This document shows, piece after piece, positions 1 to 64,000 of a stretch of 64,000 nt of DNA. The DNA lies in the NCBI GenBank assembly GCA_002162925.1, contig MABC01000053.1:1-64000 (forward strand), read 5' to 3'. Origin of the DNA: Thalassotalea sp. 42_200_T64 (lineage in GTDB: Bacteria; Pseudomonadota; Gammaproteobacteria; Enterobacterales; Alteromonadaceae). The notes beneath the pieces were generated by a model. It did not search any database and was not told where the DNA came from. It was given only the letters and a program-made list of their open reading frames with translations. The translations under genes were made by a program, and so were the position numbers. How positions within the stretch are numbered: position 1 is the first letter of the stretch; every line of letters starts with the position of its first letter.

Positions 1-137
1 TGGTAATGCCTGGTGACAACCTGAAGTTTGTTGTTGAGCTAATCAACCCAATCGCGATGGAAGAAGGTTTACGCTTCGCTATCCGTGAAGGCGGCCGTAC
101 AGTTGGTGCTGGTGTTGTTTCTAAAATCATTGAATAA
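1..137 (+). CDS. tuf: Elongation factor Tu, 3' end (partial)
   Basis: Only the last 44 codons are in the window; the first complete codon begins at base 3 and the stop is TAA at 135-137. The residues read [20 protein letters not shown], then end [14 protein letters not shown], which is the C-terminal beta-barrel (domain III) of bacterial EF-Tu. EF-Tu delivers aminoacyl-tRNA to the ribosome as a GTP complex. Whether this is the tuf copy of the str operon (after fusA) or a second copy cannot be told because the upstream part is missing. A terminator follows directly. Confidence 0.97.
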
Positions 138-157
138 TGTTTTTTTAAGACACTAAC

Positions 158-185
158 AAAAGGTCGCTTACGCGGCTTTTTTTTT
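158..185 (+). terminator. Rho-independent terminator after tuf
   Basis: A stem of about ten pairs with an A-rich left arm (AAAAGGTCGC), TTAC loop and right arm GCGGCTTTT is followed by a long T run. It lies 20 bases after the tuf stop codon. Confidence 0.85.
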
Positions 186-194
186 GTTTGCCCA

Positions 195-235
195 GGATGG
201 CCTATATGACAAAAATGCAGGAGCAATTTTTTGTT
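195..235 (+). repeat. Dispersed 41-bp repeat, copy A
   Basis: Bases 195-235 match 16310-16350 at 40 of 41 positions. Both copies sit immediately after the terminator of a translation operon (tuf here, rpsQ there). The rest of the 138-677 intergenic stretch holds two REP-like units and a GTACC-type element, listed separately, and no gene that I can support. Confidence 0.85.
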
Positions 236-361
236 GTGTCTTAAAATTAGGAACGAGAAACGAAGATCCATTGTTTCTATGCACGTTGTGAATTTAGGAG
301 GTCCCGTGGCAAGCACGGGATGCCTGTTATAAGCTTTTGTCGCTATATTTATTAAAGTGTG

Positions 362-408
362 CCGTCATTCCGTTGAAAAACGGAACCTCCGTGCTTGACA
401 GCGAGCAG
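362..408 (+). repeat. REP-like intergenic unit, copy 1
   Basis: The unit begins CCGTCATTCCGTTGAAAAAC, forms a short hairpin (ATTCCGTT/AACGGAA) and ends with CTCCGTGCTTGACAGCGAGC. A diverged second copy lies at 477-523. The GTCATTCC...GGAACCTCC pattern is typical of intergenic repeat families in marine Gammaproteobacteria. No coding potential is seen. Confidence 0.6.
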
Positions 409-476
409 TTGAAGCGGGATGACGTGGCGTAAGTTAACAAATAGCAGCTTTATATCCCTTCTTCAGAAAAAATACT

Positions 477-523
477 CCGTCATTCCAAACTTGATTTGGA
501 ACCTCCATGCTTGACAGTGAGCA
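477..523 (+). repeat. REP-like intergenic unit, copy 2
   Basis: A second copy of the 362-408 unit. It keeps CCGTCATTCC, the GGAACCTCC arm and CATGCTTGACAGTGAGCA, while the hairpin stem has changed to CCAAAC/TTTGG with compensating changes. That suggests the hairpin rather than its sequence is kept. Confidence 0.6.
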
Positions 524-570
524 TCCGCTTTTCATTTGACAGCGAACACTTTTAAACCTAAGCTATCTAA

Positions 571-617
571 TCACTTACGCTGACTGCCTGCACCTTGTAC
601 CCCGTCCCCTGTACCTT
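571..617 (+). repeat. GTACC-type dispersed element, copy near tuf
   Basis: This segment carries CTTACG, CTGCCTGCACCTTGTACCCC and CCCTGTACC in the same order as 11019-11062 upstream of the S10 operon. A reverse-oriented relative is at 10812-10856. Function unknown. Confidence 0.55.
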
Positions 618-677
618 TGTTTCTCCTTATATCAAACTACAATATAAGTTCTCAATTAATAATAATGGTATAAAACA

Positions 678-1169
678 ATGGACTACGAAAAAATTAGCAC
701 AGAACTAATCGATATTGGTGTCCTTTATGGGCCGAAATTAGTGTCTGCGGTATTGGTATGGATCGTAGGTTTTTGGGTGGTGAAAGGAATTTTACTGGCA
801 TTAAGTAAAGCGTTGGATAAGGCTCAGGTGGGTGAATCATTGAAACCATTCATCAAAGGTTTGAGTCAGGCTTTATTAAACGTATTATTAGCTATCACTG
901 TACTAAGTATGGTGGGAATCGAGATGACCTCGTTCGTGCTATATTAGGTGCTGCTGGATTAGCTGTGGGTTTGGCGTTATCAGGTACTTGTCAAAATTTT
1001 TCTGGCGGGGTCATGATTTTGCTATTCAAGCCGTATAAAATTGGCGATGTCATTGATGCCCATGGCTGTATTTTTCGATATGAATGAACAAATATATAAA
1101 GTAATTAATCAACAAGGATTAAATATTCCTTATCCGCAAATGGACGTACACATACACAAAACTGGATGA
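678..1169 (+). pseudogene. mscS: Decayed small-conductance mechanosensitive channel
   Basis: The first 86 codons from ATG 678 encode an MscS-type N-terminus with transmembrane segments (roughly residues 17-37 and 62-85). At about 936-938 one base appears lost: the frame stops at 945, while the shifted frame continues [17 protein letters not shown] and [20 protein letters not shown], the pore helix and the start of the beta domain. Around 1066-1078 most of the cytoplasmic domain (about 90 residues by family length) is missing. The frame then resumes with the family C-terminus ([20 protein letters not shown]) and stops at 1167-1169. Two independent lesions make a working channel unlikely. Upstream sequence is intergenic repeats. 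Confidence 0.85.
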
Positions 1170-1309
1170 TAATTGCCAAGTTTTTAGTCGTTTTTAATCG
1201 ATGTTGTATGCAACATTGAACTTATTAATGACTTTGAGTCTCTATAATTTAGAAAGCACTTAATCAAATTGGTATAGCCAATTTTTACAGATAATTAAGA
1301 AGACATATT

Positions 1310-1771
1310 ATGAAAAATTTTTATCTAACTATTAGCGCAATTATATTTGTTGTCAGTTTAGCCGCTTGTATGGCGACGGCAACTGAACAGCAAAGTCAAG
1401 TTAAAAGCTCGCCGGCGCAACAAACAGCGCCAGCAACAGAAACGAAAAAGGCAATCGTTATGAAGCACAATACGCCACCACCAAATGAATTAAGTAAAGG
1501 CGAATTACCTGTAGGGCAGTGGTATACCGGGACTTTGAAATTTTATAATCTGGAAGGTGGTTTTTTTGGTTTTCATGGCGACAATGGTGAGCGATTCTTG
1601 CCTTTGAACCTAGAGATACGCTTTCAACAGCACGGTGCTAAAATAAAGATATTTGGTTATATTGATAACAACATCATGACCATTCAAATGTGGGGTACGC
1701 CATTCAAAGTACAGAAAGTGGAATTAATAAAAGCGGGTGATAAATCTGGAGTAAATCCCAAAGATATCTAA
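1310..1771 (+). CDS. Small predicted lipoprotein, unknown function
   Basis: The 153-residue product begins with a lipoprotein signal peptide ending VSLAAC, with C20 as the probable lipidated residue. It continues with a Gln/Ala/Thr-rich linker to about residue 60. The folded part (about 65-145) is rich in aromatic and beta-type residues (GQWYTGTLKFYNLEGGFFGF) and has an OB-fold or cold-shock-like look, but I cannot assign it to a family. The gene stands alone between the mscS remnant and the converging phosphatase gene. A stem-loop follows the stop codon. Confidence 0.7.
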   Translation: MKNFYLTISAIIFVVSLAACMATATEQQSQVKSSPAQQTAPATETKKAIVMKHNTPPPNELSKGELPVGQWYTGTLKFYNLEGGFFGFHGDNGERFLPLNLEIRFQQHGAKIKIFGYIDNNIMTIQMWGTPFKVQKVELIKAGDKSGVNPKDI

Positions 1772-1772
1772 T

Positions 1773-1791
1773 ACCCGTTCTTTGAACGGGT
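1773..1791 (+). terminator. Stem-loop after the lipoprotein gene
   Basis: An 8-bp perfect stem, ACCCGTTC-TTT-GAACGGGT, begins one base after the TAA stop. No strong T run follows on either strand, so termination is only probable. It lies between convergent genes. Confidence 0.5.
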
Positions 1792-1835
1792 AGTAATTAT
1801 CCACGACAGGCAGGAAAGCTTTTACCCGAGACCAT

Positions 1836-2354
1836 TTATTTGCAAGTAAAATTTTGGTGTAAAATATTTAGCTGCACACCGCCATTAATACGCACCACTT
1901 GATAGATGCGATCATAGATACTCTCATCAAAACTTGTGAGCGACTGCTCTGCCAATAAACCAGCAAGCACAGCTGTAGTATTACTGTGCCCGACCACAAC
2001 CGCATTTTTCTTAGTCGCTAGTAAGGTTTTGGCAAATGTTGGCAAGTTAGCAGGATCATAACTAATGACAGACAATCGCTTACTTGTTGAAATCGGCGCT
2101 GCCGTTTGTTGGGTGCGCTTATAGTTGGTACTGTAAAGCATTTCAATATTAATAAGCTGCAACTGCTTAGCGATACTTTCTGACCTGGCTAAACCACATC
2201 GTGTGAGGGCGGGATCTTTCTTATCCGTTAGCTTTTCCGCATGTCTTACCAAGTAGATAGTGAATCCTTGCTCATCATTGCCAGAATTGGCCGATGCTTG
2301 AAAGCAATAAAGTAGCAGTGATAAAGCAATCGTTGTTAATAAGTGATTACGCAT
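1836..2354 (-). CDS. Histidine phosphatase family protein, exported
   Basis: A 172-residue protein with a Sec signal peptide (cleavage likely after FQASA, about residue 22). It carries the phosphoglycerate-mutase-type catalytic motif YLVRHAEK near residue 36, the CGL/SESIAKQL helix, the STNYKRTQQTA segment, and the second histidine in VVVGHSNTT near residue 122. These residues define the branch that forms a phosphohistidine intermediate. Location is predicted periplasmic. The gene overlaps the end of the upstream desaturase gene by 8 bases, so the two are co-transcribed. The substrate is unknown, and the short length is typical of SixA-like or periplasmic members. Confidence 0.8.
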   Translation of the reverse strand: MRNHLLTTIALSLLLYCFQASANSGNDEQGFTIYLVRHAEKLTDKKDPALTRCGLARSESIAKQLQLINIEMLYSTNYKRTQQTAAPISTSKRLSVISYDPANLPTFAKTLLATKKNAVVVGHSNTTAVLAGLLAEQSLTSFDESIYDRIYQVVRINGGVQLNILHQNFTCK

Positions 2355-3465
2355 ATTGTGCTCGCAACATATCCCAATGTTTAATCTGCTGGTTCAAGGT
2401 TTCTTTTAACTCTTTGTAGCGTAGCATTAATGTTGACCGCTCAACACCTTCGCTAAGTTTGGAACGTTTTTGGGCAATAAGCAGTTTTTTCGTTTCGTAA
2501 TATAAATTCATTTGTTCAATCAGCAAATCATATTCGTGTTGTAATTTTGCAATCAATTCATCGGCATTGGCAATGCTCTGTAATTTACTCTGACTGTTAA
2601 CAAGTTGCATCTTAGCTTTGGCTTTGGCAATTTTATCTTCGGGTGTTTTCTTTAAATTGTGCGTTAGATTAAAGTAGGTACAGCCTTTAATTAGCCATTT
2701 GGTTGGATCAAAGTGAAACCACCGGATGCCATTGCGATAATCATTTTCAAAGATATGATGAAAGTTATGATAGCCCTCACCAAAGGTAAAAAATGCCAGT
2801 ATGCCATTATCACGAGCGGTATTCTTTTCTGTATATGTCTGTCTACCCCAAATATGAGCCAATGAGTTAATAAAGAACGTGGTGTGATGGCTAAGCACCA
2901 GTCTTAACACGCCAATTAACAGCACACTCGAGAAGACATCCCCATGAAGTAACCCTAGAGCAACAGGGATACCAAAATTAGTCATTAGGGTGAGCAGTAA
3001 ATAGTTTCTGTGTTGCCACATTACGATTTTTTCTTTCTGCAGATCACGAACGTTATCGTATTTAGCGTAGCTCTCTCGATGATAGTCTCTCAACATCCAA
3101 CCTATATGAGAAAACCAAAAGCCTTTTTTGGCAGAGTAAGGGTCTACATCATTGTTATCTACATGCTTGTGGTGAACGCGATGATCAGAGCTCCAATGCA
3201 GAATACTATTTTGCAATGCAAAAGCGCCGCCAATGGCATAAATAAATTTTAACACTGGGTGTGCTTTATAGGTTCGATGTGACCATAAACGATGATAACC
3301 AGCCGTAATGGAAATACCACAAAAACAGAAACAAATAATTGCTGCAATGATTTCAAAACTGTCAAAACCATGAGTAAGGGCACGATATGGAACAGCAACT
3401 ACGGCAATTAAAAAGGTGGCTAAGAAAACCAGGATATTTATCCAAAGTAAACGGGGTTTGTTCAT
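2347..3465 (-). CDS. Membrane acyl-CoA/fatty-acid desaturase (delta-9 type)
   Basis: This 372-residue protein has the membrane desaturase architecture: hydrophobic segments near residues 8-28, 35-55 and 150-190, and the three His boxes HRLWSH (about 59), HRVHHKH (about 96) and YHNFHH (about 234) that bind the di-iron centre. The family introduces a cis double bond into saturated acyl chains at the inner membrane using O2. The last 100 residues are a charged, probably coiled-coil tail that the core family does not need. The gene is divergent from fabR with a palindromic operator between them, so repression by FabR in response to unsaturated acyl thioesters is likely. It is the first gene of an operon with the histidine phosphatase. 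Confidence 0.9.
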   Translation of the reverse strand: MNKPRLLWINILVFLATFLIAVVAVPYRALTHGFDSFEIIAAIICFCFCGISITAGYHRLWSHRTYKAHPVLKFIYAIGGAFALQNSILHWSSDHRVHHKHVDNNDVDPYSAKKGFWFSHIGWMLRDYHRESYAKYDNVRDLQKEKIVMWQHRNYLLLTLMTNFGIPVALGLLHGDVFSSVLLIGVLRLVLSHHTTFFINSLAHIWGRQTYTEKNTARDNGILAFFTFGEGYHNFHHIFENDYRNGIRWFHFDPTKWLIKGCTYFNLTHNLKKTPEDKIAKAKAKMQLVNSQSKLQSIANADELIAKLQHEYDLLIEQMNLYYETKKLLIAQKRSKLSEGVERSTLMLRYKELKETLNQQIKHWDMLRAQYA

Positions 3466-3501
3466 TAATATCTCTTAAATGTTTATATAAAATATAATTT
3501 C

Positions 3502-3518
3502 AGCGTACACGTGTACAC
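3502..3518. promoter_or_regulatory. Predicted FabR operator
   Basis: The palindrome GTACACGTGTAC (3505-3516), in context AGCGTACACGTGTACAC, matches the FabR/DesT-type site known from E. coli and Pseudomonas. It lies between the divergent desaturase and fabR genes. Confidence 0.75.
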
Positions 3519-3616
3519 CATTTTAACTTTTATCTCTGTTCAGTCAAGCATCAAATAAATAACTTGTGCTATGATTTGCAAATATTTTATTTTATTCGTT
3601 GAACAAGCAAAAAATT

Positions 3617-4240
3617 ATGTCTGGTATTCGAGCTCAGCAAAAAGAAAAAACTCGGCGTCTACTCATTGATGCGGCATTAAATCAGCTAAGTGCCGATCAA
3701 AGCTTCTCTAATTTAAGTTTGCGCGAAGTTGCGAAAGAAGCCGGTCTTGCTGCGACTTCTTTTTATCGCCATTTTAATGACATGGATGAACTGGGGTTAA
3801 CTTTGGTTGATGAAGCAGGACTCACCTTGCGACAATTAATGCGTCAAGCCCGGTTACGCATTGAGAAAGGGGGATCGGTAATTCAAATTTCGGTGAAAAC
3901 CTTTATGGAATTTATTGAATCAAATGGCAACGAATTCAGGTTATTGCTTCGCGAACGTTCGGGTACCTCTACTGAGTTCAGGGCAGCGGTGAGTAGGGAG
4001 ATCAGATACTTTACGATGGAACTGTGTGATTATCTGCAGAAAGCCAATAAATTAGATGTGGAAACCAGTTATCTGCAAGCGAATGCAGCGGTTACCATAG
4101 TTTTTAGCGCTGGCGCGGAAGCATTAGATGCTAATGATGCCGAAAGAAAAGAGTTAGCAGACAGAACCATTAAACAATTGCGCTTTATTGCCAGAGGCGC
4201 AATGGATTTAAGTGCCCGTTCTAGCTCGAGCTCTGGTTAA
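3617..4240 (+). CDS. fabR: Unsaturated fatty-acid biosynthesis repressor FabR (TetR family)
   Basis: The start at ATG 3617 gives [20 protein letters not shown], matching the E. coli FabR N-terminus; a TTG at 3599 in frame is less likely. The TetR helix-turn-helix is [20 protein letters not shown] (about residues 33-52), followed by the FabR-specific helices with [20 protein letters not shown]. FabR is a homodimeric repressor that senses the balance of unsaturated and saturated acyl thioesters and controls fabA/fabB or desaturase genes. Here the obvious target is the divergent desaturase through the operator at 3505-3516, and fabR may be autoregulated. The tail (SARSSSSSG) is low-complexity. 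Confidence 0.93.
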
Positions 4241-4264
4241 GTAAGCCAATGACATGGCTTACTT
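4239..4264. terminator. Inverted repeat between convergent fabR and trmA
   Basis: A perfect 10-bp stem (AAGTAAGCCA / TGGCTTACTT) with a 6-base loop begins inside the fabR stop codon. It lacks a clear T run, so it is a possible bidirectional terminator only. Confidence 0.5.
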
Positions 4265-4287
4265 TGGCTATTCGACTTGCTTCGGCG

Positions 4288-5385
4288 TTAGCTTTTTTTT
4301 GTTAACACCACTCCACATTCGATATGATCGGTATATGGGAATTGATCAAACAACGCGAATTTATCAACCTCATGGGTTTTACAAAGCATTTGCAAATTAT
4401 CCTGCAGCGTTTGAGGGTTGCAGGAAATGTAGATAATTTTCTCAAATCGAGAAACTAATTCACAAGAGTCGTTATCCATACCTGCTCTTGGTGGGTCAAC
4501 CAGCACGGTATCGTAGCTGTATTGGCTTAAATCAAAACCCTGTAATCGACGAAATTCACGTTCGCCATTCATCGCCTGACTGAACTCTTCACTCGACATT
4601 CTGATAATATCCAGGTTCTCAACCTTGTTTGCGGCAATATTGTGTTGCGCTGAGGCAACAGAATTTTTTGATATTTCAGTGGCCAAGACCTTAGTAAAAT
4701 TAGCGGCTAAAGCAATACTGAAATTACCGTTACCACAGTAAAGTTCAACCAAGTCACCAGTAGAATTTTCCGTCGCATCACTCGCCCAGGTCAACATCTT
4801 TTCATTAACGCCACCATTGGGTTGAGTAAAGCTGTTTTCCACTTGCTGATAGCTTAGTTGTTTGCCTTTTACCGTTAAGACTTCAGTGACATACTCTTTA
4901 TCTAATACCACTTTTTGTTTGCGTGCTCGGCCAATAATGTCTACTGGAGCGATGGTGCTTAACGTGGCTTTTAACTTCTTAGCAAGCACTTCCCATTGCT
5001 CATCCAATTGCTTATGATAGAGCAGGCTGATCAACAGCTCTCCACTTAATGTTGACAAAAAATCTACCTGAAATAATTTACGGCGCAGAATTTCATTATC
5101 TTTAATATTGTCAATCAGTGCGGTCATCGCCTGATTAATTAACGTACTGGCGACAGGGAAGCTGTCCACTCGATATTTTTCGCGAGTTTCTTTATTGAAC
5201 ATTATGTAATAAAGTTCGTCACCTTCATGCCATACTCGAAACTCGGCACGCAATCGATAGTGCAACGGCGCCGATGTAAATACTTCTGCCTCAGGCATAG
5301 AGAATTCAGCAAACAATTCGCTCATTGTGGTTTTTTTGTGAGCAAGCTGTGCTTGATAGTTATCTGGATGAATGTGACTGAACAT
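4288..5385 (-). CDS. trmA: tRNA (uracil-5-)-methyltransferase
   Basis: The 365-residue product matches E. coli TrmA (366 residues) along its length. TrmA makes m5U54 (ribothymidine) in the T-loop of tRNAs using S-adenosylmethionine. The methyltransferase motif is [16 protein letters not shown] (about residue 212), followed by VDPPRAG, the nucleophile Cys in YISCNPQTL (about 322) and the catalytic Glu in DHIECGV near the C-terminus. The [10 protein letters not shown] signature is present. Unlike RumA-type relatives, no N-terminal Fe-S cluster cysteines or TRAM domain are seen. It is a single gene converging with fabR. Confidence 0.96.
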
Positions 5386-5492
5386 AATTAAAGTAGGCCT
5401 TGCATTTGACTGAGCGCAGATTTTATACCCTGTATTATATTTGTCTAGTAATTCGTAGTTATTAATTACACGATTTTTATATTATCTACCGT

Positions 5493-5511
5493 GATAACTC
5501 TGCCTGTTATC
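5493..5511. promoter_or_regulatory. Candidate operator upstream of fadH
   Basis: The inverted repeat GATAAC-N7-GTTATC lies 134 bases before the fadH start in the trmA-fadH intergenic region, where both genes diverge. A fatty-acid-responsive repressor is possible, but the sequence does not clearly match a known FadR or PsrA site. Confidence 0.3.
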
Positions 5512-5641
5512 GCTTTAGTGGCACATTTTGTCTACTAGCGATGGTGAGCATTTGCCGATATTTTTTCAAACAAGTGTTTACATTTGTGCACAGATCTGGG
5601 TTAATACAAGCTGATTTCAATACTGGTATGACCTTAGGTAG

Positions 5642-7711
<2,070 letters not shown>

Positions 7712-7833
7712 TCAATAAGTACAGATCATATACGCAAGTTACTTTCAGCTTTGGCTGTCGATGGAACTGAAAATTACCTTGCCATCATGAGGTGGTGAGG
7801 GCAAATATACTGCTTGTACCTTGTATGAACATT

Positions 7834-7860
7834 AAAAAAGGGTGACAAATGTCACCCTTG
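7834..7860 (-). terminator. Terminator of uvrA
   Basis: Read on the minus strand, AAGGGTGACA-TTT-GTCACCCTT is followed by a T run. It lies just past the uvrA stop codon and could also stop fadH transcripts weakly. Confidence 0.85.
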
Positions 7861-7869
7861 ATTAAGTTA

Positions 7870-10695
7870 TCAACTCAACAGCGGTTTTAAAAACCTGGCC
7901 GTATGTGATTCTTTGTGTTGAGCCACTTCCTCCGGGGTACCAGCAACAAGAATTTGCCCGCCACCAGAACCACCTTCAGGGCCTAAATCAACAATCCAGT
8001 CGGCGGTTTTCACCACATCCAGATTATGTTCAATAATCACCACGGTATTGCCATGATCACGTAAACGATGCAATACATGCATTAATTGTTTAATGTCATG
8101 AAAATGCAAACCTGTCGTTGGTTCATCGAGTATGTAAAGAGTTTGACCAGTATCACGTTTAGATAATTCTTTTGATAATTTAACTCGTTGCGCCTCACCA
8201 CCCGAAAGGGTCGTAGCCGATTGGCCAAGTTTTATATAAGAAAGGCCTACATCCACTAAGGTTTGTAACTTACGTTTAATCGCAGGGATCGCATGGAAGA
8301 AGTCAAAGCCATCTTCAATGGTCATATCCAGTACTTCGTGTATGTTCTTGCCTTTGTAGCGAATTTCCAGGGTTTCTCGGTTATAGCGTTTCCCTTTACA
8401 AATATCACACGGCACATAGACATCGGGTAAAAAGTGCATTTCGACTTTAATTACACCATCACCCTGACAAGCTTCACAGCGCCCACCTTTTACGTTAAAG
8501 CTGAAGCGACCAGGTTTATAACCACGCGAACGCGATTCTTGAGTCGCGGCAAAGATGTCACGAATAGCGGTAAAAATTCCGGTGTAGGTGGCCGGGTTCG
8601 AACGCGGTGTTCTGCCAATAGGACTTTGATCGATATCGATGACTTTGTCGAGTTTTTCTAAACCGGTAATGGTTTTATAGGGTGATGGCTCATCTACTGT
8701 GGCGCGATTTAATTCGATATGAGAAATTTTGTATAAGGTGTCGTTGATGAGGGTCGATTTACCTGAGCCAGAAACACCTGTGACACAAGTCATTAAGCCC
8801 AGTGGGATGGTGAGAGTGACATCTTTTAAGTTATTCCCGCTAGCCCCGGTTAACACCACGACTTCGTCTTTATCAATAGGAGTACGTTTAGCCGGGATCT
8901 CAATTTTTTCAACACCAGAAAGGTATTTACCGGTGAGTGAGTTTTCATTGGCTAGAATATCGTCAATAGTCCCTTCCGCAATGATTTGTCCACCATGAAC
9001 ACCTGCACCTGGGCCAATATCAATTACGTGATCGGCTTGTCTAATTGCATCTTCATCATGTTCGACAACGATGACGGTATTCCCTAGATCTCTCAGATGA
9101 ATGAGCGTTTTTAATAAGCGTTCATTATCGCGTTGATGCAAACCAATAGATGGCTCATCCAATACATACATAACACCGACTAAACCGGCACCAATTTGTG
9201 AGGCAAGACGAATACGTTGTGCTTCACCACCAGATAAAGTATCGGCGCTTCGGGAAATAGACAGGTAGTTCAAACCTACGTTGACTAAGAAACCTAAACG
9301 ATCATTAATTTCTTTTAAAATTTTCTCGGCGATTTGACCTTTTTGACCGTGAAGTTGTAATGTGCTAAAGAAACTTGCTGCTTCGGCAATAGAGTAATCA
9401 ACAATTTCGTTTACCGGCTTATTGTCAACAAATACATTTCTTGCTTCTAAACGTAAACGGCTACCACTACAGCTTGGGCAGGCTTGGCTGTTTAAATACT
9501 TTGCCAGTTCATCACGTACTGCATTCGATTCTGTTTCACGATATCGTCTGTCCATATTGACCAAGATCCCTTCAAAAGGATGCTTGCGAATAACAATGTC
9601 GCCACGGTCATTCATATATTTAAATTCAATTTCAATTCGGCCACTGCCGAGTAATATGGTTTGCTGGATGCCTTCCTCTAAATCTTTAAACGGTTTATTT
9701 AGATCAAAGTGATAATGGTCGGCTAACGAAGTGAGCATTTGAAAATAATAGAAGTTGCGTTTATCCCAGCCACGTATTGCCCCACCGGCTAAACTTAACT
9801 CACCGTTGGTGATCACTCGTTGCGGATCAAAAAATTGCTTGTTACCTAAACCGTCACAACTTTGACAAGCACCCGCAGGGTTATTAAATGAAAACAACTT
9901 TGGCTCGGGTTTTTGCATACTATAGCCACATTGTGGACAAGCAAAATTTGCGGAGAATAACATTTCTTCTCTATCGGGCTCATCCATAAAGGCGATCGCC
10001 GCAATACCGTCAGTTAACCCTAATGTCGTTTCAAAAGACTCAGCTAAGCGAGTTTGAACATCATCGCGTACTTTTAAACGGTCGACGACTACTTCAATGG
10101 TGTGCTTCTTATGTAAATCTAAGGTTGGTGGATCGGATAAATCACACACTTCACCATCAATACGAGCTCTGATATATCCCTGTGCGGTTAAATTATCTAA
10201 TAATTTAACGTGCTCACCTTTTCTGTCCTGAACAACGGGCGCTAGCAACATGACTTTAGTGCCTTGTTCAAGCGCCAAAACATTGTCTACCATTTGGCTA
10301 ATGGTTTGTGCGGCTAATGGCTCATGGTGAGTTGGGCAGCGAGGTTCGCCAACGCGTGCGTACAATAAGCGCAGATAGTCATAAATTTCAGTAATAGTAC
10401 CTACGGTAGAACGTGGGTTATGCGATGTCGACTTTTGTTCTATCGAAATCGCTGGCGATAACCCCTCGATATGGTCGACGTCTGGCTTTTCCATTAATGA
10501 TAAAAATTGACGTGCATAAGCAGACAAAGATTCAACATAACGACGCTGACCTTCGGCATATAACGTATCGAACGCTAAAGAAGACTTACCTGAGCCGGAA
10601 AGGCCAGTGATAACGATAAGCTTATCGCGGGGAAGATCTACGTCAATATTCTTCAAGTTATGAGTACGAGCACCGCGCACTTCGATTTGTTTCAT
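7870..10695 (-). CDS. uvrA: Excinuclease ABC subunit A
   Basis: The start at 10695 gives [20 protein letters not shown], as in E. coli UvrA, with AGGAAG seven bases upstream; an in-frame start at 10725 would add ten unrelated residues. The 941-residue protein has two ABC ATPase modules with Walker [10 protein letters not shown] and GVSGSGKST, two LSGGEAQR signatures and two Walker B regions ([20 protein letters not shown]). Zinc sites are CPQCGYSM / CQSCDGLG and CEACQGDG / CDICKGKR. UvrA scans DNA for bulky lesions and loads UvrB in nucleotide excision repair. I found no clear LexA box (CTGT-N8-ACAG) in the upstream region. ssb is not divergent from it, unlike in E. coli. Confidence 0.97.
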
Positions 10696-10811
10696 GCCAC
10701 TTCCTGTTGTTGCTGACGCCAGCAAAGCTGAAATTCAGAGAATCGCGTATTATGGCATAAAAACGGGTTAAAAATCAGCTAACCCTGATTATTTAACTTA
10801 ATGGTAAGGCG

Positions 10812-10856
10812 AATAGGTACGGGGTAAAGGTACAGGGTACGAGGTATAGGGTACAA
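10812..10856 (-). repeat. GTACC-type element, reverse copy
   Basis: Read on the minus strand, this is a run of imperfect TACCC/GTACC units related to 571-617 and 11019-11062. Together with the copy at 11019-11062 it forms an imperfect, widely spaced inverted pair in the uvrA-rpsJ intergenic region. Between them (10870-11015) I see no gene. Confidence 0.5.
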
Positions 10857-11018
10857 GCAGTGAGGTTGATGATATTAATCTGTTGATGTTTCCAAGCTAA
10901 ATGAGTCGACCCCAGGTTTTGAAAAGCTATATAGCTGTTTCTTTCTCGACCTGTTTGGAGGCCATAACCGGAAGTGAAATTCATCAACAATAATGTAAAA
11001 ACAATATCTATACCTTTC

Positions 11019-11062
11019 GCTTACGTGATCTGCCTGTACCTTGTACCCGGTATCCTGTACCC
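11019..11062 (+). repeat. GTACC-type element, forward copy
   Basis: It carries CTTACGTGATCTGCCTGTAC and then TTGTACCCGGTATCCTGTACC, collinear with 571-617 near tuf. It ends about 40 bases before the S10 promoter. Confidence 0.5.
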
Positions 11063-11101
11063 AATGCAATCTGCTCGTAGCCATTAGTTCATATTTTATA
11101 C

Positions 11102-11129
11102 TTGCATGAATTCGTAGTTTCTGTATAAT
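11102..11129 (+). promoter_or_regulatory. Sigma-70 promoter of the S10 operon
   Basis: A -35 TTGCAT (11102-11107) and a perfect -10 TATAAT (11124-11129) are 16 bases apart. The predicted start is near 11136. Confidence 0.8.
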
Positions 11130-11135
11130 ACGCCG

Positions 11136-11626
<491 letters not shown>

Positions 11627-11641
11627 TAAGGGGATTTAACT

Positions 11642-12280
11642 ATGACTATTGGTTTAGTCGGACGTAAAGTTGGTATGACTCGTGTCTTCACTGAAGATGG
11701 CGTTTCAATTCCAGTTACAGTCGTAGAAGTTGAAGCTAACCGCGTTGCTCAAGTAAAAACTCTTGAAAACGATGGTTATCGTGGTTTACAAGTAACAACT
11801 GGTTCTCGTAGAGCTAGTCGTGTTACTAAGCCTTTAGCAGGTCATTTTGCTAAAGCAGGTGTTACAGCTGGCCGTGGCTGCTGGGAATTCCGCTTATCAG
11901 ATGGCGAAGGTGAAAGTATTGAAGCTGGCAGTGAAATCACTGTTGAGTTATTCAATGAAACCAAATTAGTAGACGTTACCGGTACTTCGAAAGGTAAAGG
12001 TTTCCAAGGTGGTATCAAGCGCTGGAATTTCAGCATGCAAGATGCAACTCATGGTAACTCTATCTCTCACCGTTCTAACGGTTCAATCGGCCAGTGTCAA
12101 ACACCAGGTCGTGTTTGGAAAGGCAAAAAAATGTCTGGTCACATGGGTGCTGAGAAAGTTACTACTCAAAACCTTGAATTGGTTCGCGTTGACGCTGAAC
12201 GTAACTTGCTCCTTATTAAAGGTGCGGTTCCGGGTGCAGTAAATGGCAACGTAATCGTTAAACCAGCTGTTAAAGCCTAA
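11642..12280 (+). CDS. rplC: 50S ribosomal protein L3
   Basis: The 212 residues begin [20 protein letters not shown] and contain the L3 loop around [20 protein letters not shown] that reaches the peptidyl-transferase region. The Gln in that loop (QDATHG) is the residue methylated by PrmB in E. coli. L3 is a primary 23S rRNA binder needed early in 50S assembly. Second gene of the S10 operon. Confidence 0.98.
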
Positions 12281-12297
12281 CGTCCAGGAGATTAGTG

Positions 12298-12903
12298 ATG
12301 GAATTAGCATTAAAAGACGCATCTGGCGCTCTTGAAGTGTCTGAAGCTACCTTCGGACGTGAGTTCAATGAAGCTCTTGTACACCAAGTAGTTGTTGCTT
12401 ATGCAGCAGGTGCTCGTCAAGGTACTCGTGCTCAGAAAACTCGTTCAGAAGTTAGTGGCGGTGGCGCGAAGCCATGGCGTCAAAAAGGTACTGGCCGTGC
12501 ACGTGCTGGTACAACTCGTGGTCCAATCTGGCGTTCAGGTGGCGTAACATTCGCTGCAAAACCTCAGGATCACAGCCAAAAAGTTAACCGTAAAATGTAT
12601 CGTGGTGCGATTCAAAGCATCCTTTCAGAATTAGTACGTCAAGAACGTCTAATTGTGGTTGAGAACTTTGCGGTAGAAACACCAAAAACTAAAGAATTAG
12701 TATCTAAATTAAAAGGTCTTGAATTAAAAGACGTATTAATCGTTACTGCTGAAGTTGATGAGAACTTGTTCTTATCAGCGCGCAACTTATATAAAGTTGA
12801 CGTACGCGATGTAGCTGGTATTGATCCTGTTAGTCTAGTAGGTTTCGAAAAAGTATTAGTCACTGCTGATGCAGTGAAGCAAATTGAGGAGATGTTAGCA
12901 TGA
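12298..12903 (+). CDS. rplD: 50S ribosomal protein L4
   Basis: ATG 12298 gives [20 protein letters not shown] (201 residues), aligning with E. coli L4. An in-frame GTG three bases earlier is unlikely because CAGGAG is better spaced for the ATG. L4 lines the exit tunnel through its long loop ([20 protein letters not shown]) and in enterobacteria represses its own operon by binding the leader. The leader at 11136-11314 suggests the same loop here. The stop codon overlaps rplW (ATGA). Confidence 0.98.
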
Positions 12904-13202
12904 TAAACGACGAACGTTTGTTAAAGGTGATTTTAGCACCTAACATTTCTGAAAAAGCAACTATGTCTGCAGAAACAAACAACACTGTTGTTTTCAAAGT
13001 AGTAACTACTGCTACTAAGCTTGAAATTAAAGCTGCTGTAGAGAAACTTTTCGAAGTTGAAGTTACTGGTGTTCGCACTTTAAATGTTAAGGGTAAAGTT
13101 AAACGTACTAGCGCACGTTTTGGTCGCAGAAGCGACTGGAAAAAAGCTTACGTTACTCTTAAAGAAGGCAGCGAAATCGACTTCGTTGGCGCAGAGCAAT
13201 AG
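12900..13202 (+). CDS. rplW: 50S ribosomal protein L23
   Basis: The 100-residue product contains [16 protein letters not shown], the L23 N-terminal signature. L23 sits at the tunnel exit and is the docking site for trigger factor and SRP. It overlaps rplD by four bases, which implies translational coupling. rplB follows after nine bases. Confidence 0.98.
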
Positions 13203-13211
13203 GAGATAATC

Positions 13212-14036
13212 ATGGCTATAGTAAAATGTAAACCTACTTCTCCGGGTCGTCGCCACGTAGTTAAAGTGGTAAACACGGAGTTGCACAAAGGTAAGCCTTA
13301 CGCACCATTACTTGATACTAAATCAAAGTCTGGTGGCCGTAACAATACTGGTCGTATTACAGTTCGTCACGTTGGTGGTGGTCACAAGCAACACTATCGT
13401 TTGATTGACTTTAAACGTACCAAAGATGGCATCCCTGCAAAAGTAGAGCGTTTGGAATATGATCCAAACCGTAGTGCTAACATCGCGTTAGTATTATATG
13501 CAGATGGTGAACGTCGTTACATCCTAGCACCTAAAGGTGTTAGCGCTGGAGATACAATCCAGTCTGGTGTTGACGCTCCAATCAAAGCAGGTAACACCTT
13601 ACCATTGCGTAACGTACCTCTAGGTAGCGTTATTCACGCAATCGAACTTAAACCTGGTAAAGGTGCACAAATCGCACGTGCTGCTGGTACTTACGCACAA
13701 TTAGTTGCGAAAGACGGCGTGTATGTAACTTTACGTCTTCGCTCTGGCGAAATGCGTAAAATTGAAAGCGAATGTCGTGCAACTTTAGGTGAAATCGGCA
13801 ATGCTGAACACATGCTTCGCTCTTTGGGTAAAGCAGGTGCTACACGCTGGCGTGGTGTTAGACCAACTGTTCGTGGTGTTGCCATGAACCCAGTTGATCA
13901 CCCGCACGGTGGTGGTGAAGGTAAAACTTCAGGCGGTCGTCACCCGGTATCACCTTGGGGTGTACCAACTAAGGGTTATAAGACTCGTTCAAACAAACGC
14001 ACTGACAAGTTTATTGTCCGTCGTCGTACTAAGTAA
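13212..14036 (+). CDS. rplB: 50S ribosomal protein L2
   Basis: The 274 residues have the L2 signatures [20 protein letters not shown] and [20 protein letters not shown], the latter carrying the His near the peptidyl-transferase centre. L2 is a primary 23S rRNA binder needed for subunit association. Standard length. An AGGAG ribosome site precedes the start. Confidence 0.98.
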
Positions 14037-14054
14037 CTATAAAGAGGAATTACC

Positions 14055-14333
14055 ATGCCACGTTCTCTCAAGAAAGGTCCATTTATTGACCTGCACTTGT
14101 TGACGAAGGTAGAGAAAGCTTTGGAAAGCGGGAATAAAAAACCAATTAAGACTTGGTCCCGTCGTTCAATGATCATACCTAACATGATCGGATTGACCAT
14201 CGCTGTCCATAATGGCCGTCAACACGTTCCAGTATTTGTTACCGATGAAATGATCGGTCACAAACTGGGTGAATTTGCACCAACTCGTACTTATCGCGGC
14301 CACGTCGCTGATAAGAAAGCGAAGAAAAGATAA
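14055..14333 (+). CDS. rpsS: 30S ribosomal protein S19
   Basis: The 92 residues start [20 protein letters not shown] and end in a basic tail (ADKKAKKR), as in other bacterial S19. S19 forms part of the 30S head with S13 and contacts the A site region and the B1 bridges. A strong AGAGGA ribosome site lies eight bases upstream. Confidence 0.98.
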
Positions 14334-14344
14334 GGGAAAATAAG

Positions 14345-14677
14345 ATGGAAGCTATTGCTAAACATAAATTTGCCCGTGGTTCAGCTCAAAAAGCTCGTTT
14401 GGTTGTTGACCAAATTCGCGGTTTGCAAGTTGAGAAAGCACTTGAAGTACTAAATTTCAGCAACAAATCTGCTGCAGAATTAGTAAAGAAAGTTCTTAAC
14501 TCAGCTATCGCTAACGCTGAACACAATGAAGGTGCAGACATTGATGAATTATTCGTTAAAACCATTATGGTTGACGATGGTCCAACAATGAAACGTATTA
14601 AACCTCGTGCGAAAGGTCGCGCGGATCGTATCCTTAAGCGCACCAGTCACATTACTGTGATTGTAGCTGATCACTAG
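14345..14677 (+). CDS. rplV: 50S ribosomal protein L22
   Basis: The 110-residue protein contains [20 protein letters not shown] and the extended beta-hairpin tip region [20 protein letters not shown] that lines the exit tunnel, where macrolide-resistance changes occur in other species. Standard length and position between rpsS and rpsC. Confidence 0.98.
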
Positions 14678-14688
14678 GAGATATTAGT

Positions 14689-15387
14689 ATGGGTCAGAAA
14701 GTACATCCTACCGGTATTCGCCTAGGTATCACTAAACCTTTTGCGTCTACTTGGTATGCAAGCAGCAAAGATTACGCAGCAAACATTAAAGGCGATCACG
14801 AAGTTCGTGCTTACCTTACTGAAGAGCTAAAGCGTGCATCTTTATCAAAAATCGTTATTGAGCGTCCAGCAAAGTCTATTCGCGTGACTATCCATACAGC
14901 CCGTCCAGGTGTTGTAATTGGTAAGAAAGGTGAAGACGTAGAGAAACTACGTAAAAAAGTTTCTCTAATTGCCGGTGTACCTGCTCAAATTAACATTGCC
15001 GAAGTTCGTAAGCCAGAAATGGATTCACAACTTGTAGCTGACAGCATTGCTAGCCAGTTAGAGCGTCGTGTTATGTTCCGTCGTGCGATGAAACGCGCAG
15101 TACAAAACGCTATGCGTTTAGGTGCTAAGGGTATCAAAGTACAAGTTAGCGGTCGTTTAGGCGGTGCAGATATTGCCCGTGCTGAATGGTATCGTGAAGG
15201 TCGTGTACCTTTACATACATTACGTGCTGACATTGATTATTCAATCGCCCGCGCAGATACCACCTACGGTGTTATCGGTGTTAAAGTCTGGATCTTTAAA
15301 GGTGAAGTAATTGGTAACATGCCGCTACAGGCAGAAGTACCAGCTCCTAAACCTAAAAGAAAAGGCAAAGGCAAGAGCGGTAAGTAA
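14689..15387 (+). CDS. rpsC: 30S ribosomal protein S3
   Basis: The 232 residues start [20 protein letters not shown]. The KH domain GxxG loop is [13 protein letters not shown] (about residue 72). S3 lies at the mRNA entry channel and contributes to ribosomal helicase activity. The C-terminal tail is Pro/Lys rich ([15 protein letters not shown]). Confidence 0.98.
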
Positions 15388-15399
15388 GGAACATAACTA

Positions 15400-15813
15400 A
15401 TGTTACAACCAAAACGTACTAAATTCCGTAAGCAATTTAAACTGCGTAACCGTGGCCTAGCGCACACAGGTAGCTCAGTAAGCTTCGGTACATACGGCTT
15501 AAAAGCTGTGGCTCGTGGCCGAATGACTGCTCGTCAAATCGAAGCAGCTCGTCGTGCAATGACGCGTCACATCAAACGTCAAGGTAAAATTTGGATTCGA
15601 GTTTTCCCTGATAAGCCAATTACCAAAAAACCTCTTGAGGTTCGTATGGGTAAAGGTAAAGGTTCTGTTGAATATTGGGTTTGCCAAATTCAGCCAGGAC
15701 GTGTTCTTTATGAAATGGAAGGTGTTGAAGAATCTATAGCACGCGAAGCTTTCGAGCTTGCAGCAGCTAAGATTCCTTTCAAAACAACTTTCGTAACTCG
15801 GACGGTAATGTAA
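15400..15813 (+). CDS. rplP: 50S ribosomal protein L16
   Basis: The 137 residues start [20 protein letters not shown] and contain [20 protein letters not shown], the L16 signature. The Arg in VRMGKGKGS is the one hydroxylated by RoxA (YcfD) in E. coli. L16 helps position A-site tRNA. Its stop overlaps rpmC by one base. Confidence 0.98.
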
Positions 15814-16004
15814 TGAAAGCTACTGAACTTAAAGATAAAAGCATTGAAGAGCTAAATGCTGAATTACTAGGCTTATTGCGCGAACAGTTTAACTATCGCA
15901 TGCAAGCAAGCACTGGTCAGTTAGCACAAACTCACATGCTACGTAACGTACGTCGCGATATCGCACGTGTAAAGACTATCCTAACTGAGAAGGCAGCATC
16001 ATAA
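15813..16004 (+). CDS. rpmC: 50S ribosomal protein L29
   Basis: The 63 residues ([20 protein letters not shown]) form the two-helix L29 fold near the tunnel exit beside L23. Both ends overlap neighbours by a single base (TAATG type junctions), so rplP-rpmC-rpsQ are translationally coupled. Confidence 0.97.
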
Positions 16005-16252
16005 TGAGCGAATCTATTCGTACTCTACAAGGTCGCGTGATCAGCAACAAGATGGAAAAATCTATCACTGTTTTGATCGAACGTCGTGTTAAGCACCCTA
16101 TGTACGGTAAATTCATGATCCGTTCAACTAAGTTGAAAGCACATGATGAAGCTAACGTATGTAACGAAGGTGATTTAGTAACAATTCGTGAATGTGCACC
16201 AATTTCAAAGTCTAAAAACTGGACTTTAGTTGATGTGATCACAAAAGCTTAA
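16004..16252 (+). CDS. rpsQ: 30S ribosomal protein S17
   Basis: The 82 residues ([20 protein letters not shown]) form the S17 OB fold that binds 16S rRNA helices 7 and 11. It is the last gene of the S10 operon. In E. coli and most relatives rplN (spc operon) follows at once. Here a terminator, a dispersed repeat and an unrelated GGDEF-EAL gene follow instead. Confidence 0.98.
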
Positions 16253-16273
16253 TATAAGTTTTATTGTTACTTA

Positions 16274-16303
16274 AAAAGGCTCCCGTAAGGGGGCCTTTTT
16301 TTT
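16274..16303 (+). terminator. Terminator of the S10 operon
   Basis: AAAGGCTCCC-GTAA-GGGGGCCTTT followed by eight T residues, 22 bases after the rpsQ stop codon. A strong Rho-independent terminator. Confidence 0.93.
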
Positions 16304-16309
16304 GGCCAA

Positions 16310-16350
16310 GGACGGCCTATATGACAAAAATGCAGGAGCAATTTTTTGTT
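16310..16350 (+). repeat. Dispersed 41-bp repeat, copy B
   Basis: 40 of 41 bases match 195-235 behind tuf. In both places the copy starts a few bases after the T run of a terminator. Its position at the point where the usual S10-spc continuity is broken makes it a possible rearrangement junction. Confidence 0.85.
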
Positions 16351-16388
16351 TTTGCAGTAATCAACGTAAAGTGGTTATCACTCAAATG

Positions 16389-16449
16389 CGAGACTAAAGC
16401 CCCGCCAACCAGGGATCAGTACCTATGGTTGGCGGGGTTTCAACCTCGC
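16389..16449. repeat. Large imperfect hairpin downstream of rpsQ
   Basis: A 15-16-bp stem (AAAGCCCCGCCAACCA at 16396-16411 against TGGTTGGCGGGGTTT at 16426-16440, one G-T) is extended by GCGAG (16389-16393) and CTCGC (16445-16449). It is followed by no T run. It could be a second terminator, an RNA stability element or a remnant of a small non-autonomous element. Confidence 0.6.
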
Positions 16450-16532
16450 ATTGTTGCAAAACCTAAGTTTCAAAGTCTGCTCTTATCACACTAAAGATGG
16501 ACTTTAGTTAATACCATGCTAATTTGAATAGC

Positions 16533-18416
16533 ATGATTAGTAAAACTAATGAGCTTCAGATGACTAGCAATTCAATAAAATTATTTGATCATTACTTCAA
16601 TAAAATATTCGCCGTCTCTCAGTTGGCTTTACTCATTGCTGTCATTTTTGAATTTATCAATTCATCATACTATCTCGCCAGCTCATTAGCGGGAGTATTT
16701 CTGGTTGTCGGCCTTGGCTTCCTTGTTCTGCATAATACCCGGCCGATAGCCACCCTCATTTTGTTATTGGTTGTCCATACTTGCCTGGCAACCATAATCA
16801 TGTGGCTTTATGGCGGCATACACGATGAAATTTTGATTGTTTACCCGTTGATTTTGATCTTTGCCGCTTTACTTGGCTCGACAAAGTTAATGTCGTTTTT
16901 ATTTGCTTTCATCAGTATGGCTATTCTTTCTAATGGCTTTGTTAATCACTACGGTTTCTATCAGAATTCAACTCAGGCAATAAATCTGCAGTCTGCTGCC
17001 ACGGTCAATTTGATCTTATTAGTGATATTTGTCTGTAGTTATTTTTCCGCAAAAAGCATAAAAGAATTGATTGCTAAATTAATCGATGAGAATGAAAAAA
17101 TTCTACAATCGAAAAGGGAAATTCAAAAAATTGTCCATCAAGATGCCTTAACAGGCTTGCCTGATAGGGTTAAGGCTGAAGAAAAGTTTATGCAGTTAAT
17201 CGCGGCACAAAGCTCTGAGAACAACAAGGTGGCGTTGTTATTTGTCGACCTGGATGATTTTAAAAATATTAATGATAACTTAGGTCATCAACTTGGAGAT
17301 AAGTTTCTGCAACTCATTGCTACTCGCATTGCCGGTGCCATAGCGGATGTTGGTTCGATCTATCGTATTGGCGGTGATGAATTCATTATTTTACTGCACT
17401 GTATTTACTCTACTGCTGAAGTGCAGGAAATTTCAGAGAATATATCTAAGGTTGTGAGTCAACCTTTAACCATCAATGACTACCACTTATCAAGCTGTTG
17501 CTCTATTGGTGTTTCGTTAATTCCAGATGACACCGAAGATTTTGAAAGTGCGTTAAAATATGCTGATATCGCTCTGTTCCAGGCAAAAAATGCCGGCCGT
17601 AATCACATCTGTTTAGTCAATCAAAAAATGATTGAAAGAACCCAATATGAATTTAAATTGCAAGAAGAGTTACGGAAATCCCTGCGTGATGAGTTATTTA
17701 AAGTGCATTTCCAACCAAAATTAGACTTGGTGACCAACAAAATTATTGGTGCCGAGGCATTATTAAGGTGGTGGCATCCGACCCTGGGGAAAATTACCCC
17801 TACTGAGTTTATTCCCTTAGCTGAAAAATCAGGGCTAATACATGAGTTGGGCTTCTGGGTATTAGAGCAATCAATTAAAGAATGTATATACTGGCATAAG
17901 CATGGTAATAAGCGTTTAGTGATTGCGGTCAACTTATCGCCAATTCAATTTAATTCTCCAGGGTTTACCAAATCCGTTTTGCAATTGTTAGGACGCTATG
18001 GACTATCTGAGTCCTTTTTGGAACTTGAAATTACTGAAAACCTATTAATTGAGCAAAATGAAGCACAAAAATATAATATTAATATGCTGGCTGCAGCAGG
18101 AATTAAATTAGTTATCGATGATTTCGGCAAAGGTTACTCAAATTTAGCCTACATTAAAAAGTTAAATATTCATGCGATTAAAATTGATTACGAATTTGTC
18201 AAAGGTATGGCAATTAGTTCTGATGATAGGGCAATCGTGACGACTATCATTGATATTGCCAAACGTCTGGGTATTGAGAGTGTAGCCGAAGGGGTAGAAA
18301 CAGAAGAAATTGCCAGTTTATTAAAACAGTTAGGATGTAAATACGCGCAAGGATTTCTTTGGTCGCATGCCCTAGAGTCAACTGCATTTAGGCAACTACT
18401 TAAAGAGAAAAATTAA
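16533..18416 (+). CDS. Membrane-bound GGDEF-EAL cyclic-di-GMP protein
   Basis: From ATG 16533 the product is about 627 residues; a TTG at 16524 or ATG at 16560 are other possible starts. The N-terminal 175 residues hold five or six transmembrane segments with no recognised sensor family. A GGDEF domain follows (VDLDDFKNIN, then RIGGDEFIIL near residue 283) with the catalytic motif intact. The allosteric I-site Arg is absent (AIAD where RxxD is expected). The EAL domain has GAEALLRWW, LEITENLL, IDDFGKGYSNL and VAEGVET, all residues expected for phosphodiesterase activity. It could make or break cyclic-di-GMP; many such two-domain proteins act mainly as phosphodiesterases. The single gene lies between the S10 terminator and hemE. 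Confidence 0.9.
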   Translation: MISKTNELQMTSNSIKLFDHYFNKIFAVSQLALLIAVIFEFINSSYYLASSLAGVFLVVGLGFLVLHNTRPIATLILLLVVHTCLATIIMWLYGGIHDEILIVYPLILIFAALLGSTKLMSFLFAFISMAILSNGFVNHYGFYQNSTQAINLQSAATVNLILLVIFVCSYFSAKSIKELIAKLIDENEKILQSKREIQKIVHQDALTGLPDRVKAEEKFMQLIAAQSSENNKVALLFVDLDDFKNINDNLGHQLGDKFLQLIATRIAGAIADVGSIYRIGGDEFIILLHCIYSTAEVQEISENISKVVSQPLTINDYHLSSCCSIGVSLIPDDTEDFESALKYADIALFQAKNAGRNHICLVNQKMIERTQYEFKLQEELRKSLRDELFKVHFQPKLDLVTNKIIGAEALLRWWHPTLGKITPTEFIPLAEKSGLIHELGFWVLEQSIKECIYWHKHGNKRLVIAVNLSPIQFNSPGFTKSVLQLLGRYGLSESFLELEITENLLIEQNEAQKYNINMLAAAGIKLVIDDFGKGYSNLAYIKKLNIHAIKIDYEFVKGMAISSDDRAIVTTIIDIAKRLGIESVAEGVETEEIASLLKQLGCKYAQGFLWSHALESTAFRQLLKEKN

Positions 18417-18565
18417 CGACATTAGAGCGAGTTAAATGTAATCAGTATTTTTGCAAGTAATTAAAGTTAATTTGATCTAATCGAAATTAATCCACTAAAT
18501 AACGTCTAGAATGACGCCAATAACATTAATGATTGCTAACTCAGTAAATATTTTAGGTTTAAACT

Positions 18566-19633
18566 ATGATCGAATTAAAAAATGACAACTACTTAAGGGC
18601 ATTATTACGTCAACCCGTAGATTACACACCAGTTTGGATGATGCGTCAGGCAGGTAGATATCTACCTGAATATAAAGAAGTCCGTAAAGATGCTGGCGAT
18701 TTTATGGCGCTTTGCCGTAATACTGAACTAGCTACCGAAGTTACCATTCAACCGCTTCGTCGTTTTCCTTTGGATGCCGCCATTTTATTTAGTGATATTT
18801 TAACCATACCCGATGCAATGGGCCTGGGCTTGTATTTTGAAACCGGTGAAGGACCTAAATTTGAGCGTCCAATCACTTGTGCTGCTGATGTGCAAAAAAT
18901 TGGTCATCCGGATCCAGAAGGTGAATTACAATACGTAATGAATGCGGTACGCTCTATTCGCAAAGAGCTGAAAGGCGAAGTGCCACTCATTGGTTTTTCG
19001 GGTAGTCCCTGGACACTAGCCACGTATATGGTCGAAGGTGGCAGTTCGAAAGCGTTCACTAAAATTAAAAAAATGATGTTTGCTGAACCGCAAACACTAC
19101 ATTTATTATTGGATAAATTGGCCGACTCAGTGATATCTTATCTGAATGCTCAAATCGCTGCGGGTGCGCAATCGGTTATGGTATTTGATACTTGGGGTGG
19201 TGTTTTATCGCCGGCAATGTACAAAGAATTCTCATTACAATATATGGCGAAAATCGTTGACGGCTTAACTCGTGAAGACGAAGGTCGTAAAGTACCGGTA
19301 ACCTTGTTTACCAAAAATGGTGGCATGTGGTTAGAATCAATTGCGGCCACAGGTTGTGACGCGATTGGCCTTGACTGGACCATTAATATTGAAGATGCCA
19401 AAGCTCGAGTAGGCGACAAAATTGCATTGCAAGGTAACATGGACCCGTCGATGCTGTATGCACCAAAAGAGCGAATTGAGCAGGAAGTACAAACCATATT
19501 AAATGGCTTTGGCGATACCGGTACCGGCCATGTATTTAACCTGGGTCATGGTATCCATCCAGATGTTAACCCTGAACACGCGGGCTACTTTATTGATGCG
19601 GTACACCGTTTAAGTAAACCGTTTCATCAATAA
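18566..19633 (+). CDS. hemE: Uroporphyrinogen decarboxylase
   Basis: The 355-residue protein begins with the HemE signature [19 protein letters not shown] and contains [13 protein letters not shown] with the essential Asp, [17 protein letters not shown] and the C-terminal [15 protein letters not shown]. It removes four carboxyl groups from uroporphyrinogen III to give coproporphyrinogen III in the cytoplasm, on the way to haem and sirohaem side branches. Length is standard. It is a single gene facing the terminator of the minus-strand CBS gene. It is a likely supplier of haem for the many cytochromes encoded further on, as in any respiring cell. Confidence 0.97.
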
Positions 19634-19663
19634 TAAAAATCAAAATACAATTTTTTAGTGAAT

Positions 19664-19690
19664 AAAAAGGGAGCAATTATGCTCCCAGAG
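19664..19690 (-). terminator. Terminator of the DUF1538/PII/CBS operon
   Basis: Read on the minus strand, GGGAGCA-TAAT-TGCTCCC is followed by TTTTTATT. It lies between the convergent hemE and CBS genes and could serve both. Confidence 0.85.
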
Positions 19691-19716
19691 GTTGGGTTAA
19701 CTCTTTCTAAACCTGT

Positions 19717-20118
19717 TTATTCTCCAGTACCCGAAATTAGCGCGATATCTTTATAACTGATCATGCCGATGATTTCATTATTCTCTATTACTGGTGCCCG
19801 TGAAATATTGAATTGTTCAAACAAGCGAGCACAATATCTGACATCCATTTCAGGTACGATATGAAGCAGTGGCTTGGTCATGATCTCATAAAGGTTAACC
19901 CGTTTCGGCGACTTATCTTTGGCAATGACTTTTTTGGCAATATCCGATAGAAATACCGCACCATATTCATCATTATCATTACGCTTTTGAATAATAATAG
20001 TGCTCACCCGTTGAGCTTGTACTTTACTCATGGCATCGGCAACGGTTTCCAGTCCATCGCATACGATAAAACCATCATTCATCGCGTCTTTCACTTGTAC
20101 TAGTTTTAATTCGCTCAT
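19717..20118 (-). CDS. CBS-domain protein
   Basis: The 133 residues form two CBS motifs: residues about 8-65 (VKDAMNDGFIVCDGLETVAD) and about 75-130 (IMTKPLLHIVPEMDVRYCAR, ending ISYKDIALI). CBS pairs bind adenine nucleotides or cyclic dinucleotides and gate attached or partner proteins. It is the last gene of a four-gene minus-strand operon and overlaps the PII-like gene by four bases. I infer a regulatory role for the DUF1538 membrane proteins upstream; no enzymatic domain is attached. Confidence 0.85.
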   Translation of the reverse strand: MSELKLVQVKDAMNDGFIVCDGLETVADAMSKVQAQRVSTIIIQKRNDNDEYGAVFLSDIAKKVIAKDKSPKRVNLYEIMTKPLLHIVPEMDVRYCARLFEQFNISRAPVIENNEIIGMISYKDIALISGTGE

Positions 20119-20465
20119 AACTTACCCTTTATCACATCTTCTAATTTAGTTATTTGATGCATTACACCAACGGCATCCTGGATATCCAGTTGAATTGCCA
20201 TACCCGCCCCGGAGTTTTTATCCAAGCCGGCAACTTGATCTATGGTTTCGAGAATGTGGCGCGCCAGATGCTCTTCTACCACAAATAAGATAACATCCAC
20301 TTGCAAGTCTAAGTTGAGACCAAAAAACGTGGTCTTTTTGTTTATTCCTTCACCGCGCGCATTGTTGATCACTGTTGCACCTGTGGCGCCCGCATCTCGA
20401 GCCGCATCAAGAACTTTATCTGTGACTTCATCGTTTAAAAAGGCAACAATTAGTTTAAAATGCAT
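20115..20465 (-). CDS. PII-like signalling protein
   Basis: The 116 residues follow the ferredoxin-like PII fold: a first strand MHFKLIVAFLNDEVTDKVLD, then AARDAGATGATVI, a T-loop-like segment around NARGEGINKKTTFFG, and a second half with VDVILFVVEEHLARHILETI. The GlnB uridylylation Tyr and nucleotide-binding signatures are not obvious, so it is a divergent PII superfamily member. PII-like proteins commonly sit next to membrane transporters and bind them according to nucleotide or small-ligand levels. Here it lies between DUF1538 membrane genes and a CBS gene, which supports a transporter-control role. Confidence 0.8.
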   Translation of the reverse strand: MHFKLIVAFLNDEVTDKVLDAARDAGATGATVINNARGEGINKKTTFFGLNLDLQVDVILFVVEEHLARHILETIDQVAGLDKNSGAGMAIQLDIQDAVGVMHQITKLEDVIKGKL

Positions 20466-20466
20466 T

Positions 20467-21237
20467 TTATGCTCCTGTATTTACTTTTTTACTAATATAT
20501 TCAATTGTTTGAGCATAAGCCATAACCGAGATGATCGGGCATAAACTGGCAAATGCAATTAACCCAAAACCGTCGATTAATGGACTTCTACCCTCTATCG
20601 TGCTGGCCAGGCCTAAACCTAATGCCGCAACCAAAGGAACGGTTACCGTCGATGTGGTAACGCCACCGGAGTCATAGGCTAATGGAATAATATGCTTGGG
20701 GGCAAAATTGGTTTGGATAACCACTAAAATATAACCGGTGATGATGTAGTAGTGGATAGGGTCACCGACGACAATTCGGTAAACTCCAATGGTAATGCCA
20801 ACTGCTACGCCTAACGCTACCGATAATCTTAAGCCCCATAGGCCGATCACACCGCCTGAAACCTGATTGGCTTTTATTGCTACCGCTAATAATGAAGGTT
20901 CAGCAATGGTAGTCGAAAAACCTATGCAAAAGGCGAACAGGTAAACCCAATAATAACTGGTCCAGTCGATGGCCCCATTACTGCTGGCCTGGATGAATTC
21001 ATAAGCGGTTAACTGGCTCGCCATTAATTCCCCGAGAGGAAATAGCGCTTTTTCTAAACCAAGCAAAAATAACGACAAGCCTAAAATGACGTAAAATAAA
21101 CCAATCGCTTTCACCTTTAGCGCCGGCACTTGTTTTTTTAAAACGCCATATTGAAACACCGCTAAAATCAACACAATTGGCGCCACATCTACTAGGGTGC
21201 CAATGAAGGTGTTAAATAAATCTGCAATATAATTCAT
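20467..21237 (-). CDS. DUF1538 membrane protein (second copy)
   Basis: The 256 residues are highly hydrophobic with about seven predicted transmembrane segments. Family landmarks are [26 protein letters not shown] and [20 protein letters not shown], with the substrate-like loop GxxTTIAEP and SGGVTTST conserved with the neighbouring copy. DUF1538 has no established function; its organisation suggests a transporter or channel. It is 1-2 bases from its neighbours in the operon. The two copies could form a heterodimer with opposite topology. Confidence 0.85.
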   Translation of the reverse strand: MNYIADLFNTFIGTLVDVAPIVLILAVFQYGVLKKQVPALKVKAIGLFYVILGLSLFLLGLEKALFPLGELMASQLTAYEFIQASSNGAIDWTSYYWVYLFAFCIGFSTTIAEPSLLAVAIKANQVSGGVIGLWGLRLSVALGVAVGITIGVYRIVVGDPIHYYIITGYILVVIQTNFAPKHIIPLAYDSGGVTTSTVTVPLVAALGLGLASTIEGRSPLIDGFGLIAFASLCPIISVMAYAQTIEYISKKVNTGA

Positions 21238-21238
21238 C

Positions 21239-21961
21239 TTAGTAGATCATTCCGTACGCCATGACAAAGATCATCGGTAATAAAGACGCAAAAGCAATTA
21301 AACCAAAACCGTCAAGCATTGGATTTCTGCCTTTAATGGCTGAGGCTAAGCCGACTCCCAAAGCCGTAACTAGCGGCACCGTAATCGTTGAGGTTGTTAC
21401 CCCGCCTGAGTCGTAAGCAATGCCAATGATTTCTTTCGGAGCAAAATAGGTCATGATCACTACGATAATATAACCAATAATAATGACCCGTTGGATTGGC
21501 CAGCCTTTTAAAATTCGTATCACCCCAAGAATAATGGCAAAGCCTACCGACAAGGCTACGGTTAACCTTAAGCCAAACGCATATTGCTCTATCGATTCAG
21601 CGGTTTGCTCGATGACTCCGGCCTTGGCGGCAATCTCTCCTGCTTTTGCCGCAACCGCTATAAGTGCAGGTTCGGCGATTGTGGTGCCAAAACCGAGGAA
21701 AAATGCAAACATCACCAGCCAGAATACACTGCCTTTGCGGGCGAAAGCATTAGCCATGCTCTCTCCCAATGGGAACAGGGCTTTTTCTAAACCAAAGACG
21801 AAGAAGGTTAAGCCAGTAACCACCATGAGCAAACCAGTGATGATTTCAAAATAGTTCGGCATAGGTTGCTGCAAAACAACCAGTTGAAAAAAAGAGATAA
21901 CAATAACGATTGGCAAAAGATCTTTAGCACTTGCCAGCATTGTATGTAAAAAAGCTTTCAT
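21239..21961 (-). CDS. DUF1538 membrane protein (first copy)
   Basis: The start at ATG 21961 gives [20 protein letters not shown], aligning with the N-terminus of the second copy; an upstream start at 22027 would add 22 residues that do not fit. The 240-residue protein shares [30 protein letters not shown] and [20 protein letters not shown] with the downstream paralogue. First gene of the DUF1538-DUF1538-PII-CBS operon. Membrane location is predicted and the substrate is unknown. Confidence 0.85.
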
Positions 21962-22307
21962 GGATAAATTTTTCTTAACTGCCAGTTTATGGGCAAAAAT
22001 GATATAGCAACAATGATATAGCAACAATGATTGACTAATTTAATTTAGATCAACAAAGCGGATAAAACTTCGTAGATAAAAATCTTTTATTGTCTGCGTA
22101 TAACCGGTTTGCACTGATTGCTTAAAATAATCCACTTTTCATTGCGACTTCGTTAGAAATTGTTGATCTTAAACAACAAATCGAAAACTGTTTTTTTTTA
22201 TACTTTGTTATTGCTTACATTATTTGTTTAATTGGAGAATTTTAATTGACCATTACTATGTTTAGTAAATCTTTGTGTGTCATCCAATATAGACACAACT
22301 TATTCTT

Positions 22308-23474
22308 ATGGCGTTGTTTTACATGAATAAATTATTGTTTTTGTTGTTTTTATGCTATTTACCATTACCATTACCATTAGCATTAGCATTAGCATTAGCA
22401 GAAACAAAGTCAAATGACTTCGGCGAAAATTCCGATAGCAAAGTGGATAACAATGATTTTGATTTTTTTTCCAGCAATTATCAATTTGGCGCTCATGGAA
22501 TTTTTTTCAAGGCCGCTAACGCCAATAATACCGATTTAGACACACAAGATACTAGCGATCCCAGCTTTGGCTATGGTATTGAATTTGCGATGCCATTCGA
22601 TGAAAATCTGGATCTTAGGTTTAGTCTCAGAAATATTCCTATCGCCACTGCGGATGATTTTTCTAACCAAGAAGATGAAACCATGCTGGCCATTGAAGCC
22701 ATAAGTGCTTTTGCTGTACTGCCCATTTATGTTGTTGCTGGGGTTAACTATTTTGATTATCAAGATAGCCCTGTGTCCCTCAACCTTGGCACAGGTCTTC
22801 GTTATCATTTTAGTCAACGTTTCTACAGTTACCTGGAAACTAAGCTGTATTTTAATTTAGGTGACAGTTCTTCCTTTTTCGCGGTAAATTTAGGCGTTGT
22901 CTATCACTTTTCTGACTCAGCGCCATCAATAAAAGATTACGACCTCGAGCCAAAAGATGCCACTAATACGGCTAGCAAGAAATCTGCTGTTAGGCCAGTA
23001 ATAGCCAGCGCGCCAACCGCTAATAGTATCAGTGCTGAAGATAATGAACTTGATGATTTTGAAGAAAAACAGTACTTAACGGTGCAGATCCCTAGCATCA
23101 TTGAAGATTGTGAAAGCCCGGAGCTGATCACCTCTGGAAAATCATATTCACTCTACTTTGAACAAGACGAGTTAACCATTTCAACGGATAATGCCGAACG
23201 AATTGAATGTGTTGCCGATATCCTGGTCGATAATTTGGCAACCATTATCCATGTTGACGGCTTTGTCTTTGAAGACGACCCGGTAACCAGTAATGTTTAT
23301 TTATCCCGCCAACGTTCACTGGCCCTGAAGAAATATTTGATGGCTGAATATGGCATTGAAGATGTGCGAATTAGAATAACCCGTCATGGTGAAGAGCAGG
23401 ACATTATCAGTAAAGACGTTAATGCGATCCCTAAATTAAGACGAATTGAATATTATATCGAAGTGATCGAATAA
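22308..23474 (+). CDS. OmpA-family outer-membrane protein
   Basis: The 388-residue product has a signal peptide with an unusual Leu-Pro/Leu-Ala repeat (see 22359-22400). An N-terminal beta-barrel of about 180 residues follows (FGYGIEFAMPFDENLDLRFS to FAVNLGVVYHFS), then an acidic linker and a C-terminal OmpA-like domain (about 270-385) with LYFEQDELTI, VDGFVFEDDP and LSRQRSLALKKYL. OmpA domains bind peptidoglycan. An ATG at 22323 is an alternative start. It opens the operon running to 33400 and probably supplies its outer-membrane/peptidoglycan anchor. The long intergenic region before it (22028-22307) shows no gene. Confidence 0.85.
   Translation: MALFYMNKLLFLLFLCYLPLPLPLALALALAETKSNDFGENSDSKVDNNDFDFFSSNYQFGAHGIFFKAANANNTDLDTQDTSDPSFGYGIEFAMPFDENLDLRFSLRNIPIATADDFSNQEDETMLAIEAISAFAVLPIYVVAGVNYFDYQDSPVSLNLGTGLRYHFSQRFYSYLETKLYFNLGDSSSFFAVNLGVVYHFSDSAPSIKDYDLEPKDATNTASKKSAVRPVIASAPTANSISAEDNELDDFEEKQYLTVQIPSIIEDCESPELITSGKSYSLYFEQDELTISTDNAERIECVADILVDNLATIIHVDGFVFEDDPVTSNVYLSRQRSLALKKYLMAEYGIEDVRIRITRHGEEQDIISKDVNAIPKLRRIEYYIEVIE
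22359..22400 (+). repeat. Hexanucleotide repeat inside a signal peptide
   Basis: Three TTACCA units followed by four TTAGCA units encode LPLPLP and LALALALA in the hydrophobic core of the OmpA-like protein's signal peptide. Changes in copy number would keep the frame and change only the core length. Confidence 0.85.
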
Positions 23475-23571
23475 TCATTTGGTTATTTAATCTACGTCAA
23501 TAATTTTGCAACTGTTTTGCGGCAAAATAGCGTTAATAATGAATCACTAATGAAAAACAATAAGAATAAGA

Positions 23572-23916
23572 ATGAAAAGGCCTAAATCCTTGCTCAAATT
23601 TTGCTTTGTGTTGTTAAGCTGTGTTGTTGGCATATCTTGTTCTAGCAAATACACCGTGTTACGGCCTATTGTGGTTCAAATTGTTGAACCTTTTGTTGAA
23701 CTTCGCTCTGAGCCCGAAGATGACAGTAGAAATTTTTATGCCATCGAAAAAAATGAGCTGATATTAGTGTTCGATTCTTATGACAATTTTTTTCAGGTGA
23801 AAACTAAAGCCGGGCAACAAGGCTGGATCAGTAAAGATGACCTGTTAAAAACCAAGAGTAGAGATGGCAACAGCCTAGTTGCTAATCAATATGGCTTAAT
23901 CGAGTTTGCTCAATAA
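23572..23916 (+). CDS. SH3-domain lipoprotein
   Basis: The 114 residues begin with a lipoprotein signal (lipobox VGISC, C23). They continue with a bacterial SH3 domain: VELRSEPEDDS, FYAIEKNELILVFDSYDNFF, QVKTKAGQQGWISKDDLL. Such domains bind peptidoglycan or partner proteins in the periplasm. It lies 98 bases after the OmpA-like gene and 40 before the next gene, in the same predicted operon. The exact partner is unknown. Confidence 0.8.
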   Translation: MKRPKSLLKFCFVLLSCVVGISCSSKYTVLRPIVVQIVEPFVELRSEPEDDSRNFYAIEKNELILVFDSYDNFFQVKTKAGQQGWISKDDLLKTKSRDGNSLVANQYGLIEFAQ

Positions 23917-23956
23917 CTGTGGCGTTAGGCACTGAAAAATATAAGAAAAATAAGAA

Positions 23957-24481
23957 ATGAAAATGAAGTCAAGCATCACTTTGTTCATTACTGTTGCGCT
24001 GTCATTAACGATGTCGGTTTTCGTTTGTGCGAAAGCCGCAACGACTACCGATAAAAAGTTGCAGCAATTAAAATCTGACTTGGTTTCATTAAATAAAGAT
24101 ATTCATTTATTAAAAGAGCAATTGTTATTTCCTGATAGCACCCGACTGAGTTTGTACGTATCGCTTGCGGTTAACCAGAATTTTTCCTTGCATAGCGTAA
24201 AAGTTTTTGTTGATGATGATGAAGTCATAAGAAAAGACTTTACCGACAGACAAGTTAACGCGTTAGAACAAGGTGGGATACATCGATTGTATGTTGGCAA
24301 TGTTAGTGCCGGAGAGCACACCTTAACGGCATTTTTTACCGGTGTCGATGAAGAAAGTAGAACTTATAAACGTGGCATCACTAAAACCATCATGAAAAAG
24401 GGTATAGCGAAAGTCATTGAACTAAAAATTAACAATAATAAAGATCCGTCGCAGGTCGAATTTGATCTAATCGAGCTATAA
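23957..24481 (+). CDS. Predicted periplasmic protein, unknown
   Basis: The 174 residues have a signal peptide (cleavage after about VCAKA), a short coiled-coil (KKLQQLKSDLVSLNKDIHLL) and a beta-rich body (about 65-160) with SLHSVKVFVDDDEVIRKDFT and AGEHTLTAFFTGVD. The body resembles a carbohydrate-binding or PEGA-like beta-sandwich, but I cannot assign it. It sits eight bases before the first TPR gene, so it belongs to the same operon. Confidence 0.75.
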   Translation: MKMKSSITLFITVALSLTMSVFVCAKAATTTDKKLQQLKSDLVSLNKDIHLLKEQLLFPDSTRLSLYVSLAVNQNFSLHSVKVFVDDDEVIRKDFTDRQVNALEQGGIHRLYVGNVSAGEHTLTAFFTGVDEESRTYKRGITKTIMKKGIAKVIELKINNNKDPSQVEFDLIEL

Positions 24482-24489
24482 AAATTAAC

Positions 24490-26262
24490 ATGCGTAATAA
24501 TGGACACATTACCGGGAAACTGTGCAAGCGAGTAAAAATACTATTTTTACTCGCTTTGTGCACGTTCAATTTTTCAGTCTATGCCCAGAAAAATACGGCT
24601 CTGGAGAGTGAGTCCGATGATTATCAAAATAATCTGTACAGCAAGGTCGCACTATATGAGTATTTACTGAGCAATTATTTTGCTAGCTTAACCGAAATCG
24701 CCATAGCCGAACAAAAAACTCTGCCCGTTAGCAATTCCCAGGTTAACCTTGTACAAGCCAGAATTTACTTGTATTTCGATATGGATTCGGCGGCTAACGA
24801 AATATTTAATGAGCAGTTCAGCCAGCAAGCAACAGCTGATATAAGTAAAGAGTACAGTTCCTCGGCATGGTTTGAGCTTGCCAATCAACTCTATAGAAAA
24901 CAAAAGCTTAATGCTGCCCAACAGGCTTTAGACCGGGTGAGCGAGGATTTACCGGCAAGTTTAATCGCCAAATTTCATTACTTAAGCGCACAACTGTTGA
25001 TTAAACAAAAAGACTATGTTGGCGCTGAAAAAATGAAAATAAACATTCCCGATGGAGACATTTATCACCGTTATCTAAGTTTTAACTGGGCCACGCACGC
25101 ATTAAAGGCGGGAGATACTAATACCGCGATTGCGCAATTTAAACAGGTTTTAAGCGTAGATGACAGTAGCGAATTTACTGATGAGCTTAAGATCTTGATC
25201 GACAAGGCCAACCTTGCTTTAGGCTACATTTACATTCAGCAACAACAAAACCAACAGGCGATAGCCGCTTTTAAACGTATCTCACTCGAGAGTACCGAAA
25301 CAGAATCGGCGATGTTGGGTTATGGCTGGGCTGTCGCGAATAGCAATAATTTCAGCACCGCATTGGCAATTTGGCAGCGCTTGAGTGTACGCACTACACT
25401 AACCCCTTATGTCCGTGAAGCCTTTATCGCCATACCTTATGCTTATGAACAACTTGGTGATAACCCTGCGGCATACCAGGCATACCAAGTGGCCTTAGCG
25501 CGTTTTAAAGAACAACAACAAATTTTAACTACAGAGCTTAAAGCGGCTGAACTCGATCATTATTTGCTAGATATGCTGGTGAAAGGGCAAGTGCTCGCCG
25601 CTATTTTACCCGGTAAACAAGCGATGAAAGGGCGTGCCGTGAATTTAAAATTTCCAGCGGCGATAAATACCTATGCGTTAGTGGCCAGCAATGATTTTCA
25701 ACAAGGTGTCGATGATCTTAAAGATTTGCATACCATGATCGAGTCTCTGCTGAAATGGCAAGTTGAGCTAGAACAGCTGAGTGTGGATTTTTATCACGAG
25801 GCAACATTCCCAAGTGTGCAGCGCGAACGTGAACTGCGTCAACAACAGCTCAGTCAATTGAAAAAGCAACGGGATGACTTACAAAAAATTAAAAATAAAC
25901 GCTATAAATCTTTAAATAGTAAAGTTGCTGAACGGCAAGCGGCGCTGGATAAAGCGGAGCAGCTCGGCATCACCCCGTTAAATGATATGCTTAAAAACGT
26001 CCAGGCAAAAATTGCCGCTACCGGGCAACTTAAGCAAGATATTTTGCAAGCACTTACGGCAAAATTACGCCGAGCATTCAAGCAACAACTTAGTCACGTT
26101 GAGAGTTACCGGAAAAATGCCCAATTGGCTTTGCTGCGGTTAAACGATGGGGTATTTATCAGCCAACAACAGCAAGGCCCAGACAGTTTTACCGCGCAAG
26201 AGCTAAGCGATCGCCGGATCAAAGTTGATATTGTTGCAAGTGACGCTGGAGAGGGGGAGTAA
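24490..26262 (+). CDS. Exported TPR protein
   Basis: The 590-residue protein has a signal peptide (cleavage near FSVYAQ) and helical TPR-like repeats across about residues 50-360, for example GYIYIQQQQNQQAIAAFKRI and YEQLGDNPAAYQAYQVALAR. A long coiled coil follows at about 435-545, rich in Gln, Lys and Arg. No enzymatic motif is present. The C-terminal stop overlaps the start of the next gene by one base. It probably acts as a periplasmic scaffold of the ExbBD-driven complex encoded downstream. Confidence 0.8.
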   Translation: MRNNGHITGKLCKRVKILFLLALCTFNFSVYAQKNTALESESDDYQNNLYSKVALYEYLLSNYFASLTEIAIAEQKTLPVSNSQVNLVQARIYLYFDMDSAANEIFNEQFSQQATADISKEYSSSAWFELANQLYRKQKLNAAQQALDRVSEDLPASLIAKFHYLSAQLLIKQKDYVGAEKMKINIPDGDIYHRYLSFNWATHALKAGDTNTAIAQFKQVLSVDDSSEFTDELKILIDKANLALGYIYIQQQQNQQAIAAFKRISLESTETESAMLGYGWAVANSNNFSTALAIWQRLSVRTTLTPYVREAFIAIPYAYEQLGDNPAAYQAYQVALARFKEQQQILTTELKAAELDHYLLDMLVKGQVLAAILPGKQAMKGRAVNLKFPAAINTYALVASNDFQQGVDDLKDLHTMIESLLKWQVELEQLSVDFYHEATFPSVQRERELRQQQLSQLKKQRDDLQKIKNKRYKSLNSKVAERQAALDKAEQLGITPLNDMLKNVQAKIAATGQLKQDILQALTAKLRRAFKQQLSHVESYRKNAQLALLRLNDGVFISQQQQGPDSFTAQELSDRRIKVDIVASDAGEGE

Positions 26263-29200
26263 TGGCAAAATATATCCTTGCCTTGTTGGTTACTACCATG
26301 CTGTTGACTGGCTGCAATACCATAAGCGGTAATAATATAGTTACCGATAAAGTTGCCGATAATCGCGGCGCCACATTGGCTGATCTTGATTTGCAACCCG
26401 CACAAATCAGTTCCCCAGAGATGCCAGAGCTAAGCTTTAAGGAGTTGAGTGCCACTTATAAAACTCTGTTGCGAGACGTTTCCGATGAAGATATACGAGC
26501 CAAGCTTGAACAGAGATATGCCGCCTTATCGATGCTGGAAAGTGAAAATGCGCAATTACAAGCGCTAACCGTTGAACAATTAGCGGGCTCTTACAAAGGC
26601 TCCATTACCACTATCAATGAGTTATTAACATTATATCCTGACTCAAAGGCTAATGAACAGCTGCTCTATCAATTAGCGAAAGCCTACGATTTGGATAGTC
26701 AACAACATCACAGCTTTACCGTCATCAACAAATTGATCACGGCTTACCCGAACAGTTCCTACATGCTGGAATTGCAATTTCGGCGAGCAGAAATTTTATT
26801 TTCTGAGCAACAATATCAACAAGCGTTAACGGCATATCAATATGTGATAACCGCAAAAGAGGCAACCCCCTATTACTATATAGCTTTATATATGCAAGGC
26901 TGGAGCTATTTTAAATTAGATTATGCGCAACAGGCACTGTTAAATTTCACCCTGATTTTAGATAAACATTTGGCGAGCACTAATTTTAACGATATCTATC
27001 GCATTGAACAGCTATATGCCAAGGTAACACCTAGATCCCGTGAAATCGTCGAAGAAACGTTTGCCGTGATGTCGATGATTTTTTCTGATCTTTATGAAGC
27101 CACCGGCATTACTCGTCATTATCAACAACTTGGTGAAAGAGCCTATAGTTACTTAAGTTATGATGCCTTAGGCAGCTACTACCTACAGAAACAACGTTAT
27201 AACGATAGTGTTGATATTTACGATGAATTTATTGCAACACATGGCCAACACTATGCTGCGGCTTCATTTGCTGTTAATAAGGTGGCGGTGCTGGAGCGAG
27301 CAAATTTTCCGACAAGGTTAGTAAATGAAAAGACAAGCTTACTGGTCAAATTCAACCTGGCTAGCCCTTACTGGCATAATAAAAGTGAGCTAAATAAGGC
27401 TGTTGTCGGCAAAGTATTACATAACATAATGTTAGACTTTGCGTTGCAAAGCTATGCCAGGGCGCAAGCACAGTTAGCTCTGTTCAATGCAGCCGAAGGT
27501 TTAACTAAAAGCCAACAGCAAAATATTAACCTGGCGTTTGCCAGGGCGATTCATTGGTTTGAGATGTTTGTCAGTAATTTCCCTGAGGATGAAAAGCTCG
27601 TTGCCGTACAATTTCACTTAGCGGAGAGCTTTTATCAGTCAGAGCAATACCTTGAAGCAGAGAAAAGATACCAGGCCATTGCTTACTCTACACTTGTTCA
27701 GGCTGAAAATACCAAAATACCAGCGCCAACAGCAGCGAACCAAGAGCATCAGCAGATAAGGGCAAATGCCGCATATGGCCTAATTTTAACTTTGCAGGCG
27801 TTGACACCCGCACCGATGACCGCAGCCGAACAACTTAATTTAATCGCCAAACAGATACATGCCAAAACTATGTTGCTTGAGCACTACGGCGATGATCAAC
27901 GAGCTGTTGCCGTACAAGTCGATCTGTACCATCAATATTACCGCCTTGCACAATACCAATTGGCGATTGCCAATGCCGAACAAATGTTAATGAAAACTCA
28001 ATCGGCTCGGCAACAGCAAGGGTTAAAGCCAAAGACAATATCTCAACAGCCGACAAGACAGCAGCAGTTATCGGCCCGGATAGTGATTGCGAAAAGTCAG
28101 TTAGCCCTGCAGAATTACCAACTTGCCGAACAAGCTTACCTGCCAATAACCGCCACCATCTCGGTAACCGATGAATATTATCAAGATAGCATCAATGGCT
28201 TAGCGGCCAGTATTTACCGTCAGGGAGAAGCGGCTTTAGCATTGATTAGTGCCGACTCAGCAGCAACCAAACCTGTGGCTAGCAATAACATTGCGACCAA
28301 ACAAAGAGAGCTTGCCGTCAAGCACTTTACGCGAGTGCTCAAAAAGGCCCCTGAGTCAGCCTATAGCATGAATACTGTTTATGATCTGGCGACGACACAC
28401 TTAGCACTTGAAAACTGGTCGTCCGCGATTAAGTATCTGCAAGAATTTAAATTTCTCTATCCTCAGCACCCGCTTAGTGATGATATACCGGCTAAACTCG
28501 CCTTTGCCTTTCAACAAAATCAGCAGTGGGAGAAAGCAGCGATTGAGTTAAGGCAGATATGGGCGAAAGCGCCTAAGTCGGCGGAAACTCGGCCAATGTT
28601 ATATCTAGCCGCTGATTTGTTGCGCCAGGCTGGTCTCCTGCAACAAGCGGTAAAATCGTATCGCACCTATGCACACACCTACGAGCAGCCATTTGCCACC
28701 GCGATAGAAGCCAAATATATATTATCTGAACTCTACCTCGAACTTAACGATAAGCCAAAACGCAACTATTGGTTGCAAAAACTGATTACGGCAGATGCAC
28801 AGGCTAAAGATCAGCGTATCGCCAGATCTCGTTATCTGGCGGCCATGGCTTCACTTGAATTTGCCCATGATAAAATGACGGAGTTTAAAGCGCTAAAACT
28901 TAAATTACCGTTATCAGCAAGCCTTAACCGCAAGCGTAGGTTATTAGATGGAACCCTTAGTGCATATAACCAGACGGTGGAATATCAGGTAGCCGAATTT
29001 ACCACCGTTGCCAATTACCACCTCGGCGAAGTTTATCGGCAGCTGGCGAGTGACTTAATGAACTCGGAACGACCTGGTGATTTAACGACCTTAGAGCTTG
29101 AGCAATATGAAATTTTGCTCGAAGAGCAGTCATTTCCATTTGAAGACAAAGCCATCGCGGTGCATGAAATGAATGCAAAGCGCAGTCAACAAGGGATATA

Positions 29201-29303
29201 TGATGAGTGGGTGAAAAGCAGCTTTGCGACATTGGCTAAGTTGTTGCCTGGACGTTATCACAAACCCGAACAAGTGGTGGAAGTGGTTGATGAAATCCAC
29301 TAA
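26262..29303 (+). CDS. Large TPR lipoprotein
   Basis: The 1013-residue product has a lipobox LLTGC (C18) and is then almost entirely helical repeats. Examples are LLTLYPDSKANEQLLYQLAK, RRAEILFSEQQYQQALTAYQ and FHLAESFYQSEQYLEAEKRY near residues 450-470, and KYLQEFKFLYPQHPLSDDIP near 727. This pattern of TPRs with YP-type linkers is shared with BamD/CpoB-like and gliding-motility TPR lipoproteins. It is likely lipid-anchored in the outer membrane facing the periplasm. It overlaps both neighbours. Confidence 0.82.
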   Translation: MAKYILALLVTTMLLTGCNTISGNNIVTDKVADNRGATLADLDLQPAQISSPEMPELSFKELSATYKTLLRDVSDEDIRAKLEQRYAALSMLESENAQLQALTVEQLAGSYKGSITTINELLTLYPDSKANEQLLYQLAKAYDLDSQQHHSFTVINKLITAYPNSSYMLELQFRRAEILFSEQQYQQALTAYQYVITAKEATPYYYIALYMQGWSYFKLDYAQQALLNFTLILDKHLASTNFNDIYRIEQLYAKVTPRSREIVEETFAVMSMIFSDLYEATGITRHYQQLGERAYSYLSYDALGSYYLQKQRYNDSVDIYDEFIATHGQHYAAASFAVNKVAVLERANFPTRLVNEKTSLLVKFNLASPYWHNKSELNKAVVGKVLHNIMLDFALQSYARAQAQLALFNAAEGLTKSQQQNINLAFARAIHWFEMFVSNFPEDEKLVAVQFHLAESFYQSEQYLEAEKRYQAIAYSTLVQAENTKIPAPTAANQEHQQIRANAAYGLILTLQALTPAPMTAAEQLNLIAKQIHAKTMLLEHYGDDQRAVAVQVDLYHQYYRLAQYQLAIANAEQMLMKTQSARQQQGLKPKTISQQPTRQQQLSARIVIAKSQLALQNYQLAEQAYLPITATISVTDEYYQDSINGLAASIYRQGEAALALISADSAATKPVASNNIATKQRELAVKHFTRVLKKAPESAYSMNTVYDLATTHLALENWSSAIKYLQEFKFLYPQHPLSDDIPAKLAFAFQQNQQWEKAAIELRQIWAKAPKSAETRPMLYLAADLLRQAGLLQQAVKSYRTYAHTYEQPFATAIEAKYILSELYLELNDKPKRNYWLQKLITADAQAKDQRIARSRYLAAMASLEFAHDKMTEFKALKLKLPLSASLNRKRRLLDGTLSAYNQTVEYQVAEFTTVANYHLGEVYRQLASDLMNSERPGDLTTLELEQYEILLEEQSFPFEDKAIAVHEMNAKRSQQGIYDEWVKSSFATLAKLLPGRYHKPEQVVEVVDEIH

Positions 29304-30066
29304 TTTACCGCATACCCTATGGAACCGCATACCTTGCTTGCTCTTGGTTTTAAGAACAATACCGTTGTGTTTGTCCCTTGTTGTCTTTGGCTGTGCAACC
29401 AGTAATGAAAACATCGCAAAGGTGCCAGAAAAAAGACTGGTTGCGCAAGCGCAGAAAAAAGCTGAGGCCATACCAACAGAAATTGTGGCGCAAACGGGCA
29501 CCGCAACAGACAAAAACCTCGATCAACGTCAGCGTTTACGGGCATTACCAAACAAATACCTGAGCCAAAATATTGTGGTTCAGCCTGAGATTAAGCGTGC
29601 CGTTAAATCTGCCTTAACGGCGAAAGCAAATGGCGATGTTGAAGGTGCCAGGGCTAGTTTAGAACAACTGGCAATTAATCATCCAACATTGTCAGGGATC
29701 AAACTGCATTTGGGTGATATCGCTATAATTGCAGGGCAACTTGATAAAGCGAAAGACTATTACCAGCAAGTCATTTCGGTCAACTCTGATAATTACTTTG
29801 CCTACAATCGCCTTGGCTCATTGTATCGTCAACAAGGCAGCTTTGCCCAGGCAAAAGCAAATTATCAAGCGGCTTTAACCAGTTGGCCAGCATTTGCCGA
29901 GGCGCATCTTAATTTGGCCATTTTATTTGATCTCTACATCGGCGATAAAGCATCGGCGCTGCATCATTATAAAATTTATCAACTGCTTAGTGAAAATAAT
30001 CAGCGCAGAGTTAAGGGCTGGATTGTTGATGTGTCGGCGCAATTACAAAGGGCGAATAGTGATTAA
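29290..30066 (+). CDS. TPR lipoprotein (short)
   Basis: ATG 29290 overlaps the upstream gene by 14 bases and gives a 258-residue protein with lipobox VVFGCATS (C35). A start at 29224 would put 22 residues ahead of the signal peptide and is less likely. At least three TPRs are seen: AKANGDVEGARASLEQLAIN, IIAGQLDKAKDYYQQVISVN and YRQQGSFAQAKANYQAALTS. It is the third TPR protein of the operon, with a predicted role in complex assembly. Confidence 0.8.
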   Translation: MKSTNLPHTLWNRIPCLLLVLRTIPLCLSLVVFGCATSNENIAKVPEKRLVAQAQKKAEAIPTEIVAQTGTATDKNLDQRQRLRALPNKYLSQNIVVQPEIKRAVKSALTAKANGDVEGARASLEQLAINHPTLSGIKLHLGDIAIIAGQLDKAKDYYQQVISVNSDNYFAYNRLGSLYRQQGSFAQAKANYQAALTSWPAFAEAHLNLAILFDLYIGDKASALHHYKIYQLLSENNQRRVKGWIVDVSAQLQRANSD

Positions 30067-30067
30067 G

Positions 30068-30460
30068 ATGATTTTTTTTATAAAAACTTCAATCAATAAA
30101 CTAAAAACAGTGTTAGCTCGAACCGGCCTGATGCTATCTGCAACCTTGCTAGTTACAACCGTAGCGGTTGCCGAGCAAGATCAGGTTAACTCAGGACAAG
30201 AGAAAGTAACCGCAAATGGCCCGGCAAGTACGATCGAGCAAGCTGAAATAAATGCTTTCGATGAAAATTTGATCTCCTTAGAAGCAACGTTCTTCGGCAA
30301 TAAAGAGCAACCGAAAGTGATCACTATTGTGCCCTGGCAAAATCCAGAGCAACAACCGGTGAATTCGAAATTAATATCGGCACAAATGAGTTTAATATTT
30401 GAGCCGGTAGAAGTTGATAGTCTGCAAAGAGAAGTGCAGTACTACCACAGTAATCGTTAA
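30068..30460 (+). CDS. Small exported protein, unknown
   Basis: The start at ATG 30068 gives 130 residues with a long signal peptide (to about VAVA, residue 35). A GTG at 30059 has a better spaced ribosome site (AAAGGG) and is the alternative. The mature part has no recognised domain. The segment EATFFGNKEQPKVITIVPWQ is followed by a short C-terminal region. It sits between the TPR lipoprotein and the ExbB gene and is predicted periplasmic. Confidence 0.65.
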   Translation: MIFFIKTSINKLKTVLARTGLMLSATLLVTTVAVAEQDQVNSGQEKVTANGPASTIEQAEINAFDENLISLEATFFGNKEQPKVITIVPWQNPEQQPVNSKLISAQMSLIFEPVEVDSLQREVQYYHSNR

Positions 30461-30531
30461 CAACTGGCAAGCTAGCTTGTTGTTATTTCAATGCTATGTA
30501 GCAATTATTATTTAGAAAAAGGTAGTACTCC

Positions 30532-31182
30532 ATGTTCGATACCATTATTCGATTTTTACAAGAGGGTGGCACATTTATGGTGCCCATCGCTATTGTGTTA
30601 GTTCTTGGTCTGGCGATTGCGTTAGAGCGCAGTATTTATTTGTTTAAAATTGCTAGACAAAATTCAAATTCACTGAAAAAAATTCATCCGTTACTACAGC
30701 TAAATGACTTCGATGGCATTGCTGACATTAACGATAATTCAACGATTTCTAGGGTATTAACGGCAGGCCTCAATCGTTCGAAAGAAGTACTGCGCCGCGA
30801 TGAAATTGAATCGGCAATGGAAGAGTCGATCATGGAAACTGTACCGCGTTTAGAAAAACGCACACCCTACCTGGCAACGCTAGCAAATATTGCCACCCTA
30901 CTGGGCTTATTAGGTACCATTATTGGCCTGATTGCGGCATTCTCTGCGGTGGCAAGTGCCGATCCCGCTGAAAAAGCGTCATTACTGTCACAATCTATTT
31001 CGGTGGCGATGAACACCACTGCATTTGGTCTTATTTCGGCAATACCCTTATTGCTTTGTCACGCCGTGTTACAAACCAAAACCGCTGAAGTTGTCGATAA
31101 CTTAGATGTGGTAGGGGTTAAGTTTTTAAATATTCTCAGCCGAAATAAAGACATCTCGGCAAAATCACCCAGCCAAGACTAA
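30532..31182 (+). CDS. MotA/TolQ/ExbB proton-channel protein
   Basis: The 216 residues have three predicted transmembrane helices (about 15-37, 112-135, 155-178) and the family signatures RTPYLATLANIATLLGLLGT and SISVAMNTTAFGLISAIPLL. With an ExbD/TolR partner these proteins form an inner-membrane proton channel that powers envelope machines. Two ExbD genes follow at once. Its neighbours (TPR proteins, an AgmX-type TonB-like protein) differ from those of the TonB and Tol-Pal systems, so I do not assign tolQ or exbB. Confidence 0.9.
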   Translation: MFDTIIRFLQEGGTFMVPIAIVLVLGLAIALERSIYLFKIARQNSNSLKKIHPLLQLNDFDGIADINDNSTISRVLTAGLNRSKEVLRRDEIESAMEESIMETVPRLEKRTPYLATLANIATLLGLLGTIIGLIAAFSAVASADPAEKASLLSQSISVAMNTTAFGLISAIPLLLCHAVLQTKTAEVVDNLDVVGVKFLNILSRNKDISAKSPSQD

Positions 31183-31197
31183 GACGGATCTTTTATT

Positions 31198-31761
31198 ATG
31201 TATAGAAAGCCCCGGCTCAACAGAGTTGAAGCTGAGTTAGACATAACTTCGTTTATGAACTTGATGATCGTATTGGTTCCTGTGCTTTTAATGATGATGG
31301 TATTCTCCCATATTACCGTTTTGGAACTTAAGCTGCCTGGCTTGTCAGACGATATTGAGCAAACTGTTAGCGACGATATGACTAAGCAATTAGAAGTTGT
31401 GGTGCGCAAAGACTCTATTCGGGTGAACTACCCGCAGGGTCATTTGCTTAAACACATTGCTACTACCAGTGATGGCTACGATTATGATACTTTGGTTAAC
31501 ACCCTAAAAACGGTGAAGAGCTTATTTACCAAACAAGGCATAGATAAAAAAGATCTGTCGTTATTATTAGAGGCAGAAGTTGATTATCAAACCATTATCA
31601 CCCTGATGGATAAATCTCGTTCTTATCAAGCTGTTGTTGTAGCCTCAGTGGTTGATGCCGAACTGTTTCCAAACATATCGCTTGGAGATGCGCCTGCAAT
31701 TAATGCAAATGCAGCATTAGCCGATAATTCTAGCCCCTTATTAGCGGGGGAAAGTGAATGA
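31198..31761 (+). CDS. ExbD/TolR-family protein with Asn at the proton-relay position
   Basis: The 187 residues have one transmembrane helix (about 20-40) and a periplasmic domain. In ExbD the motif PFIDVMLVLL carries the essential Asp. Here the aligned stretch ITSFMNLMIVLV has Asn at residue 21, so the proton-carrying acid is missing. The second ExbD (next gene) keeps it. The stop overlaps the next start by four bases. A role as a structural partner in a heteromeric ExbD pair is inferred. Confidence 0.87.
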   Translation: MYRKPRLNRVEAELDITSFMNLMIVLVPVLLMMMVFSHITVLELKLPGLSDDIEQTVSDDMTKQLEVVVRKDSIRVNYPQGHLLKHIATTSDGYDYDTLVNTLKTVKSLFTKQGIDKKDLSLLLEAEVDYQTIITLMDKSRSYQAVVVASVVDAELFPNISLGDAPAINANAALADNSSPLLAGESE

Positions 31762-32318
31762 GTCTGGCACTTAAAAACAGACGTATTTTGCGCAACCATA
31801 AACGCGCATCAGCAAGCACTAAGTTAAGCTTAATTTCTTTGATGGATATTTTTACCATCCTGGTTTTTTTCTTAATGGTGAATGCTGCTGATGTGCAAGT
31901 GATGCAAAATAACAAAGACATTGAATTACCTAAATCCGTGTCTAAAGAAATTGCAGAAGACAATCTTGTTGTCACCATCACCAATAAGGACGTTATTTTA
32001 CAAGGTCGTAAAATTATCGATCTGGCTAGCGTAAAAGCCAGTGACAGTGACATCATTGCCGCCCTCAATAGCGAACTTGAATACCAAAAGAGCAAACGCA
32101 CATCACTCAGTGAAGATGAGTTGGAAAATGGTCTTAGTATCAATATTATGGCAGATAAGAGTGTGCCTTATTCGTTACTAAAAAAAATCATGAAAACGGC
32201 TAGCAACGCAAGTTACAGCAATATTTCTTTAGCGGTAGAACAAGTTTACCGCAAGCAAAGTTCGGCTCTGGCTCAAAATAAAGACAAAGTGTCCAGCAAT
32301 AGGGAGGTTGCCAAATAG
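31758..32318 (+). CDS. ExbD/TolR-family protein with conserved Asp
   Basis: The 186 residues have an N-terminal basic stretch and a transmembrane helix with LISLMDIFTILVFFLMV, in which D30 aligns with the essential Asp of ExbD/TolR. The periplasmic part contains IELPKSVSKEIAEDNLVVTI. It probably forms the proton path with the ExbB-like protein, while the preceding ExbD lacks the acid. It overlaps both neighbours by 1-4 bases. Confidence 0.88.
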   Translation: MSLALKNRRILRNHKRASASTKLSLISLMDIFTILVFFLMVNAADVQVMQNNKDIELPKSVSKEIAEDNLVVTITNKDVILQGRKIIDLASVKASDSDIIAALNSELEYQKSKRTSLSEDELENGLSINIMADKSVPYSLLKKIMKTASNASYSNISLAVEQVYRKQSSALAQNKDKVSSNREVAK

Positions 32319-33400
32319 TGTCAGCGATAGAAAAACAACCCCAAGACATTATCTTATTAGCTGAGGATGACAGTAATACATTATTTAGACGAATAACAAC
32401 GGTATTTTTTGTCATCGCTATCTTACTAGCATTACTCGTGGCAATGACTGACCTCCCCGCACTAACTAGGGCGGAAAAAGAAAAAATACCGCCGCAACTG
32501 GTTAAAATATTAGCGCGTAAAACGGTGGCTGAAACCCCTAAGCCAGAGCCGAAACCAGAACTGATAAAGGTGGATGTGCCTGAATTAGAAGCTGAAATAG
32601 AGTTAGAGGATGAACCTAAGGTAACCGCGAGTGAAAGCGCCACGCAAGTGCAAATAAGCCAAGCCAGAGAAAAAGCTATGGGTTCAGGTTTGTTGGCGCT
32701 TACTGACGAGTTGAATGCCATGCGGGAATCTTTCGCCAGCGATGAATTGCAACAGCTTGGCGACCTAGCACAGCCAGTGTTGGCTAAGGAAGAACAACAG
32801 AATACTTTTGCGAATGAACGCGCGGCACTGTCAGAATTAGCCCTAGCCACCAGTGGTGGCATAGCAGATTTGGCTATCGCTGCAGATTTACCCGCAGAGG
32901 TTAAGCTTGCTGCTAACCCGAAATTCAGCGGGATAGCCAATGCGGCATCATTAGGTTTAGTTCCGATAGTTGCAGACGTAAAATTTGGCGCGGTTGAACT
33001 ACAGTCGGCTCCTAATAGCCATGTGGTACCGGATGTTGAGCGGCCCGTTGGCAGCAAACCAGCACTACCAGCTGAGCCCATTGCTGATAATACCTTAGCC
33101 CGTGCCGTTGGTGCTCGAACCACCGAGTCTATCCGCCAGACGTTTGATAAAAACAAAGGAGCCTTATATTCAATTTACCGTCGTGCTTTACGTCAAGACC
33201 CTGCGTTGCAAGGCAAGGTTACGATAAACCTGGTAATTGAGGCCTCGGGAGTCGTTTCAATGGTTAAGTTAATAGTGAGTGAGCTTGAATTTGAACCATT
33301 GGAAAGTAAATTATTGGCGAGAATAAAAATGATTAATTTCGGACCCGCTGAAGGCGGTGCCAGTAAAATTAATTATAGTTTTAATTTTTTACCTTTTTAG
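32318..33400 (+). CDS. TonB-like protein with AgmX/PglI-type C-terminal domain
   Basis: Translation starts at GTG 32318, one base inside the previous gene's stop. The 360-residue protein has a cytoplasmic N-terminus, one transmembrane helix (about 27-46), a Pro/Glu/Lys-rich stretch (PKPEPKPELIKVDVPELEAE) typical of TonB-like proteins, and an Ala-rich middle. The C-terminal domain (about 262-360) contains NKGALYSIYRRALRQDPALQ and GKVTINLVIEASGVVSMVKL, as in AgmX/PglI proteins of Myxococcus gliding systems. It probably transmits proton-motive energy from ExbB/ExbD to the TPR and OmpA components. It ends the operon. Confidence 0.85.
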   Translation: MSAIEKQPQDIILLAEDDSNTLFRRITTVFFVIAILLALLVAMTDLPALTRAEKEKIPPQLVKILARKTVAETPKPEPKPELIKVDVPELEAEIELEDEPKVTASESATQVQISQAREKAMGSGLLALTDELNAMRESFASDELQQLGDLAQPVLAKEEQQNTFANERAALSELALATSGGIADLAIAADLPAEVKLAANPKFSGIANAASLGLVPIVADVKFGAVELQSAPNSHVVPDVERPVGSKPALPAEPIADNTLARAVGARTTESIRQTFDKNKGALYSIYRRALRQDPALQGKVTINLVIEASGVVSMVKLIVSELEFEPLESKLLARIKMINFGPAEGGASKINYSFNFLPF

Positions 33401-33505
33401 GCTGATGAGTTAAAAATCACATTTCACTTGTGCACCCTAGGTCGTTATAATTTGTAAGTTGAAATATACCGTTAATTAAACGAGTATTCAGTGTGCTTAA
33501 CTAAT

Positions 33506-33519
33506 TGGATCCAGATCAA
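33506..33519. promoter_or_regulatory. FNR-like box upstream of ccmA
   Basis: TGGAT-CCAG-ATCAA differs at one position from the FNR consensus TTGAT-N4-ATCAA. It lies 103 bases before the predicted ccmA start. Control of ccm by oxygen is known in E. coli, but here it is an inference. Confidence 0.45.
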
Positions 33520-33621
33520 GAAAAAATAAATGACTTTGAGTTAAACTCAATCTCAACGTTGTTAATTACATTTAACGTATTGTAATGACAAATACTAATT
33601 TAGAATTTTAAGTGACCAACA

Positions 33622-34263
33622 TTGCCTAATCAAACAACAGCATTAATTACTGGTTCTAACCTTACTTGTATAAGAGGTGACCGCATTTTATTTGAACAAT
33701 TGAATTTTCAAATTAATGCTGGTGATATTGTCCAGGTTGAAGGCCCCAATGGCTCAGGTAAAACCAGTTTATTGCGCATTCTTTGTGGTTTAACCGCCCC
33801 TTTTGAAGGTGAGGTATTATTTAAGCAAAACCTTATTGGTGATAATCGAGAATTGTTTCATCAAAATTTGTTGTATATAGGGCACTTACCTGGAGTGAAA
33901 GGTGAGATGGCGGCTCAGGAAAACCTGGAATTTAATTTATCTTTACATGGCCTTGACGCAGCACAAGCCGAGCAAACTTTATCTGAGGTAAACTTGTTTG
34001 GCTTTGAAGACAGTTTGGCGTCACATTTAAGTGCCGGCCAACACCGGAGAATTTCTTTAGCCCGATTGTTTTCATCGAAGTCGCCAGTGTGGATTTTAGA
34101 TGAACCGTTTACTGCCATTGATAAAAATGGGGTGAAACGGCTAGAAAAGTTATTTTCAGAACATGCTCAAAGAGGTGGCTGTGTTATTTTAACCACTCAC
34201 CAGGATTTAGCATTACCGAGCGATTTAGTTAAAAAAATCAGCTTGGATTATTGCATATTTTAG
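33622..34263 (+). CDS. ccmA: Cytochrome c maturation ATPase CcmA
   Basis: The only fitting start is TTG 33622 (an in-frame stop lies just upstream). The 213-residue ABC ATPase has Walker A EGPNGSGKTS (about residue 40), signature HLSAGQHRRISLARL and Walker B WILDEPFTAID. CcmA with CcmB and CcmC drives release of holo-CcmE, the haem chaperone, in System I cytochrome c maturation. First gene of ccmABCDE, with a predicted FNR-like box upstream. Confidence 0.94.
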   Translation: MPNQTTALITGSNLTCIRGDRILFEQLNFQINAGDIVQVEGPNGSGKTSLLRILCGLTAPFEGEVLFKQNLIGDNRELFHQNLLYIGHLPGVKGEMAAQENLEFNLSLHGLDAAQAEQTLSEVNLFGFEDSLASHLSAGQHRRISLARLFSSKSPVWILDEPFTAIDKNGVKRLEKLFSEHAQRGGCVILTTHQDLALPSDLVKKISLDYCIF

Positions 34264-34278
34264 GAAGTTAAAACTTTG

Positions 34279-34968
34279 ATGTTTGAAGCAAATTTGTCAT
34301 ATCGCGCGGTGTTCGTCTTAGTGGTAAAACGTGATTTAACCATAGCGCTACGTCATCGCGATGATATCTTTAATCCACTATTATTTTTTATTATTGTGGT
34401 GACCTTATTCCCGCTAGGAGTCGGTCCGGAATCAACTACGTTAACGCGTATTGCACCAGGCATAATATGGGTCGCAGCGCTATTATCGACGCTGTTATCA
34501 CTTGACCGGTTATTTAAATCTGATCATATGGATGGCTCTCTAGAGCAAATGCTGTTAAGTCCGCAACCAGTATTTATACTGGTGTTGGCGAAAGTGTTTG
34601 CCCATTGGTTAATTACCGGTTTACCGTTAATTTTAGTTGCACCATTGCTCGCGGTATTATTGCATATGAATGAACTAAGTTACGGTGCGTTAATTTTAAC
34701 CTTATTAATAGGGACCCCAGTGTTAAGTTTACTTGGAGCAGTGGGAGTTGCGTTAACCGTGGGTATAAAAAAAGGCGGAGTATTACTGAGTCTATTGGTC
34801 TTGCCGCTGTTTATACCCGTATTAATTTTTGCCACCAGTGCAATTGACACCGCCGCAATGAACTTACCCTATAGTGGGCAACTAGCCATAATTGCCTCAT
34901 TATTATTTGGGTCTTTAACATTAGCCCCATTTGCAATTGGGGCGGCTTTAAAAGTGAGTACAAACTAA
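34279..34968 (+). CDS. ccmB: Haem exporter membrane subunit CcmB
   Basis: ATG 34279 follows AGGAAG at good spacing; a TTG directly before it is a less likely start. The 229 residues contain six transmembrane segments and the CcmB landmarks KRDLTIALRHRDDIFNPLLF and SLDRLFKSDHMDGSLEQMLL. It pairs with CcmA in the CcmABCD complex at the inner membrane. The stop overlaps ccmC by one base. Confidence 0.95.
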   Translation: MFEANLSYRAVFVLVVKRDLTIALRHRDDIFNPLLFFIIVVTLFPLGVGPESTTLTRIAPGIIWVAALLSTLLSLDRLFKSDHMDGSLEQMLLSPQPVFILVLAKVFAHWLITGLPLILVAPLLAVLLHMNELSYGALILTLLIGTPVLSLLGAVGVALTVGIKKGGVLLSLLVLPLFIPVLIFATSAIDTAAMNLPYSGQLAIIASLLFGSLTLAPFAIGAALKVSTN

Positions 34969-35714
34969 TGTGGAAATGGTTACACCCATACGCTAATCCG
35001 GAAGTGTCTTATCACTTCTCAGTAAAATTAACCCCGTGGCTTACTGCAATCGCAGCAATATTGATACCTGTAGGTATTGTTTGGGCGTTAGCTTTTGTCC
35101 CCGCCGATTACCAGCAGGGTGATAGCTTTCGAATTTTTTACCTGCATGTGCCTGCCGCTATGTTGTCTATGGGCATCTATGTCGGTATTGCCATTGCCGC
35201 GTTTTCGAGTTTAGTGTGGCAGTTAAAACTGGCTGATGCATCGGCAGCAGCGCTTGCGCCAATAGGGGCAATATTTACGGTTATTGCCTTATTTACCGGT
35301 GCCGCATGGGGAAAACCTATGTGGGGCACCTGGTGGATTTGGGATGCCAGACTAACCTCCGAGTTAATACTATTATTTTTATATTTGGGGGTAATTGCGT
35401 TACACAATGCCTTTGATGATAAAAATCTTGCGGGTAAAGCGGCAGGGATCCTGTCCATAGTCGGAGTGATCAACATACCTATCATTCATTATTCGGTAGA
35501 ATGGTGGAACACCCTGCATCAAGGCGCTACGGTAAGTAAATTAGACAAACCATCGATGTCAGTTGAAATGTTATGGCCGTTTTTAATTTGTTTCTTGGGC
35601 TTTTCATTTTTTGTTGCGGCATTGGGATGTAAACGTTTTTGTACCGAAGTGTTAGCTCGCAACAGCATGCGTCCTTGGGTACGGGCACTGGCAACTGCGC
35701 AGGAGAAAAAATAA
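34968..35714 (+). CDS. ccmC: Haem lyase/exporter subunit CcmC
   Basis: The 248-residue membrane protein carries the tryptophan-rich WWD haem-binding motif WGTWWIWDARLTSELILLFL (about 118-137) and two flanking histidines (FYLHVPAA near 58 and IIHYSVEWW near 172) that ligate haem. CcmC presents haem to the periplasmic His of CcmE. It overlaps ccmB and ccmD by a single base each. Confidence 0.96.
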   Translation: MWKWLHPYANPEVSYHFSVKLTPWLTAIAAILIPVGIVWALAFVPADYQQGDSFRIFYLHVPAAMLSMGIYVGIAIAAFSSLVWQLKLADASAAALAPIGAIFTVIALFTGAAWGKPMWGTWWIWDARLTSELILLFLYLGVIALHNAFDDKNLAGKAAGILSIVGVINIPIIHYSVEWWNTLHQGATVSKLDKPSMSVEMLWPFLICFLGFSFFVAALGCKRFCTEVLARNSMRPWVRALATAQEKK

Positions 35715-35950
35715 TGCAATTTGAATCTTTTTCAGACTTTTTAAATATGGGTGGCTACGCCTTCTATGTTTGGCTTTCTTTCGGCCTTTCCGCCATTTTA
35801 TTAATATCTTTAGTGATCAGCAGTAACAATAATCACAAAGCATTACTCAACAAAATTGCCCAGCAACAAAGCCGCGAAAATAAATTGCGCAAACTTGCTA
35901 AGCAAAGACAAAATGATGCATCTAGCGATGTACAAGAGGTAGTATCATGA
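35714..35950 (+). CDS. ccmD: Haem exporter accessory protein CcmD
   Basis: ATG 35714 overlaps the ccmC stop and gives 78 residues: [20 protein letters not shown], one transmembrane helix (about 15-38) and a basic cytoplasmic tail. CcmD stabilises CcmE within the CcmABC complex. The tail is longer than in some species. It overlaps ccmE by four bases. Confidence 0.92.
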
Positions 35951-36426
35951 ATCCACGTCGTAAAAAACGTTTAACCATAGTCAGTTCTATTCTGCTTGGT
36001 ATCGCTGCGGTAGCAGGGCTAACCTTGTATGCACTAAGTCAAAATATTGATTTGTTTTATACGCCAACAGAAATTGTGCAAGGGAAAACCGATACCGGAA
36101 TTAAACCTGTTATCGGTCAGCGCATTCGTATTGGCGGTTTAGTGGTACCCGGCTCGGTGAAACGTGACTCAGAAAGTTTAAAAGTAAGTTTTCAATTAGT
36201 GGATAAAGGCCCTATGGTTACCGTTAATTTTGATGGTATTTTGCCGGACTTATTCAGAGAAGGGCAAGGTATCGTTGCCAATGGCACGCTGGTGGGAGCT
36301 GATGTACTGGAAGCGAGTGAAGTATTAGCAAAGCATGATGAAAACTACATGCCCAAAGAAATTGCGGAAGCGGTAGGTGAAAACCATCAAAAGTTGGATT
36401 ACAACGACAAACAGTTAAGCAACTAA
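35947..36426 (+). CDS. ccmE: Haem chaperone CcmE
   Basis: The 159 residues have an N-terminal anchor (about 9-28) and the OB-fold domain with [20 protein letters not shown]. The His that binds haem covalently is in [12 protein letters not shown] (about residue 130). CcmE carries haem to CcmF for attachment to apocytochrome CXXCH motifs in the periplasm. A terminator follows, so ccmF, ccmG and ccmH, normally next in the operon, must be elsewhere in the genome. Confidence 0.95.
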
Positions 36427-36480
36427 GCGTTAATAAATACTGATTTGTACCTCCTTGGAATAACGTGAACCTCATGCATT

Positions 36481-36510
36481 AAAAAAACCCAGAGAATTCT
36501 GGGTTTTTTT
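36481..36510. terminator. Bidirectional terminator between ccmE and cytochrome c4
   Basis: A run of A, then CCCAGA-GAAT-TCTGGG, then a run of seven T. It is a symmetrical terminator suited to both ccmE (plus) and the c4 gene (minus). Confidence 0.92.
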
Positions 36511-36602
36511 AATTCAGGGACGAATTAACTTAGAATTACCATGGATAATGGTTTAAATTCTGTCATTTCACAAGTCTTATATCAATTGCGAATAATATTC
36601 AC

Positions 36603-37220
36603 TTAAAGTGAAGACATGTAGTCAGCCAGAGCAGCTATCTCATCATCGTTAAGTTTGCTGGCAATCGTTCTCATCATCGCGTTCATATCATTATTGCGGC
36701 TAGCATCGCGGAATTTGGTTAACTGAATTTTCAAATATTCAACATTCTGGCTATTCACTGCCGGAAACCCTGCTAAACTAGCGCCTTCTCCTGCATTCCC
36801 ATGGCAAGCGATACAGGCGGTAATACCTCTGTCAGCATCACCACCTAGATAGATTTTTTTACCGGTAGGGTTTGCTTTAGCGGTGCTGGCTGAAATTGTT
36901 TGGCTAGTAAAAAAAGCACTAATATCGGCCATATCCTGCTCTGTTAAGGCAGCAACCATACCGCCCATAATAGGGTCGTTACGACCTTCTTTACCACCAG
37001 TGTTTAAAGCTGCTTTAAAGTCTTGTAATTGCTTGGTGATGTATTGTGGGTGTTGGCCTGCAAGTTTAGGGTAAGCCGGAACCAGACTGTTACCGTCCAT
37101 ACCGTGGCATGCCCCGCATATTGCTGCTTTAGTTTTGCCTGCTTCTGCATCGGCCTGAACAGCGAAAGCATTACCGAGGAAGCTGCAACCTATGATTGCA
37201 GAAAGAAGGATTTTTTTCAT
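36603..37220 (-). CDS. Dihaem cytochrome c4
   Basis: The 205-residue product has a signal peptide (cleavage after AFAVQA) and two class I cytochrome domains, with CGACHG (about 35-40) and CIACHG (about 135-140), each with a later axial Met (for example VPAYPKLAGQHPQY and DPIMGGMVA). Cytochrome c4 is a periplasmic electron carrier to terminal oxidases in Gammaproteobacteria. A 10-bp hairpin lies in the 5' region (37247-37273). It converges with the ccm operon, which makes its haem loading possible. Confidence 0.93.
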   Translation of the reverse strand: MKKILLSAIIGCSFLGNAFAVQADAEAGKTKAAICGACHGMDGNSLVPAYPKLAGQHPQYITKQLQDFKAALNTGGKEGRNDPIMGGMVAALTEQDMADISAFFTSQTISASTAKANPTGKKIYLGGDADRGITACIACHGNAGEGASLAGFPAVNSQNVEYLKIQLTKFRDASRNNDMNAMMRTIASKLNDDEIAALADYMSSL

Positions 37221-37246
37221 AAGTAGTTGCCTGTTAATATGTTGTA

Positions 37247-37273
37247 TTTGAATCTCTTTTACCGAGATTCAAA
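37247..37273 (-). promoter_or_regulatory. Hairpin upstream of the cytochrome c4 start
   Basis: A perfect 10-bp inverted repeat, TTTGAATCTC-N7-GAGATTCAAA, lies 26 bases before the start codon, in the probable 5' leader or promoter region. The rest of 37221-37557 is an intergenic region shared with the divergent DGC-type gene and shows no further gene. Confidence 0.5.
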
Positions 37274-37480
37274 CAATAAAATTTTACCTTATTTTACACA
37301 GATCTTCTCTGAGTGGGATGATTAATAATTTAATGGCACTCAAATCACAGTTATTTTGCGTTAATTTAATGTCGAAAGCCATCTATCGTGGTTTCCTGTC
37401 TTCATTTTTAAAGTCGTTAGCTGACTAACTCCTTGATAATAACAAGCTTTGTTAAATGTACAAATCTGCTTAACGGCAAG

Positions 37481-37494
37481 TTGATTTAAGTCAA
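37481..37494. promoter_or_regulatory. FNR-like box upstream of the DGC-type gene
   Basis: TTGAT-TTAA-GTCAA matches the FNR/EtrA consensus TTGAT-N4-ATCAA at nine of ten conserved positions. It lies 64 bases before ATG 37558. Confidence 0.55.
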
Positions 37495-37557
37495 ACAAGT
37501 TTTGCTGGCAATGCTTAAACTGTTCGCTATTCGACTGTTACTAAAGTGGCGAAAGCT

Positions 37558-37950
37558 ATGTCTAACCCCACAAAATCTCTTATTTATTCATGTTCAGGTT
37601 GTTGTAATCTGGCCCGTATGGCACATGATATTGCCTTAAATATAGATAAAGATGGCATGGCTGAAATGGCTTGCATCTCCGGTGTTATGGGTCGTGTTCC
37701 ACAACAAGTAGAAAAAATCAGTGCAAATCGACCAATCATTGTCATTGATGGCTGCGAACAAGCCTGTACAAAATCATGCCTGGATCTTTGTTCTTTAACC
37801 CCTGAGCATTATTTTAATCTGGAAAGTTTAGGCTTTGAACTTCGGGACAAATGGGATGAGTCTTTAGTGGAAAATTTTCAGGCACTCAACTTGATTTATA
37901 AAGAATTATTAGCAACGAGTTACAGTTTTGAAAACGGGGTGAAATCTTAA
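37558..37950 (+). CDS. DGC-type Cys-rich putative zinc-binding protein
   Basis: ATG 37558 is chosen over GTG 37546 in the same frame. The 130-residue protein contains SCSGCCNLARMAHDIA, MACISGVMG and VIDGCEQACTKSCLDLCSL. This pattern of Asp-Gly-Cys and paired cysteines is the DGC domain (putative zinc-binding). Function is not established; in several bacteria such genes lie near respiratory or sulfur loci. It is divergent from cytochrome c4, and an FNR-like box lies upstream. Cytoplasmic location is predicted, as no signal peptide is seen. Confidence 0.75.
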   Translation: MSNPTKSLIYSCSGCCNLARMAHDIALNIDKDGMAEMACISGVMGRVPQQVEKISANRPIIVIDGCEQACTKSCLDLCSLTPEHYFNLESLGFELRDKWDESLVENFQALNLIYKELLATSYSFENGVKS

Positions 37951-38204
37951 CCTTAGTACGAATGATTAATAGCTAACCTGAATTTTATCGGGCAAACAGC
38001 CAATAACGCCAAACAACTTATTGGCAAAACCCAGCCTCACAATACATAGCAGAAAGGTATGTATTGAAACAGAATTGATCGCTATTTCACCTTATCTAGT
38101 CTATGGGGGCATATTCAAGGGGTGAAGTGCGGCAATACGCTTTACCCTTGTTAGGTGAAGCATTTATTAAACCTAACCATTTAATCAAAAAAGAGAAGTA
38201 AACT

Positions 38205-38504
38205 ATGAAAAAATTAGCAATGGCACTAGCGGCATCAGTAATTATGGCTGGCCCAGCAATAGCAGCAGACGCTGCTGCGGGTAAAGACAAATCAGCCATG
38301 TGTGCGGCTTGTCATGGCGCTGCAGGTGTTTCTGCCGTTCCAATGTACCCAAATTTAGCGGGCCAAAAAGAGGCTTATATCGCCAAACAACTTAGCGACT
38401 TTAAATCTGGCGCTCGTAAAGACCCGGTAATGTCTGGTATGGCGATGCCGTTATCTGATGCGGATGTAGCTGACTTAGCGGCATACTACGGCAGCTTAAA
38501 ATAA
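38205..38504 (+). CDS. Small monohaem cytochrome c (c553/c5-like)
   Basis: The 99-residue protein has a signal peptide (cleavage near AIAADA), one haem motif CAACHG (about 34-39), and an axial Met in [10 protein letters not shown] near residue 80. The sequence [20 protein letters not shown] closely resembles each half of cytochrome c4, so it looks like a single c4-type domain. It is a soluble periplasmic electron carrier. An AGAGAAG ribosome site precedes ATG. Its terminator lies at 38533-38559. Confidence 0.92.
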
Positions 38505-38532
38505 CTCGTTATTAAACTACTTATATTTGTTA

Positions 38533-38559
38533 AAAATCCCTGGATTTCAGGGTTTTTTT
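38533..38559 (+). terminator. Terminator after the small cytochrome c
   Basis: AAAAATCCCTG-GATTT-CAGGGTTTTTTT, 30 bases after the stop codon. Confidence 0.88.
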
Positions 38560-38579
38560 ATGCCTGCATGTATCTTAAG

Positions 38580-38593
38580 TTGATTGATATCAA
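38580..38593. promoter_or_regulatory. Perfect FNR/EtrA box with -10 element
   Basis: TTGATTGATATCAA fits TTGAT-N4-ATCAA exactly. A -10-like TATGCT at 38615-38620 predicts a start near 38627, placing the box centre at about -40.5, the usual position for activation by FNR or CRP family regulators. The next gene on the plus strand is the TPR-OGT protein at 38682. Confidence 0.65.
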
Positions 38594-38681
38594 CAGTTCT
38601 TAACATAGTGTCGTTATGCTCTAGACATTAATCTATTGAACTTCTATTCTTGATTTTATTCCCTGTTAATTTCCAAGTGAT

Positions 38682-40997
38682 ATGAGTAACCTAATGGCAA
38701 ACCCGCAACAGCTTTTAACGCAAGGAATGACCTGGCATCAACGAGGTGATTTGCTTAAAGCGGAACAATTTTACTCAAAAGTATTAAGCATTCAGCCTAA
38801 ACATCCAGATGCTCTACATTTGCGCGGACTGATATTGCACCAGCAAGGTGATCATCAGCAAGCGATAAAGCTCATTGGTAAAGCCATAAAAATAAATTCT
38901 ACTTTAGCTGAAATGCACAACAATCTTGGTGAGGCCTATCGCGCAATTGGTAAATTAACCGATGCACAGAGTTGCTACCGTAAAGCATTAAATATTCGTG
39001 CTAATTTTCCTGAAGCGATTAACAACTTAGGATTAGTGTTGGATAATAAAGGCCTGGCCGAGCAAGCAATAAAAAACTTCAAACTTGCGATTAAGATGAA
39101 GACAAATTATGTAGATGCCCGTGTAAATTTGGCTGGTTCATTGAAAGCGCAAGGAGATTTTTCAGCGGCATTATCTTGTTGTGACGAGGTGTTGGCGATA
39201 CAGCCAGATTGTTTAGCTGGGTACAGTATCAAGGGATTAATTCATTATGATACAGGGCAGTTAGAGCAATCGATTAAGTTTTTGAAACAGGCATTGAACA
39301 TATCGCCAAATGATGCGCAAATAAACAACAATATCGGCGTTGCCTTACGAGATATGGGCGATCTTAAAGAGGCTATCAAGTACTATTTACAGGCAGTAAA
39401 TACAAATCCGAATCATGCTGAAGCATTAAATAACCTTGGGGTTGCACTTAAAGAGTTAGGTCAATATCAAGATGCATCGATCAGTTTTAACAAAGCATTG
39501 GCGATAAAACCCAGCTACCCTCAGGCACATTTTAATCAAGCTGGAGTTTTGGCAAAAATGGGAGCAAGTGCTGAAGCAGTAAAATCTTATCGACAAGCGT
39601 TATTACTAAAACCTGATTACCAAGAAGCAAGATGTGAATTAATTCATGAATTACGTGACAATTGTGATTGGGCTGAGGTAGATAAATTAACCAGGCAACT
39701 GATTAAATCGGTTACTACCTCAACAGATAATGTCTACCCTTTTACGTTTCTGTGTTTATCAACTACCGCACAGCAACAGCTGCAATGCGCGAAAAATTGG
39801 GCGAATAAACAAGAAGCTCAAGCCACGAAAATAAGCGCCACCTTAAATTTTAAATTTGACAAAAAGAACAAGTCAATATTACGAATAGGCTATATTTCAG
39901 CTGATTTTCATGAGCATGCGACAGCGTATTTGATTTCAGAATTATTTGAGTTGCATGACAGAAAAAATGTAGAAATATTTGGCTATTCTTGCGGACCTCA
40001 AAAACAAGGGGAGGCGCACCAACGTATCGCAACCGCTTGTGACCACTTTATTGATATCTCAGATTTACCACATGTTGAAGCCGCAAAAATAATTCATCAA
40101 GATGGGATTGATATACTGGTTGATCTTAAAGGTTATACCCAAGGCGCTCGTGCTGAAATCCTCGCCTTACGCCCGGCACCTATTCAAGTTAATTATTTAG
40201 GCTATCCAGGGACTATGGGAGCTGATTTCATTGATTATCTAATTACAGATAAAGTTGTTGTGCCAACGGAAGACAGTAATAATTTCTCCGAACAATTAGT
40301 TTATATGCCAGATTGTTACCAGGTAAACGATCGTAAACGAAAAATTTCTGAAACCCTTCCAACGAGAGTTGAGTGTGGACTAGCTGATGATGTATTTGTA
40401 TTTTGTTGTCTGAATACCCCCTATAAAATTACGTCTGAAATATTTTCAGTTTGGATGCGGGTACTATTGAAAGTAGAGAATAGTGTGTTATGGCTAATGG
40501 CCAGCACTGTTCAAGGAGAAAAAAACCTACGAAAAGAGGCAAAGGATAGAGGAATAGATCCAGAACGGATTATATTTGCCATTAAATTACCTTTAGATCA
40601 ACATTTGGCTCGATTTAAGCTCGGAGATCTGTTTTTAGATACTTTTCCTGTAACGGCACATACTACGGCAAGTGATGCGTTATGGGCAGGCGTTCCTGTA
40701 CTTACTTGTTTAGGGGACAGTTTTGTCTCCAGAGTCGCTGCTAGCATACTAACTACGGCCAATTTTCCTGAGCTTATTGAATTTTCTCTGCAAGGATATG
40801 AAAACAGAGCCATTGCATTGGCGAACCGTAAAGAGGAATTATTACAAATACGAAACCGAATAGAGAACTTAAAGCAGGTATCACCACTGTTTGATACTCC
40901 GGCATTTACTCAAACTCTTGAAATAGGATATGCAAAAATTTGGCAAAATTTTATAAAAAATACTCCCCCAACCCTGATTGATCTCTCAGATATTTAA
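38682..40997 (+). CDS. TPR protein with O-GlcNAc-transferase-type domain
   Basis: The 771-residue protein has about ten TPRs (residues 10-340), such as EMHNNLGEAYRAIGKLTDAQ and NNLGVALKELGQYQDASISF. A C-terminal GT41 (SPINDLY/OGT) catalytic domain follows (about 395-760) with LRIGYISADFHEHATAYLIS (catalytic-region His), VNYLGYPGTMGADFIDYLIT, and DLFLDTFPVTAHTTASDALWAGVPVL for UDP-sugar binding. Bacterial homologues glycosylate Ser/Thr residues on cytoplasmic proteins, including adhesins and flagellins. No acceptor gene is adjacent. A perfect FNR box lies 89 bases upstream, and a transcription unit of its own is likely. Confidence 0.9.
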   Translation: MSNLMANPQQLLTQGMTWHQRGDLLKAEQFYSKVLSIQPKHPDALHLRGLILHQQGDHQQAIKLIGKAIKINSTLAEMHNNLGEAYRAIGKLTDAQSCYRKALNIRANFPEAINNLGLVLDNKGLAEQAIKNFKLAIKMKTNYVDARVNLAGSLKAQGDFSAALSCCDEVLAIQPDCLAGYSIKGLIHYDTGQLEQSIKFLKQALNISPNDAQINNNIGVALRDMGDLKEAIKYYLQAVNTNPNHAEALNNLGVALKELGQYQDASISFNKALAIKPSYPQAHFNQAGVLAKMGASAEAVKSYRQALLLKPDYQEARCELIHELRDNCDWAEVDKLTRQLIKSVTTSTDNVYPFTFLCLSTTAQQQLQCAKNWANKQEAQATKISATLNFKFDKKNKSILRIGYISADFHEHATAYLISELFELHDRKNVEIFGYSCGPQKQGEAHQRIATACDHFIDISDLPHVEAAKIIHQDGIDILVDLKGYTQGARAEILALRPAPIQVNYLGYPGTMGADFIDYLITDKVVVPTEDSNNFSEQLVYMPDCYQVNDRKRKISETLPTRVECGLADDVFVFCCLNTPYKITSEIFSVWMRVLLKVENSVLWLMASTVQGEKNLRKEAKDRGIDPERIIFAIKLPLDQHLARFKLGDLFLDTFPVTAHTTASDALWAGVPVLTCLGDSFVSRVAASILTTANFPELIEFSLQGYENRAIALANRKEELLQIRNRIENLKQVSPLFDTPAFTQTLEIGYAKIWQNFIKNTPPTLIDLSDI

Positions 40998-41013
40998 AAC
41001 AGCAATTACGGAC

Positions 41014-41042
41014 AATAAAAGGTGGCTTATGATAAGCCACCT
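41014..41042 (-). terminator. Terminator of the triple-repeat lipoprotein gene
   Basis: On the minus strand the stem AGGTGGCTTAT/ATAAGCCACCT is followed by TTTTATT. It lies between convergent genes and may also end the OGT transcript. Confidence 0.75.
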
Positions 41043-41057
41043 CATGAATTGAATATG

Positions 41058-41099
41058 TAAACTTAAACTTAAACTTAAACTTAAACTTAAACTTAAACT
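41058..41099. repeat. Seven-copy hexanucleotide repeat at a stop codon
   Basis: Seven perfect TAAACT units run into the stop codon of the minus-strand lipoprotein gene. Read in that gene's frame the array gives a series of in-frame TAA codons, so termination is secured several times over. Confidence 0.9.
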
Positions 41100-42028
41100 T
41101 AACTTTTGCTGATGGCGTCGACAAAGATAATTTCAGTAAATGTTCTGTCTAACGAGCTGCTCTTAAAGTTTTTCATAACAGCGCCGCCTTGCCAGCTAAT
41201 GCTTTCCCCAGATTTAACACTTGTTTCTGGTGCCGCCAGCCATACTGTGTTGCCATTCGCTTCAACTTCAATGTAGCTATAGCCTGCAGAAGCAATTACT
41301 TGCGCAACTTTACCTGAAGTGCTTGGTGCTACTGCAGGTGCATTGCCTTTAATATAACCACCGACAAAGTACACCTCACTAAAGGTTTTATCTAATGAGC
41401 TGCTGGTGAAATTGGTCATTTTAGAACCACCTTGCCAAGAAATCGCTTCGCCTACGTTCAATTTCATCATTGGGCCTGCTGCCCAAACATCTTGGCCATT
41501 AATATTAACCATAACGTAAGTGTAACCACCCCCTTCTAGTACTTCTTTAATGACACCGCCCATATTTCCTGCAGCTGCAGGACGCTGTTGTTGAGCACCA
41601 CGTTGCTGCTGTTGGCCACTTGCCATTTGTGTGGCCGGGTTAACAAACTGGCTAACGAATTGAATTTCAGGAAAGGTTTTATCTAATGATTTACTGGTGA
41701 AATTACGCATCACAGTACCGTTGTGCCAACCCACTAATTTACCTACGGCTAAATTGGTTTCTGGACCCGCCGCCCAAAACTGTTGACCGGCACGTTCAAC
41801 CAGCACATAAGTGTAACCACCGCCACTTTGAATTTCTTTAATAATACCACCTTGTAAGGCACCAAGACTTTGCTCAGGCGATGCCGCCGGCATAGGTGGG
41901 TGATTAGCAGGAAGACCTGAAGCTATTTCCGGTGCTGCTTGTTCAGTGTTTTGTTCTTTTACATTGTCACAGGCAGTTAATGCCGTGATGAGTAATGCTG
42001 GTGCAAGTAATTTGAATGTGTTTGACAT
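41099..42028 (-). CDS. Lipoprotein with three NrfJ-like repeats
   Basis: ATG 42028 has GGAAAC upstream; a TTG twelve bases earlier is less likely. The 309-residue protein has lipobox LTAC (C20). Three copies of a roughly 70-residue unit then appear at about residues 50-120, 145-215 and 235-300. Each reads like GGVIKEVLEGGGYTYVMV, WAAGP, VGEAISWQGG, MTNFTSSSLDKTFSEVYFVG. Single-copy versions are often annotated as NrfJ-related, and the fold is probably an OB-type barrel. Function is not known. The repeats differ in sequence, so they are old duplications. It lies divergent from the haem-copper-oxidase-like gene. Confidence 0.7.
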   Translation of the reverse strand: MSNTFKLLAPALLITALTACDNVKEQNTEQAAPEIASGLPANHPPMPAASPEQSLGALQGGIIKEIQSGGGYTYVLVERAGQQFWAAGPETNLAVGKLVGWHNGTVMRNFTSKSLDKTFPEIQFVSQFVNPATQMASGQQQQRGAQQQRPAAAGNMGGVIKEVLEGGGYTYVMVNINGQDVWAAGPMMKLNVGEAISWQGGSKMTNFTSSSLDKTFSEVYFVGGYIKGNAPAVAPSTSGKVAQVIASAGYSYIEVEANGNTVWLAAPETSVKSGESISWQGGAVMKNFKSSSLDRTFTEIIFVDAISKS

Positions 42029-42149
42029 AGTAGTTTCCAATATAAATATTACGAAGGTTATTTATCTGTGTGCTACCTCAAAGTACATAGTTGTCACTTG
42101 AAGAAGTACCGTTATACATTTAAATAACCGCAAGCCTGTTAACTTGTTT

Positions 42150-42180
42150 AAATAATAGTTTTCGATGAAAACTATTATTT
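42150..42180. promoter_or_regulatory. Perfect 14-bp inverted repeat in the divergent region
   Basis: AAATAATAGTTTTC-GAT-GAAAACTATTATTT lies between the minus-strand lipoprotein gene and the plus-strand oxidase-like gene (42029-42362). It may be an operator or a weak terminator. A similar ATAGTT/AACTAT repeat lies at 46125-46157 in the next divergent region. No gene is seen in this stretch. Confidence 0.55.
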
Positions 42181-42362
42181 AAGTTCATCGTATCTGTGAG
42201 TATATGCCCTTTAATCGCATGAATAATTGACCCATCTCAAAATACCGAGTTTATTTATCCTGATCAGCGATGATTTAGCCATTCTTTAGTTTTTAAAAAG
42301 CAGGCAATAGGTATAATAAGCCCACTTTAAAATTGCTTCTTTGGCTTGGTTCTTAGGTATTA

Positions 42363-43622
42363 ATGATTAACGCTTCACCTTCAGTAAAATATGGTTTGAA
42401 TATCTGGCTCACCATTGCCCTTTTTTCCCTTTTTGTCGCCAATAGTTTAGCGATTGCCTTGATCGCCCTAAAAGTGCCGGCATTTACTATGCTTTCGGCA
42501 GAGCCTTTATTTAAACCCTTTCTCGCCTACCACGTAAATTTAGCCATGCTATTTTGGATGCCGGCGGTGGCTGGCTGGGTTTGGTGTTACTTTTTTGACC
42601 TGCCGAAATCAATAATCAAGATGTCACTGCTTAGTTCATTATTTGCGTTAATCGTACTAGTTGTGTCATTGGTGGATGTAACTTCGAAGGTTAGTTTAAG
42701 CAACTATTACCCAATACTGCACAGCCCTGTTTTTATGACCGCGCTGGTAGTACAAGTTTGTTCTGTAACCCTACTTGCTTTGTTTGTGGCAACGAAAGCA
42801 CACCACGGCCAAACAAAGTTATTCTTGGCTAAATCGGCCGCTTTTGCCTGGTTGATTTTTGTTGTAGCGATTGTGGTCAATATTGCCGTGATAAAATCAA
42901 ACCCTGATGGGCTGAATTATTTTGAACAAATTTTATGGGCGCCAGGTCACCTGCAGCAAATCGTCAATGGCTTTATTCTGGCCAGTCTGTGGGCGTGTTT
43001 CCTAAAAAATGGACAATTAACGAAAACATTGCAGGCGGTGGGTTACATGACATTATTCACCACCATTGCCGCATTGATATTCTCTTTCATTGATATTAAT
43101 AGCCAACTAAGCCGTACCATTTTTACCTGGCAAATGAGCCTGTTTAGCTGGATGCCAATGGCCGCAGTTGCCGGTTATTTATTAACCCAAAAATTGAGCA
43201 AACATAATAATAGTTACCTTAATTTATCGCTAACTGTGGCCCTGCTCGGTATTTTGTCCGGCATGCTAATAACCCCAGGAAACTTAACCGTACCTGGTCA
43301 TTATCACGGTATGACCGGAGCATATAACCTGGCGTTTTTTGCATTACTATTTACCATCATGCCGATACAAAAAAATTATCAAAATATGCTGACCAAATTA
43401 TATGGCGCCGGTTTAATCATGCTTATTGTTGGCCTGACCTGGGCTGGCAGAATTGGCATTGGCCGAAAGCTAATAGCAGAGCAACAAGGAATATTGACTC
43501 TCAATCAATCGGTTGCACTGCTGATGATAGTTTGCGGTGCTGCCTTAGCCATCATTATCTCGTTATTAATCATCAAATCTTTTCTGCCAAAACTAAATGA
43601 TTTGTTTAAAATCAATGAATAA
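42363..43622 (+). CDS. Haem-copper-oxidase subunit I-like membrane protein lacking the CuB His pair
   Basis: The 419-residue protein has about 11-12 transmembrane segments. Histidines fall where subunit I of haem-copper oxidases (cbb3/NOR type) places ligands: H57 in FLAYHVNLAM (low-spin haem), H196 in LWAPGHLQQI (CuB site helix), and H313 and H315 in TVPGHYHGMTG (high-spin and low-spin haem). The adjacent His-His pair expected about 50 residues after H196 is absent. No Cys-containing cytochrome subunit is adjacent, so this is not a complete oxidase. It may bind haem and pass electrons from quinol to the cytochromes that follow. It is the first gene of the large cluster to the window end. Confidence 0.7.
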   Translation: MINASPSVKYGLNIWLTIALFSLFVANSLAIALIALKVPAFTMLSAEPLFKPFLAYHVNLAMLFWMPAVAGWVWCYFFDLPKSIIKMSLLSSLFALIVLVVSLVDVTSKVSLSNYYPILHSPVFMTALVVQVCSVTLLALFVATKAHHGQTKLFLAKSAAFAWLIFVVAIVVNIAVIKSNPDGLNYFEQILWAPGHLQQIVNGFILASLWACFLKNGQLTKTLQAVGYMTLFTTIAALIFSFIDINSQLSRTIFTWQMSLFSWMPMAAVAGYLLTQKLSKHNNSYLNLSLTVALLGILSGMLITPGNLTVPGHYHGMTGAYNLAFFALLFTIMPIQKNYQNMLTKLYGAGLIMLIVGLTWAGRIGIGRKLIAEQQGILTLNQSVALLMIVCGAALAIIISLLIIKSFLPKLNDLFKINE

Positions 43623-43767
43623 GCAATAACCCTGGAATTTCTACGTGTTTCAGTTGCATATTTTTCACCCTCACAGTATAAATCGCCTTATAAAAATAAT
43701 CATAACAGCATTTTATCAACATAAAAAAACACGATAAATAGCCGTTGCCCAGCTGGATGGAACCGAA

Positions 43768-44829
43768 GTGCGTAACCAACTTTTAAAATTAAGCTTACTG
43801 TCAATTTTATTATCGCCTAGCTGCGCATTAGCCGAACAAATTTGCAGTACTGATGGCGCGAAAACCATGCCCGATGAACGCTATGTACTCTTCGGCGATG
43901 ATTTTTATGTACGCGATAGAGTTACCGGCCTTGAATGGACCCGTTGTGCTGCCGGGCAAGTTTGGGCAGCAAAAGAACAAACTTGTAAAGAAGCACCTAA
44001 AAAGCAAGTGAAATCCTGGTTCAATTATGATGCTGCCTTAAGTCAAGCCAAGCAACGTTATGATAATGGACAGCAGTGGCGCGTGCCAACCATAAATGAA
44101 TTAATGACAATTATCGAACATAGGTGTGAACAACCGGCAATCAATGAAAAAATATTCCCGAATACGGCCAATCGTCGTTTTTGGACTTCATCGACAATGA
44201 TCGATAATGACCATTATGCCTGGACGGTTGATTTCAGTGACGGTCAAACCGCTAGTATATTAAAGACAATTTCTTCCAATCACCTGCGTTTTGTTAGAGG
44301 TAATCGGTTACTGTTAAATAAGCCTAAAACTGAAAGTGAATTATTACAGGAAGATCTAAAACCCTGGAATGATGGTATTCACGATCTGGAAAACCCAGAT
44401 TTAACTACACTGTTACCCTATAAAAGATTAATTGATATTTTGCCAAAAGATAGTTCAGGCCACCCAGACTGGGCTGAATCTTTAAATAGCAATGCGATAA
44501 AACCCAGAGCAAACGTCCTTGCCGAGCAAGCTGAACAAATGGTAGTTTGGCAGCACGATATTCTCTATAAAGATACTGCGACCATGCCTTGGGTGCTTTT
44601 CCCCCATAAAACTCACAGCCAGTGGTTAGCATGTGCTAATTGCCATGACGCTATTTTTAATAGCGATGGTGAAAGGGCCGATATATCTATGTCTTCAATA
44701 TATACTGGAAATCATTGTGGCAGTTGTCATGGCAAGGTCGCGTTTAACGTACATACTTGCGAACGGTGTCACTCAGTACCTCATGAAAACGTCGGGAGCA
44801 ACGGACTGAGAATGCTGGAAAGCAACTAA
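43768..44829 (+). CDS. DUF1566-triheme cytochrome c fusion
   Basis: GTG 43768 is the start, with GGATGGAA upstream, giving 353 residues. After the signal peptide (to SCALA) a DUF1566 (Lcl-type) domain spans about residues 30-185, including GLEWTRCAAG, WRVPTINELMTIIEHRCEQP and RFWTSSTMIDNDHYAWTVDF. The C-terminal 170 residues form a c7-type triheme module with CANCH, CGSCH and CERCH (about 290-336) and FPHKTHSQW before the first. The last part closely resembles the C-terminal region of the cytochrome at 61859. It should be exported to the periplasm or cell surface and loaded with haem by Ccm proteins. Unusual domain fusion. Confidence 0.85.
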   Translation: MRNQLLKLSLLSILLSPSCALAEQICSTDGAKTMPDERYVLFGDDFYVRDRVTGLEWTRCAAGQVWAAKEQTCKEAPKKQVKSWFNYDAALSQAKQRYDNGQQWRVPTINELMTIIEHRCEQPAINEKIFPNTANRRFWTSSTMIDNDHYAWTVDFSDGQTASILKTISSNHLRFVRGNRLLLNKPKTESELLQEDLKPWNDGIHDLENPDLTTLLPYKRLIDILPKDSSGHPDWAESLNSNAIKPRANVLAEQAEQMVVWQHDILYKDTATMPWVLFPHKTHSQWLACANCHDAIFNSDGERADISMSSIYTGNHCGSCHGKVAFNVHTCERCHSVPHENVGSNGLRMLESN

Positions 44830-44878
44830 CGTTAACATTCAATATTTTTCACCGCGACTATTCACCACTACGAATAAA

Positions 44879-44913
44879 CAAAAAGGAGCGCTTTTATCAA
44901 GCGCTCCTTTTTC
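44879..44913. terminator. Bidirectional terminator
   Basis: AAAAAGGAGCGCTT-TTATC-AAGCGCTCCTTTTT lies between the convergent triheme and NHL genes. Both strands have T runs after the stem. Confidence 0.92.
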
Positions 44914-44930
44914 TAATTAAAAACTAAATG

Positions 44931-46097
44931 CTATTTTTTAGTTGCTGCTTTTTTAGCATCAATCTCCGCTTTAAGTTTCTTATATTCTTCTTCGGTCAGG
45001 TTTTCAATTAATCCTAAATAACCATCCGTTTTACTTAATGCCGCGGGTCGAAATACGTCCACTTTTCGGTGGTATTGATCGGCGATTAATACCCTGCCAT
45101 CTTCATCTATGGTTAAACCTGAGTTTAACATATAAACACCTGGTCCAATTTGATTGCCACGCTCACCAATAAACATTAATAATTGTCCTTCGGGATTAAA
45201 TATTTGGAAATTCCCAAAAGCGGCGTCCGATACATAAACATTTTTATCTTTGTCTATATCAATGCCTTTAGGACGGCTGAAGTTACCCAACTGCCGACCA
45301 ATTTTACCAAATTGTCTAACTAGAGTTCCATTGTTTAAATCAATTACCTGGACTCTGAAGTTACCACTGTCGACGACATATAGATGGTTTTTTTCATCAT
45401 CAAGAGCAATATCTTTTGGTAAGTTAAATTCTAGGTCACCTTTGCCTCTGGTGCCTATAGTTCGTAATAGTTCGCCAGATTGTACATCAAATTCTAAAAT
45501 ATGATGTTCCTGGGTTGATACGCCTCCGGTATCCGATATGTAAACGCGAGTGCCATCTTTGCTCACTGCAAGACCTGTTGGCATAGAAAAAAGCTCTTTA
45601 TTGCCAATTTTCCGCAAATATTTACCATCACGATCGTAGATTTTAATATCGCCAGCACCGCTATCAATAACATATAAGTTACCCACCGCATCAACATCAA
45701 TACCAAAAGGCTTAGTTAAAGTTGAATCCGTTGCGGGTTCAGTCACTGAATAATGAAATTCACGGACATCAAAAATGTGAATTTTACGCATTGCCGGATC
45801 ACTGACAAAAATACGGCCTTTATGCACAGCGATGTCAAAGGGTTTTAACATGCCATCCGCTTTTCTGGTTGAACCCGTTAAATATCGTGATATTTGTTGG
45901 TCTTCAGTTTCAAACTCTACGTTTTGACTACTGCGTAGCATTCGATCAAAGTAAAACCTGGCTTGATCGGGAGGGGATGGATAAACGTATTCTTTTATTT
46001 CCCGTTTTGCCGTGTCATTGGAAGAACAACCCGTAATAATTATTACAGAAGTAATCAGAATTATTGGGAAAGATTTAATAGTTGCCCAAATGCGCAT
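44931..46097 (-). CDS. NHL-repeat beta-propeller lipoprotein
   Basis: ATG 46097 with GAGG six bases upstream is preferred to TTG 46109. The 388-residue protein has lipobox ITGC (C24) and a six-bladed NHL propeller from about residue 80. Blades include KPFGIDVDAVGNLYVIDSGA, MPTGLAVSKDGTRVYISDTG, LPKDIALDDEKNHLYVVDSG, RPKGIDIDKDKNVYVSDAAF and NSGLTIDEDGRVLIADQYHR. The C-terminus is a charged helix. NHL lipoproteins accompany porin-cytochrome loci in metal-reducing bacteria. No haem motif is present. It is divergent from the triheme gene at 46289, with an inverted repeat between. Confidence 0.88.
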   Translation of the reverse strand: MRIWATIKSFPIILITSVIIITGCSSNDTAKREIKEYVYPSPPDQARFYFDRMLRSSQNVEFETEDQQISRYLTGSTRKADGMLKPFDIAVHKGRIFVSDPAMRKIHIFDVREFHYSVTEPATDSTLTKPFGIDVDAVGNLYVIDSGAGDIKIYDRDGKYLRKIGNKELFSMPTGLAVSKDGTRVYISDTGGVSTQEHHILEFDVQSGELLRTIGTRGKGDLEFNLPKDIALDDEKNHLYVVDSGNFRVQVIDLNNGTLVRQFGKIGRQLGNFSRPKGIDIDKDKNVYVSDAAFGNFQIFNPEGQLLMFIGERGNQIGPGVYMLNSGLTIDEDGRVLIADQYHRKVDVFRPAALSKTDGYLGLIENLTEEEYKKLKAEIDAKKAATKK

Positions 46098-46124
46098 TTT
46101 ATACCTCAACTAACATTTAAATAG

Positions 46125-46157
46125 ATACTATAGTTTTTTGAAATTTAACTATAGTAT
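46125..46157. promoter_or_regulatory. 11-bp inverted repeat in a divergent promoter region
   Basis: ATACTATAGTT-N11-AACTATAGTAT lies between the NHL and triheme genes, 28 bases from the NHL start. It resembles in part the repeat at 42150-42180 and is a possible operator. Confidence 0.5.
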
Positions 46158-46288
46158 GAAATATTAATCAGCACTTTAATGTTATTTGCATTAATGAATG
46201 TTGACCTAACTCAAGTTATTAGTTTAAAAATAACAATATAATTTTCAACTTAAATAATATTTCAATCATTGTTTTACTGATTTCAACA

Positions 46289-47563
46289 ATGAGCAAAGCT
46301 AGAATTAGGCAACTTATGAATCTTTTGTATCGTTTTTCCGTATTTCTAATGTTAACTATTTTGTCTTTATCGGCTTCTTCCGCAGAAGATATCAAGACTG
46401 GTGCCCAGCTATGGCGAAACAATTGTGCTTCCTGTCATGGTGCCGATGGTAGAGGTTCACCTAAAATAAAGCAGCAACTCAATGGCGAAATTATTGATTT
46501 TACTTCTTTAGCATTTGCTGAAACTATTGATCGAAAGCGAATGTTGTTAAGTGTTCGTGATGGGGTTAAAGATACAATAATGCCAAGCTTTCGCGATAGC
46601 TTAAACTATACCGAGATGATTGCCATTATCGATTATGCCCGGGAAAATTTCATTTTAGCGGTCGAAATGGGCGAAGATTATGAAATAGGTAAAAAAGTAT
46701 TTAAAGACAATTGTTCGGTATGTCATGGCGATCAAGGCCAAGGTGCGGTGTGGACTGCTGCTGGATTATTTCCAAAACCGGCTAATTTTACCGATCCAGT
46801 TAAAATTGCTGAATTGGATAAACAACGTATGTTGTTTTCGGTAACCAACGGTCGCCCTGAAACTGCCATGGTTTCCTGGGAAAACCGGTTAAGTAAAGAT
46901 GAAATCAGCGCGGTAGTTAAATATATTCGTGGTGCCATTATGAAAGTAAGCGATCGCGATACGGCCTATGGCGATGCTATGGGGGAAGCGCAAGATAAGA
47001 GCGATCCATTTTTAAGTGGTAAGGCTTTTGACGAAGACAGTCTGGCCACAACTAATGCAAAACAAGAAAGCACTAAGTCGGCTAAACCGGCAGAAAAAGC
47101 TAGCGATCCATTTCTGCAAAGTAGTGCTTATAATGTTAAAGAAGATCCAAACCTGGGTGAGTCGGATATTTATGCCGGTGATGCTCATGATCATCAGGCT
47201 CACATGGGGAAAAAGTTAAACCTAAACGATCCCCTGCCAAAAGAGTTGGTTGGTGAGTATTTTGCCGGTAAAGAGTTATACGAAAATACCTGTGCATCAT
47301 GTCATGGTGTTAAAGGCAATGGTAAAGGGCCAAGAGCATATTTCATTTTTCCTAAACCGAGAAACTTCACCCATAGCGCGGCCCGGGCAAGTTTTAGTCG
47401 TGCCCACATTTTTGAGCGAATTCGTACCGGCGTAGAGCGGACTGAAATGCCGGCTTGGGGTAAAGTATTAAACGAGCAACAAATGGCTAATGTGGCTGAG
47501 TATGTGTTTTCTACTTTCATTGTACCTAACGCAACTAAGCCTGCTGATGGTAAAGATAAATAG
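46289..47563 (+). CDS. Triple-domain class I cytochrome c (triheme)
   Basis: The start is ATG 46289 or, with a shorter signal peptide and AGG upstream, ATG 46316. The 424-residue exported protein has three class I cytochrome domains with CASCHG (about 46-51), CSVCHG (about 142-147) and CASCHG (about 330). Between the second and third lies a Lys/Asp/Ser-rich linker (about 235-300) with two copies of a SDPFL motif. Such three-haem class I proteins carry electrons in the periplasm. It is first in an operon with a second triheme gene, a thioredoxin-like gene, two kinases and the response regulator. FNR-like matches upstream are weak. Confidence 0.88.
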   Translation: MSKARIRQLMNLLYRFSVFLMLTILSLSASSAEDIKTGAQLWRNNCASCHGADGRGSPKIKQQLNGEIIDFTSLAFAETIDRKRMLLSVRDGVKDTIMPSFRDSLNYTEMIAIIDYARENFILAVEMGEDYEIGKKVFKDNCSVCHGDQGQGAVWTAAGLFPKPANFTDPVKIAELDKQRMLFSVTNGRPETAMVSWENRLSKDEISAVVKYIRGAIMKVSDRDTAYGDAMGEAQDKSDPFLSGKAFDEDSLATTNAKQESTKSAKPAEKASDPFLQSSAYNVKEDPNLGESDIYAGDAHDHQAHMGKKLNLNDPLPKELVGEYFAGKELYENTCASCHGVKGNGKGPRAYFIFPKPRNFTHSAARASFSRAHIFERIRTGVERTEMPAWGKVLNEQQMANVAEYVFSTFIVPNATKPADGKDK

Positions 47564-47572
47564 GGAAGAAAT

Positions 47573-48574
47573 GTGTTGCTAAGATTATCACTGTTAATGA
47601 GCTTTTTGTTTTTAAGCTCATTTTTCCAGGCAGCTCCAAAGGACCATAAATATCAAGAAAAGCAAGTAAGTAAGAATATTGAGGCAAAGCGGCACGAAAT
47701 TGGCCGCCAAATTTATAACTATCGTTGTTATTATTGCCATGGTTATTCTGGCGATGCCAAAACCTTAGCGGCGCGAAATATGCAACCAGCGCCGCGAGAT
47801 TTTAGTAATACCGCACTTCACAGTTTAACAAAAAAGCAAATGCTAAATGTGGTAACGGTTGGTAAAAACGGCACGGCGATGACCGGATTTACCAAATTTC
47901 TATCAACCGAAGAAATTGCCATCGTAGTCGATTTTATCCGCCATGAATTTATGGCTAAGCAATTAGAAAACACCCGTTATCATACTCCTGAAAATGGTTG
48001 GCCAGAGCACAAAAAATATAAGGCCGCATACCCGTTTGCTACCGGTGAAATCGCTTTAGATATTAACCAACAAAAGTTATCTGAGCAACAACGCCTCGGG
48101 TTGCAACTCTACTTAGAGTCGTGCATAACCTGTCATGATAATTCCTATGTGGAAGATAAAGGCGATATCTGGTCAACCCAGGCAATATCGTATCCAAGAA
48201 ATAATTTTTCCTTTAGCAATTTTGATGGTTTTACCGGAGCCAGTACTTATCAAAAGCACGATACTTTTGAAAAATTAACCAACGCAAATAAACAGCAACT
48301 ACTTGGCGAGCAGTTATTTAGAGACAACTGTGCGTTTTGCCATGCTATGGATGGCACAGGTTTGAACTGGATAGGCAGTTTTTTGGATGAAAAACCGCAA
48401 AACCTGCAAGACCCAGCATTTATGAGCAGGATTAATAAACCGGCGATAAAGCAGATGATCAAAAAAGGTAAGGTAAACACGTCGATGCCCGCTTGGGAGT
48501 CGGTGTTAACTGAGCGACAAATTGATGCCATCATCGCCTATATTGATAAAGCCTTTCATCGATTAAGTGACTAA
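47573..48574 (+). CDS. Triheme class I-type cytochrome c
   Basis: GTG 47573 follows AGGGAAG; an ATG two bases earlier is out of frame and stops at once. The 333 residues have a signal peptide (to FFQAAP) and three haem motifs: CYYCH (near 55), CITCH (about 185) and CAFCH (about 260). The central CITCH has a spacing unlike a standard class I fold, so the protein is a diverged relative of the preceding one. It is nine bases after the preceding gene and overlaps the thioredoxin-like gene's upstream start, so all are co-expressed. Confidence 0.85.
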   Translation: MLLRLSLLMSFLFLSSFFQAAPKDHKYQEKQVSKNIEAKRHEIGRQIYNYRCYYCHGYSGDAKTLAARNMQPAPRDFSNTALHSLTKKQMLNVVTVGKNGTAMTGFTKFLSTEEIAIVVDFIRHEFMAKQLENTRYHTPENGWPEHKKYKAAYPFATGEIALDINQQKLSEQQRLGLQLYLESCITCHDNSYVEDKGDIWSTQAISYPRNNFSFSNFDGFTGASTYQKHDTFEKLTNANKQQLLGEQLFRDNCAFCHAMDGTGLNWIGSFLDEKPQNLQDPAFMSRINKPAIKQMIKKGKVNTSMPAWESVLTERQIDAIIAYIDKAFHRLSD

Positions 48575-48581
48575 TTTCACC

Positions 48582-49109
48582 ATGAATATCTATCGTTTAT
48601 TTTGCCTTGTTATTTTTTTTCTAGGGGGGGTAGTTGCCTGCACGGAATCGCAAAGTGCGCAGGCAATGCAAGGTAAGCAATGGCCACAATTGGCAATGTC
48701 TGCACTCTATCCTACGGTTGAAGCTGATAAAGAAAATAAGCCTTGGCAATTAATTAATGTTTGGGCAACCTGGTGCGAACCTTGTCGAAAAGAAATGCCA
48801 ATGCTAGAGAACTTAGCCAGTGCATTAACGGCCGAAAATTTTTCTTTAATACTGCTTTCCATTGATACAGATCTAAATCTTGTGAAGGAATTTACGTTAA
48901 GGTACTACATAGATTCGTCGGTTTTTATTACCAGTCGAGATGAAGTTGAGCAACAACTCTCGGTATTATCATACCCGATGACGTTTCTAGTTAATCCTGA
49001 AGGTGAAATTGTAAAAGTTTACCAAGGGGTAAGAGAGTGGGATTCTTCATTAATGATCGCATCGATTAAAAATATCATCAATGAGCCTGTTAATACTAAT
49101 AGCCAATAA
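48582..49109 (+). CDS. TlpA-like thioredoxin lipoprotein
   Basis: ATG 48582 gives 175 residues with lipobox VVAC (C20). GTG 48567, overlapping the upstream stop, is the alternative. The fold shows the active site WATWCEPCRKEMPML (about 65-79) and the cis-Pro loop SYPMTFLVNPEG. TlpA/CcmG-like proteins reduce disulfides in the periplasm, often the CXXCH cysteines of apocytochromes before haem attachment. Its place in a cytochrome operon fits that role. A T8 run and a G7 run occur in the signal-peptide coding part (48613-48630), a slippery stretch. Confidence 0.83.
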   Translation: MNIYRLFCLVIFFLGGVVACTESQSAQAMQGKQWPQLAMSALYPTVEADKENKPWQLINVWATWCEPCRKEMPMLENLASALTAENFSLILLSIDTDLNLVKEFTLRYYIDSSVFITSRDEVEQQLSVLSYPMTFLVNPEGEIVKVYQGVREWDSSLMIASIKNIINEPVNTNSQ

Positions 49110-49124
49110 TAGTTAATAAACTCA

Positions 49125-50621
49125 ATGACCAATAACCAGCAGCCACAACACTTAATTTATCCGCACACCATTCGTGGCAAGGTGCTGTTATTTATTGCTG
49201 TCTTGTCAGTTTATGTTAGCTCATTGTTTTACTACAGCTTTGAGCAAAAAAATCAGTTAGCCGAAACCTTGCATGGGATAGAAAGTTTACAGTATGCCGA
49301 AAATATTTTACTGGAAGCTGATTTGGCGGTGTTTGACGCCATAACGCAACTCATTGTGTTGTTTGAGCCCGCCGCACGGCAACAAGTGTTGGAAGACGTT
49401 CATCAACAATTTAAAGGTTTGACCAGGCACTACGATAATATTTCCAAATTATATCCAGAGCGAGCACCATCATTTTATGCACTGCTAGGCAGTCTGGCGA
49501 AAGTGATCATGTCACCAAGTCCGGAAGATCTGAAAGAGGTTCGCGTTAACTTAGAAGTTCATAAGTCGCAACTTAACAGCCTGATAAAAGAAAACCAAAT
49601 TGAACGCCAACAGCTGATTAAAAATTATGACAATATTAGCAATGCCGCGGCGCAAAACCTGGTGATATTCGCGTTAAGCGGTTTAGTGGTGCTACTCATT
49701 ATCTCCAGTATTTTCTTTGCCAAGATGGGCCACGATATTAACCGGGTTTTAAGCCAAATTAAGTTAATTATTGCCAGAAAAACGACTGAACCTCTAGAGA
49801 ACCGGCGCTCAGATGAAATTGGCGTGCTCATTGCTGGCGTTAATCATATGTCACAAGCGCTGGATTATCGCGACCAACAGTTACACATCGAACGATTGCA
49901 CAAATCCTATCTAGACAGCATTGGCGCAATTGAACATTTAACGGCTGGCTTAGTACATGAAATTGGCAACCCAGTGGCGGCGATTAGCGGCATGATCAGT
50001 GAGATTGAATATCAGCAAGAAGCACTGCCCGAGACGGTCAAAACCTATATTGCCAGCATTAAAGATTATAACAATAAGCTGCAACTTATTAATAAAGACC
50101 TGGCGAATTTAGCCGCCCCCACCAGTTCTGAATATCAACTGCTCGATCTTAACGAGCTGATCAGTCAGAGCCAAAACTTATTACATTACGATGAGCGTTG
50201 GTATGGGGTAAAAATTAACTTTGTGCAGGCCCCTTTGCTGCCGGCGTTATATGGCAATAGTGGTCAAATTAAACAGTTATTAAATAATCTGTTAAATAAC
50301 TGTTTAGAAGCAAAAGTTAACGCCGAACATGAAATTAACATAGAAACTGAGTTTCATCACGATGAAATTGTATTAACCATTAAAGACAATGGCAGTGGCA
50401 TGGATAACGCGACTCTCGCACAAATATTTAATGCCTTTTTTACCACTAAAGATCCGCTTTTGCACAGTGGTATGGGGTTATTTAGTTGTTTAAATATTGT
50501 TGAAAGCCATGGCTCGCGGATCAATATTTGCTCACAACCCAAACAGGGCACCGAAGTTAAGGTTTATTTTTCTCAACAACAAAACAGTTCTAAAACGGGG
50601 GGAATAACCAATGAAGATTAA
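49125..50621 (+). CDS. Membrane sensor histidine kinase 1
   Basis: The 498-residue protein has TM1 (about 18-38), a periplasmic helical sensor (about 40-178) with no known domain, TM2 (about 179-201) and a HAMP region. The dimerisation helix carries the phosphorylated H278 in AGLVHEIGNPVAAISGM. The ATPase domain has the N box (LLNNLLNNCLEAKV), DNGSGMD and a G2-like HSGMGLFSCL. The His box is of the NtrB-like HEIxNP type, commonly paired with sigma-54 activators. It overlaps the second kinase gene by 11 bases. Confidence 0.9.
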   Translation: MTNNQQPQHLIYPHTIRGKVLLFIAVLSVYVSSLFYYSFEQKNQLAETLHGIESLQYAENILLEADLAVFDAITQLIVLFEPAARQQVLEDVHQQFKGLTRHYDNISKLYPERAPSFYALLGSLAKVIMSPSPEDLKEVRVNLEVHKSQLNSLIKENQIERQQLIKNYDNISNAAAQNLVIFALSGLVVLLIISSIFFAKMGHDINRVLSQIKLIIARKTTEPLENRRSDEIGVLIAGVNHMSQALDYRDQQLHIERLHKSYLDSIGAIEHLTAGLVHEIGNPVAAISGMISEIEYQQEALPETVKTYIASIKDYNNKLQLINKDLANLAAPTSSEYQLLDLNELISQSQNLLHYDERWYGVKINFVQAPLLPALYGNSGQIKQLLNNLLNNCLEAKVNAEHEINIETEFHHDEIVLTIKDNGSGMDNATLAQIFNAFFTTKDPLLHSGMGLFSCLNIVESHGSRINICSQPKQGTEVKVYFSQQQNSSKTGGITNED

Positions 50622-51867
50622 CAAATTACTATTTTTGACATGGTTATTTGGGGTTTTGCTATTTCCAATCCATGGTTTCGCGGCAGACGCTGGTGCCGCA
50701 GAGGAAGATTTTCGGCTATATTATTTGCTGTTGGTATCAATCATGCTGCTTGGCGCGTATTTAATTTTTTCCTCAAAGGCGATTAATAAACGTAGATATG
50801 AACGACTTAAATTCGCCAGTCAGCCAATATTCGTCACTAACTCGAATGGACAAATTCTTTTTGCCAATGATGAAGTGATAAAATTAACGGCACAACCGTT
50901 TAACTCTTTACAATCGGCGAGTATATTCGAATTAATCAATGGCTTGCCTAATTGTTTGCTCAATAACATTCAATGTAGAAATATTAAAAGTAATGAATTG
51001 TGCAGTTGTGAAAAATTGAATGAAGACGAGGCACAATTTAGCTTAATCACTAAACATGATGAAGAATTACCGGTAAATATTAGTGTGCTAAGGCAAAAAG
51101 GCGGTGTTTTTATTTATTATTTACAAGAGCTGTCATCAATTAGGCAATTGGAAAAACAGTTAGAGTTGCAAAATAAGGTGGCAACTTTGGGCGAGTTTTT
51201 AGCGGGTATTTTACACGAAGTCGGCAATCCTATGGCCGCAATTGAAGGTATTGCCAATAATCAAATTTGGCAAATAGAGAATCAGACAGAGCAATTGTCG
51301 TTGACTGAGTTAAAACAGCAACTACAAATTATTCAAACTCAGGCCAGCCGGGTCAATCAGGTTAAAAATGAATTCAGCCGGATCAGCGGTGATAGCCAAA
51401 ACGACAGTTTTGAATTGGTCGATATGGCTAATTTGTTAGAGCAATTAGTCGATTTAGCGAAATTTGATAAACGCAGTCATGGCATTAAATTTAACTTTGA
51501 AATTCAGCAACAACTGCCGGCGGTTAACACTCAGTTAAGCAAGGTCACGCAAATACTGTTAAATGTGTTATCCAATGCCATGGATGCTTTGCACGAGCAA
51601 ACAGACCCTTGTATTTGTTGCAGTGTATGCATAGACCAAGATTATTTAAAAATTAATATCACCGATAATGGCCCCGGCATTGACAGTGCGTTATTGGATA
51701 AGATTTTTGAACCGTTTTACACCACCAAAGCGAAAGGCACAGGTTTAGGCTTAATGATTTGCAAGCGGTTAAGCGATTCGATTTCGGCAAAAATTGAAAT
51801 ACATTCAAAAGTTGGCGACAACACTCAGGTTAATTTATATCTCCCACTAAACAATGGTGAACAATGA
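50611..51867 (+). CDS. PAS sensor histidine kinase 2 with cysteine clusters
   Basis: The 418 residues have a signal-like segment (to about 25), a transmembrane helix (about 36-55) and a PAS-like domain (about 65-170) containing C115, C122, C131 and C133. The kinase follows with H202 in LHEVGNPMAAIEGI, an N box LLNVLSNAMDALHEQ, DNGPGID and GTGLGLMIC. A second cysteine group CICCSVC (334-340) interrupts the ATPase domain. The cysteines could bind a metal or a cluster or sense redox state; this is an inference. It overlaps the response regulator gene by four bases. Confidence 0.88.
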   Translation: MKINKLLFLTWLFGVLLFPIHGFAADAGAAEEDFRLYYLLLVSIMLLGAYLIFSSKAINKRRYERLKFASQPIFVTNSNGQILFANDEVIKLTAQPFNSLQSASIFELINGLPNCLLNNIQCRNIKSNELCSCEKLNEDEAQFSLITKHDEELPVNISVLRQKGGVFIYYLQELSSIRQLEKQLELQNKVATLGEFLAGILHEVGNPMAAIEGIANNQIWQIENQTEQLSLTELKQQLQIIQTQASRVNQVKNEFSRISGDSQNDSFELVDMANLLEQLVDLAKFDKRSHGIKFNFEIQQQLPAVNTQLSKVTQILLNVLSNAMDALHEQTDPCICCSVCIDQDYLKINITDNGPGIDSALLDKIFEPFYTTKAKGTGLGLMICKRLSDSISAKIEIHSKVGDNTQVNLYLPLNNGEQ

Positions 51868-53204
51868 AAACGTTAAAAATATTGGTGGTGGATGACGAGC
51901 CTGCCATCAGACAAATTATGGCAAGTGTGATCGCCCGCGAAGGCCACGATGTTTCAGTTGCCGAAGATGGGACAAGCGCCTTAGAGCAACTCACTGCAAA
52001 TGAGTATGATGTGGTATTTAGCGACGTGCGCATGCCGGATTTTACCGGTATTGAACTGCTTAAAAGAGCCAAGGCGGCAAACGTAGAAGCGCAATTTATC
52101 ATTATGACCGCCTTTGCCTCGGTTAATACAGCCATAGAAGCGATGCGTAACGGTGCGTTTGATTATTTAACCAAGCCGCTAAGACCAGAAGATGTCACCC
52201 ATCGAATCAACCAGATAGCCGATTTTATTGGTCTGAAATCAGAAAATAAAGTGCTACGTGGTCTTGTTATGGGTATAGGTGACAGACAATGCGCGATGCC
52301 ATCAGAGTCGATGGCGAAAGTTGACCGGTTAATTCAAAAGGTGGCAAAAACCGACTCGACGGTATTAATTACCGGTGAAAGCGGCACCGGTAAAGGGGTA
52401 ACCGCAAAAACCATTCACCAAAACAGCTTACGCGCTACGGGCACCTTCATCCCGGTTAACTGTGGTGCCATACCTGAGCATTTGATGGAAAGTGAGTTAT
52501 TTGGCCATACCAAAGGTGCATTCACCGGCGCAACCAAAGCCAAAAAAGGCCTGTTTGAAGAAGCCGATGGCGGCACCATATTTTTAGATGAAATTGGTGA
52601 GCTACCTCTTCATTTGCAGGTGAAATTGCTGCATGTATTGGAAGAAAAACAGGTGCGTCCTGTCGGTAGCGAACGCTTTATTGATATTGATGCCCGTATC
52701 GTTTCCGCCACTAACTGTGACTTACAACAGATGGTGAAAGACAATAAATTCAGGGAAGATTTATATTTTCGATTAAATATTTTTAATATCGACTTACCTT
52801 CTTTAAAAGATCGTAAAGATGATATCAAAATACTGATCGATTTTTTTGTAAAGCGCGAAGGTAAAAAGCTGGGCTTAACCCAACATTTCGACATTGAAGC
52901 TGAAGCTTTAGAGTTACTAGAAAACTACCAATACCCGGGAAACATTCGTGAGCTTGAAAATATCATCGCCAGAGCATTAATCTTGGCCGATGATGACATT
53001 ATCAGAACTACGGATTTACCGAACCAGATGCTTGACCAAAGCAAACCGACAATCTCTGGTGATAAAACCCTGCGTGAGCAAGTACGCGATTTTGAAATGC
53101 AGATAATAAAACAGGCTATAGCCGATAGTAACGATGACAGGCGGGTAGCGGCAGAAAAACTCGGCTTGGGGCTCTCTAGCTTGTATCGCAAATTAGATGA
53201 GTAA
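51864..53204 (+). CDS. NtrC-family sigma-54 response regulator
   Basis: The 446 residues comprise a receiver domain with the acceptor D54 (VFSDVRMPD) and the T and K switch residues (MTAF, TKP). An AAA+ domain follows (about 145-370) with Walker A GESGTGKG, the sigma-54-contacting GAFTGA loop ([19 protein letters not shown]), Walker [12 protein letters not shown] and NIRELEN. A Fis-type helix-turn-helix ends the protein ([20 protein letters not shown]). It activates sigma-54 promoters after phosphorylation by the adjacent kinases. The perfect -24/-12 element at 57100-57115 is a likely target. Confidence 0.95.
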
Positions 53205-53214
53205 CATATTGCTT

Positions 53215-53252
53215 AGAAACGAGAAACGAGAAACGAGAAACGAGAAACGAGA
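53215..53252 (+). repeat. Heptanucleotide tandem array (AGAAACG)n
   Basis: Five AGAAACG units and a partial sixth, immediately after the response regulator gene. A partial match lies at 252-263. The next gene starts 120 bases later. Confidence 0.9.
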
Positions 53253-53371
53253 ATCTTAAAACTGCTTTTCGTCATGACTGGTTTCAAATACAAAGTTTCT
53301 TTTAATCAATAATGTGGTTGACCTGAACAATATTATTGGTCAGTGCCATTTTGACTCAACAGGAAAATAGA

Positions 53372-54082
53372 ATGAATAAGATGAAGCTAAAATCTATAAC
53401 CTTTATATTGCCATTAATGCTAATGCTTGGTGTCCATGCTGAGAATACTGATTCAAGTGAGAAACTGGCGGCATCGGTACTGGAAAAGCAGACTGACAAT
53501 GTTGTCCAGGAAGAAAAAGAATTAACTGAAGAAGAGCAAGTTCAACAATGGTATGAAAAAGGCGTAAAGGCTCATAAGGTTCATGATCTTATCAGGTCGA
53601 TTAAATGGTTGACCAAAGCCGCTGAAAAAGATCATACCGAAGCTCAGGCGCATCTTGGCTACTTTTATGTTTACGCGGGCGAGCAAGACAAAGGATTGCC
53701 GCTGATGCGTCTGGCAGCCGAAAAAAATAACACTTTAGCGCTAAGAGAATTAGCAGTGGCTTATGGGAAAGGGATAGGAGTAGAGCAAAGCGATAGTAAA
53801 GCCATGGAATATTTGGAAAAAGCTCAAAGTTTAGGAGATGAACTTTCGATCTATGCCATCGCCGGTGCCTATGAAAATGGTAAGTTTGGTTTGTCCAAGG
53901 ATGAAACATTAGCCAAAGAAATGTTTCAACAACTTAGTGATGATGGCTTTGGTGGTGCAACACATCGGCTGATCAAAGCGATAGAAGAAGGTCAGCTGGG
54001 TTTCACCAAAGATCCAGTCAAGGCCGCTGAGATGAAACAGGCATTAAGAGCAAAAGTGGCTAGTGAAACCAAATCAAATTAA
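53372..54082 (+). CDS. Exported Sel1-repeat protein
   Basis: ATG 53372 has AGGAAA upstream; a TTG at 53336 is discarded. The 236 residues have a signal peptide (to VHAEN) and four or so Sel1-like repeats from about residue 70: ALRELAVAYGKGIGVEQSDS, YAIAGAYENGKFGLSKDETL and KAIEEGQLGFTKDPVKAAEM. Sel1 proteins scaffold protein complexes. It opens the propeller subcluster, upstream of a small cytochrome c. The subcluster lies between the two heptanucleotide arrays. Confidence 0.85.
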   Translation: MNKMKLKSITFILPLMLMLGVHAENTDSSEKLAASVLEKQTDNVVQEEKELTEEEQVQQWYEKGVKAHKVHDLIRSIKWLTKAAEKDHTEAQAHLGYFYVYAGEQDKGLPLMRLAAEKNNTLALRELAVAYGKGIGVEQSDSKAMEYLEKAQSLGDELSIYAIAGAYENGKFGLSKDETLAKEMFQQLSDDGFGGATHRLIKAIEEGQLGFTKDPVKAAEMKQALRAKVASETKSN

Positions 54083-54105
54083 TACTCATCTTTAGGGATT
54101 ACGTT

Positions 54106-54408
54106 ATGAAACTAATTACCCAATGCATGTTTGCTATCGGACTGTTAGCTGTGGTGAATGCAGCTCATGCCAATAATGCCCCGTCCGGTAAGGTGATTTA
54201 TCAAAACAATTGTGCTCGTTGTCATGGTGCCGATGGTGAACCAGTGATGCCAAGGGCGGCAAATTTTCAAAAAAAACAAGGGCTAAGAACTAGTGATTCG
54301 AGCTTAATGGCGCGCATTAAAAAAGGCGGGCGAATTTGCCCATCGTACAATGGTATCTTAAGGGATCCAGAAATAGTTAGGTTAATTACCCATTTAAGGA
54401 CGTTATAA
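54106..54408 (+). CDS. Small monohaem cytochrome c
   Basis: The 100-residue exported protein has one haem motif CARCHG (about 37-42) in the class I fold (VIYQNNCARCHGADGEPVMP). The C-terminus FQKKQGLRTSDSSLMARIKK is followed by a conserved RICPSYNGIL. It is compact, c555/c553-like. Predicted periplasmic electron carrier, transcribed with the Sel1 and propeller genes (24 and 4 bases apart). Confidence 0.9.
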   Translation: MKLITQCMFAIGLLAVVNAAHANNAPSGKVIYQNNCARCHGADGEPVMPRAANFQKKQGLRTSDSSLMARIKKGGRICPSYNGILRDPEIVRLITHLRTL

Positions 54409-54411
54409 CAG

Positions 54412-55491
54412 ATGAATTTTTACCAAAATTTATTGCTAACCCTCTGTTGCAGTATTTTACTCACAGCTTGTACTGAACCTGCACCTGATACGGTTATTTA
54501 CAATGTTAAAGAAACCTATCACGTAGGTGACAATGCATTTGTTCGTTCTCTTGCCGAGGAGCCGACAAAAAATTCGCTCTGGGTGGGGACTGCTATGGGA
54601 GTTCATCAGGTGGATACCGTCAGTGGTGATTTAAAGTCCACGTTTACCCGAGAGCATGGCTTGGCCAATGAATACGTTTTTGCGGTAAATGTTGATCAAA
54701 GCGGCTATAAATGGTTTGGCACCAATGCCGGCGGTATGTCTCGCTATAAAGATGGTGAATGGAAAACTTTTTTTCCACTTCATGGTCTCGCTGATTATTG
54801 GGTATACTCTTTTGCCAATCACCCAGATGGAAGTTTGTGGGTTGGTACCTGGGCTGGGGCGAACCGAGTGGATAGCAAAACTCTAAAGTTTGATACCTAT
54901 GTGAAAGAATTGGTTAATGAGTGGGTTTATGGTTTAGATATCGAGAAAGATGGTACCGTATGGTTTGGCACCGAAGGCGGTGTGACTCGTTTTGATGGTG
55001 GAAACTGGCAGCACTGGACTCATCAAGATGGCATAGGTATCGAAAATGAAAATGGTTTGCCTTACAGTAAAAATACCGGTCTTGGCACGCGTTCTCGTCA
55101 CGATTTGGGTATATTAACTGGCGGTAAGGCTACTTACAATCCAAACTACGTTTTTGCTCTTAAATTGGACGAACGTGATAATTCTGTTTGGGTGGGTACT
55201 TGGGGTGCCGGTGTGTCAAACTTTAAAGACGGTGTATGGCATAATTTGAGCCAAAAAGATGGTTTAACCGGTAATATTGTTTATGCCATTATTCAGGCAA
55301 AAGATGGTGCGATGTGGTTTGGTACCAATGGTGGCGTGTCTCGCTTTGATGGTGTTAATTGGCAAAGTTTTAACCAAAGCAACGGCTTGTTGAATAACAA
55401 TGTGTATTCGATTGCCGAAACGGCCAATGGTGATATTTGGGTAGGTACGCGTAGCGGTGTCACTCGTTTACAAGCCACAGTGATTAAATAG
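54412..55491 (+). CDS. Beta-propeller lipoprotein (Reg_prop-type) 1
   Basis: The 359 residues have lipobox LLTAC (C20) and blades of the two-component-regulator-propeller type, for example GYKWFGTNAGGMSRYKDGEW, GTVWFGTEGGVTRFDGGNWQ and GDIWVGTRSGVTRL at the C-terminus. No kinase or DNA-binding domain is attached, unlike the hybrid two-component proteins where these repeats are common. Predicted to be lipid-anchored and to bind a ligand or partner. It is about 60 percent similar by eye to the following gene in the blades around ATYNPNYVFALKL. Confidence 0.87.
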   Translation: MNFYQNLLLTLCCSILLTACTEPAPDTVIYNVKETYHVGDNAFVRSLAEEPTKNSLWVGTAMGVHQVDTVSGDLKSTFTREHGLANEYVFAVNVDQSGYKWFGTNAGGMSRYKDGEWKTFFPLHGLADYWVYSFANHPDGSLWVGTWAGANRVDSKTLKFDTYVKELVNEWVYGLDIEKDGTVWFGTEGGVTRFDGGNWQHWTHQDGIGIENENGLPYSKNTGLGTRSRHDLGILTGGKATYNPNYVFALKLDERDNSVWVGTWGAGVSNFKDGVWHNLSQKDGLTGNIVYAIIQAKDGAMWFGTNGGVSRFDGVNWQSFNQSNGLLNNNVYSIAETANGDIWVGTRSGVTRLQATVIK

Positions 55492-55501
55492 GTAAGAGAA
55501 A

Positions 55502-56713
55502 ATGTTGAAAAAATTAATAGCCATTATTGTTTTGTTAGCTTTTGTTGGTGTTGGCTTATGGTTAACAACAGCAGAAGAGTCATTTCAAACGGCTAATGTA
55601 ACACCGCCACCAGCAGTGCAAGAAAAAGTGCAAGATAAAGAGCAACAACAGCAGTCAACTGAATTGCAAACAGAGCAACCTAAAAGTAAGTTTGTGCACT
55701 TTAATGTCGGAAATCGTAATGTAAAATCAATTTTTGCTGATGGCGATGTCATGTGGGTTGGTACTTCCGGCGGGGCAATCCGTTATGACTTAACTACAGA
55801 AGATTATCGACATTTTGATGTGCGTAATGGCTTATTGGCAAATGGGGTCTTTCATGTGAGTCGTATTGATGATACTCGCATGGCTATCGGGACTTATGGT
55901 GGCGGATTGGCTGTTTTGGATGAAATCAGCAATAATTTTAAAATTTATAATGTACCCGATGGCTTAGGCGATGCCTTTGTTTATGATGTGCTAACTGCGA
56001 AAAATGGAGATTTATGGATTGCCACGTGGACCGGGGTCAATCGCATTATTAACAGTGAGCTTGATAACCCGGAGGCCTGGCAATTATTCACCGTTGAAAA
56101 TACGCAAGGCGGCATTCCTAACGATTGGATATATGGTTTGGCGGAAGGTCCTAACGGCCAAATTTGGCTAGCGACCGAAGGGGGGTTGACTCGCTTTAAA
56201 GATAACCAATGGCAAAACTGGCAACACGAAGATGGCCTGGGTGCCGATTACGAACTGGTCAAAGATTTTAATCCGTTTAAACGCGATCCGGCCAAATATT
56301 CTCGCCACCATGCTCAACAAAAAGTTGAGCAAGGCTTAACCGGAGTGAACACTGCCTATAACCCTAACTATATCGTGTCTATGGATGTTGCCAGCAATGG
56401 TGATATTTGGGTCGGTACCTGGGGCGCAGGTTTAAATCGTTTTGACGGCGAAAACTGGCAAGTTTATACTCATCTCGATGGGTTACCCTCGAATCATATC
56501 TTTATGCTAGATATGGCGAAAGATGGTACGCTTTGGGTAGGAACCAATAAAGGCATAGCAAAAAAACTACCTGATAGTGATGAGTTTACCTTATATACCA
56601 CAGAAGATGGTTTATTTGCCGATGCAATCTTCTCTATGGACATTCAGGATGATGGCACATTATGGATTGGCAGCTACGGCGGTGTCGCCCGCATTAGCCA
56701 CTTTGATCATTAA
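55502..56713 (+). CDS. Beta-propeller protein (Reg_prop-type) 2
   Basis: The 403-residue paralogue of the preceding gene has an N-terminal membrane anchor (about 5-22), then a Gln/Glu/Pro-rich spacer (about 30-65). Blades follow, such as DVMWVGTSGGAIRYDLTTED, GQIWLATEGGLTRFKDNQWQ and GDIWVGTWGAGLNRFDGENW, with ITALYNPNY-type central repeat TAYNPNYIVSMDV shared with paralogue 1. The pair differs in anchor type (signal anchor versus lipoprotein), which would place them on the two membranes. No catalytic motif is seen. Confidence 0.87.
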   Translation: MLKKLIAIIVLLAFVGVGLWLTTAEESFQTANVTPPPAVQEKVQDKEQQQQSTELQTEQPKSKFVHFNVGNRNVKSIFADGDVMWVGTSGGAIRYDLTTEDYRHFDVRNGLLANGVFHVSRIDDTRMAIGTYGGGLAVLDEISNNFKIYNVPDGLGDAFVYDVLTAKNGDLWIATWTGVNRIINSELDNPEAWQLFTVENTQGGIPNDWIYGLAEGPNGQIWLATEGGLTRFKDNQWQNWQHEDGLGADYELVKDFNPFKRDPAKYSRHHAQQKVEQGLTGVNTAYNPNYIVSMDVASNGDIWVGTWGAGLNRFDGENWQVYTHLDGLPSNHIFMLDMAKDGTLWVGTNKGIAKKLPDSDEFTLYTTEDGLFADAIFSMDIQDDGTLWIGSYGGVARISHFDH

Positions 56714-56821
56714 CCCATTTACATAAATTACAGCATCTACATCGGGAACTTGGCTCCCGATGTTATTTTAAAATAGCTGATTTTTTGCTTTATGCTTGAC
56801 ATCAAGATTAAACACTAAATA

Positions 56822-56890
56822 GTTCCCCGTTCCCCGTTCCCCGTTCCCCGTTCCCCGTTCCCCGTTCCCCGTTCCCCGTTCCCCGTTCCC
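56822..56890 (+). repeat. Heptanucleotide tandem array (GTTCCCC)n
   Basis: Nine perfect GTTCCCC units and a partial tenth, in the non-coding region after the propeller genes (56714-57247). The C-rich strand could form a G-rich complementary structure. It is 109 bases after the last propeller gene. Confidence 0.95.
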
Positions 56891-56912
56891 AATTTTCACA
56901 TTTAAGATTGCA

Positions 56913-56928
56913 TTCTCATTGTTGAGAA
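56913..56928. promoter_or_regulatory. Candidate activator site (UAS) for the sigma-54 promoter
   Basis: TTCTCA-TTGT-TGAGAA is a perfect 6-bp inverted repeat 187 bases upstream of the -24 element. A further half site, ATGAGAAT, lies at 57033-57040. This is the usual distance range for NtrC-type binding sites. Which regulator binds is inferred. Confidence 0.45.
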
Positions 56929-57099
56929 AAATGGTTGCAGATTTCCACCCCGAAAACTGTTTCTATGAGGTTAGCGCGAATTATTAGAGCTAATTACATT
57001 AAATCTGAAGTTTTAGCTAGCCTTTAACTCCAATGAGAATAGGGGGTACGGCCAGATTTATTATTTTAATGAAATTATTTAGGTAAAGGTTTTCTTCTT

Positions 57100-57115
57100 T
57101 GGCACGGCAGTTGCT
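57100..57115 (+). promoter_or_regulatory. Sigma-54 promoter (-24/-12)
   Basis: TGGCAC-GGCAG-TTGCT matches the consensus TGGCAC-N5-TTGCW exactly. The predicted start is near 57127. It reads toward the tetraheme cytochrome gene at 57248. Confidence 0.85.
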
Positions 57116-57191
57116 TTATACATAATAGATTAACAATTAAAGCGATTTAGGAATTTTCAAACCAATGATAATTCTTAGATGAAAAATCAAA

Positions 57192-57215
57192 CATCGAAGT
57201 TCATCAACTTCGATG
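57192..57215 (+). promoter_or_regulatory. Hairpin in the 5' leader of the tetraheme cytochrome
   Basis: CATCGAAGTT-CATC-AACTTCGATG is a perfect 10-bp stem in the leader between the sigma-54 start site and ATG 57248, 32 bases before the start codon. It may protect the mRNA or tune translation. Confidence 0.6.
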
Positions 57216-57247
57216 AACATGACGAAATTTTAAAAGAGGAAGATGTT

Positions 57248-58099
57248 ATGAAATTAACAACAAAAGCAAGTGTTCTTGCAACAATTATCGCCGCTGGCGT
57301 GTTAACCATGGCTACGGCGAGTGCAAGTATCGTAAGTAGTAAGCACAACTTAGGTAGCAATGGTACCGGAGCTAACAATCTCGACAGTGTTACTGGGACA
57401 GGAGATGCAACAGAGGTTTGTGTGTTCTGTCATACTCCGCATGGCGCGAATACGGGGATATCAGCTCCATTATGGAACAAAACCGCCGGCACCGGCAGTT
57501 ATTCTACCTACAGTGATATGGCATCAACGACAATCGATGGTAGAATTGAAACGGTTGGTTCTGTATCTGTGGCGTGTTTGTCTTGTCATGATGGCTCGCA
57601 AGCGATGGACGTAATGAGTAACGAGTCTGGTTCAGGAGCAGATACCATTTCTGCCTTCGATTGGACAGGTTCAACAGGTACCACAGCAACAAATGGTAAA
57701 TTGGTCGGTTTTGCCGCGATTACCACCGATTCAGATGGTTTGAAAAATGATCACCCGGTAGGTATTCAATACGCAGGTGGTGGTTATACATCAACTGATA
57801 CCAGTGCAACATCTGGCGCCGCGATGGTCGATGGCGATTTCAATGGCGCATCTTATGCTAAGCCAAATGGCGTCGATGTTTGGTGGGTGAATACCACAGC
57901 TACTGATAGTACTGCAAACCGTGAAAAAACCGATATGATTTTATACACGCGTACGGGTTCTGGTACTGGTCTACAAGCAGGTATTCAGCCTTATGTAGAA
58001 TGTGCAACCTGTCATGATCCACATGAAGCAAGCAACAAGACGTTCTTACGTATTCCGAATACTGACAGTAAAGTTTGTTTGGCTTGTCACGATAAATAA
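57248..58099 (+). CDS. Tetraheme cytochrome c
   Basis: ATG 57248 has AGAGGAAG upstream and opens a clear signal peptide (MKLTTKASVLATIIAAGVLT, cleavage near SASA); an in-frame ATG at 57179 would lie upstream of the leader hairpin. The 283-residue product has four haem motifs: CVFCHTPHG (58), CLSCHDG (about 110), CATCHDPH (about 261) and CLACHDK at the C-terminus. The CXXCHxPHG style and extra histidines are typical of doubled-CXXCH/cytochrome c3-like proteins with bis-His haems. It is the only gene visibly under the sigma-54 promoter. A terminator follows. Confidence 0.92.
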   Translation: MKLTTKASVLATIIAAGVLTMATASASIVSSKHNLGSNGTGANNLDSVTGTGDATEVCVFCHTPHGANTGISAPLWNKTAGTGSYSTYSDMASTTIDGRIETVGSVSVACLSCHDGSQAMDVMSNESGSGADTISAFDWTGSTGTTATNGKLVGFAAITTDSDGLKNDHPVGIQYAGGGYTSTDTSATSGAAMVDGDFNGASYAKPNGVDVWWVNTTATDSTANREKTDMILYTRTGSGTGLQAGIQPYVECATCHDPHEASNKTFLRIPNTDSKVCLACHDK

Positions 58100-58117
58100 T
58101 ATTGTTCACAACAGTAC

Positions 58118-58153
58118 AAGCGTATGACTGTAAGAGTTATACGCTTTTTTTTT
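58118..58153 (+). terminator. Terminator after the tetraheme cytochrome
   Basis: AAGCGTAT, a 13-base loop, then ATACGCTTTTTTTTT, 19 bases after the stop codon. Confidence 0.85.
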
Positions 58154-58405
58154 GCGGATACTCATGTCGAGATGACAAGGGTAGCAGGGACAATAATGTC
58201 AATAATTAAAATAAAAACTGACTTATATCAAAACAAAAATTGCTAAAGTTGCTAAAGTTTAACTTTATTGAATATAACGTTGTTCTATGTATTATGTGTT
58301 ACTGACTTTCTTGCTTGCTTGCTAGAATAAAAAATAGCCTTCAACGGGTATTTTATCGCCGATGTAACGCAACCCCTTCAGAAAATATTTAAAGAGATTT
58401 ACATT
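58154..58405. other. Intergenic stretch before the PpiC gene
   Basis: No gene is seen. It contains TTGCTAAAG repeated twice (near 58241-58258), a CTTG tandem near 58310-58322 and a weak FNR-like match (CTGAC-TTAT-ATCAA at 58218-58231). The promoter for the downstream operon is probably here, but I cannot place it. Confidence 0.5.
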
Positions 58406-59392
58406 ATGAAAAAGTGGATACTTATCGTTTGCGGATTAACCATTTTCCCGGTCATTGGTCAACAACAAGCTGAGAGTCAATCCGAGGAAATAACGGCCGT
58501 TTTTTCGCCTTTTGAACAAGAGTTTGCCCAGGTTAATGCGGAATTTTTATCGGTAGCATTATTTAAAGAATATTATGCCTATAAAACCAGAAACAAATTT
58601 TATCACGGTAAACCACCTGAAGGAGAGGCAGATGTTTTTGCCCGAGAGCAAAAAGATGAGTTAATTAATGCCGTATTGGCGGCGCAGCAGGCGAAAAACC
58701 AAAATCTATTTGCCAATGCCGAAGAAATAGAAAAAAAATTGTCAGCAATAGATAATCAATATGCGGCAAACGAACAATGGCAATTGGTTAAGCCAAAATT
58801 GTTACCGATGTACCATCGCATGCTGGAAATACAAGATCTGGCCGAGCAGTATGAACGCTTGATTAAGCAACAGGTGATATTATCGGAGGAAAAGGTAAAA
58901 GTATTCTTTAGTGAAAACAGAGACAAATTCACTCAGCCGCCTCAAAATCATGTCGCAATTATTTTATTGGCGGTAGAGCCAAGTGCTGGAAGCTTTGTTT
59001 GGCAAGCGGTACGCGAGCAAATTAATGATATTCACCAACAATTAGTCGACGGCAAAGACTTTGCCACATTAGCCGAGTTGTATTCTACCGATGTAACTGC
59101 TGACCAAGGCGGCAATATGGGGCTAGTTCATCAAGGGATGATTTCAACCGATGTCGAAAAAGAGCTGGAAACCATGCAGCCTGGAGAGTACACCAAGCCC
59201 ATGCTTTTACTCGATGGTCTGGCCATTTTTAAACTGGTAGAGCGCAAGCCAGAAACCGTTCATAGCTTTGAAGAGGTAAAAACTCGAGCCGGTCGCTTAG
59301 CAAAGCGAGCCGCAATAACTCAGGTTTGGCAAGATAAGTTGGCTGAGCTGCAACTAGCCGCCGTTATTGAGTTTAACGAAAATTTCCAATAA
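58406..59392 (+). CDS. PpiC-type peptidyl-prolyl isomerase, periplasmic
   Basis: The 328-residue protein has a signal peptide (cleavage near FPVIG/QQ), an N-terminal chaperone-like helical region and a parvulin domain (about 190-290) with HVAIILLAVEPSAGSFVWQA, ELYSTDVTADQGGNMGLVHQ and MQPGEYTKPMLLLDGLAIFK. Members fold secreted and outer-membrane proteins by turning X-Pro bonds. It is directly upstream of the barrel gene, so it may help the cytochromes or the barrel to mature. In Geobacter, parvulin genes sit near multihaem cytochrome loci. Confidence 0.87.
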   Translation: MKKWILIVCGLTIFPVIGQQQAESQSEEITAVFSPFEQEFAQVNAEFLSVALFKEYYAYKTRNKFYHGKPPEGEADVFAREQKDELINAVLAAQQAKNQNLFANAEEIEKKLSAIDNQYAANEQWQLVKPKLLPMYHRMLEIQDLAEQYERLIKQQVILSEEKVKVFFSENRDKFTQPPQNHVAIILLAVEPSAGSFVWQAVREQINDIHQQLVDGKDFATLAELYSTDVTADQGGNMGLVHQGMISTDVEKELETMQPGEYTKPMLLLDGLAIFKLVERKPETVHSFEEVKTRAGRLAKRAAITQVWQDKLAELQLAAVIEFNENFQ

Positions 59393-59434
59393 ATAATTTT
59401 CAATAACAAACATATTTTAACTAAGGCAGTTTCA

Positions 59435-61249
59435 GTGCGCGATAGATTGGGCCTATTAACTTTGCTTGGCTTGGGGTTTGGCATTTTCTCTTTCTCTAGT
59501 TTAGTTGAGGCCAGTCCATGGCTTAATTTATCTCAAAGTAATAGCGATACTCGTGGTTTTGTCGGCTTGTCTCTTAGTGATAATGGCGCTATAAGAGGAA
59601 ATGAACAAGGCTCCGAGGAGGGAGTCAACACCTCATGGATTGGTGATATTATTAATGAAAACATTTGGCAGGGTTATATCGATAAACCTTGGATAGCGAC
59701 CGCTAAGGTGAGAACACAGTTAACCGCTAGCATTAATAGTTATGACATAAGTACGAATGATAACACTTCGATCCTGACTGCTTATGCGCAAAGTTCAATT
59801 AAGCTTTACCCCGATTCAACCTATCCAACAACATTTACCTTAGGGCAACGCATCGGTGAAGTGAGCAGCACTCACGCTTACCGTTACTATAAAACCGATT
59901 TTTCCGTAAACAACACTTATAAACCAGAGAAAGCGTCTTATTCAGCGTCTACCTATTATCGGGCAAATTTTGACACTGAGGATGCCGATAGCAGTGGTGG
60001 CGAAGAGCACGATCGTTTTAATCAACAATTTGATTTCAATTTTACCGATAACTTGCAAAGTAGCAACTACACAGTAATCGCCAGGTCAGAACGAAAAGAT
60101 CAAGAGAGTCGCTTTAATCAAAACAAGCGAGAGTTACTGGATGAAAATATGTCATTGCAGTACCAGCAGAATTGGTTTACCAGCGGCCAAGATTCAACCT
60201 ATTTGGCGGCCGATATAAGCAGTAACAAAAGCACAATTACTGAAGAAGACATTGAAGATATAAATCGTTTCGATCTGGCCCAAATAAATATATCTTCGTA
60301 TATAGCTTCTAAACAGTATGACAATTTAACCTATAATTTTAATGCCTTTGCCAATCGAACTGAGCAAGAAACTGACGTTCAAAGTAAAAGCAGGGTAAAT
60401 GATATTATCAATGTGTTTGCCGGCGCTAACTGGGATTATAATGATAATTGGCGATTTAGTGGCAGTTTAGATGGTAATTATTTAAATGATCAGCATACCC
60501 AAACTAATTTCTACTCGACTTTACTCTCGGCTAATTATGATGATAATAAAGATTTGTCAGAATCAATAAAATTAAACTGGTTTGTTGGCAATAGTGTCGG
60601 TATTGAGGCTGGAGGTATAAATGGTCAGAGCTATACACTCGCTTTAGGCAATGGCATTAGTAAAGAGTTAACCCCGCTTGATACATCATTGAGAATTAGT
60701 TTTGATCAAAGTTTAAACCATGTGGTTGACAGCGCTAAAGATGCTGAACCAGATGAGTGGAAAATAAATCATGATTTAAACTTTGGTTGGTCGGATTATC
60801 AAAATGGTGTCAATTCTTCTGCACAATTGTCGTTTTCGGATACTCGTCATTTAAGCGACGATCCTTACCAATTTCAAAGAGCCTATTTTACCGTTAATCG
60901 CGACGTATTACTCAGCGAAAGCGATAGTTGGGGCGGAGGCTTTGTTTTTGAATGGACCAATACCATTAATGATGATGGCGAAATAAGTAAAAGTAGTCGT
61001 GCCTGGGGCAGTTTGTTTTACCGCAATTCGGAACTCTGGCAGGTAACAAACCTACGCTTTACTTCTGAATTAGAGGTGCCATTTAATGACTTACTTCCCG
61101 AAGAGGACGTTAGAATTGATAACCAGATAGCAACCTGGCGAAACAGACTTGATTATCGAGTTGGCCTATTAACATTTGATCTTGACAGCACGTTAACCGA
61201 AGAAAATTATCATATTTCCATTAATGTGAGACGCAATTTTAATTTCTGA
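59435..61249 (+). CDS. Outer-membrane beta-barrel protein (predicted porin of the conduit)
   Basis: GTG 59435 gives 604 residues with a signal peptide (to VEASP). The rest is a long series of alternating amphipathic strands rich in Asn, Ser, Asp and aromatic residues, for example YSASTYYRANFDTEDAD, LSFSDTRHLSDD and WRNRLDYRVGLLTFDL. It ends in NVRRNFNF, with the C-terminal Phe required for barrel assembly by BamA. The size and strand richness fit 20-plus-strand barrels such as MtrB/PioB or the Geobacter conduit barrels, but no family can be named from sequence alone. It lies between the isomerase and triheme genes. Confidence 0.85.
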   Translation: MRDRLGLLTLLGLGFGIFSFSSLVEASPWLNLSQSNSDTRGFVGLSLSDNGAIRGNEQGSEEGVNTSWIGDIINENIWQGYIDKPWIATAKVRTQLTASINSYDISTNDNTSILTAYAQSSIKLYPDSTYPTTFTLGQRIGEVSSTHAYRYYKTDFSVNNTYKPEKASYSASTYYRANFDTEDADSSGGEEHDRFNQQFDFNFTDNLQSSNYTVIARSERKDQESRFNQNKRELLDENMSLQYQQNWFTSGQDSTYLAADISSNKSTITEEDIEDINRFDLAQINISSYIASKQYDNLTYNFNAFANRTEQETDVQSKSRVNDIINVFAGANWDYNDNWRFSGSLDGNYLNDQHTQTNFYSTLLSANYDDNKDLSESIKLNWFVGNSVGIEAGGINGQSYTLALGNGISKELTPLDTSLRISFDQSLNHVVDSAKDAEPDEWKINHDLNFGWSDYQNGVNSSAQLSFSDTRHLSDDPYQFQRAYFTVNRDVLLSESDSWGGGFVFEWTNTINDDGEISKSSRAWGSLFYRNSELWQVTNLRFTSELEVPFNDLLPEEDVRIDNQIATWRNRLDYRVGLLTFDLDSTLTEENYHISINVRRNFNF

Positions 61250-61420
61250 TTGGCTAATAAATATTTCCTGTTTTTCAGTAAAACTTTACAAAATTTGATT
61301 TACAACAGACTTTCCTCTTTTAATCCTAGTTACAATTTGCCACAAATGATAAAAACGCTAATTTTCAATAACATAATTTTACCATTTTGTTTGTTGTCAG
61401 CATAACCAAAGGATGAAAAC

Positions 61421-61849
61421 GTGAAAATAAAAAGTAGCCTGAAGTTAAAGTTTTCCGCTTTAGCTTTGTTTGTAGGTTTATTCTTTAGCTTTAACCTATT
61501 TACCGCATCACCTGCACATGCCGAATACGGTGATGTGGTCATTAACAACTTTTCTGAAGAAGCTGGCATGCGGCCGGTGGTATTTCCTCACTGGTTTCAT
61601 CGCGCCCGGTTTCGCTGCAAGGTATGTCATGCCGATTTAGGCTTTAAATTTGAAGCCGGTGGCAATGAAATTGATATGTTAAAAATTATTGATGGTGAAT
61701 ATTGTGGCGCTTGTCACAATGGCGAAATCGCCTGGGCAGTAGAAAACTGCAATTTATGCCACTCGGGCACACCGGATACGCCAACGCAAGTGCATGGCTC
61801 TACGGTGCAGCAACTCGTTTCAAATGATAAAAAACCAGAGCAGAAGTAG
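61421..61849 (+). CDS. Triheme c7-type cytochrome c
   Basis: GTG 61421 follows AAGGA at eight bases; an ATG upstream is out of frame. The 142-residue exported protein has the module VVFPHWFHRARFRCKVCHAD, CGACHN and CNLCHSG, with hemes at C66, C95 and C110. This is the nanowire/c7-type triheme arrangement, a PHxxH-like segment before the first haem and three closely spaced CXXCH. It has no other domain, making it the minimal version of the module fused in the other two cytochromes. Likely periplasmic or conduit cytochrome. Confidence 0.9.
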   Translation: MKIKSSLKLKFSALALFVGLFFSFNLFTASPAHAEYGDVVINNFSEEAGMRPVVFPHWFHRARFRCKVCHADLGFKFEAGGNEIDMLKIIDGEYCGACHNGEIAWAVENCNLCHSGTPDTPTQVHGSTVQQLVSNDKKPEQK

Positions 61850-61858
61850 GGAATAAAG

Positions 61859-62785
61859 ATGAAATCTATTAAATTATTAACAGCCTTAATTGTTGCTCTA
61901 TTCACCTACAATGCTAGTGCTGCCGATGTGGCTAATGGCAAAAAAGTAGCCGATATTTCCTGTGTTGCCTGCCATAAAGCAGGCGTGATGGGGGCACCCA
62001 AAATTGGCGATAAAGCCGACTGGCAAAAACGGATGGAAAAAGGCCTTGTTGGTGTTGAAAAGAATGCCTTAAATGGTTTGAACTCTATGCCGGCGAAAGG
62101 TGGTAATCCAACTTTAAGCGATAATGACATTAAAGATGCGATTGCTTATTTCCTCGATTCGGCCGGAGTAAGAGCCGCAGCAAATGCAAGCAAAGCAAAG
62201 GCTAAACCGAAAGCCAAGCCGGCGCCAACACCAGTGGTAAAAGCGGTTGTTAAAACAGTCAAAAAACCGAAAAAATCAAAAGTGATGAACTTTAACCGCT
62301 TGATGAAGCCACCTTCAGAGTGGAATCCACCACCGTTTGAAGATGGTATTCATGACCCCGATGGTGAAGGCGCTTATATGTTACAGCCACCTAGAGAATT
62401 GTTTACCAACTTGGAAAAATCCAGCTCTGGTAACCGAGTAGATTGGGTGAAAACCTTGAATAATGGCTTAATTGCGCCACGTTGGGACAAGGCCGATGAT
62501 ACAAAACAGCCATTTGTGATGGATTTAAACATTGTACGGGAAGTAAAAGGTTCGATGCCGAATGTGGTTTATCCACATAAACAGCATACCCAATGGCTAG
62601 ATTGTTCAAACTGTCACCCCGATATCTTTATCCCGAAAAAAGGTGCCAACCAAATTAGTATGGCCGCTATTTTAATGGGCGAAAAATGTGGTGTCTGCCA
62701 CGGTAAAGTGGCGTTCCCGGTGTCTGATTGTCGTAAATGTCATTCTCAAAACAAGAAAAAGCCATTAGTGGCGAGTAGAAAATAA
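61859..62785 (+). CDS. Cytochrome c: class I domain fused to a triheme module
   Basis: The 308-residue product has a signal peptide (to ASA/AD), an N-terminal class I cytochrome domain with CVACHK (35-40) and GLNSMPAKGG as axial-Met region, an Ala/Lys/Pro-rich linker (about 105-140), then a C-terminal triheme module with CSNCH, CGVCH and CRKCH. The last 170 residues resemble the C-terminus of the DUF1566 fusion at 43768, including EDGIHDPDGEG and VVYPHKQHTQWLDCSNCH. Four haems in total. It overlaps the next gene by one base and follows the small triheme gene by nine bases. Confidence 0.9.
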   Translation: MKSIKLLTALIVALFTYNASAADVANGKKVADISCVACHKAGVMGAPKIGDKADWQKRMEKGLVGVEKNALNGLNSMPAKGGNPTLSDNDIKDAIAYFLDSAGVRAAANASKAKAKPKAKPAPTPVVKAVVKTVKKPKKSKVMNFNRLMKPPSEWNPPPFEDGIHDPDGEGAYMLQPPRELFTNLEKSSSGNRVDWVKTLNNGLIAPRWDKADDTKQPFVMDLNIVREVKGSMPNVVYPHKQHTQWLDCSNCHPDIFIPKKGANQISMAAILMGEKCGVCHGKVAFPVSDCRKCHSQNKKKPLVASRK

Positions 62786-63669
62786 TGAGCAAAAATTATG
62801 GTTTTAACTTATTAAAAACCATGTTCTTGAGCATGGCACTGGTGCAGCCGAATGTTTCGGCCGCACCCGTGCCCGCTGATGCGCAGTTACAACATCAGCT
62901 GCAAAAAAAGTTACAACTCATCGATTATATTTTAATCGATATTGAAAAAAAATCCGCTGAGTTGTTTGCCAACGAGCCAATGTTTGCCGACAGTTACCAG
63001 TACTGCAAAAATGAAGTGAACTTAGCGCGTAAGGCCTTGGCTAAGGGCGATAACAAAGCCGCGAAAGATCACCTGGATCAAGCATTCATTAATATGACTT
63101 ATGCCCGTAGCTTCATCCAAAAAACAGCGCCAACAGCCGCAGTAAGCCTGCAAGAATACAAAAAATTACAACAATCGGTCACTGAGTTTAGCCATTCTCT
63201 GCGGCAAACACTAGCCGATAAAACGGACTCTTGGGGATTACAGCAGCAGCTGCAAGTGAAGCAAATTGTCAGCCGGGCAGATACATTATTTGCTGAGCAA
63301 AAAATGCATGCAGCCAAGCGTCAACTGGAAGATGCCTACCGCATGTTGGTGATGACTTTAACTCGCCTGAAAGATAAGCAAACAACGGTGATCAGTCTTG
63401 ACTTTGAAACCCCCCAAGATGAATGCGATTATGAGTTTAAACGCCTGGCAAGCTTTCAAATGCTGGTTAAAATGCGCAAAAACAACAGCAAACTGTCGGT
63501 TAAAAAATTGGCTAAAATTGACAGCCATGTGGCAATGGCTGATACCAAAGCTAAACGGGCCAGTGCGCTAGCCGATAAACGTCAATATGTTGAAGCGATA
63601 AAATTGCTAGAGCAAGCGAACGAACAACTGAAACGCGCATTGCGAATGACAGGTTTAAATATACTTTAG
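62785..63669 (+). CDS. Exported helical protein, unknown
   Basis: ATG 62785 overlaps the upstream stop by one base. The 294 residues have a signal peptide (to VSAAP) and are otherwise almost entirely helical with heptad-like charged patterns, for example LQKKLQLIDYILIDIEKKSA, KALAKGDNKAAKDHLDQAFI and VSRADTLFAEQKMHAAKRQL. No family is recognised. It is probably a periplasmic helper or scaffold of the cytochrome complex because of its coupling to the gene before it. Confidence 0.7.
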   Translation: MSKNYGFNLLKTMFLSMALVQPNVSAAPVPADAQLQHQLQKKLQLIDYILIDIEKKSAELFANEPMFADSYQYCKNEVNLARKALAKGDNKAAKDHLDQAFINMTYARSFIQKTAPTAAVSLQEYKKLQQSVTEFSHSLRQTLADKTDSWGLQQQLQVKQIVSRADTLFAEQKMHAAKRQLEDAYRMLVMTLTRLKDKQTTVISLDFETPQDECDYEFKRLASFQMLVKMRKNNSKLSVKKLAKIDSHVAMADTKAKRASALADKRQYVEAIKLLEQANEQLKRALRMTGLNIL

Positions 63670-63679
63670 GAATGTATCA

Positions 63680-64000
63680 ATGAAGTTCTTTTACATCATA
63701 ACTGTGCTAGTTATCACCCTACTTTTTACGGGTACAACCACTGCCTCTGGTGCGGTAGTCAACCCTGAGTTGCAGCAAAAACTTGCGGCCTTTCCTCTGC
63801 CCGATGATATTGCCGGTAAACCCTCGAGATTTGGTTATCTGCGCAAGCTGTTAGGCATCTCTTCAGGGGCGAAGCAAGTGATGAAAAGTGCCAATGTAGA
63901 GGCACACGATGCCTACATTAAGGCTCGTAAAATTTATATTCAAGCGGCAACAGAAAGCGATAACGACAAAGTCAATAAACTACTCGATCAAGCGGTGAAA
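63680..64000 (+). CDS. Exported protein, unknown (partial, runs off the window)
   Basis: ATG 63680 begins a 107-residue visible stretch with a signal peptide (MKFFYIITVLVITLLFTGTT, cleavage near TASGA). A helical region follows with LAAFPLPDDIAGKPSRFGYL and SGAKQVMKSANVEAHDAYIK. It starts eleven bases after the helical protein, so it belongs to the same operon. The rest lies outside the window and no function can be given. Confidence 0.75.
   Translation, partial: MKFFYIITVLVITLLFTGTTTASGAVVNPELQQKLAAFPLPDDIAGKPSRFGYLRKLLGISSGAKQVMKSANVEAHDAYIKARKIYIQAATESDNDKVNKLLDQAVK

Follow-up and report, generated by a model that had tools for sequence, protein, structure and literature searches.

Results

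Gene organization around the cytochrome locus

The window, i.e., the whole 64,000-nucleotide stretch of DNA that was analyzed, contains a cluster of genes encoding c-type cytochromes, histidine kinases and a response regulator (RR), in which the following features were located.

48567–49109 (+), thioredoxin-like protein (Trx), first gene of the Trx–kinase–kinase–RR cassette
49125–50621 (+), membrane histidine kinase (HK1)
50611–51867 (+), PAS-type histidine kinase (HK2)
51864–53204 (+), NtrC-type RR, proposed activator
56739–56763 (+), terminator-like hairpin 3' of the upstream propeller gene, before the promoter
56893–56908 (unstranded), weaker second site with two mismatches, 20 bp upstream of the next, centre to centre
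56913–56928 (unstranded), probable enhancer site 1, TTCTCA-N4-TGAGAA (TTCTCATTGTTGAGAA), centre about 180 bp 5' of the promoter
57100–57115 (+), -24/-12 sigma-54 promoter TGGCACGGCAGTTGCT, exact consensus, kept 5' of homologues
57248–58099 (+), OmcE-like tetraheme cytochrome, by homology to OmcE (start given by the ORF caller, 57179)
58118–58146 (+), terminator-like hairpin with T tail, 3' of the cytochrome gene
58406–59392 (+), PPIC-type peptidyl-prolyl isomerase, which adjoins the cytochrome again in relatives
59435–61249 (+), 604-aa protein, no Pfam match, outer-membrane-barrel-like by eye
61421–61849 (+), triheme c7-type cytochrome with NCBIfam nanowire_3heme domain
61859–62785 (+), cytochrome with cbb3-III and c7 domains

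The RR consists of receiver, sigma-54 activator (AAA+) and Fis-type helix-turn-helix (HTH) domains with GAFTGA in its sequence, and lies 3.9 kb upstream of the -24/-12 element, confirming the NtrC-type regulator that a first-pass annotation of this DNA had placed about 4 kb upstream. It is one of 13 strong sigma-54 activator-domain matches in the genome, which has four weak ones besides, and its best NCBIfam models (AtoC, NtrC and PEP-CTERM RR) all scored far under their cut-offs (AtoC, 433.5 versus 714). Alignment of 19 of the 21 RR orthologues described below (L127 and L133 were left out) showed a recognition helix ending in LSSLYRKL or LSTLYRKL ([S/T]LYRKL) in all 19; this end differed in all five other regulators aligned.

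Gene order between contig positions 46289 and 82712, a stretch that extends past the window end at 64000, was largely common to G001, which alone among 14 same-genus genomes searched contains the cytochrome; the gene was absent from the rest of a 59-genome search, apart from G001 and the window's own genome. A recurring core, comprising the cytochrome, the PPIC isomerase, c7-type cytochromes, proteins with sub-threshold YfdX matches, an NHL propeller and an 11-heme cytochrome, was found in many of 79 related loci, including those of Magnetococcales, Sedimenticola and Thiodiazotropha, and the order Trx–kinase–RR–Sel1–propellers was found again in other genomes of the class. A plasmid search returned no finding. 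The cluster also encodes a GGDEF protein with PAS and periplasmic-type sensor domains (L118, 9473–11827, minus strand), which suggests c-di-GMP signaling.

Relationship of the cytochrome to the OmcE nanowire subunit

A cytochrome start at 57248, chosen by eye, was considered likelier than the mechanical ORF start at 57179 on the basis of a ribosome-site-like AGAGGAAG, a signal-peptide-like N terminus and alignment with homologues; the resulting protein has 283 aa and four CXXCH motifs. Its sequence matched the OmcE nanowire subunit (PDB 7TFS; E = 3.5e-19), and a profile of 48 homologues matched 7TFS over profile positions 5–254 of 254 (E = 3.4e-44) and also 9YUQ, a "putative multiheme cytochrome c" (E = 3.5e-43). 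The eight histidines are the only ones in the cytochrome, are invariant in 48 of 48 rows and align with the heme-ligand histidines of OmcE. These alignments identify the cytochrome as homologous to the OmcE nanowire subunit, an identity added here to the first-pass annotation, which had not named it. The window protein and OmcE of Geobacter sulfurreducens are both tetraheme, with the same eight histidines and a near full-length profile match, whereas the former is longer (283 versus 232 aa) and its residues ~182–240 are without counterpart in the alignment. An AlphaFold2 model built with 48 sequences was poor (mean pLDDT, 52.8) and cannot show polymer contacts. In the OmcE filament, as stated in an excerpt of PMC9473688, heme is ligated by a histidine of the neighboring subunit.

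Terminator-like hairpins follow the cytochrome gene and separate the upstream gene from the promoter, so that a single-gene transcript is likely and the cytochrome gene is probably transcribed alone. In each of the 14 relatives inspected, a hairpin with a folding energy of -17.6 to -31.5 kcal/mol, scored without shuffle control, lay at most 160 bases past the stop codon, and the T run after it was not constant among them. Between the promoter and the start codon, the 5' leader contains a hairpin (57192–57215) made of a perfect 10-bp stem and a 4-base loop, for which a regulatory-RNA reading had been considered; no counterpart of this stem was seen by eye in G001.

A sigma-54 promoter element upstream of the cytochrome gene

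The element at 57100–57115 is an exact match to TGGCAC-N5-TTGCW, with GG at 57101–57102 and GC at 57113–57114 (GG-N10-GC), and the 64 kb held no second exact match. The first-pass description of a perfect -24/-12 element, the sole such promoter in the window, preceding the tetraheme cytochrome gene, therefore held in each of these respects. Transcription would start (+1), by convention, at about 57126. However, a single exact match is weak evidence alone, since at least one was also present in 12 of 100 shuffled windows (mean, 0.12 matches), and the case for the promoter accordingly rests on comparison with relatives. The whole assembly (3.6 Mb, 87% complete), which encodes RpoN once, contains 11 exact sites versus 1 for a backwards-read control pattern, and 17 versus 6 with the looser TGGCAY pattern. 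Three of the 10 other exact sites (L002, L005 and L006) fall within long ORFs, and some of the 11 are thus possibly no promoters. A weak sigma-70-like match (10/12) overlaps the sigma-54 element, and the interval from motif to promoter has IHF-like sites that are weak, with two mismatches. The TGGCACGGCAGTTGCT site agrees at 14 of 17 bases with the RpoN consensus for G. sulfurreducens printed in the excerpted part of PMC2725144. Elsewhere in the genome, the exact sites L008 and L009 (contig C74) lie directly 5' of ORFs that resemble, by eye, NAD(P)H nitrite reductase and a nitrate transporter.

Co-occurrence of the promoter with the response regulator

For 76 of the 79 loci, we scored the best -24/-12 match in the 300 bp preceding the homologous gene; the upstream DNA of the other three was too short. 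Scores of at least 17 were reached by 30 matches on the coding strand versus 3 on the other strand, and scores of at least 16 by 35 versus 9 (76 loci). Among the 22 closest loci (L029–L050, of which L047 and L048 apparently represent one genome), 20 reached 16.5, L036 and L037 being below, and in 20 of the 22 the element was placed 60–200 bp upstream; distant cytochrome homologues were mostly without the promoter. The promoter of G001 is TGGCACAGTGGTTGCT; upstream DNA has diverged between the window and G001, yet the element and the repeat were kept.

The RR was searched for in 28 genomes, namely the 27 behind 28 loci from L029–L069 (without that of L043) and G001. An orthologue, defined as a full-length match with at least 50% identity, was found in 20 of them, or 21 genomes with the window's own, and all 21 had a promoter scoring at least 16.5 (L033 and L039 at exactly 16.5). 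Only one of five clear RR-negative genomes had the promoter: G066, G067, G079 and G085 (L036, L037, L051 and L069) were without it, whereas G077 (L049) has promoter and motif with no RR orthologue found in the genome. The resulting table (21/0 versus 1/4) gives a Fisher p of 3e-4 with ancestry ignored, and would be weakened by taking as RR-negative the three promoter-bearing genomes that it excludes, namely G078 (with an RR fragment at the edge of a contig) and G083 and G084 (RR match of 45%).

A fresh sample of 369 genomes of the class contained the cytochrome (E at most 1e-30) in 39 and the RR (E at most 1e-105, with the best candidates, up to four per genome, scored) in 8. Both were present in G000, G146, G238 and G449, the last of which, judged by its identical RR coordinates, appears to be the source of L042, leaving two new RR-positive genomes; both of their loci had strong promoters (18.7 and 19.7). 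None of 35 RR-negative genomes reached 16.5 within 300 bp (90 bp only for L159), and one RR-negative locus, L173, had a match scoring 17.2 at 307 bp but no motif. This comparison (2/0 versus 0/35) gives a Fisher p of 0.0015, again with ancestry ignored. In G172, G184, G295 and G350, the RR was present and the cytochrome match was weak (39%), partial or none; no motif–promoter pair was found at the partial cytochrome locus of G184 or on the contigs that carry the RR in G350, G295 and G172. The sigma-54 promoter, nearby RR and repeat that the first-pass annotation had linked thus occur together and are mostly absent together in related loci. Contig C178 of G449 (L171 and L189) carries two tandem OmcE-like genes with a top-scoring sigma-54 element upstream of each.

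A conserved inverted-repeat motif upstream of the promoter

The inverted repeat at 56913–56928, previously suggested to be a regulatory site, belongs to a conserved motif, TTCYYR-N4-YRRGAA, that is tied to the presence of the RR. Its counterpart in G001 is ATCTCAATAATGAGAA, located 159 bp from the promoter (179 in the window), and G001 also has a comparable site at the spacing of 56893–56908. With at most one mismatch, the motif was present in 22 of 23 RR-positive loci versus 0 of 28 RR-negative loci, a count that was mostly not blind since the motif had been framed on most of the loci later counted; L171, being a copy of L042, was excluded, as were L159 and L174 for their short flanks. Of the two loci added after the framing, L157 has the motif with one mismatch (shuffle chance, 0.065) and L176 with none. 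Palindromes with permuted arms occurred at a mean of 1.6 of the 23 loci and a maximum of 19 (395 permutations, some near-equal to the motif), and only one (L049) of six further promoter-bearing loci outside both sets had the motif. Sites with at most two mismatches were often paired, with 31–33 or 20–24 bp between centres; these spacings, roughly three or two turns of the helix, are those that an enhancer would be expected to show. The motif is therefore a probable binding site of the RR, predicted from this pattern of conservation.

The strict palindrome, found at eight places with at most one mismatch and at one exactly, had been considered as a unique repeat; this description was dropped when the broader motif gave a second unit. 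Directly 5' of the repeat, at 56822–56889, lies a tandem array of the heptamer GTTCCCC, whose units resemble the half-site TTCCC. This array was rejected as a part of the circuit because three further contigs of the genome carry it as well.

Further motif–promoter units

The first-pass annotation had suggested scanning the genome for the repeat near other sigma-54 promoters, and a search with the broader motif yielded a second motif–promoter unit at C33:77712–77727 (minus strand), which belongs to the same cluster but falls past the end of the window. The 83 kb of the window's contig contain two units; in 60 runs with resampled sequence, the average was 0.2 units and the highest count 2. Of the genome's 17 strong sigma-54 sites, those at 57100–57115 and C33:77712–77727 were the only ones with a mismatch-free motif; L006, a site inside an ORF, has two motifs with one mismatch each. 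The second unit precedes a 79-aa ORF without Pfam match (C33:77392–77631, minus strand; L118, 13392–13631), which tblastn against the fetched loci detected only in the window's genome and G001; the G001 counterpart (55% identity over 73 aa) has a weaker unit.

No motif–promoter unit was found before the RR operon in the 83 kb of the window's contig, and self-regulation of the RR is thus not indicated here, although in G238 (L203) a unit precedes the Trx–kinase–kinase–RR genes. The "closed" circuit of the first-pass annotation is accordingly retained for the linkage of promoter, repeat and RR, and not for a loop back to the regulator in this genome. Units also precede a five-heme protein in L042 and a c7 cytochrome in L050, and some motif–promoter pairs inside genes and in GC-rich loci look like chance.

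Discussion

Proposed circuit and alternative explanations

From the sequences and their conserved co-occurrence, we consider it likely that 57100–57115 is a working sigma-54 promoter of the OmcE-type nanowire cytochrome gene, activated by the RR (51864–53204) via the upstream sites. In this model, one or both adjacent kinases would respond to a presumed signal and phosphorylate the RR, which would bind the TTCYYR-N4-YRRGAA sites around 56893–56928, reach across ~180 bp of AT-rich DNA to the promoter and, through its GAFTGA AAA+ domain, open the sigma-54 polymerase at 57100; transcription would then depend on RpoN, and the product might assemble into filaments.

That the element is a chance match and not a promoter, as its occurrence in 12 of 100 shuffled windows and the position of L002, L005 and L006 within long ORFs might be taken to mean, is scarcely credible in view of its conserved position 5' of homologues across many hosts. 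The co-occurrence could also reflect shared ancestry alone, if RR, motif and promoter had been inherited jointly by a few lineages with no functional tie between them. On a quick tree built from 66 cytochromes, the three promoter/RR states required 10 changes versus 24.1 in shuffles, so that these states are clustered on the tree, and the independent contrasts numbered one on well-supported branches and eight on the best tree. Nevertheless, the element and repeat were retained in the diverged upstream DNA of the window and G001, and short motifs lasting over Magnetococcales, Gallionellaceae and gammaproteobacterial families need selection, which makes ancestry alone a highly improbable explanation. 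The RR–promoter association is strong in these comparisons but possibly not phylogenetically independent, and shared ancestry explains part of it.

If the promoter is real, another enhancer-binding protein of the genome might activate it, with the RR acting elsewhere; 12 further strong activator-domain matches are available, and L049 has promoter and motif with no RR orthologue found. This is unlikely given that promoter and motif track the presence of the RR, and that perfect motif–promoter units among the 17 strong sites are confined to the window's cluster. A less remote alternative accepts the circuit and takes the cytochrome as a soluble or surface-bound OmcE relative instead of a filament subunit. 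The extra length of the protein, including the stretch at ~182–240 unmatched in OmcE, fits this reading, and the poor AlphaFold model is silent on polymer contacts, whereas the profile match to 7TFS spans almost the whole length and the only eight histidines, invariant in 48 sequences, align with those of OmcE; we regard a non-filament role as possible but doubtful.

Relation to known systems and wider regulon

The proposed circuit resembles those of NtrC, AtoC and PrsR in its receiver–AAA+–HTH activator, paired upstream sites and -24/-12 promoter, and differs from them in target gene and motif. Such circuits are classical, so that any novelty would lie in the target and the defined site and not in the mechanism. 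The sequences suggest a classical enhancer-dependent switch that is linked to an OmcE-like cytochrome and has been conserved together with it in distant bacteria.

In G. sulfurreducens, a sigma-54-type RR and kinase, GSU2506 and GSU2507, adjoin omcS (GSU2504) by locus number, according to excerpts of PMC10599522 and PMC7962754, which name no target site or promoter for the pair. As there, a sigma-54-type regulator and kinase lie near a nanowire-type cytochrome gene here, a likeness drawn by annotation only from those excerpts; OmcS is a different, hexaheme protein. The open-access literature searched, partly in excerpt, did not describe the present RR, motif or promoter in connection with OmcE-type genes, and a prior description is possible. 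The PCC3 clusters of iron oxidizers, also present in Gallionellaceae, combine a porin with multiheme cytochromes (median, 34 and 21 hemes) and a conserved inner membrane protein (excerpt of PMC5566968). The present locus is likewise a proteobacterial cluster with a putative porin and multiheme cytochromes; we rejected PCC3 membership, as the largest cytochrome in the 42-kb stretch has 11 hemes versus the medians of 34 and 21 in that excerpt.

On balance, we favor the view that a dedicated RR–enhancer–promoter module controls OmcE-type genes and has accompanied them in Magnetococcales, Gallionellaceae, Sedimenticolaceae and further lineages of proteobacteria, with a regulon extending to the 79-aa protein in the window's genus, the kinase–RR genes in G238 and extra cytochromes in other hosts. 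If so, it would represent a portable "nanowire on" switch, and its enhancer motif would offer a route to co-regulated genes and to new nanowire genes; regulator, probable DNA site and promoter are named precisely enough for bench tests. The Trx–kinase–RR cassette also occurs without a strong OmcE-like match at L199, L200 and L201 (G350, G295 and G172), and may thus have other targets. A strong motif–promoter unit at L040 (~2661, minus strand) precedes an ORF that is PilZ-like by eye.
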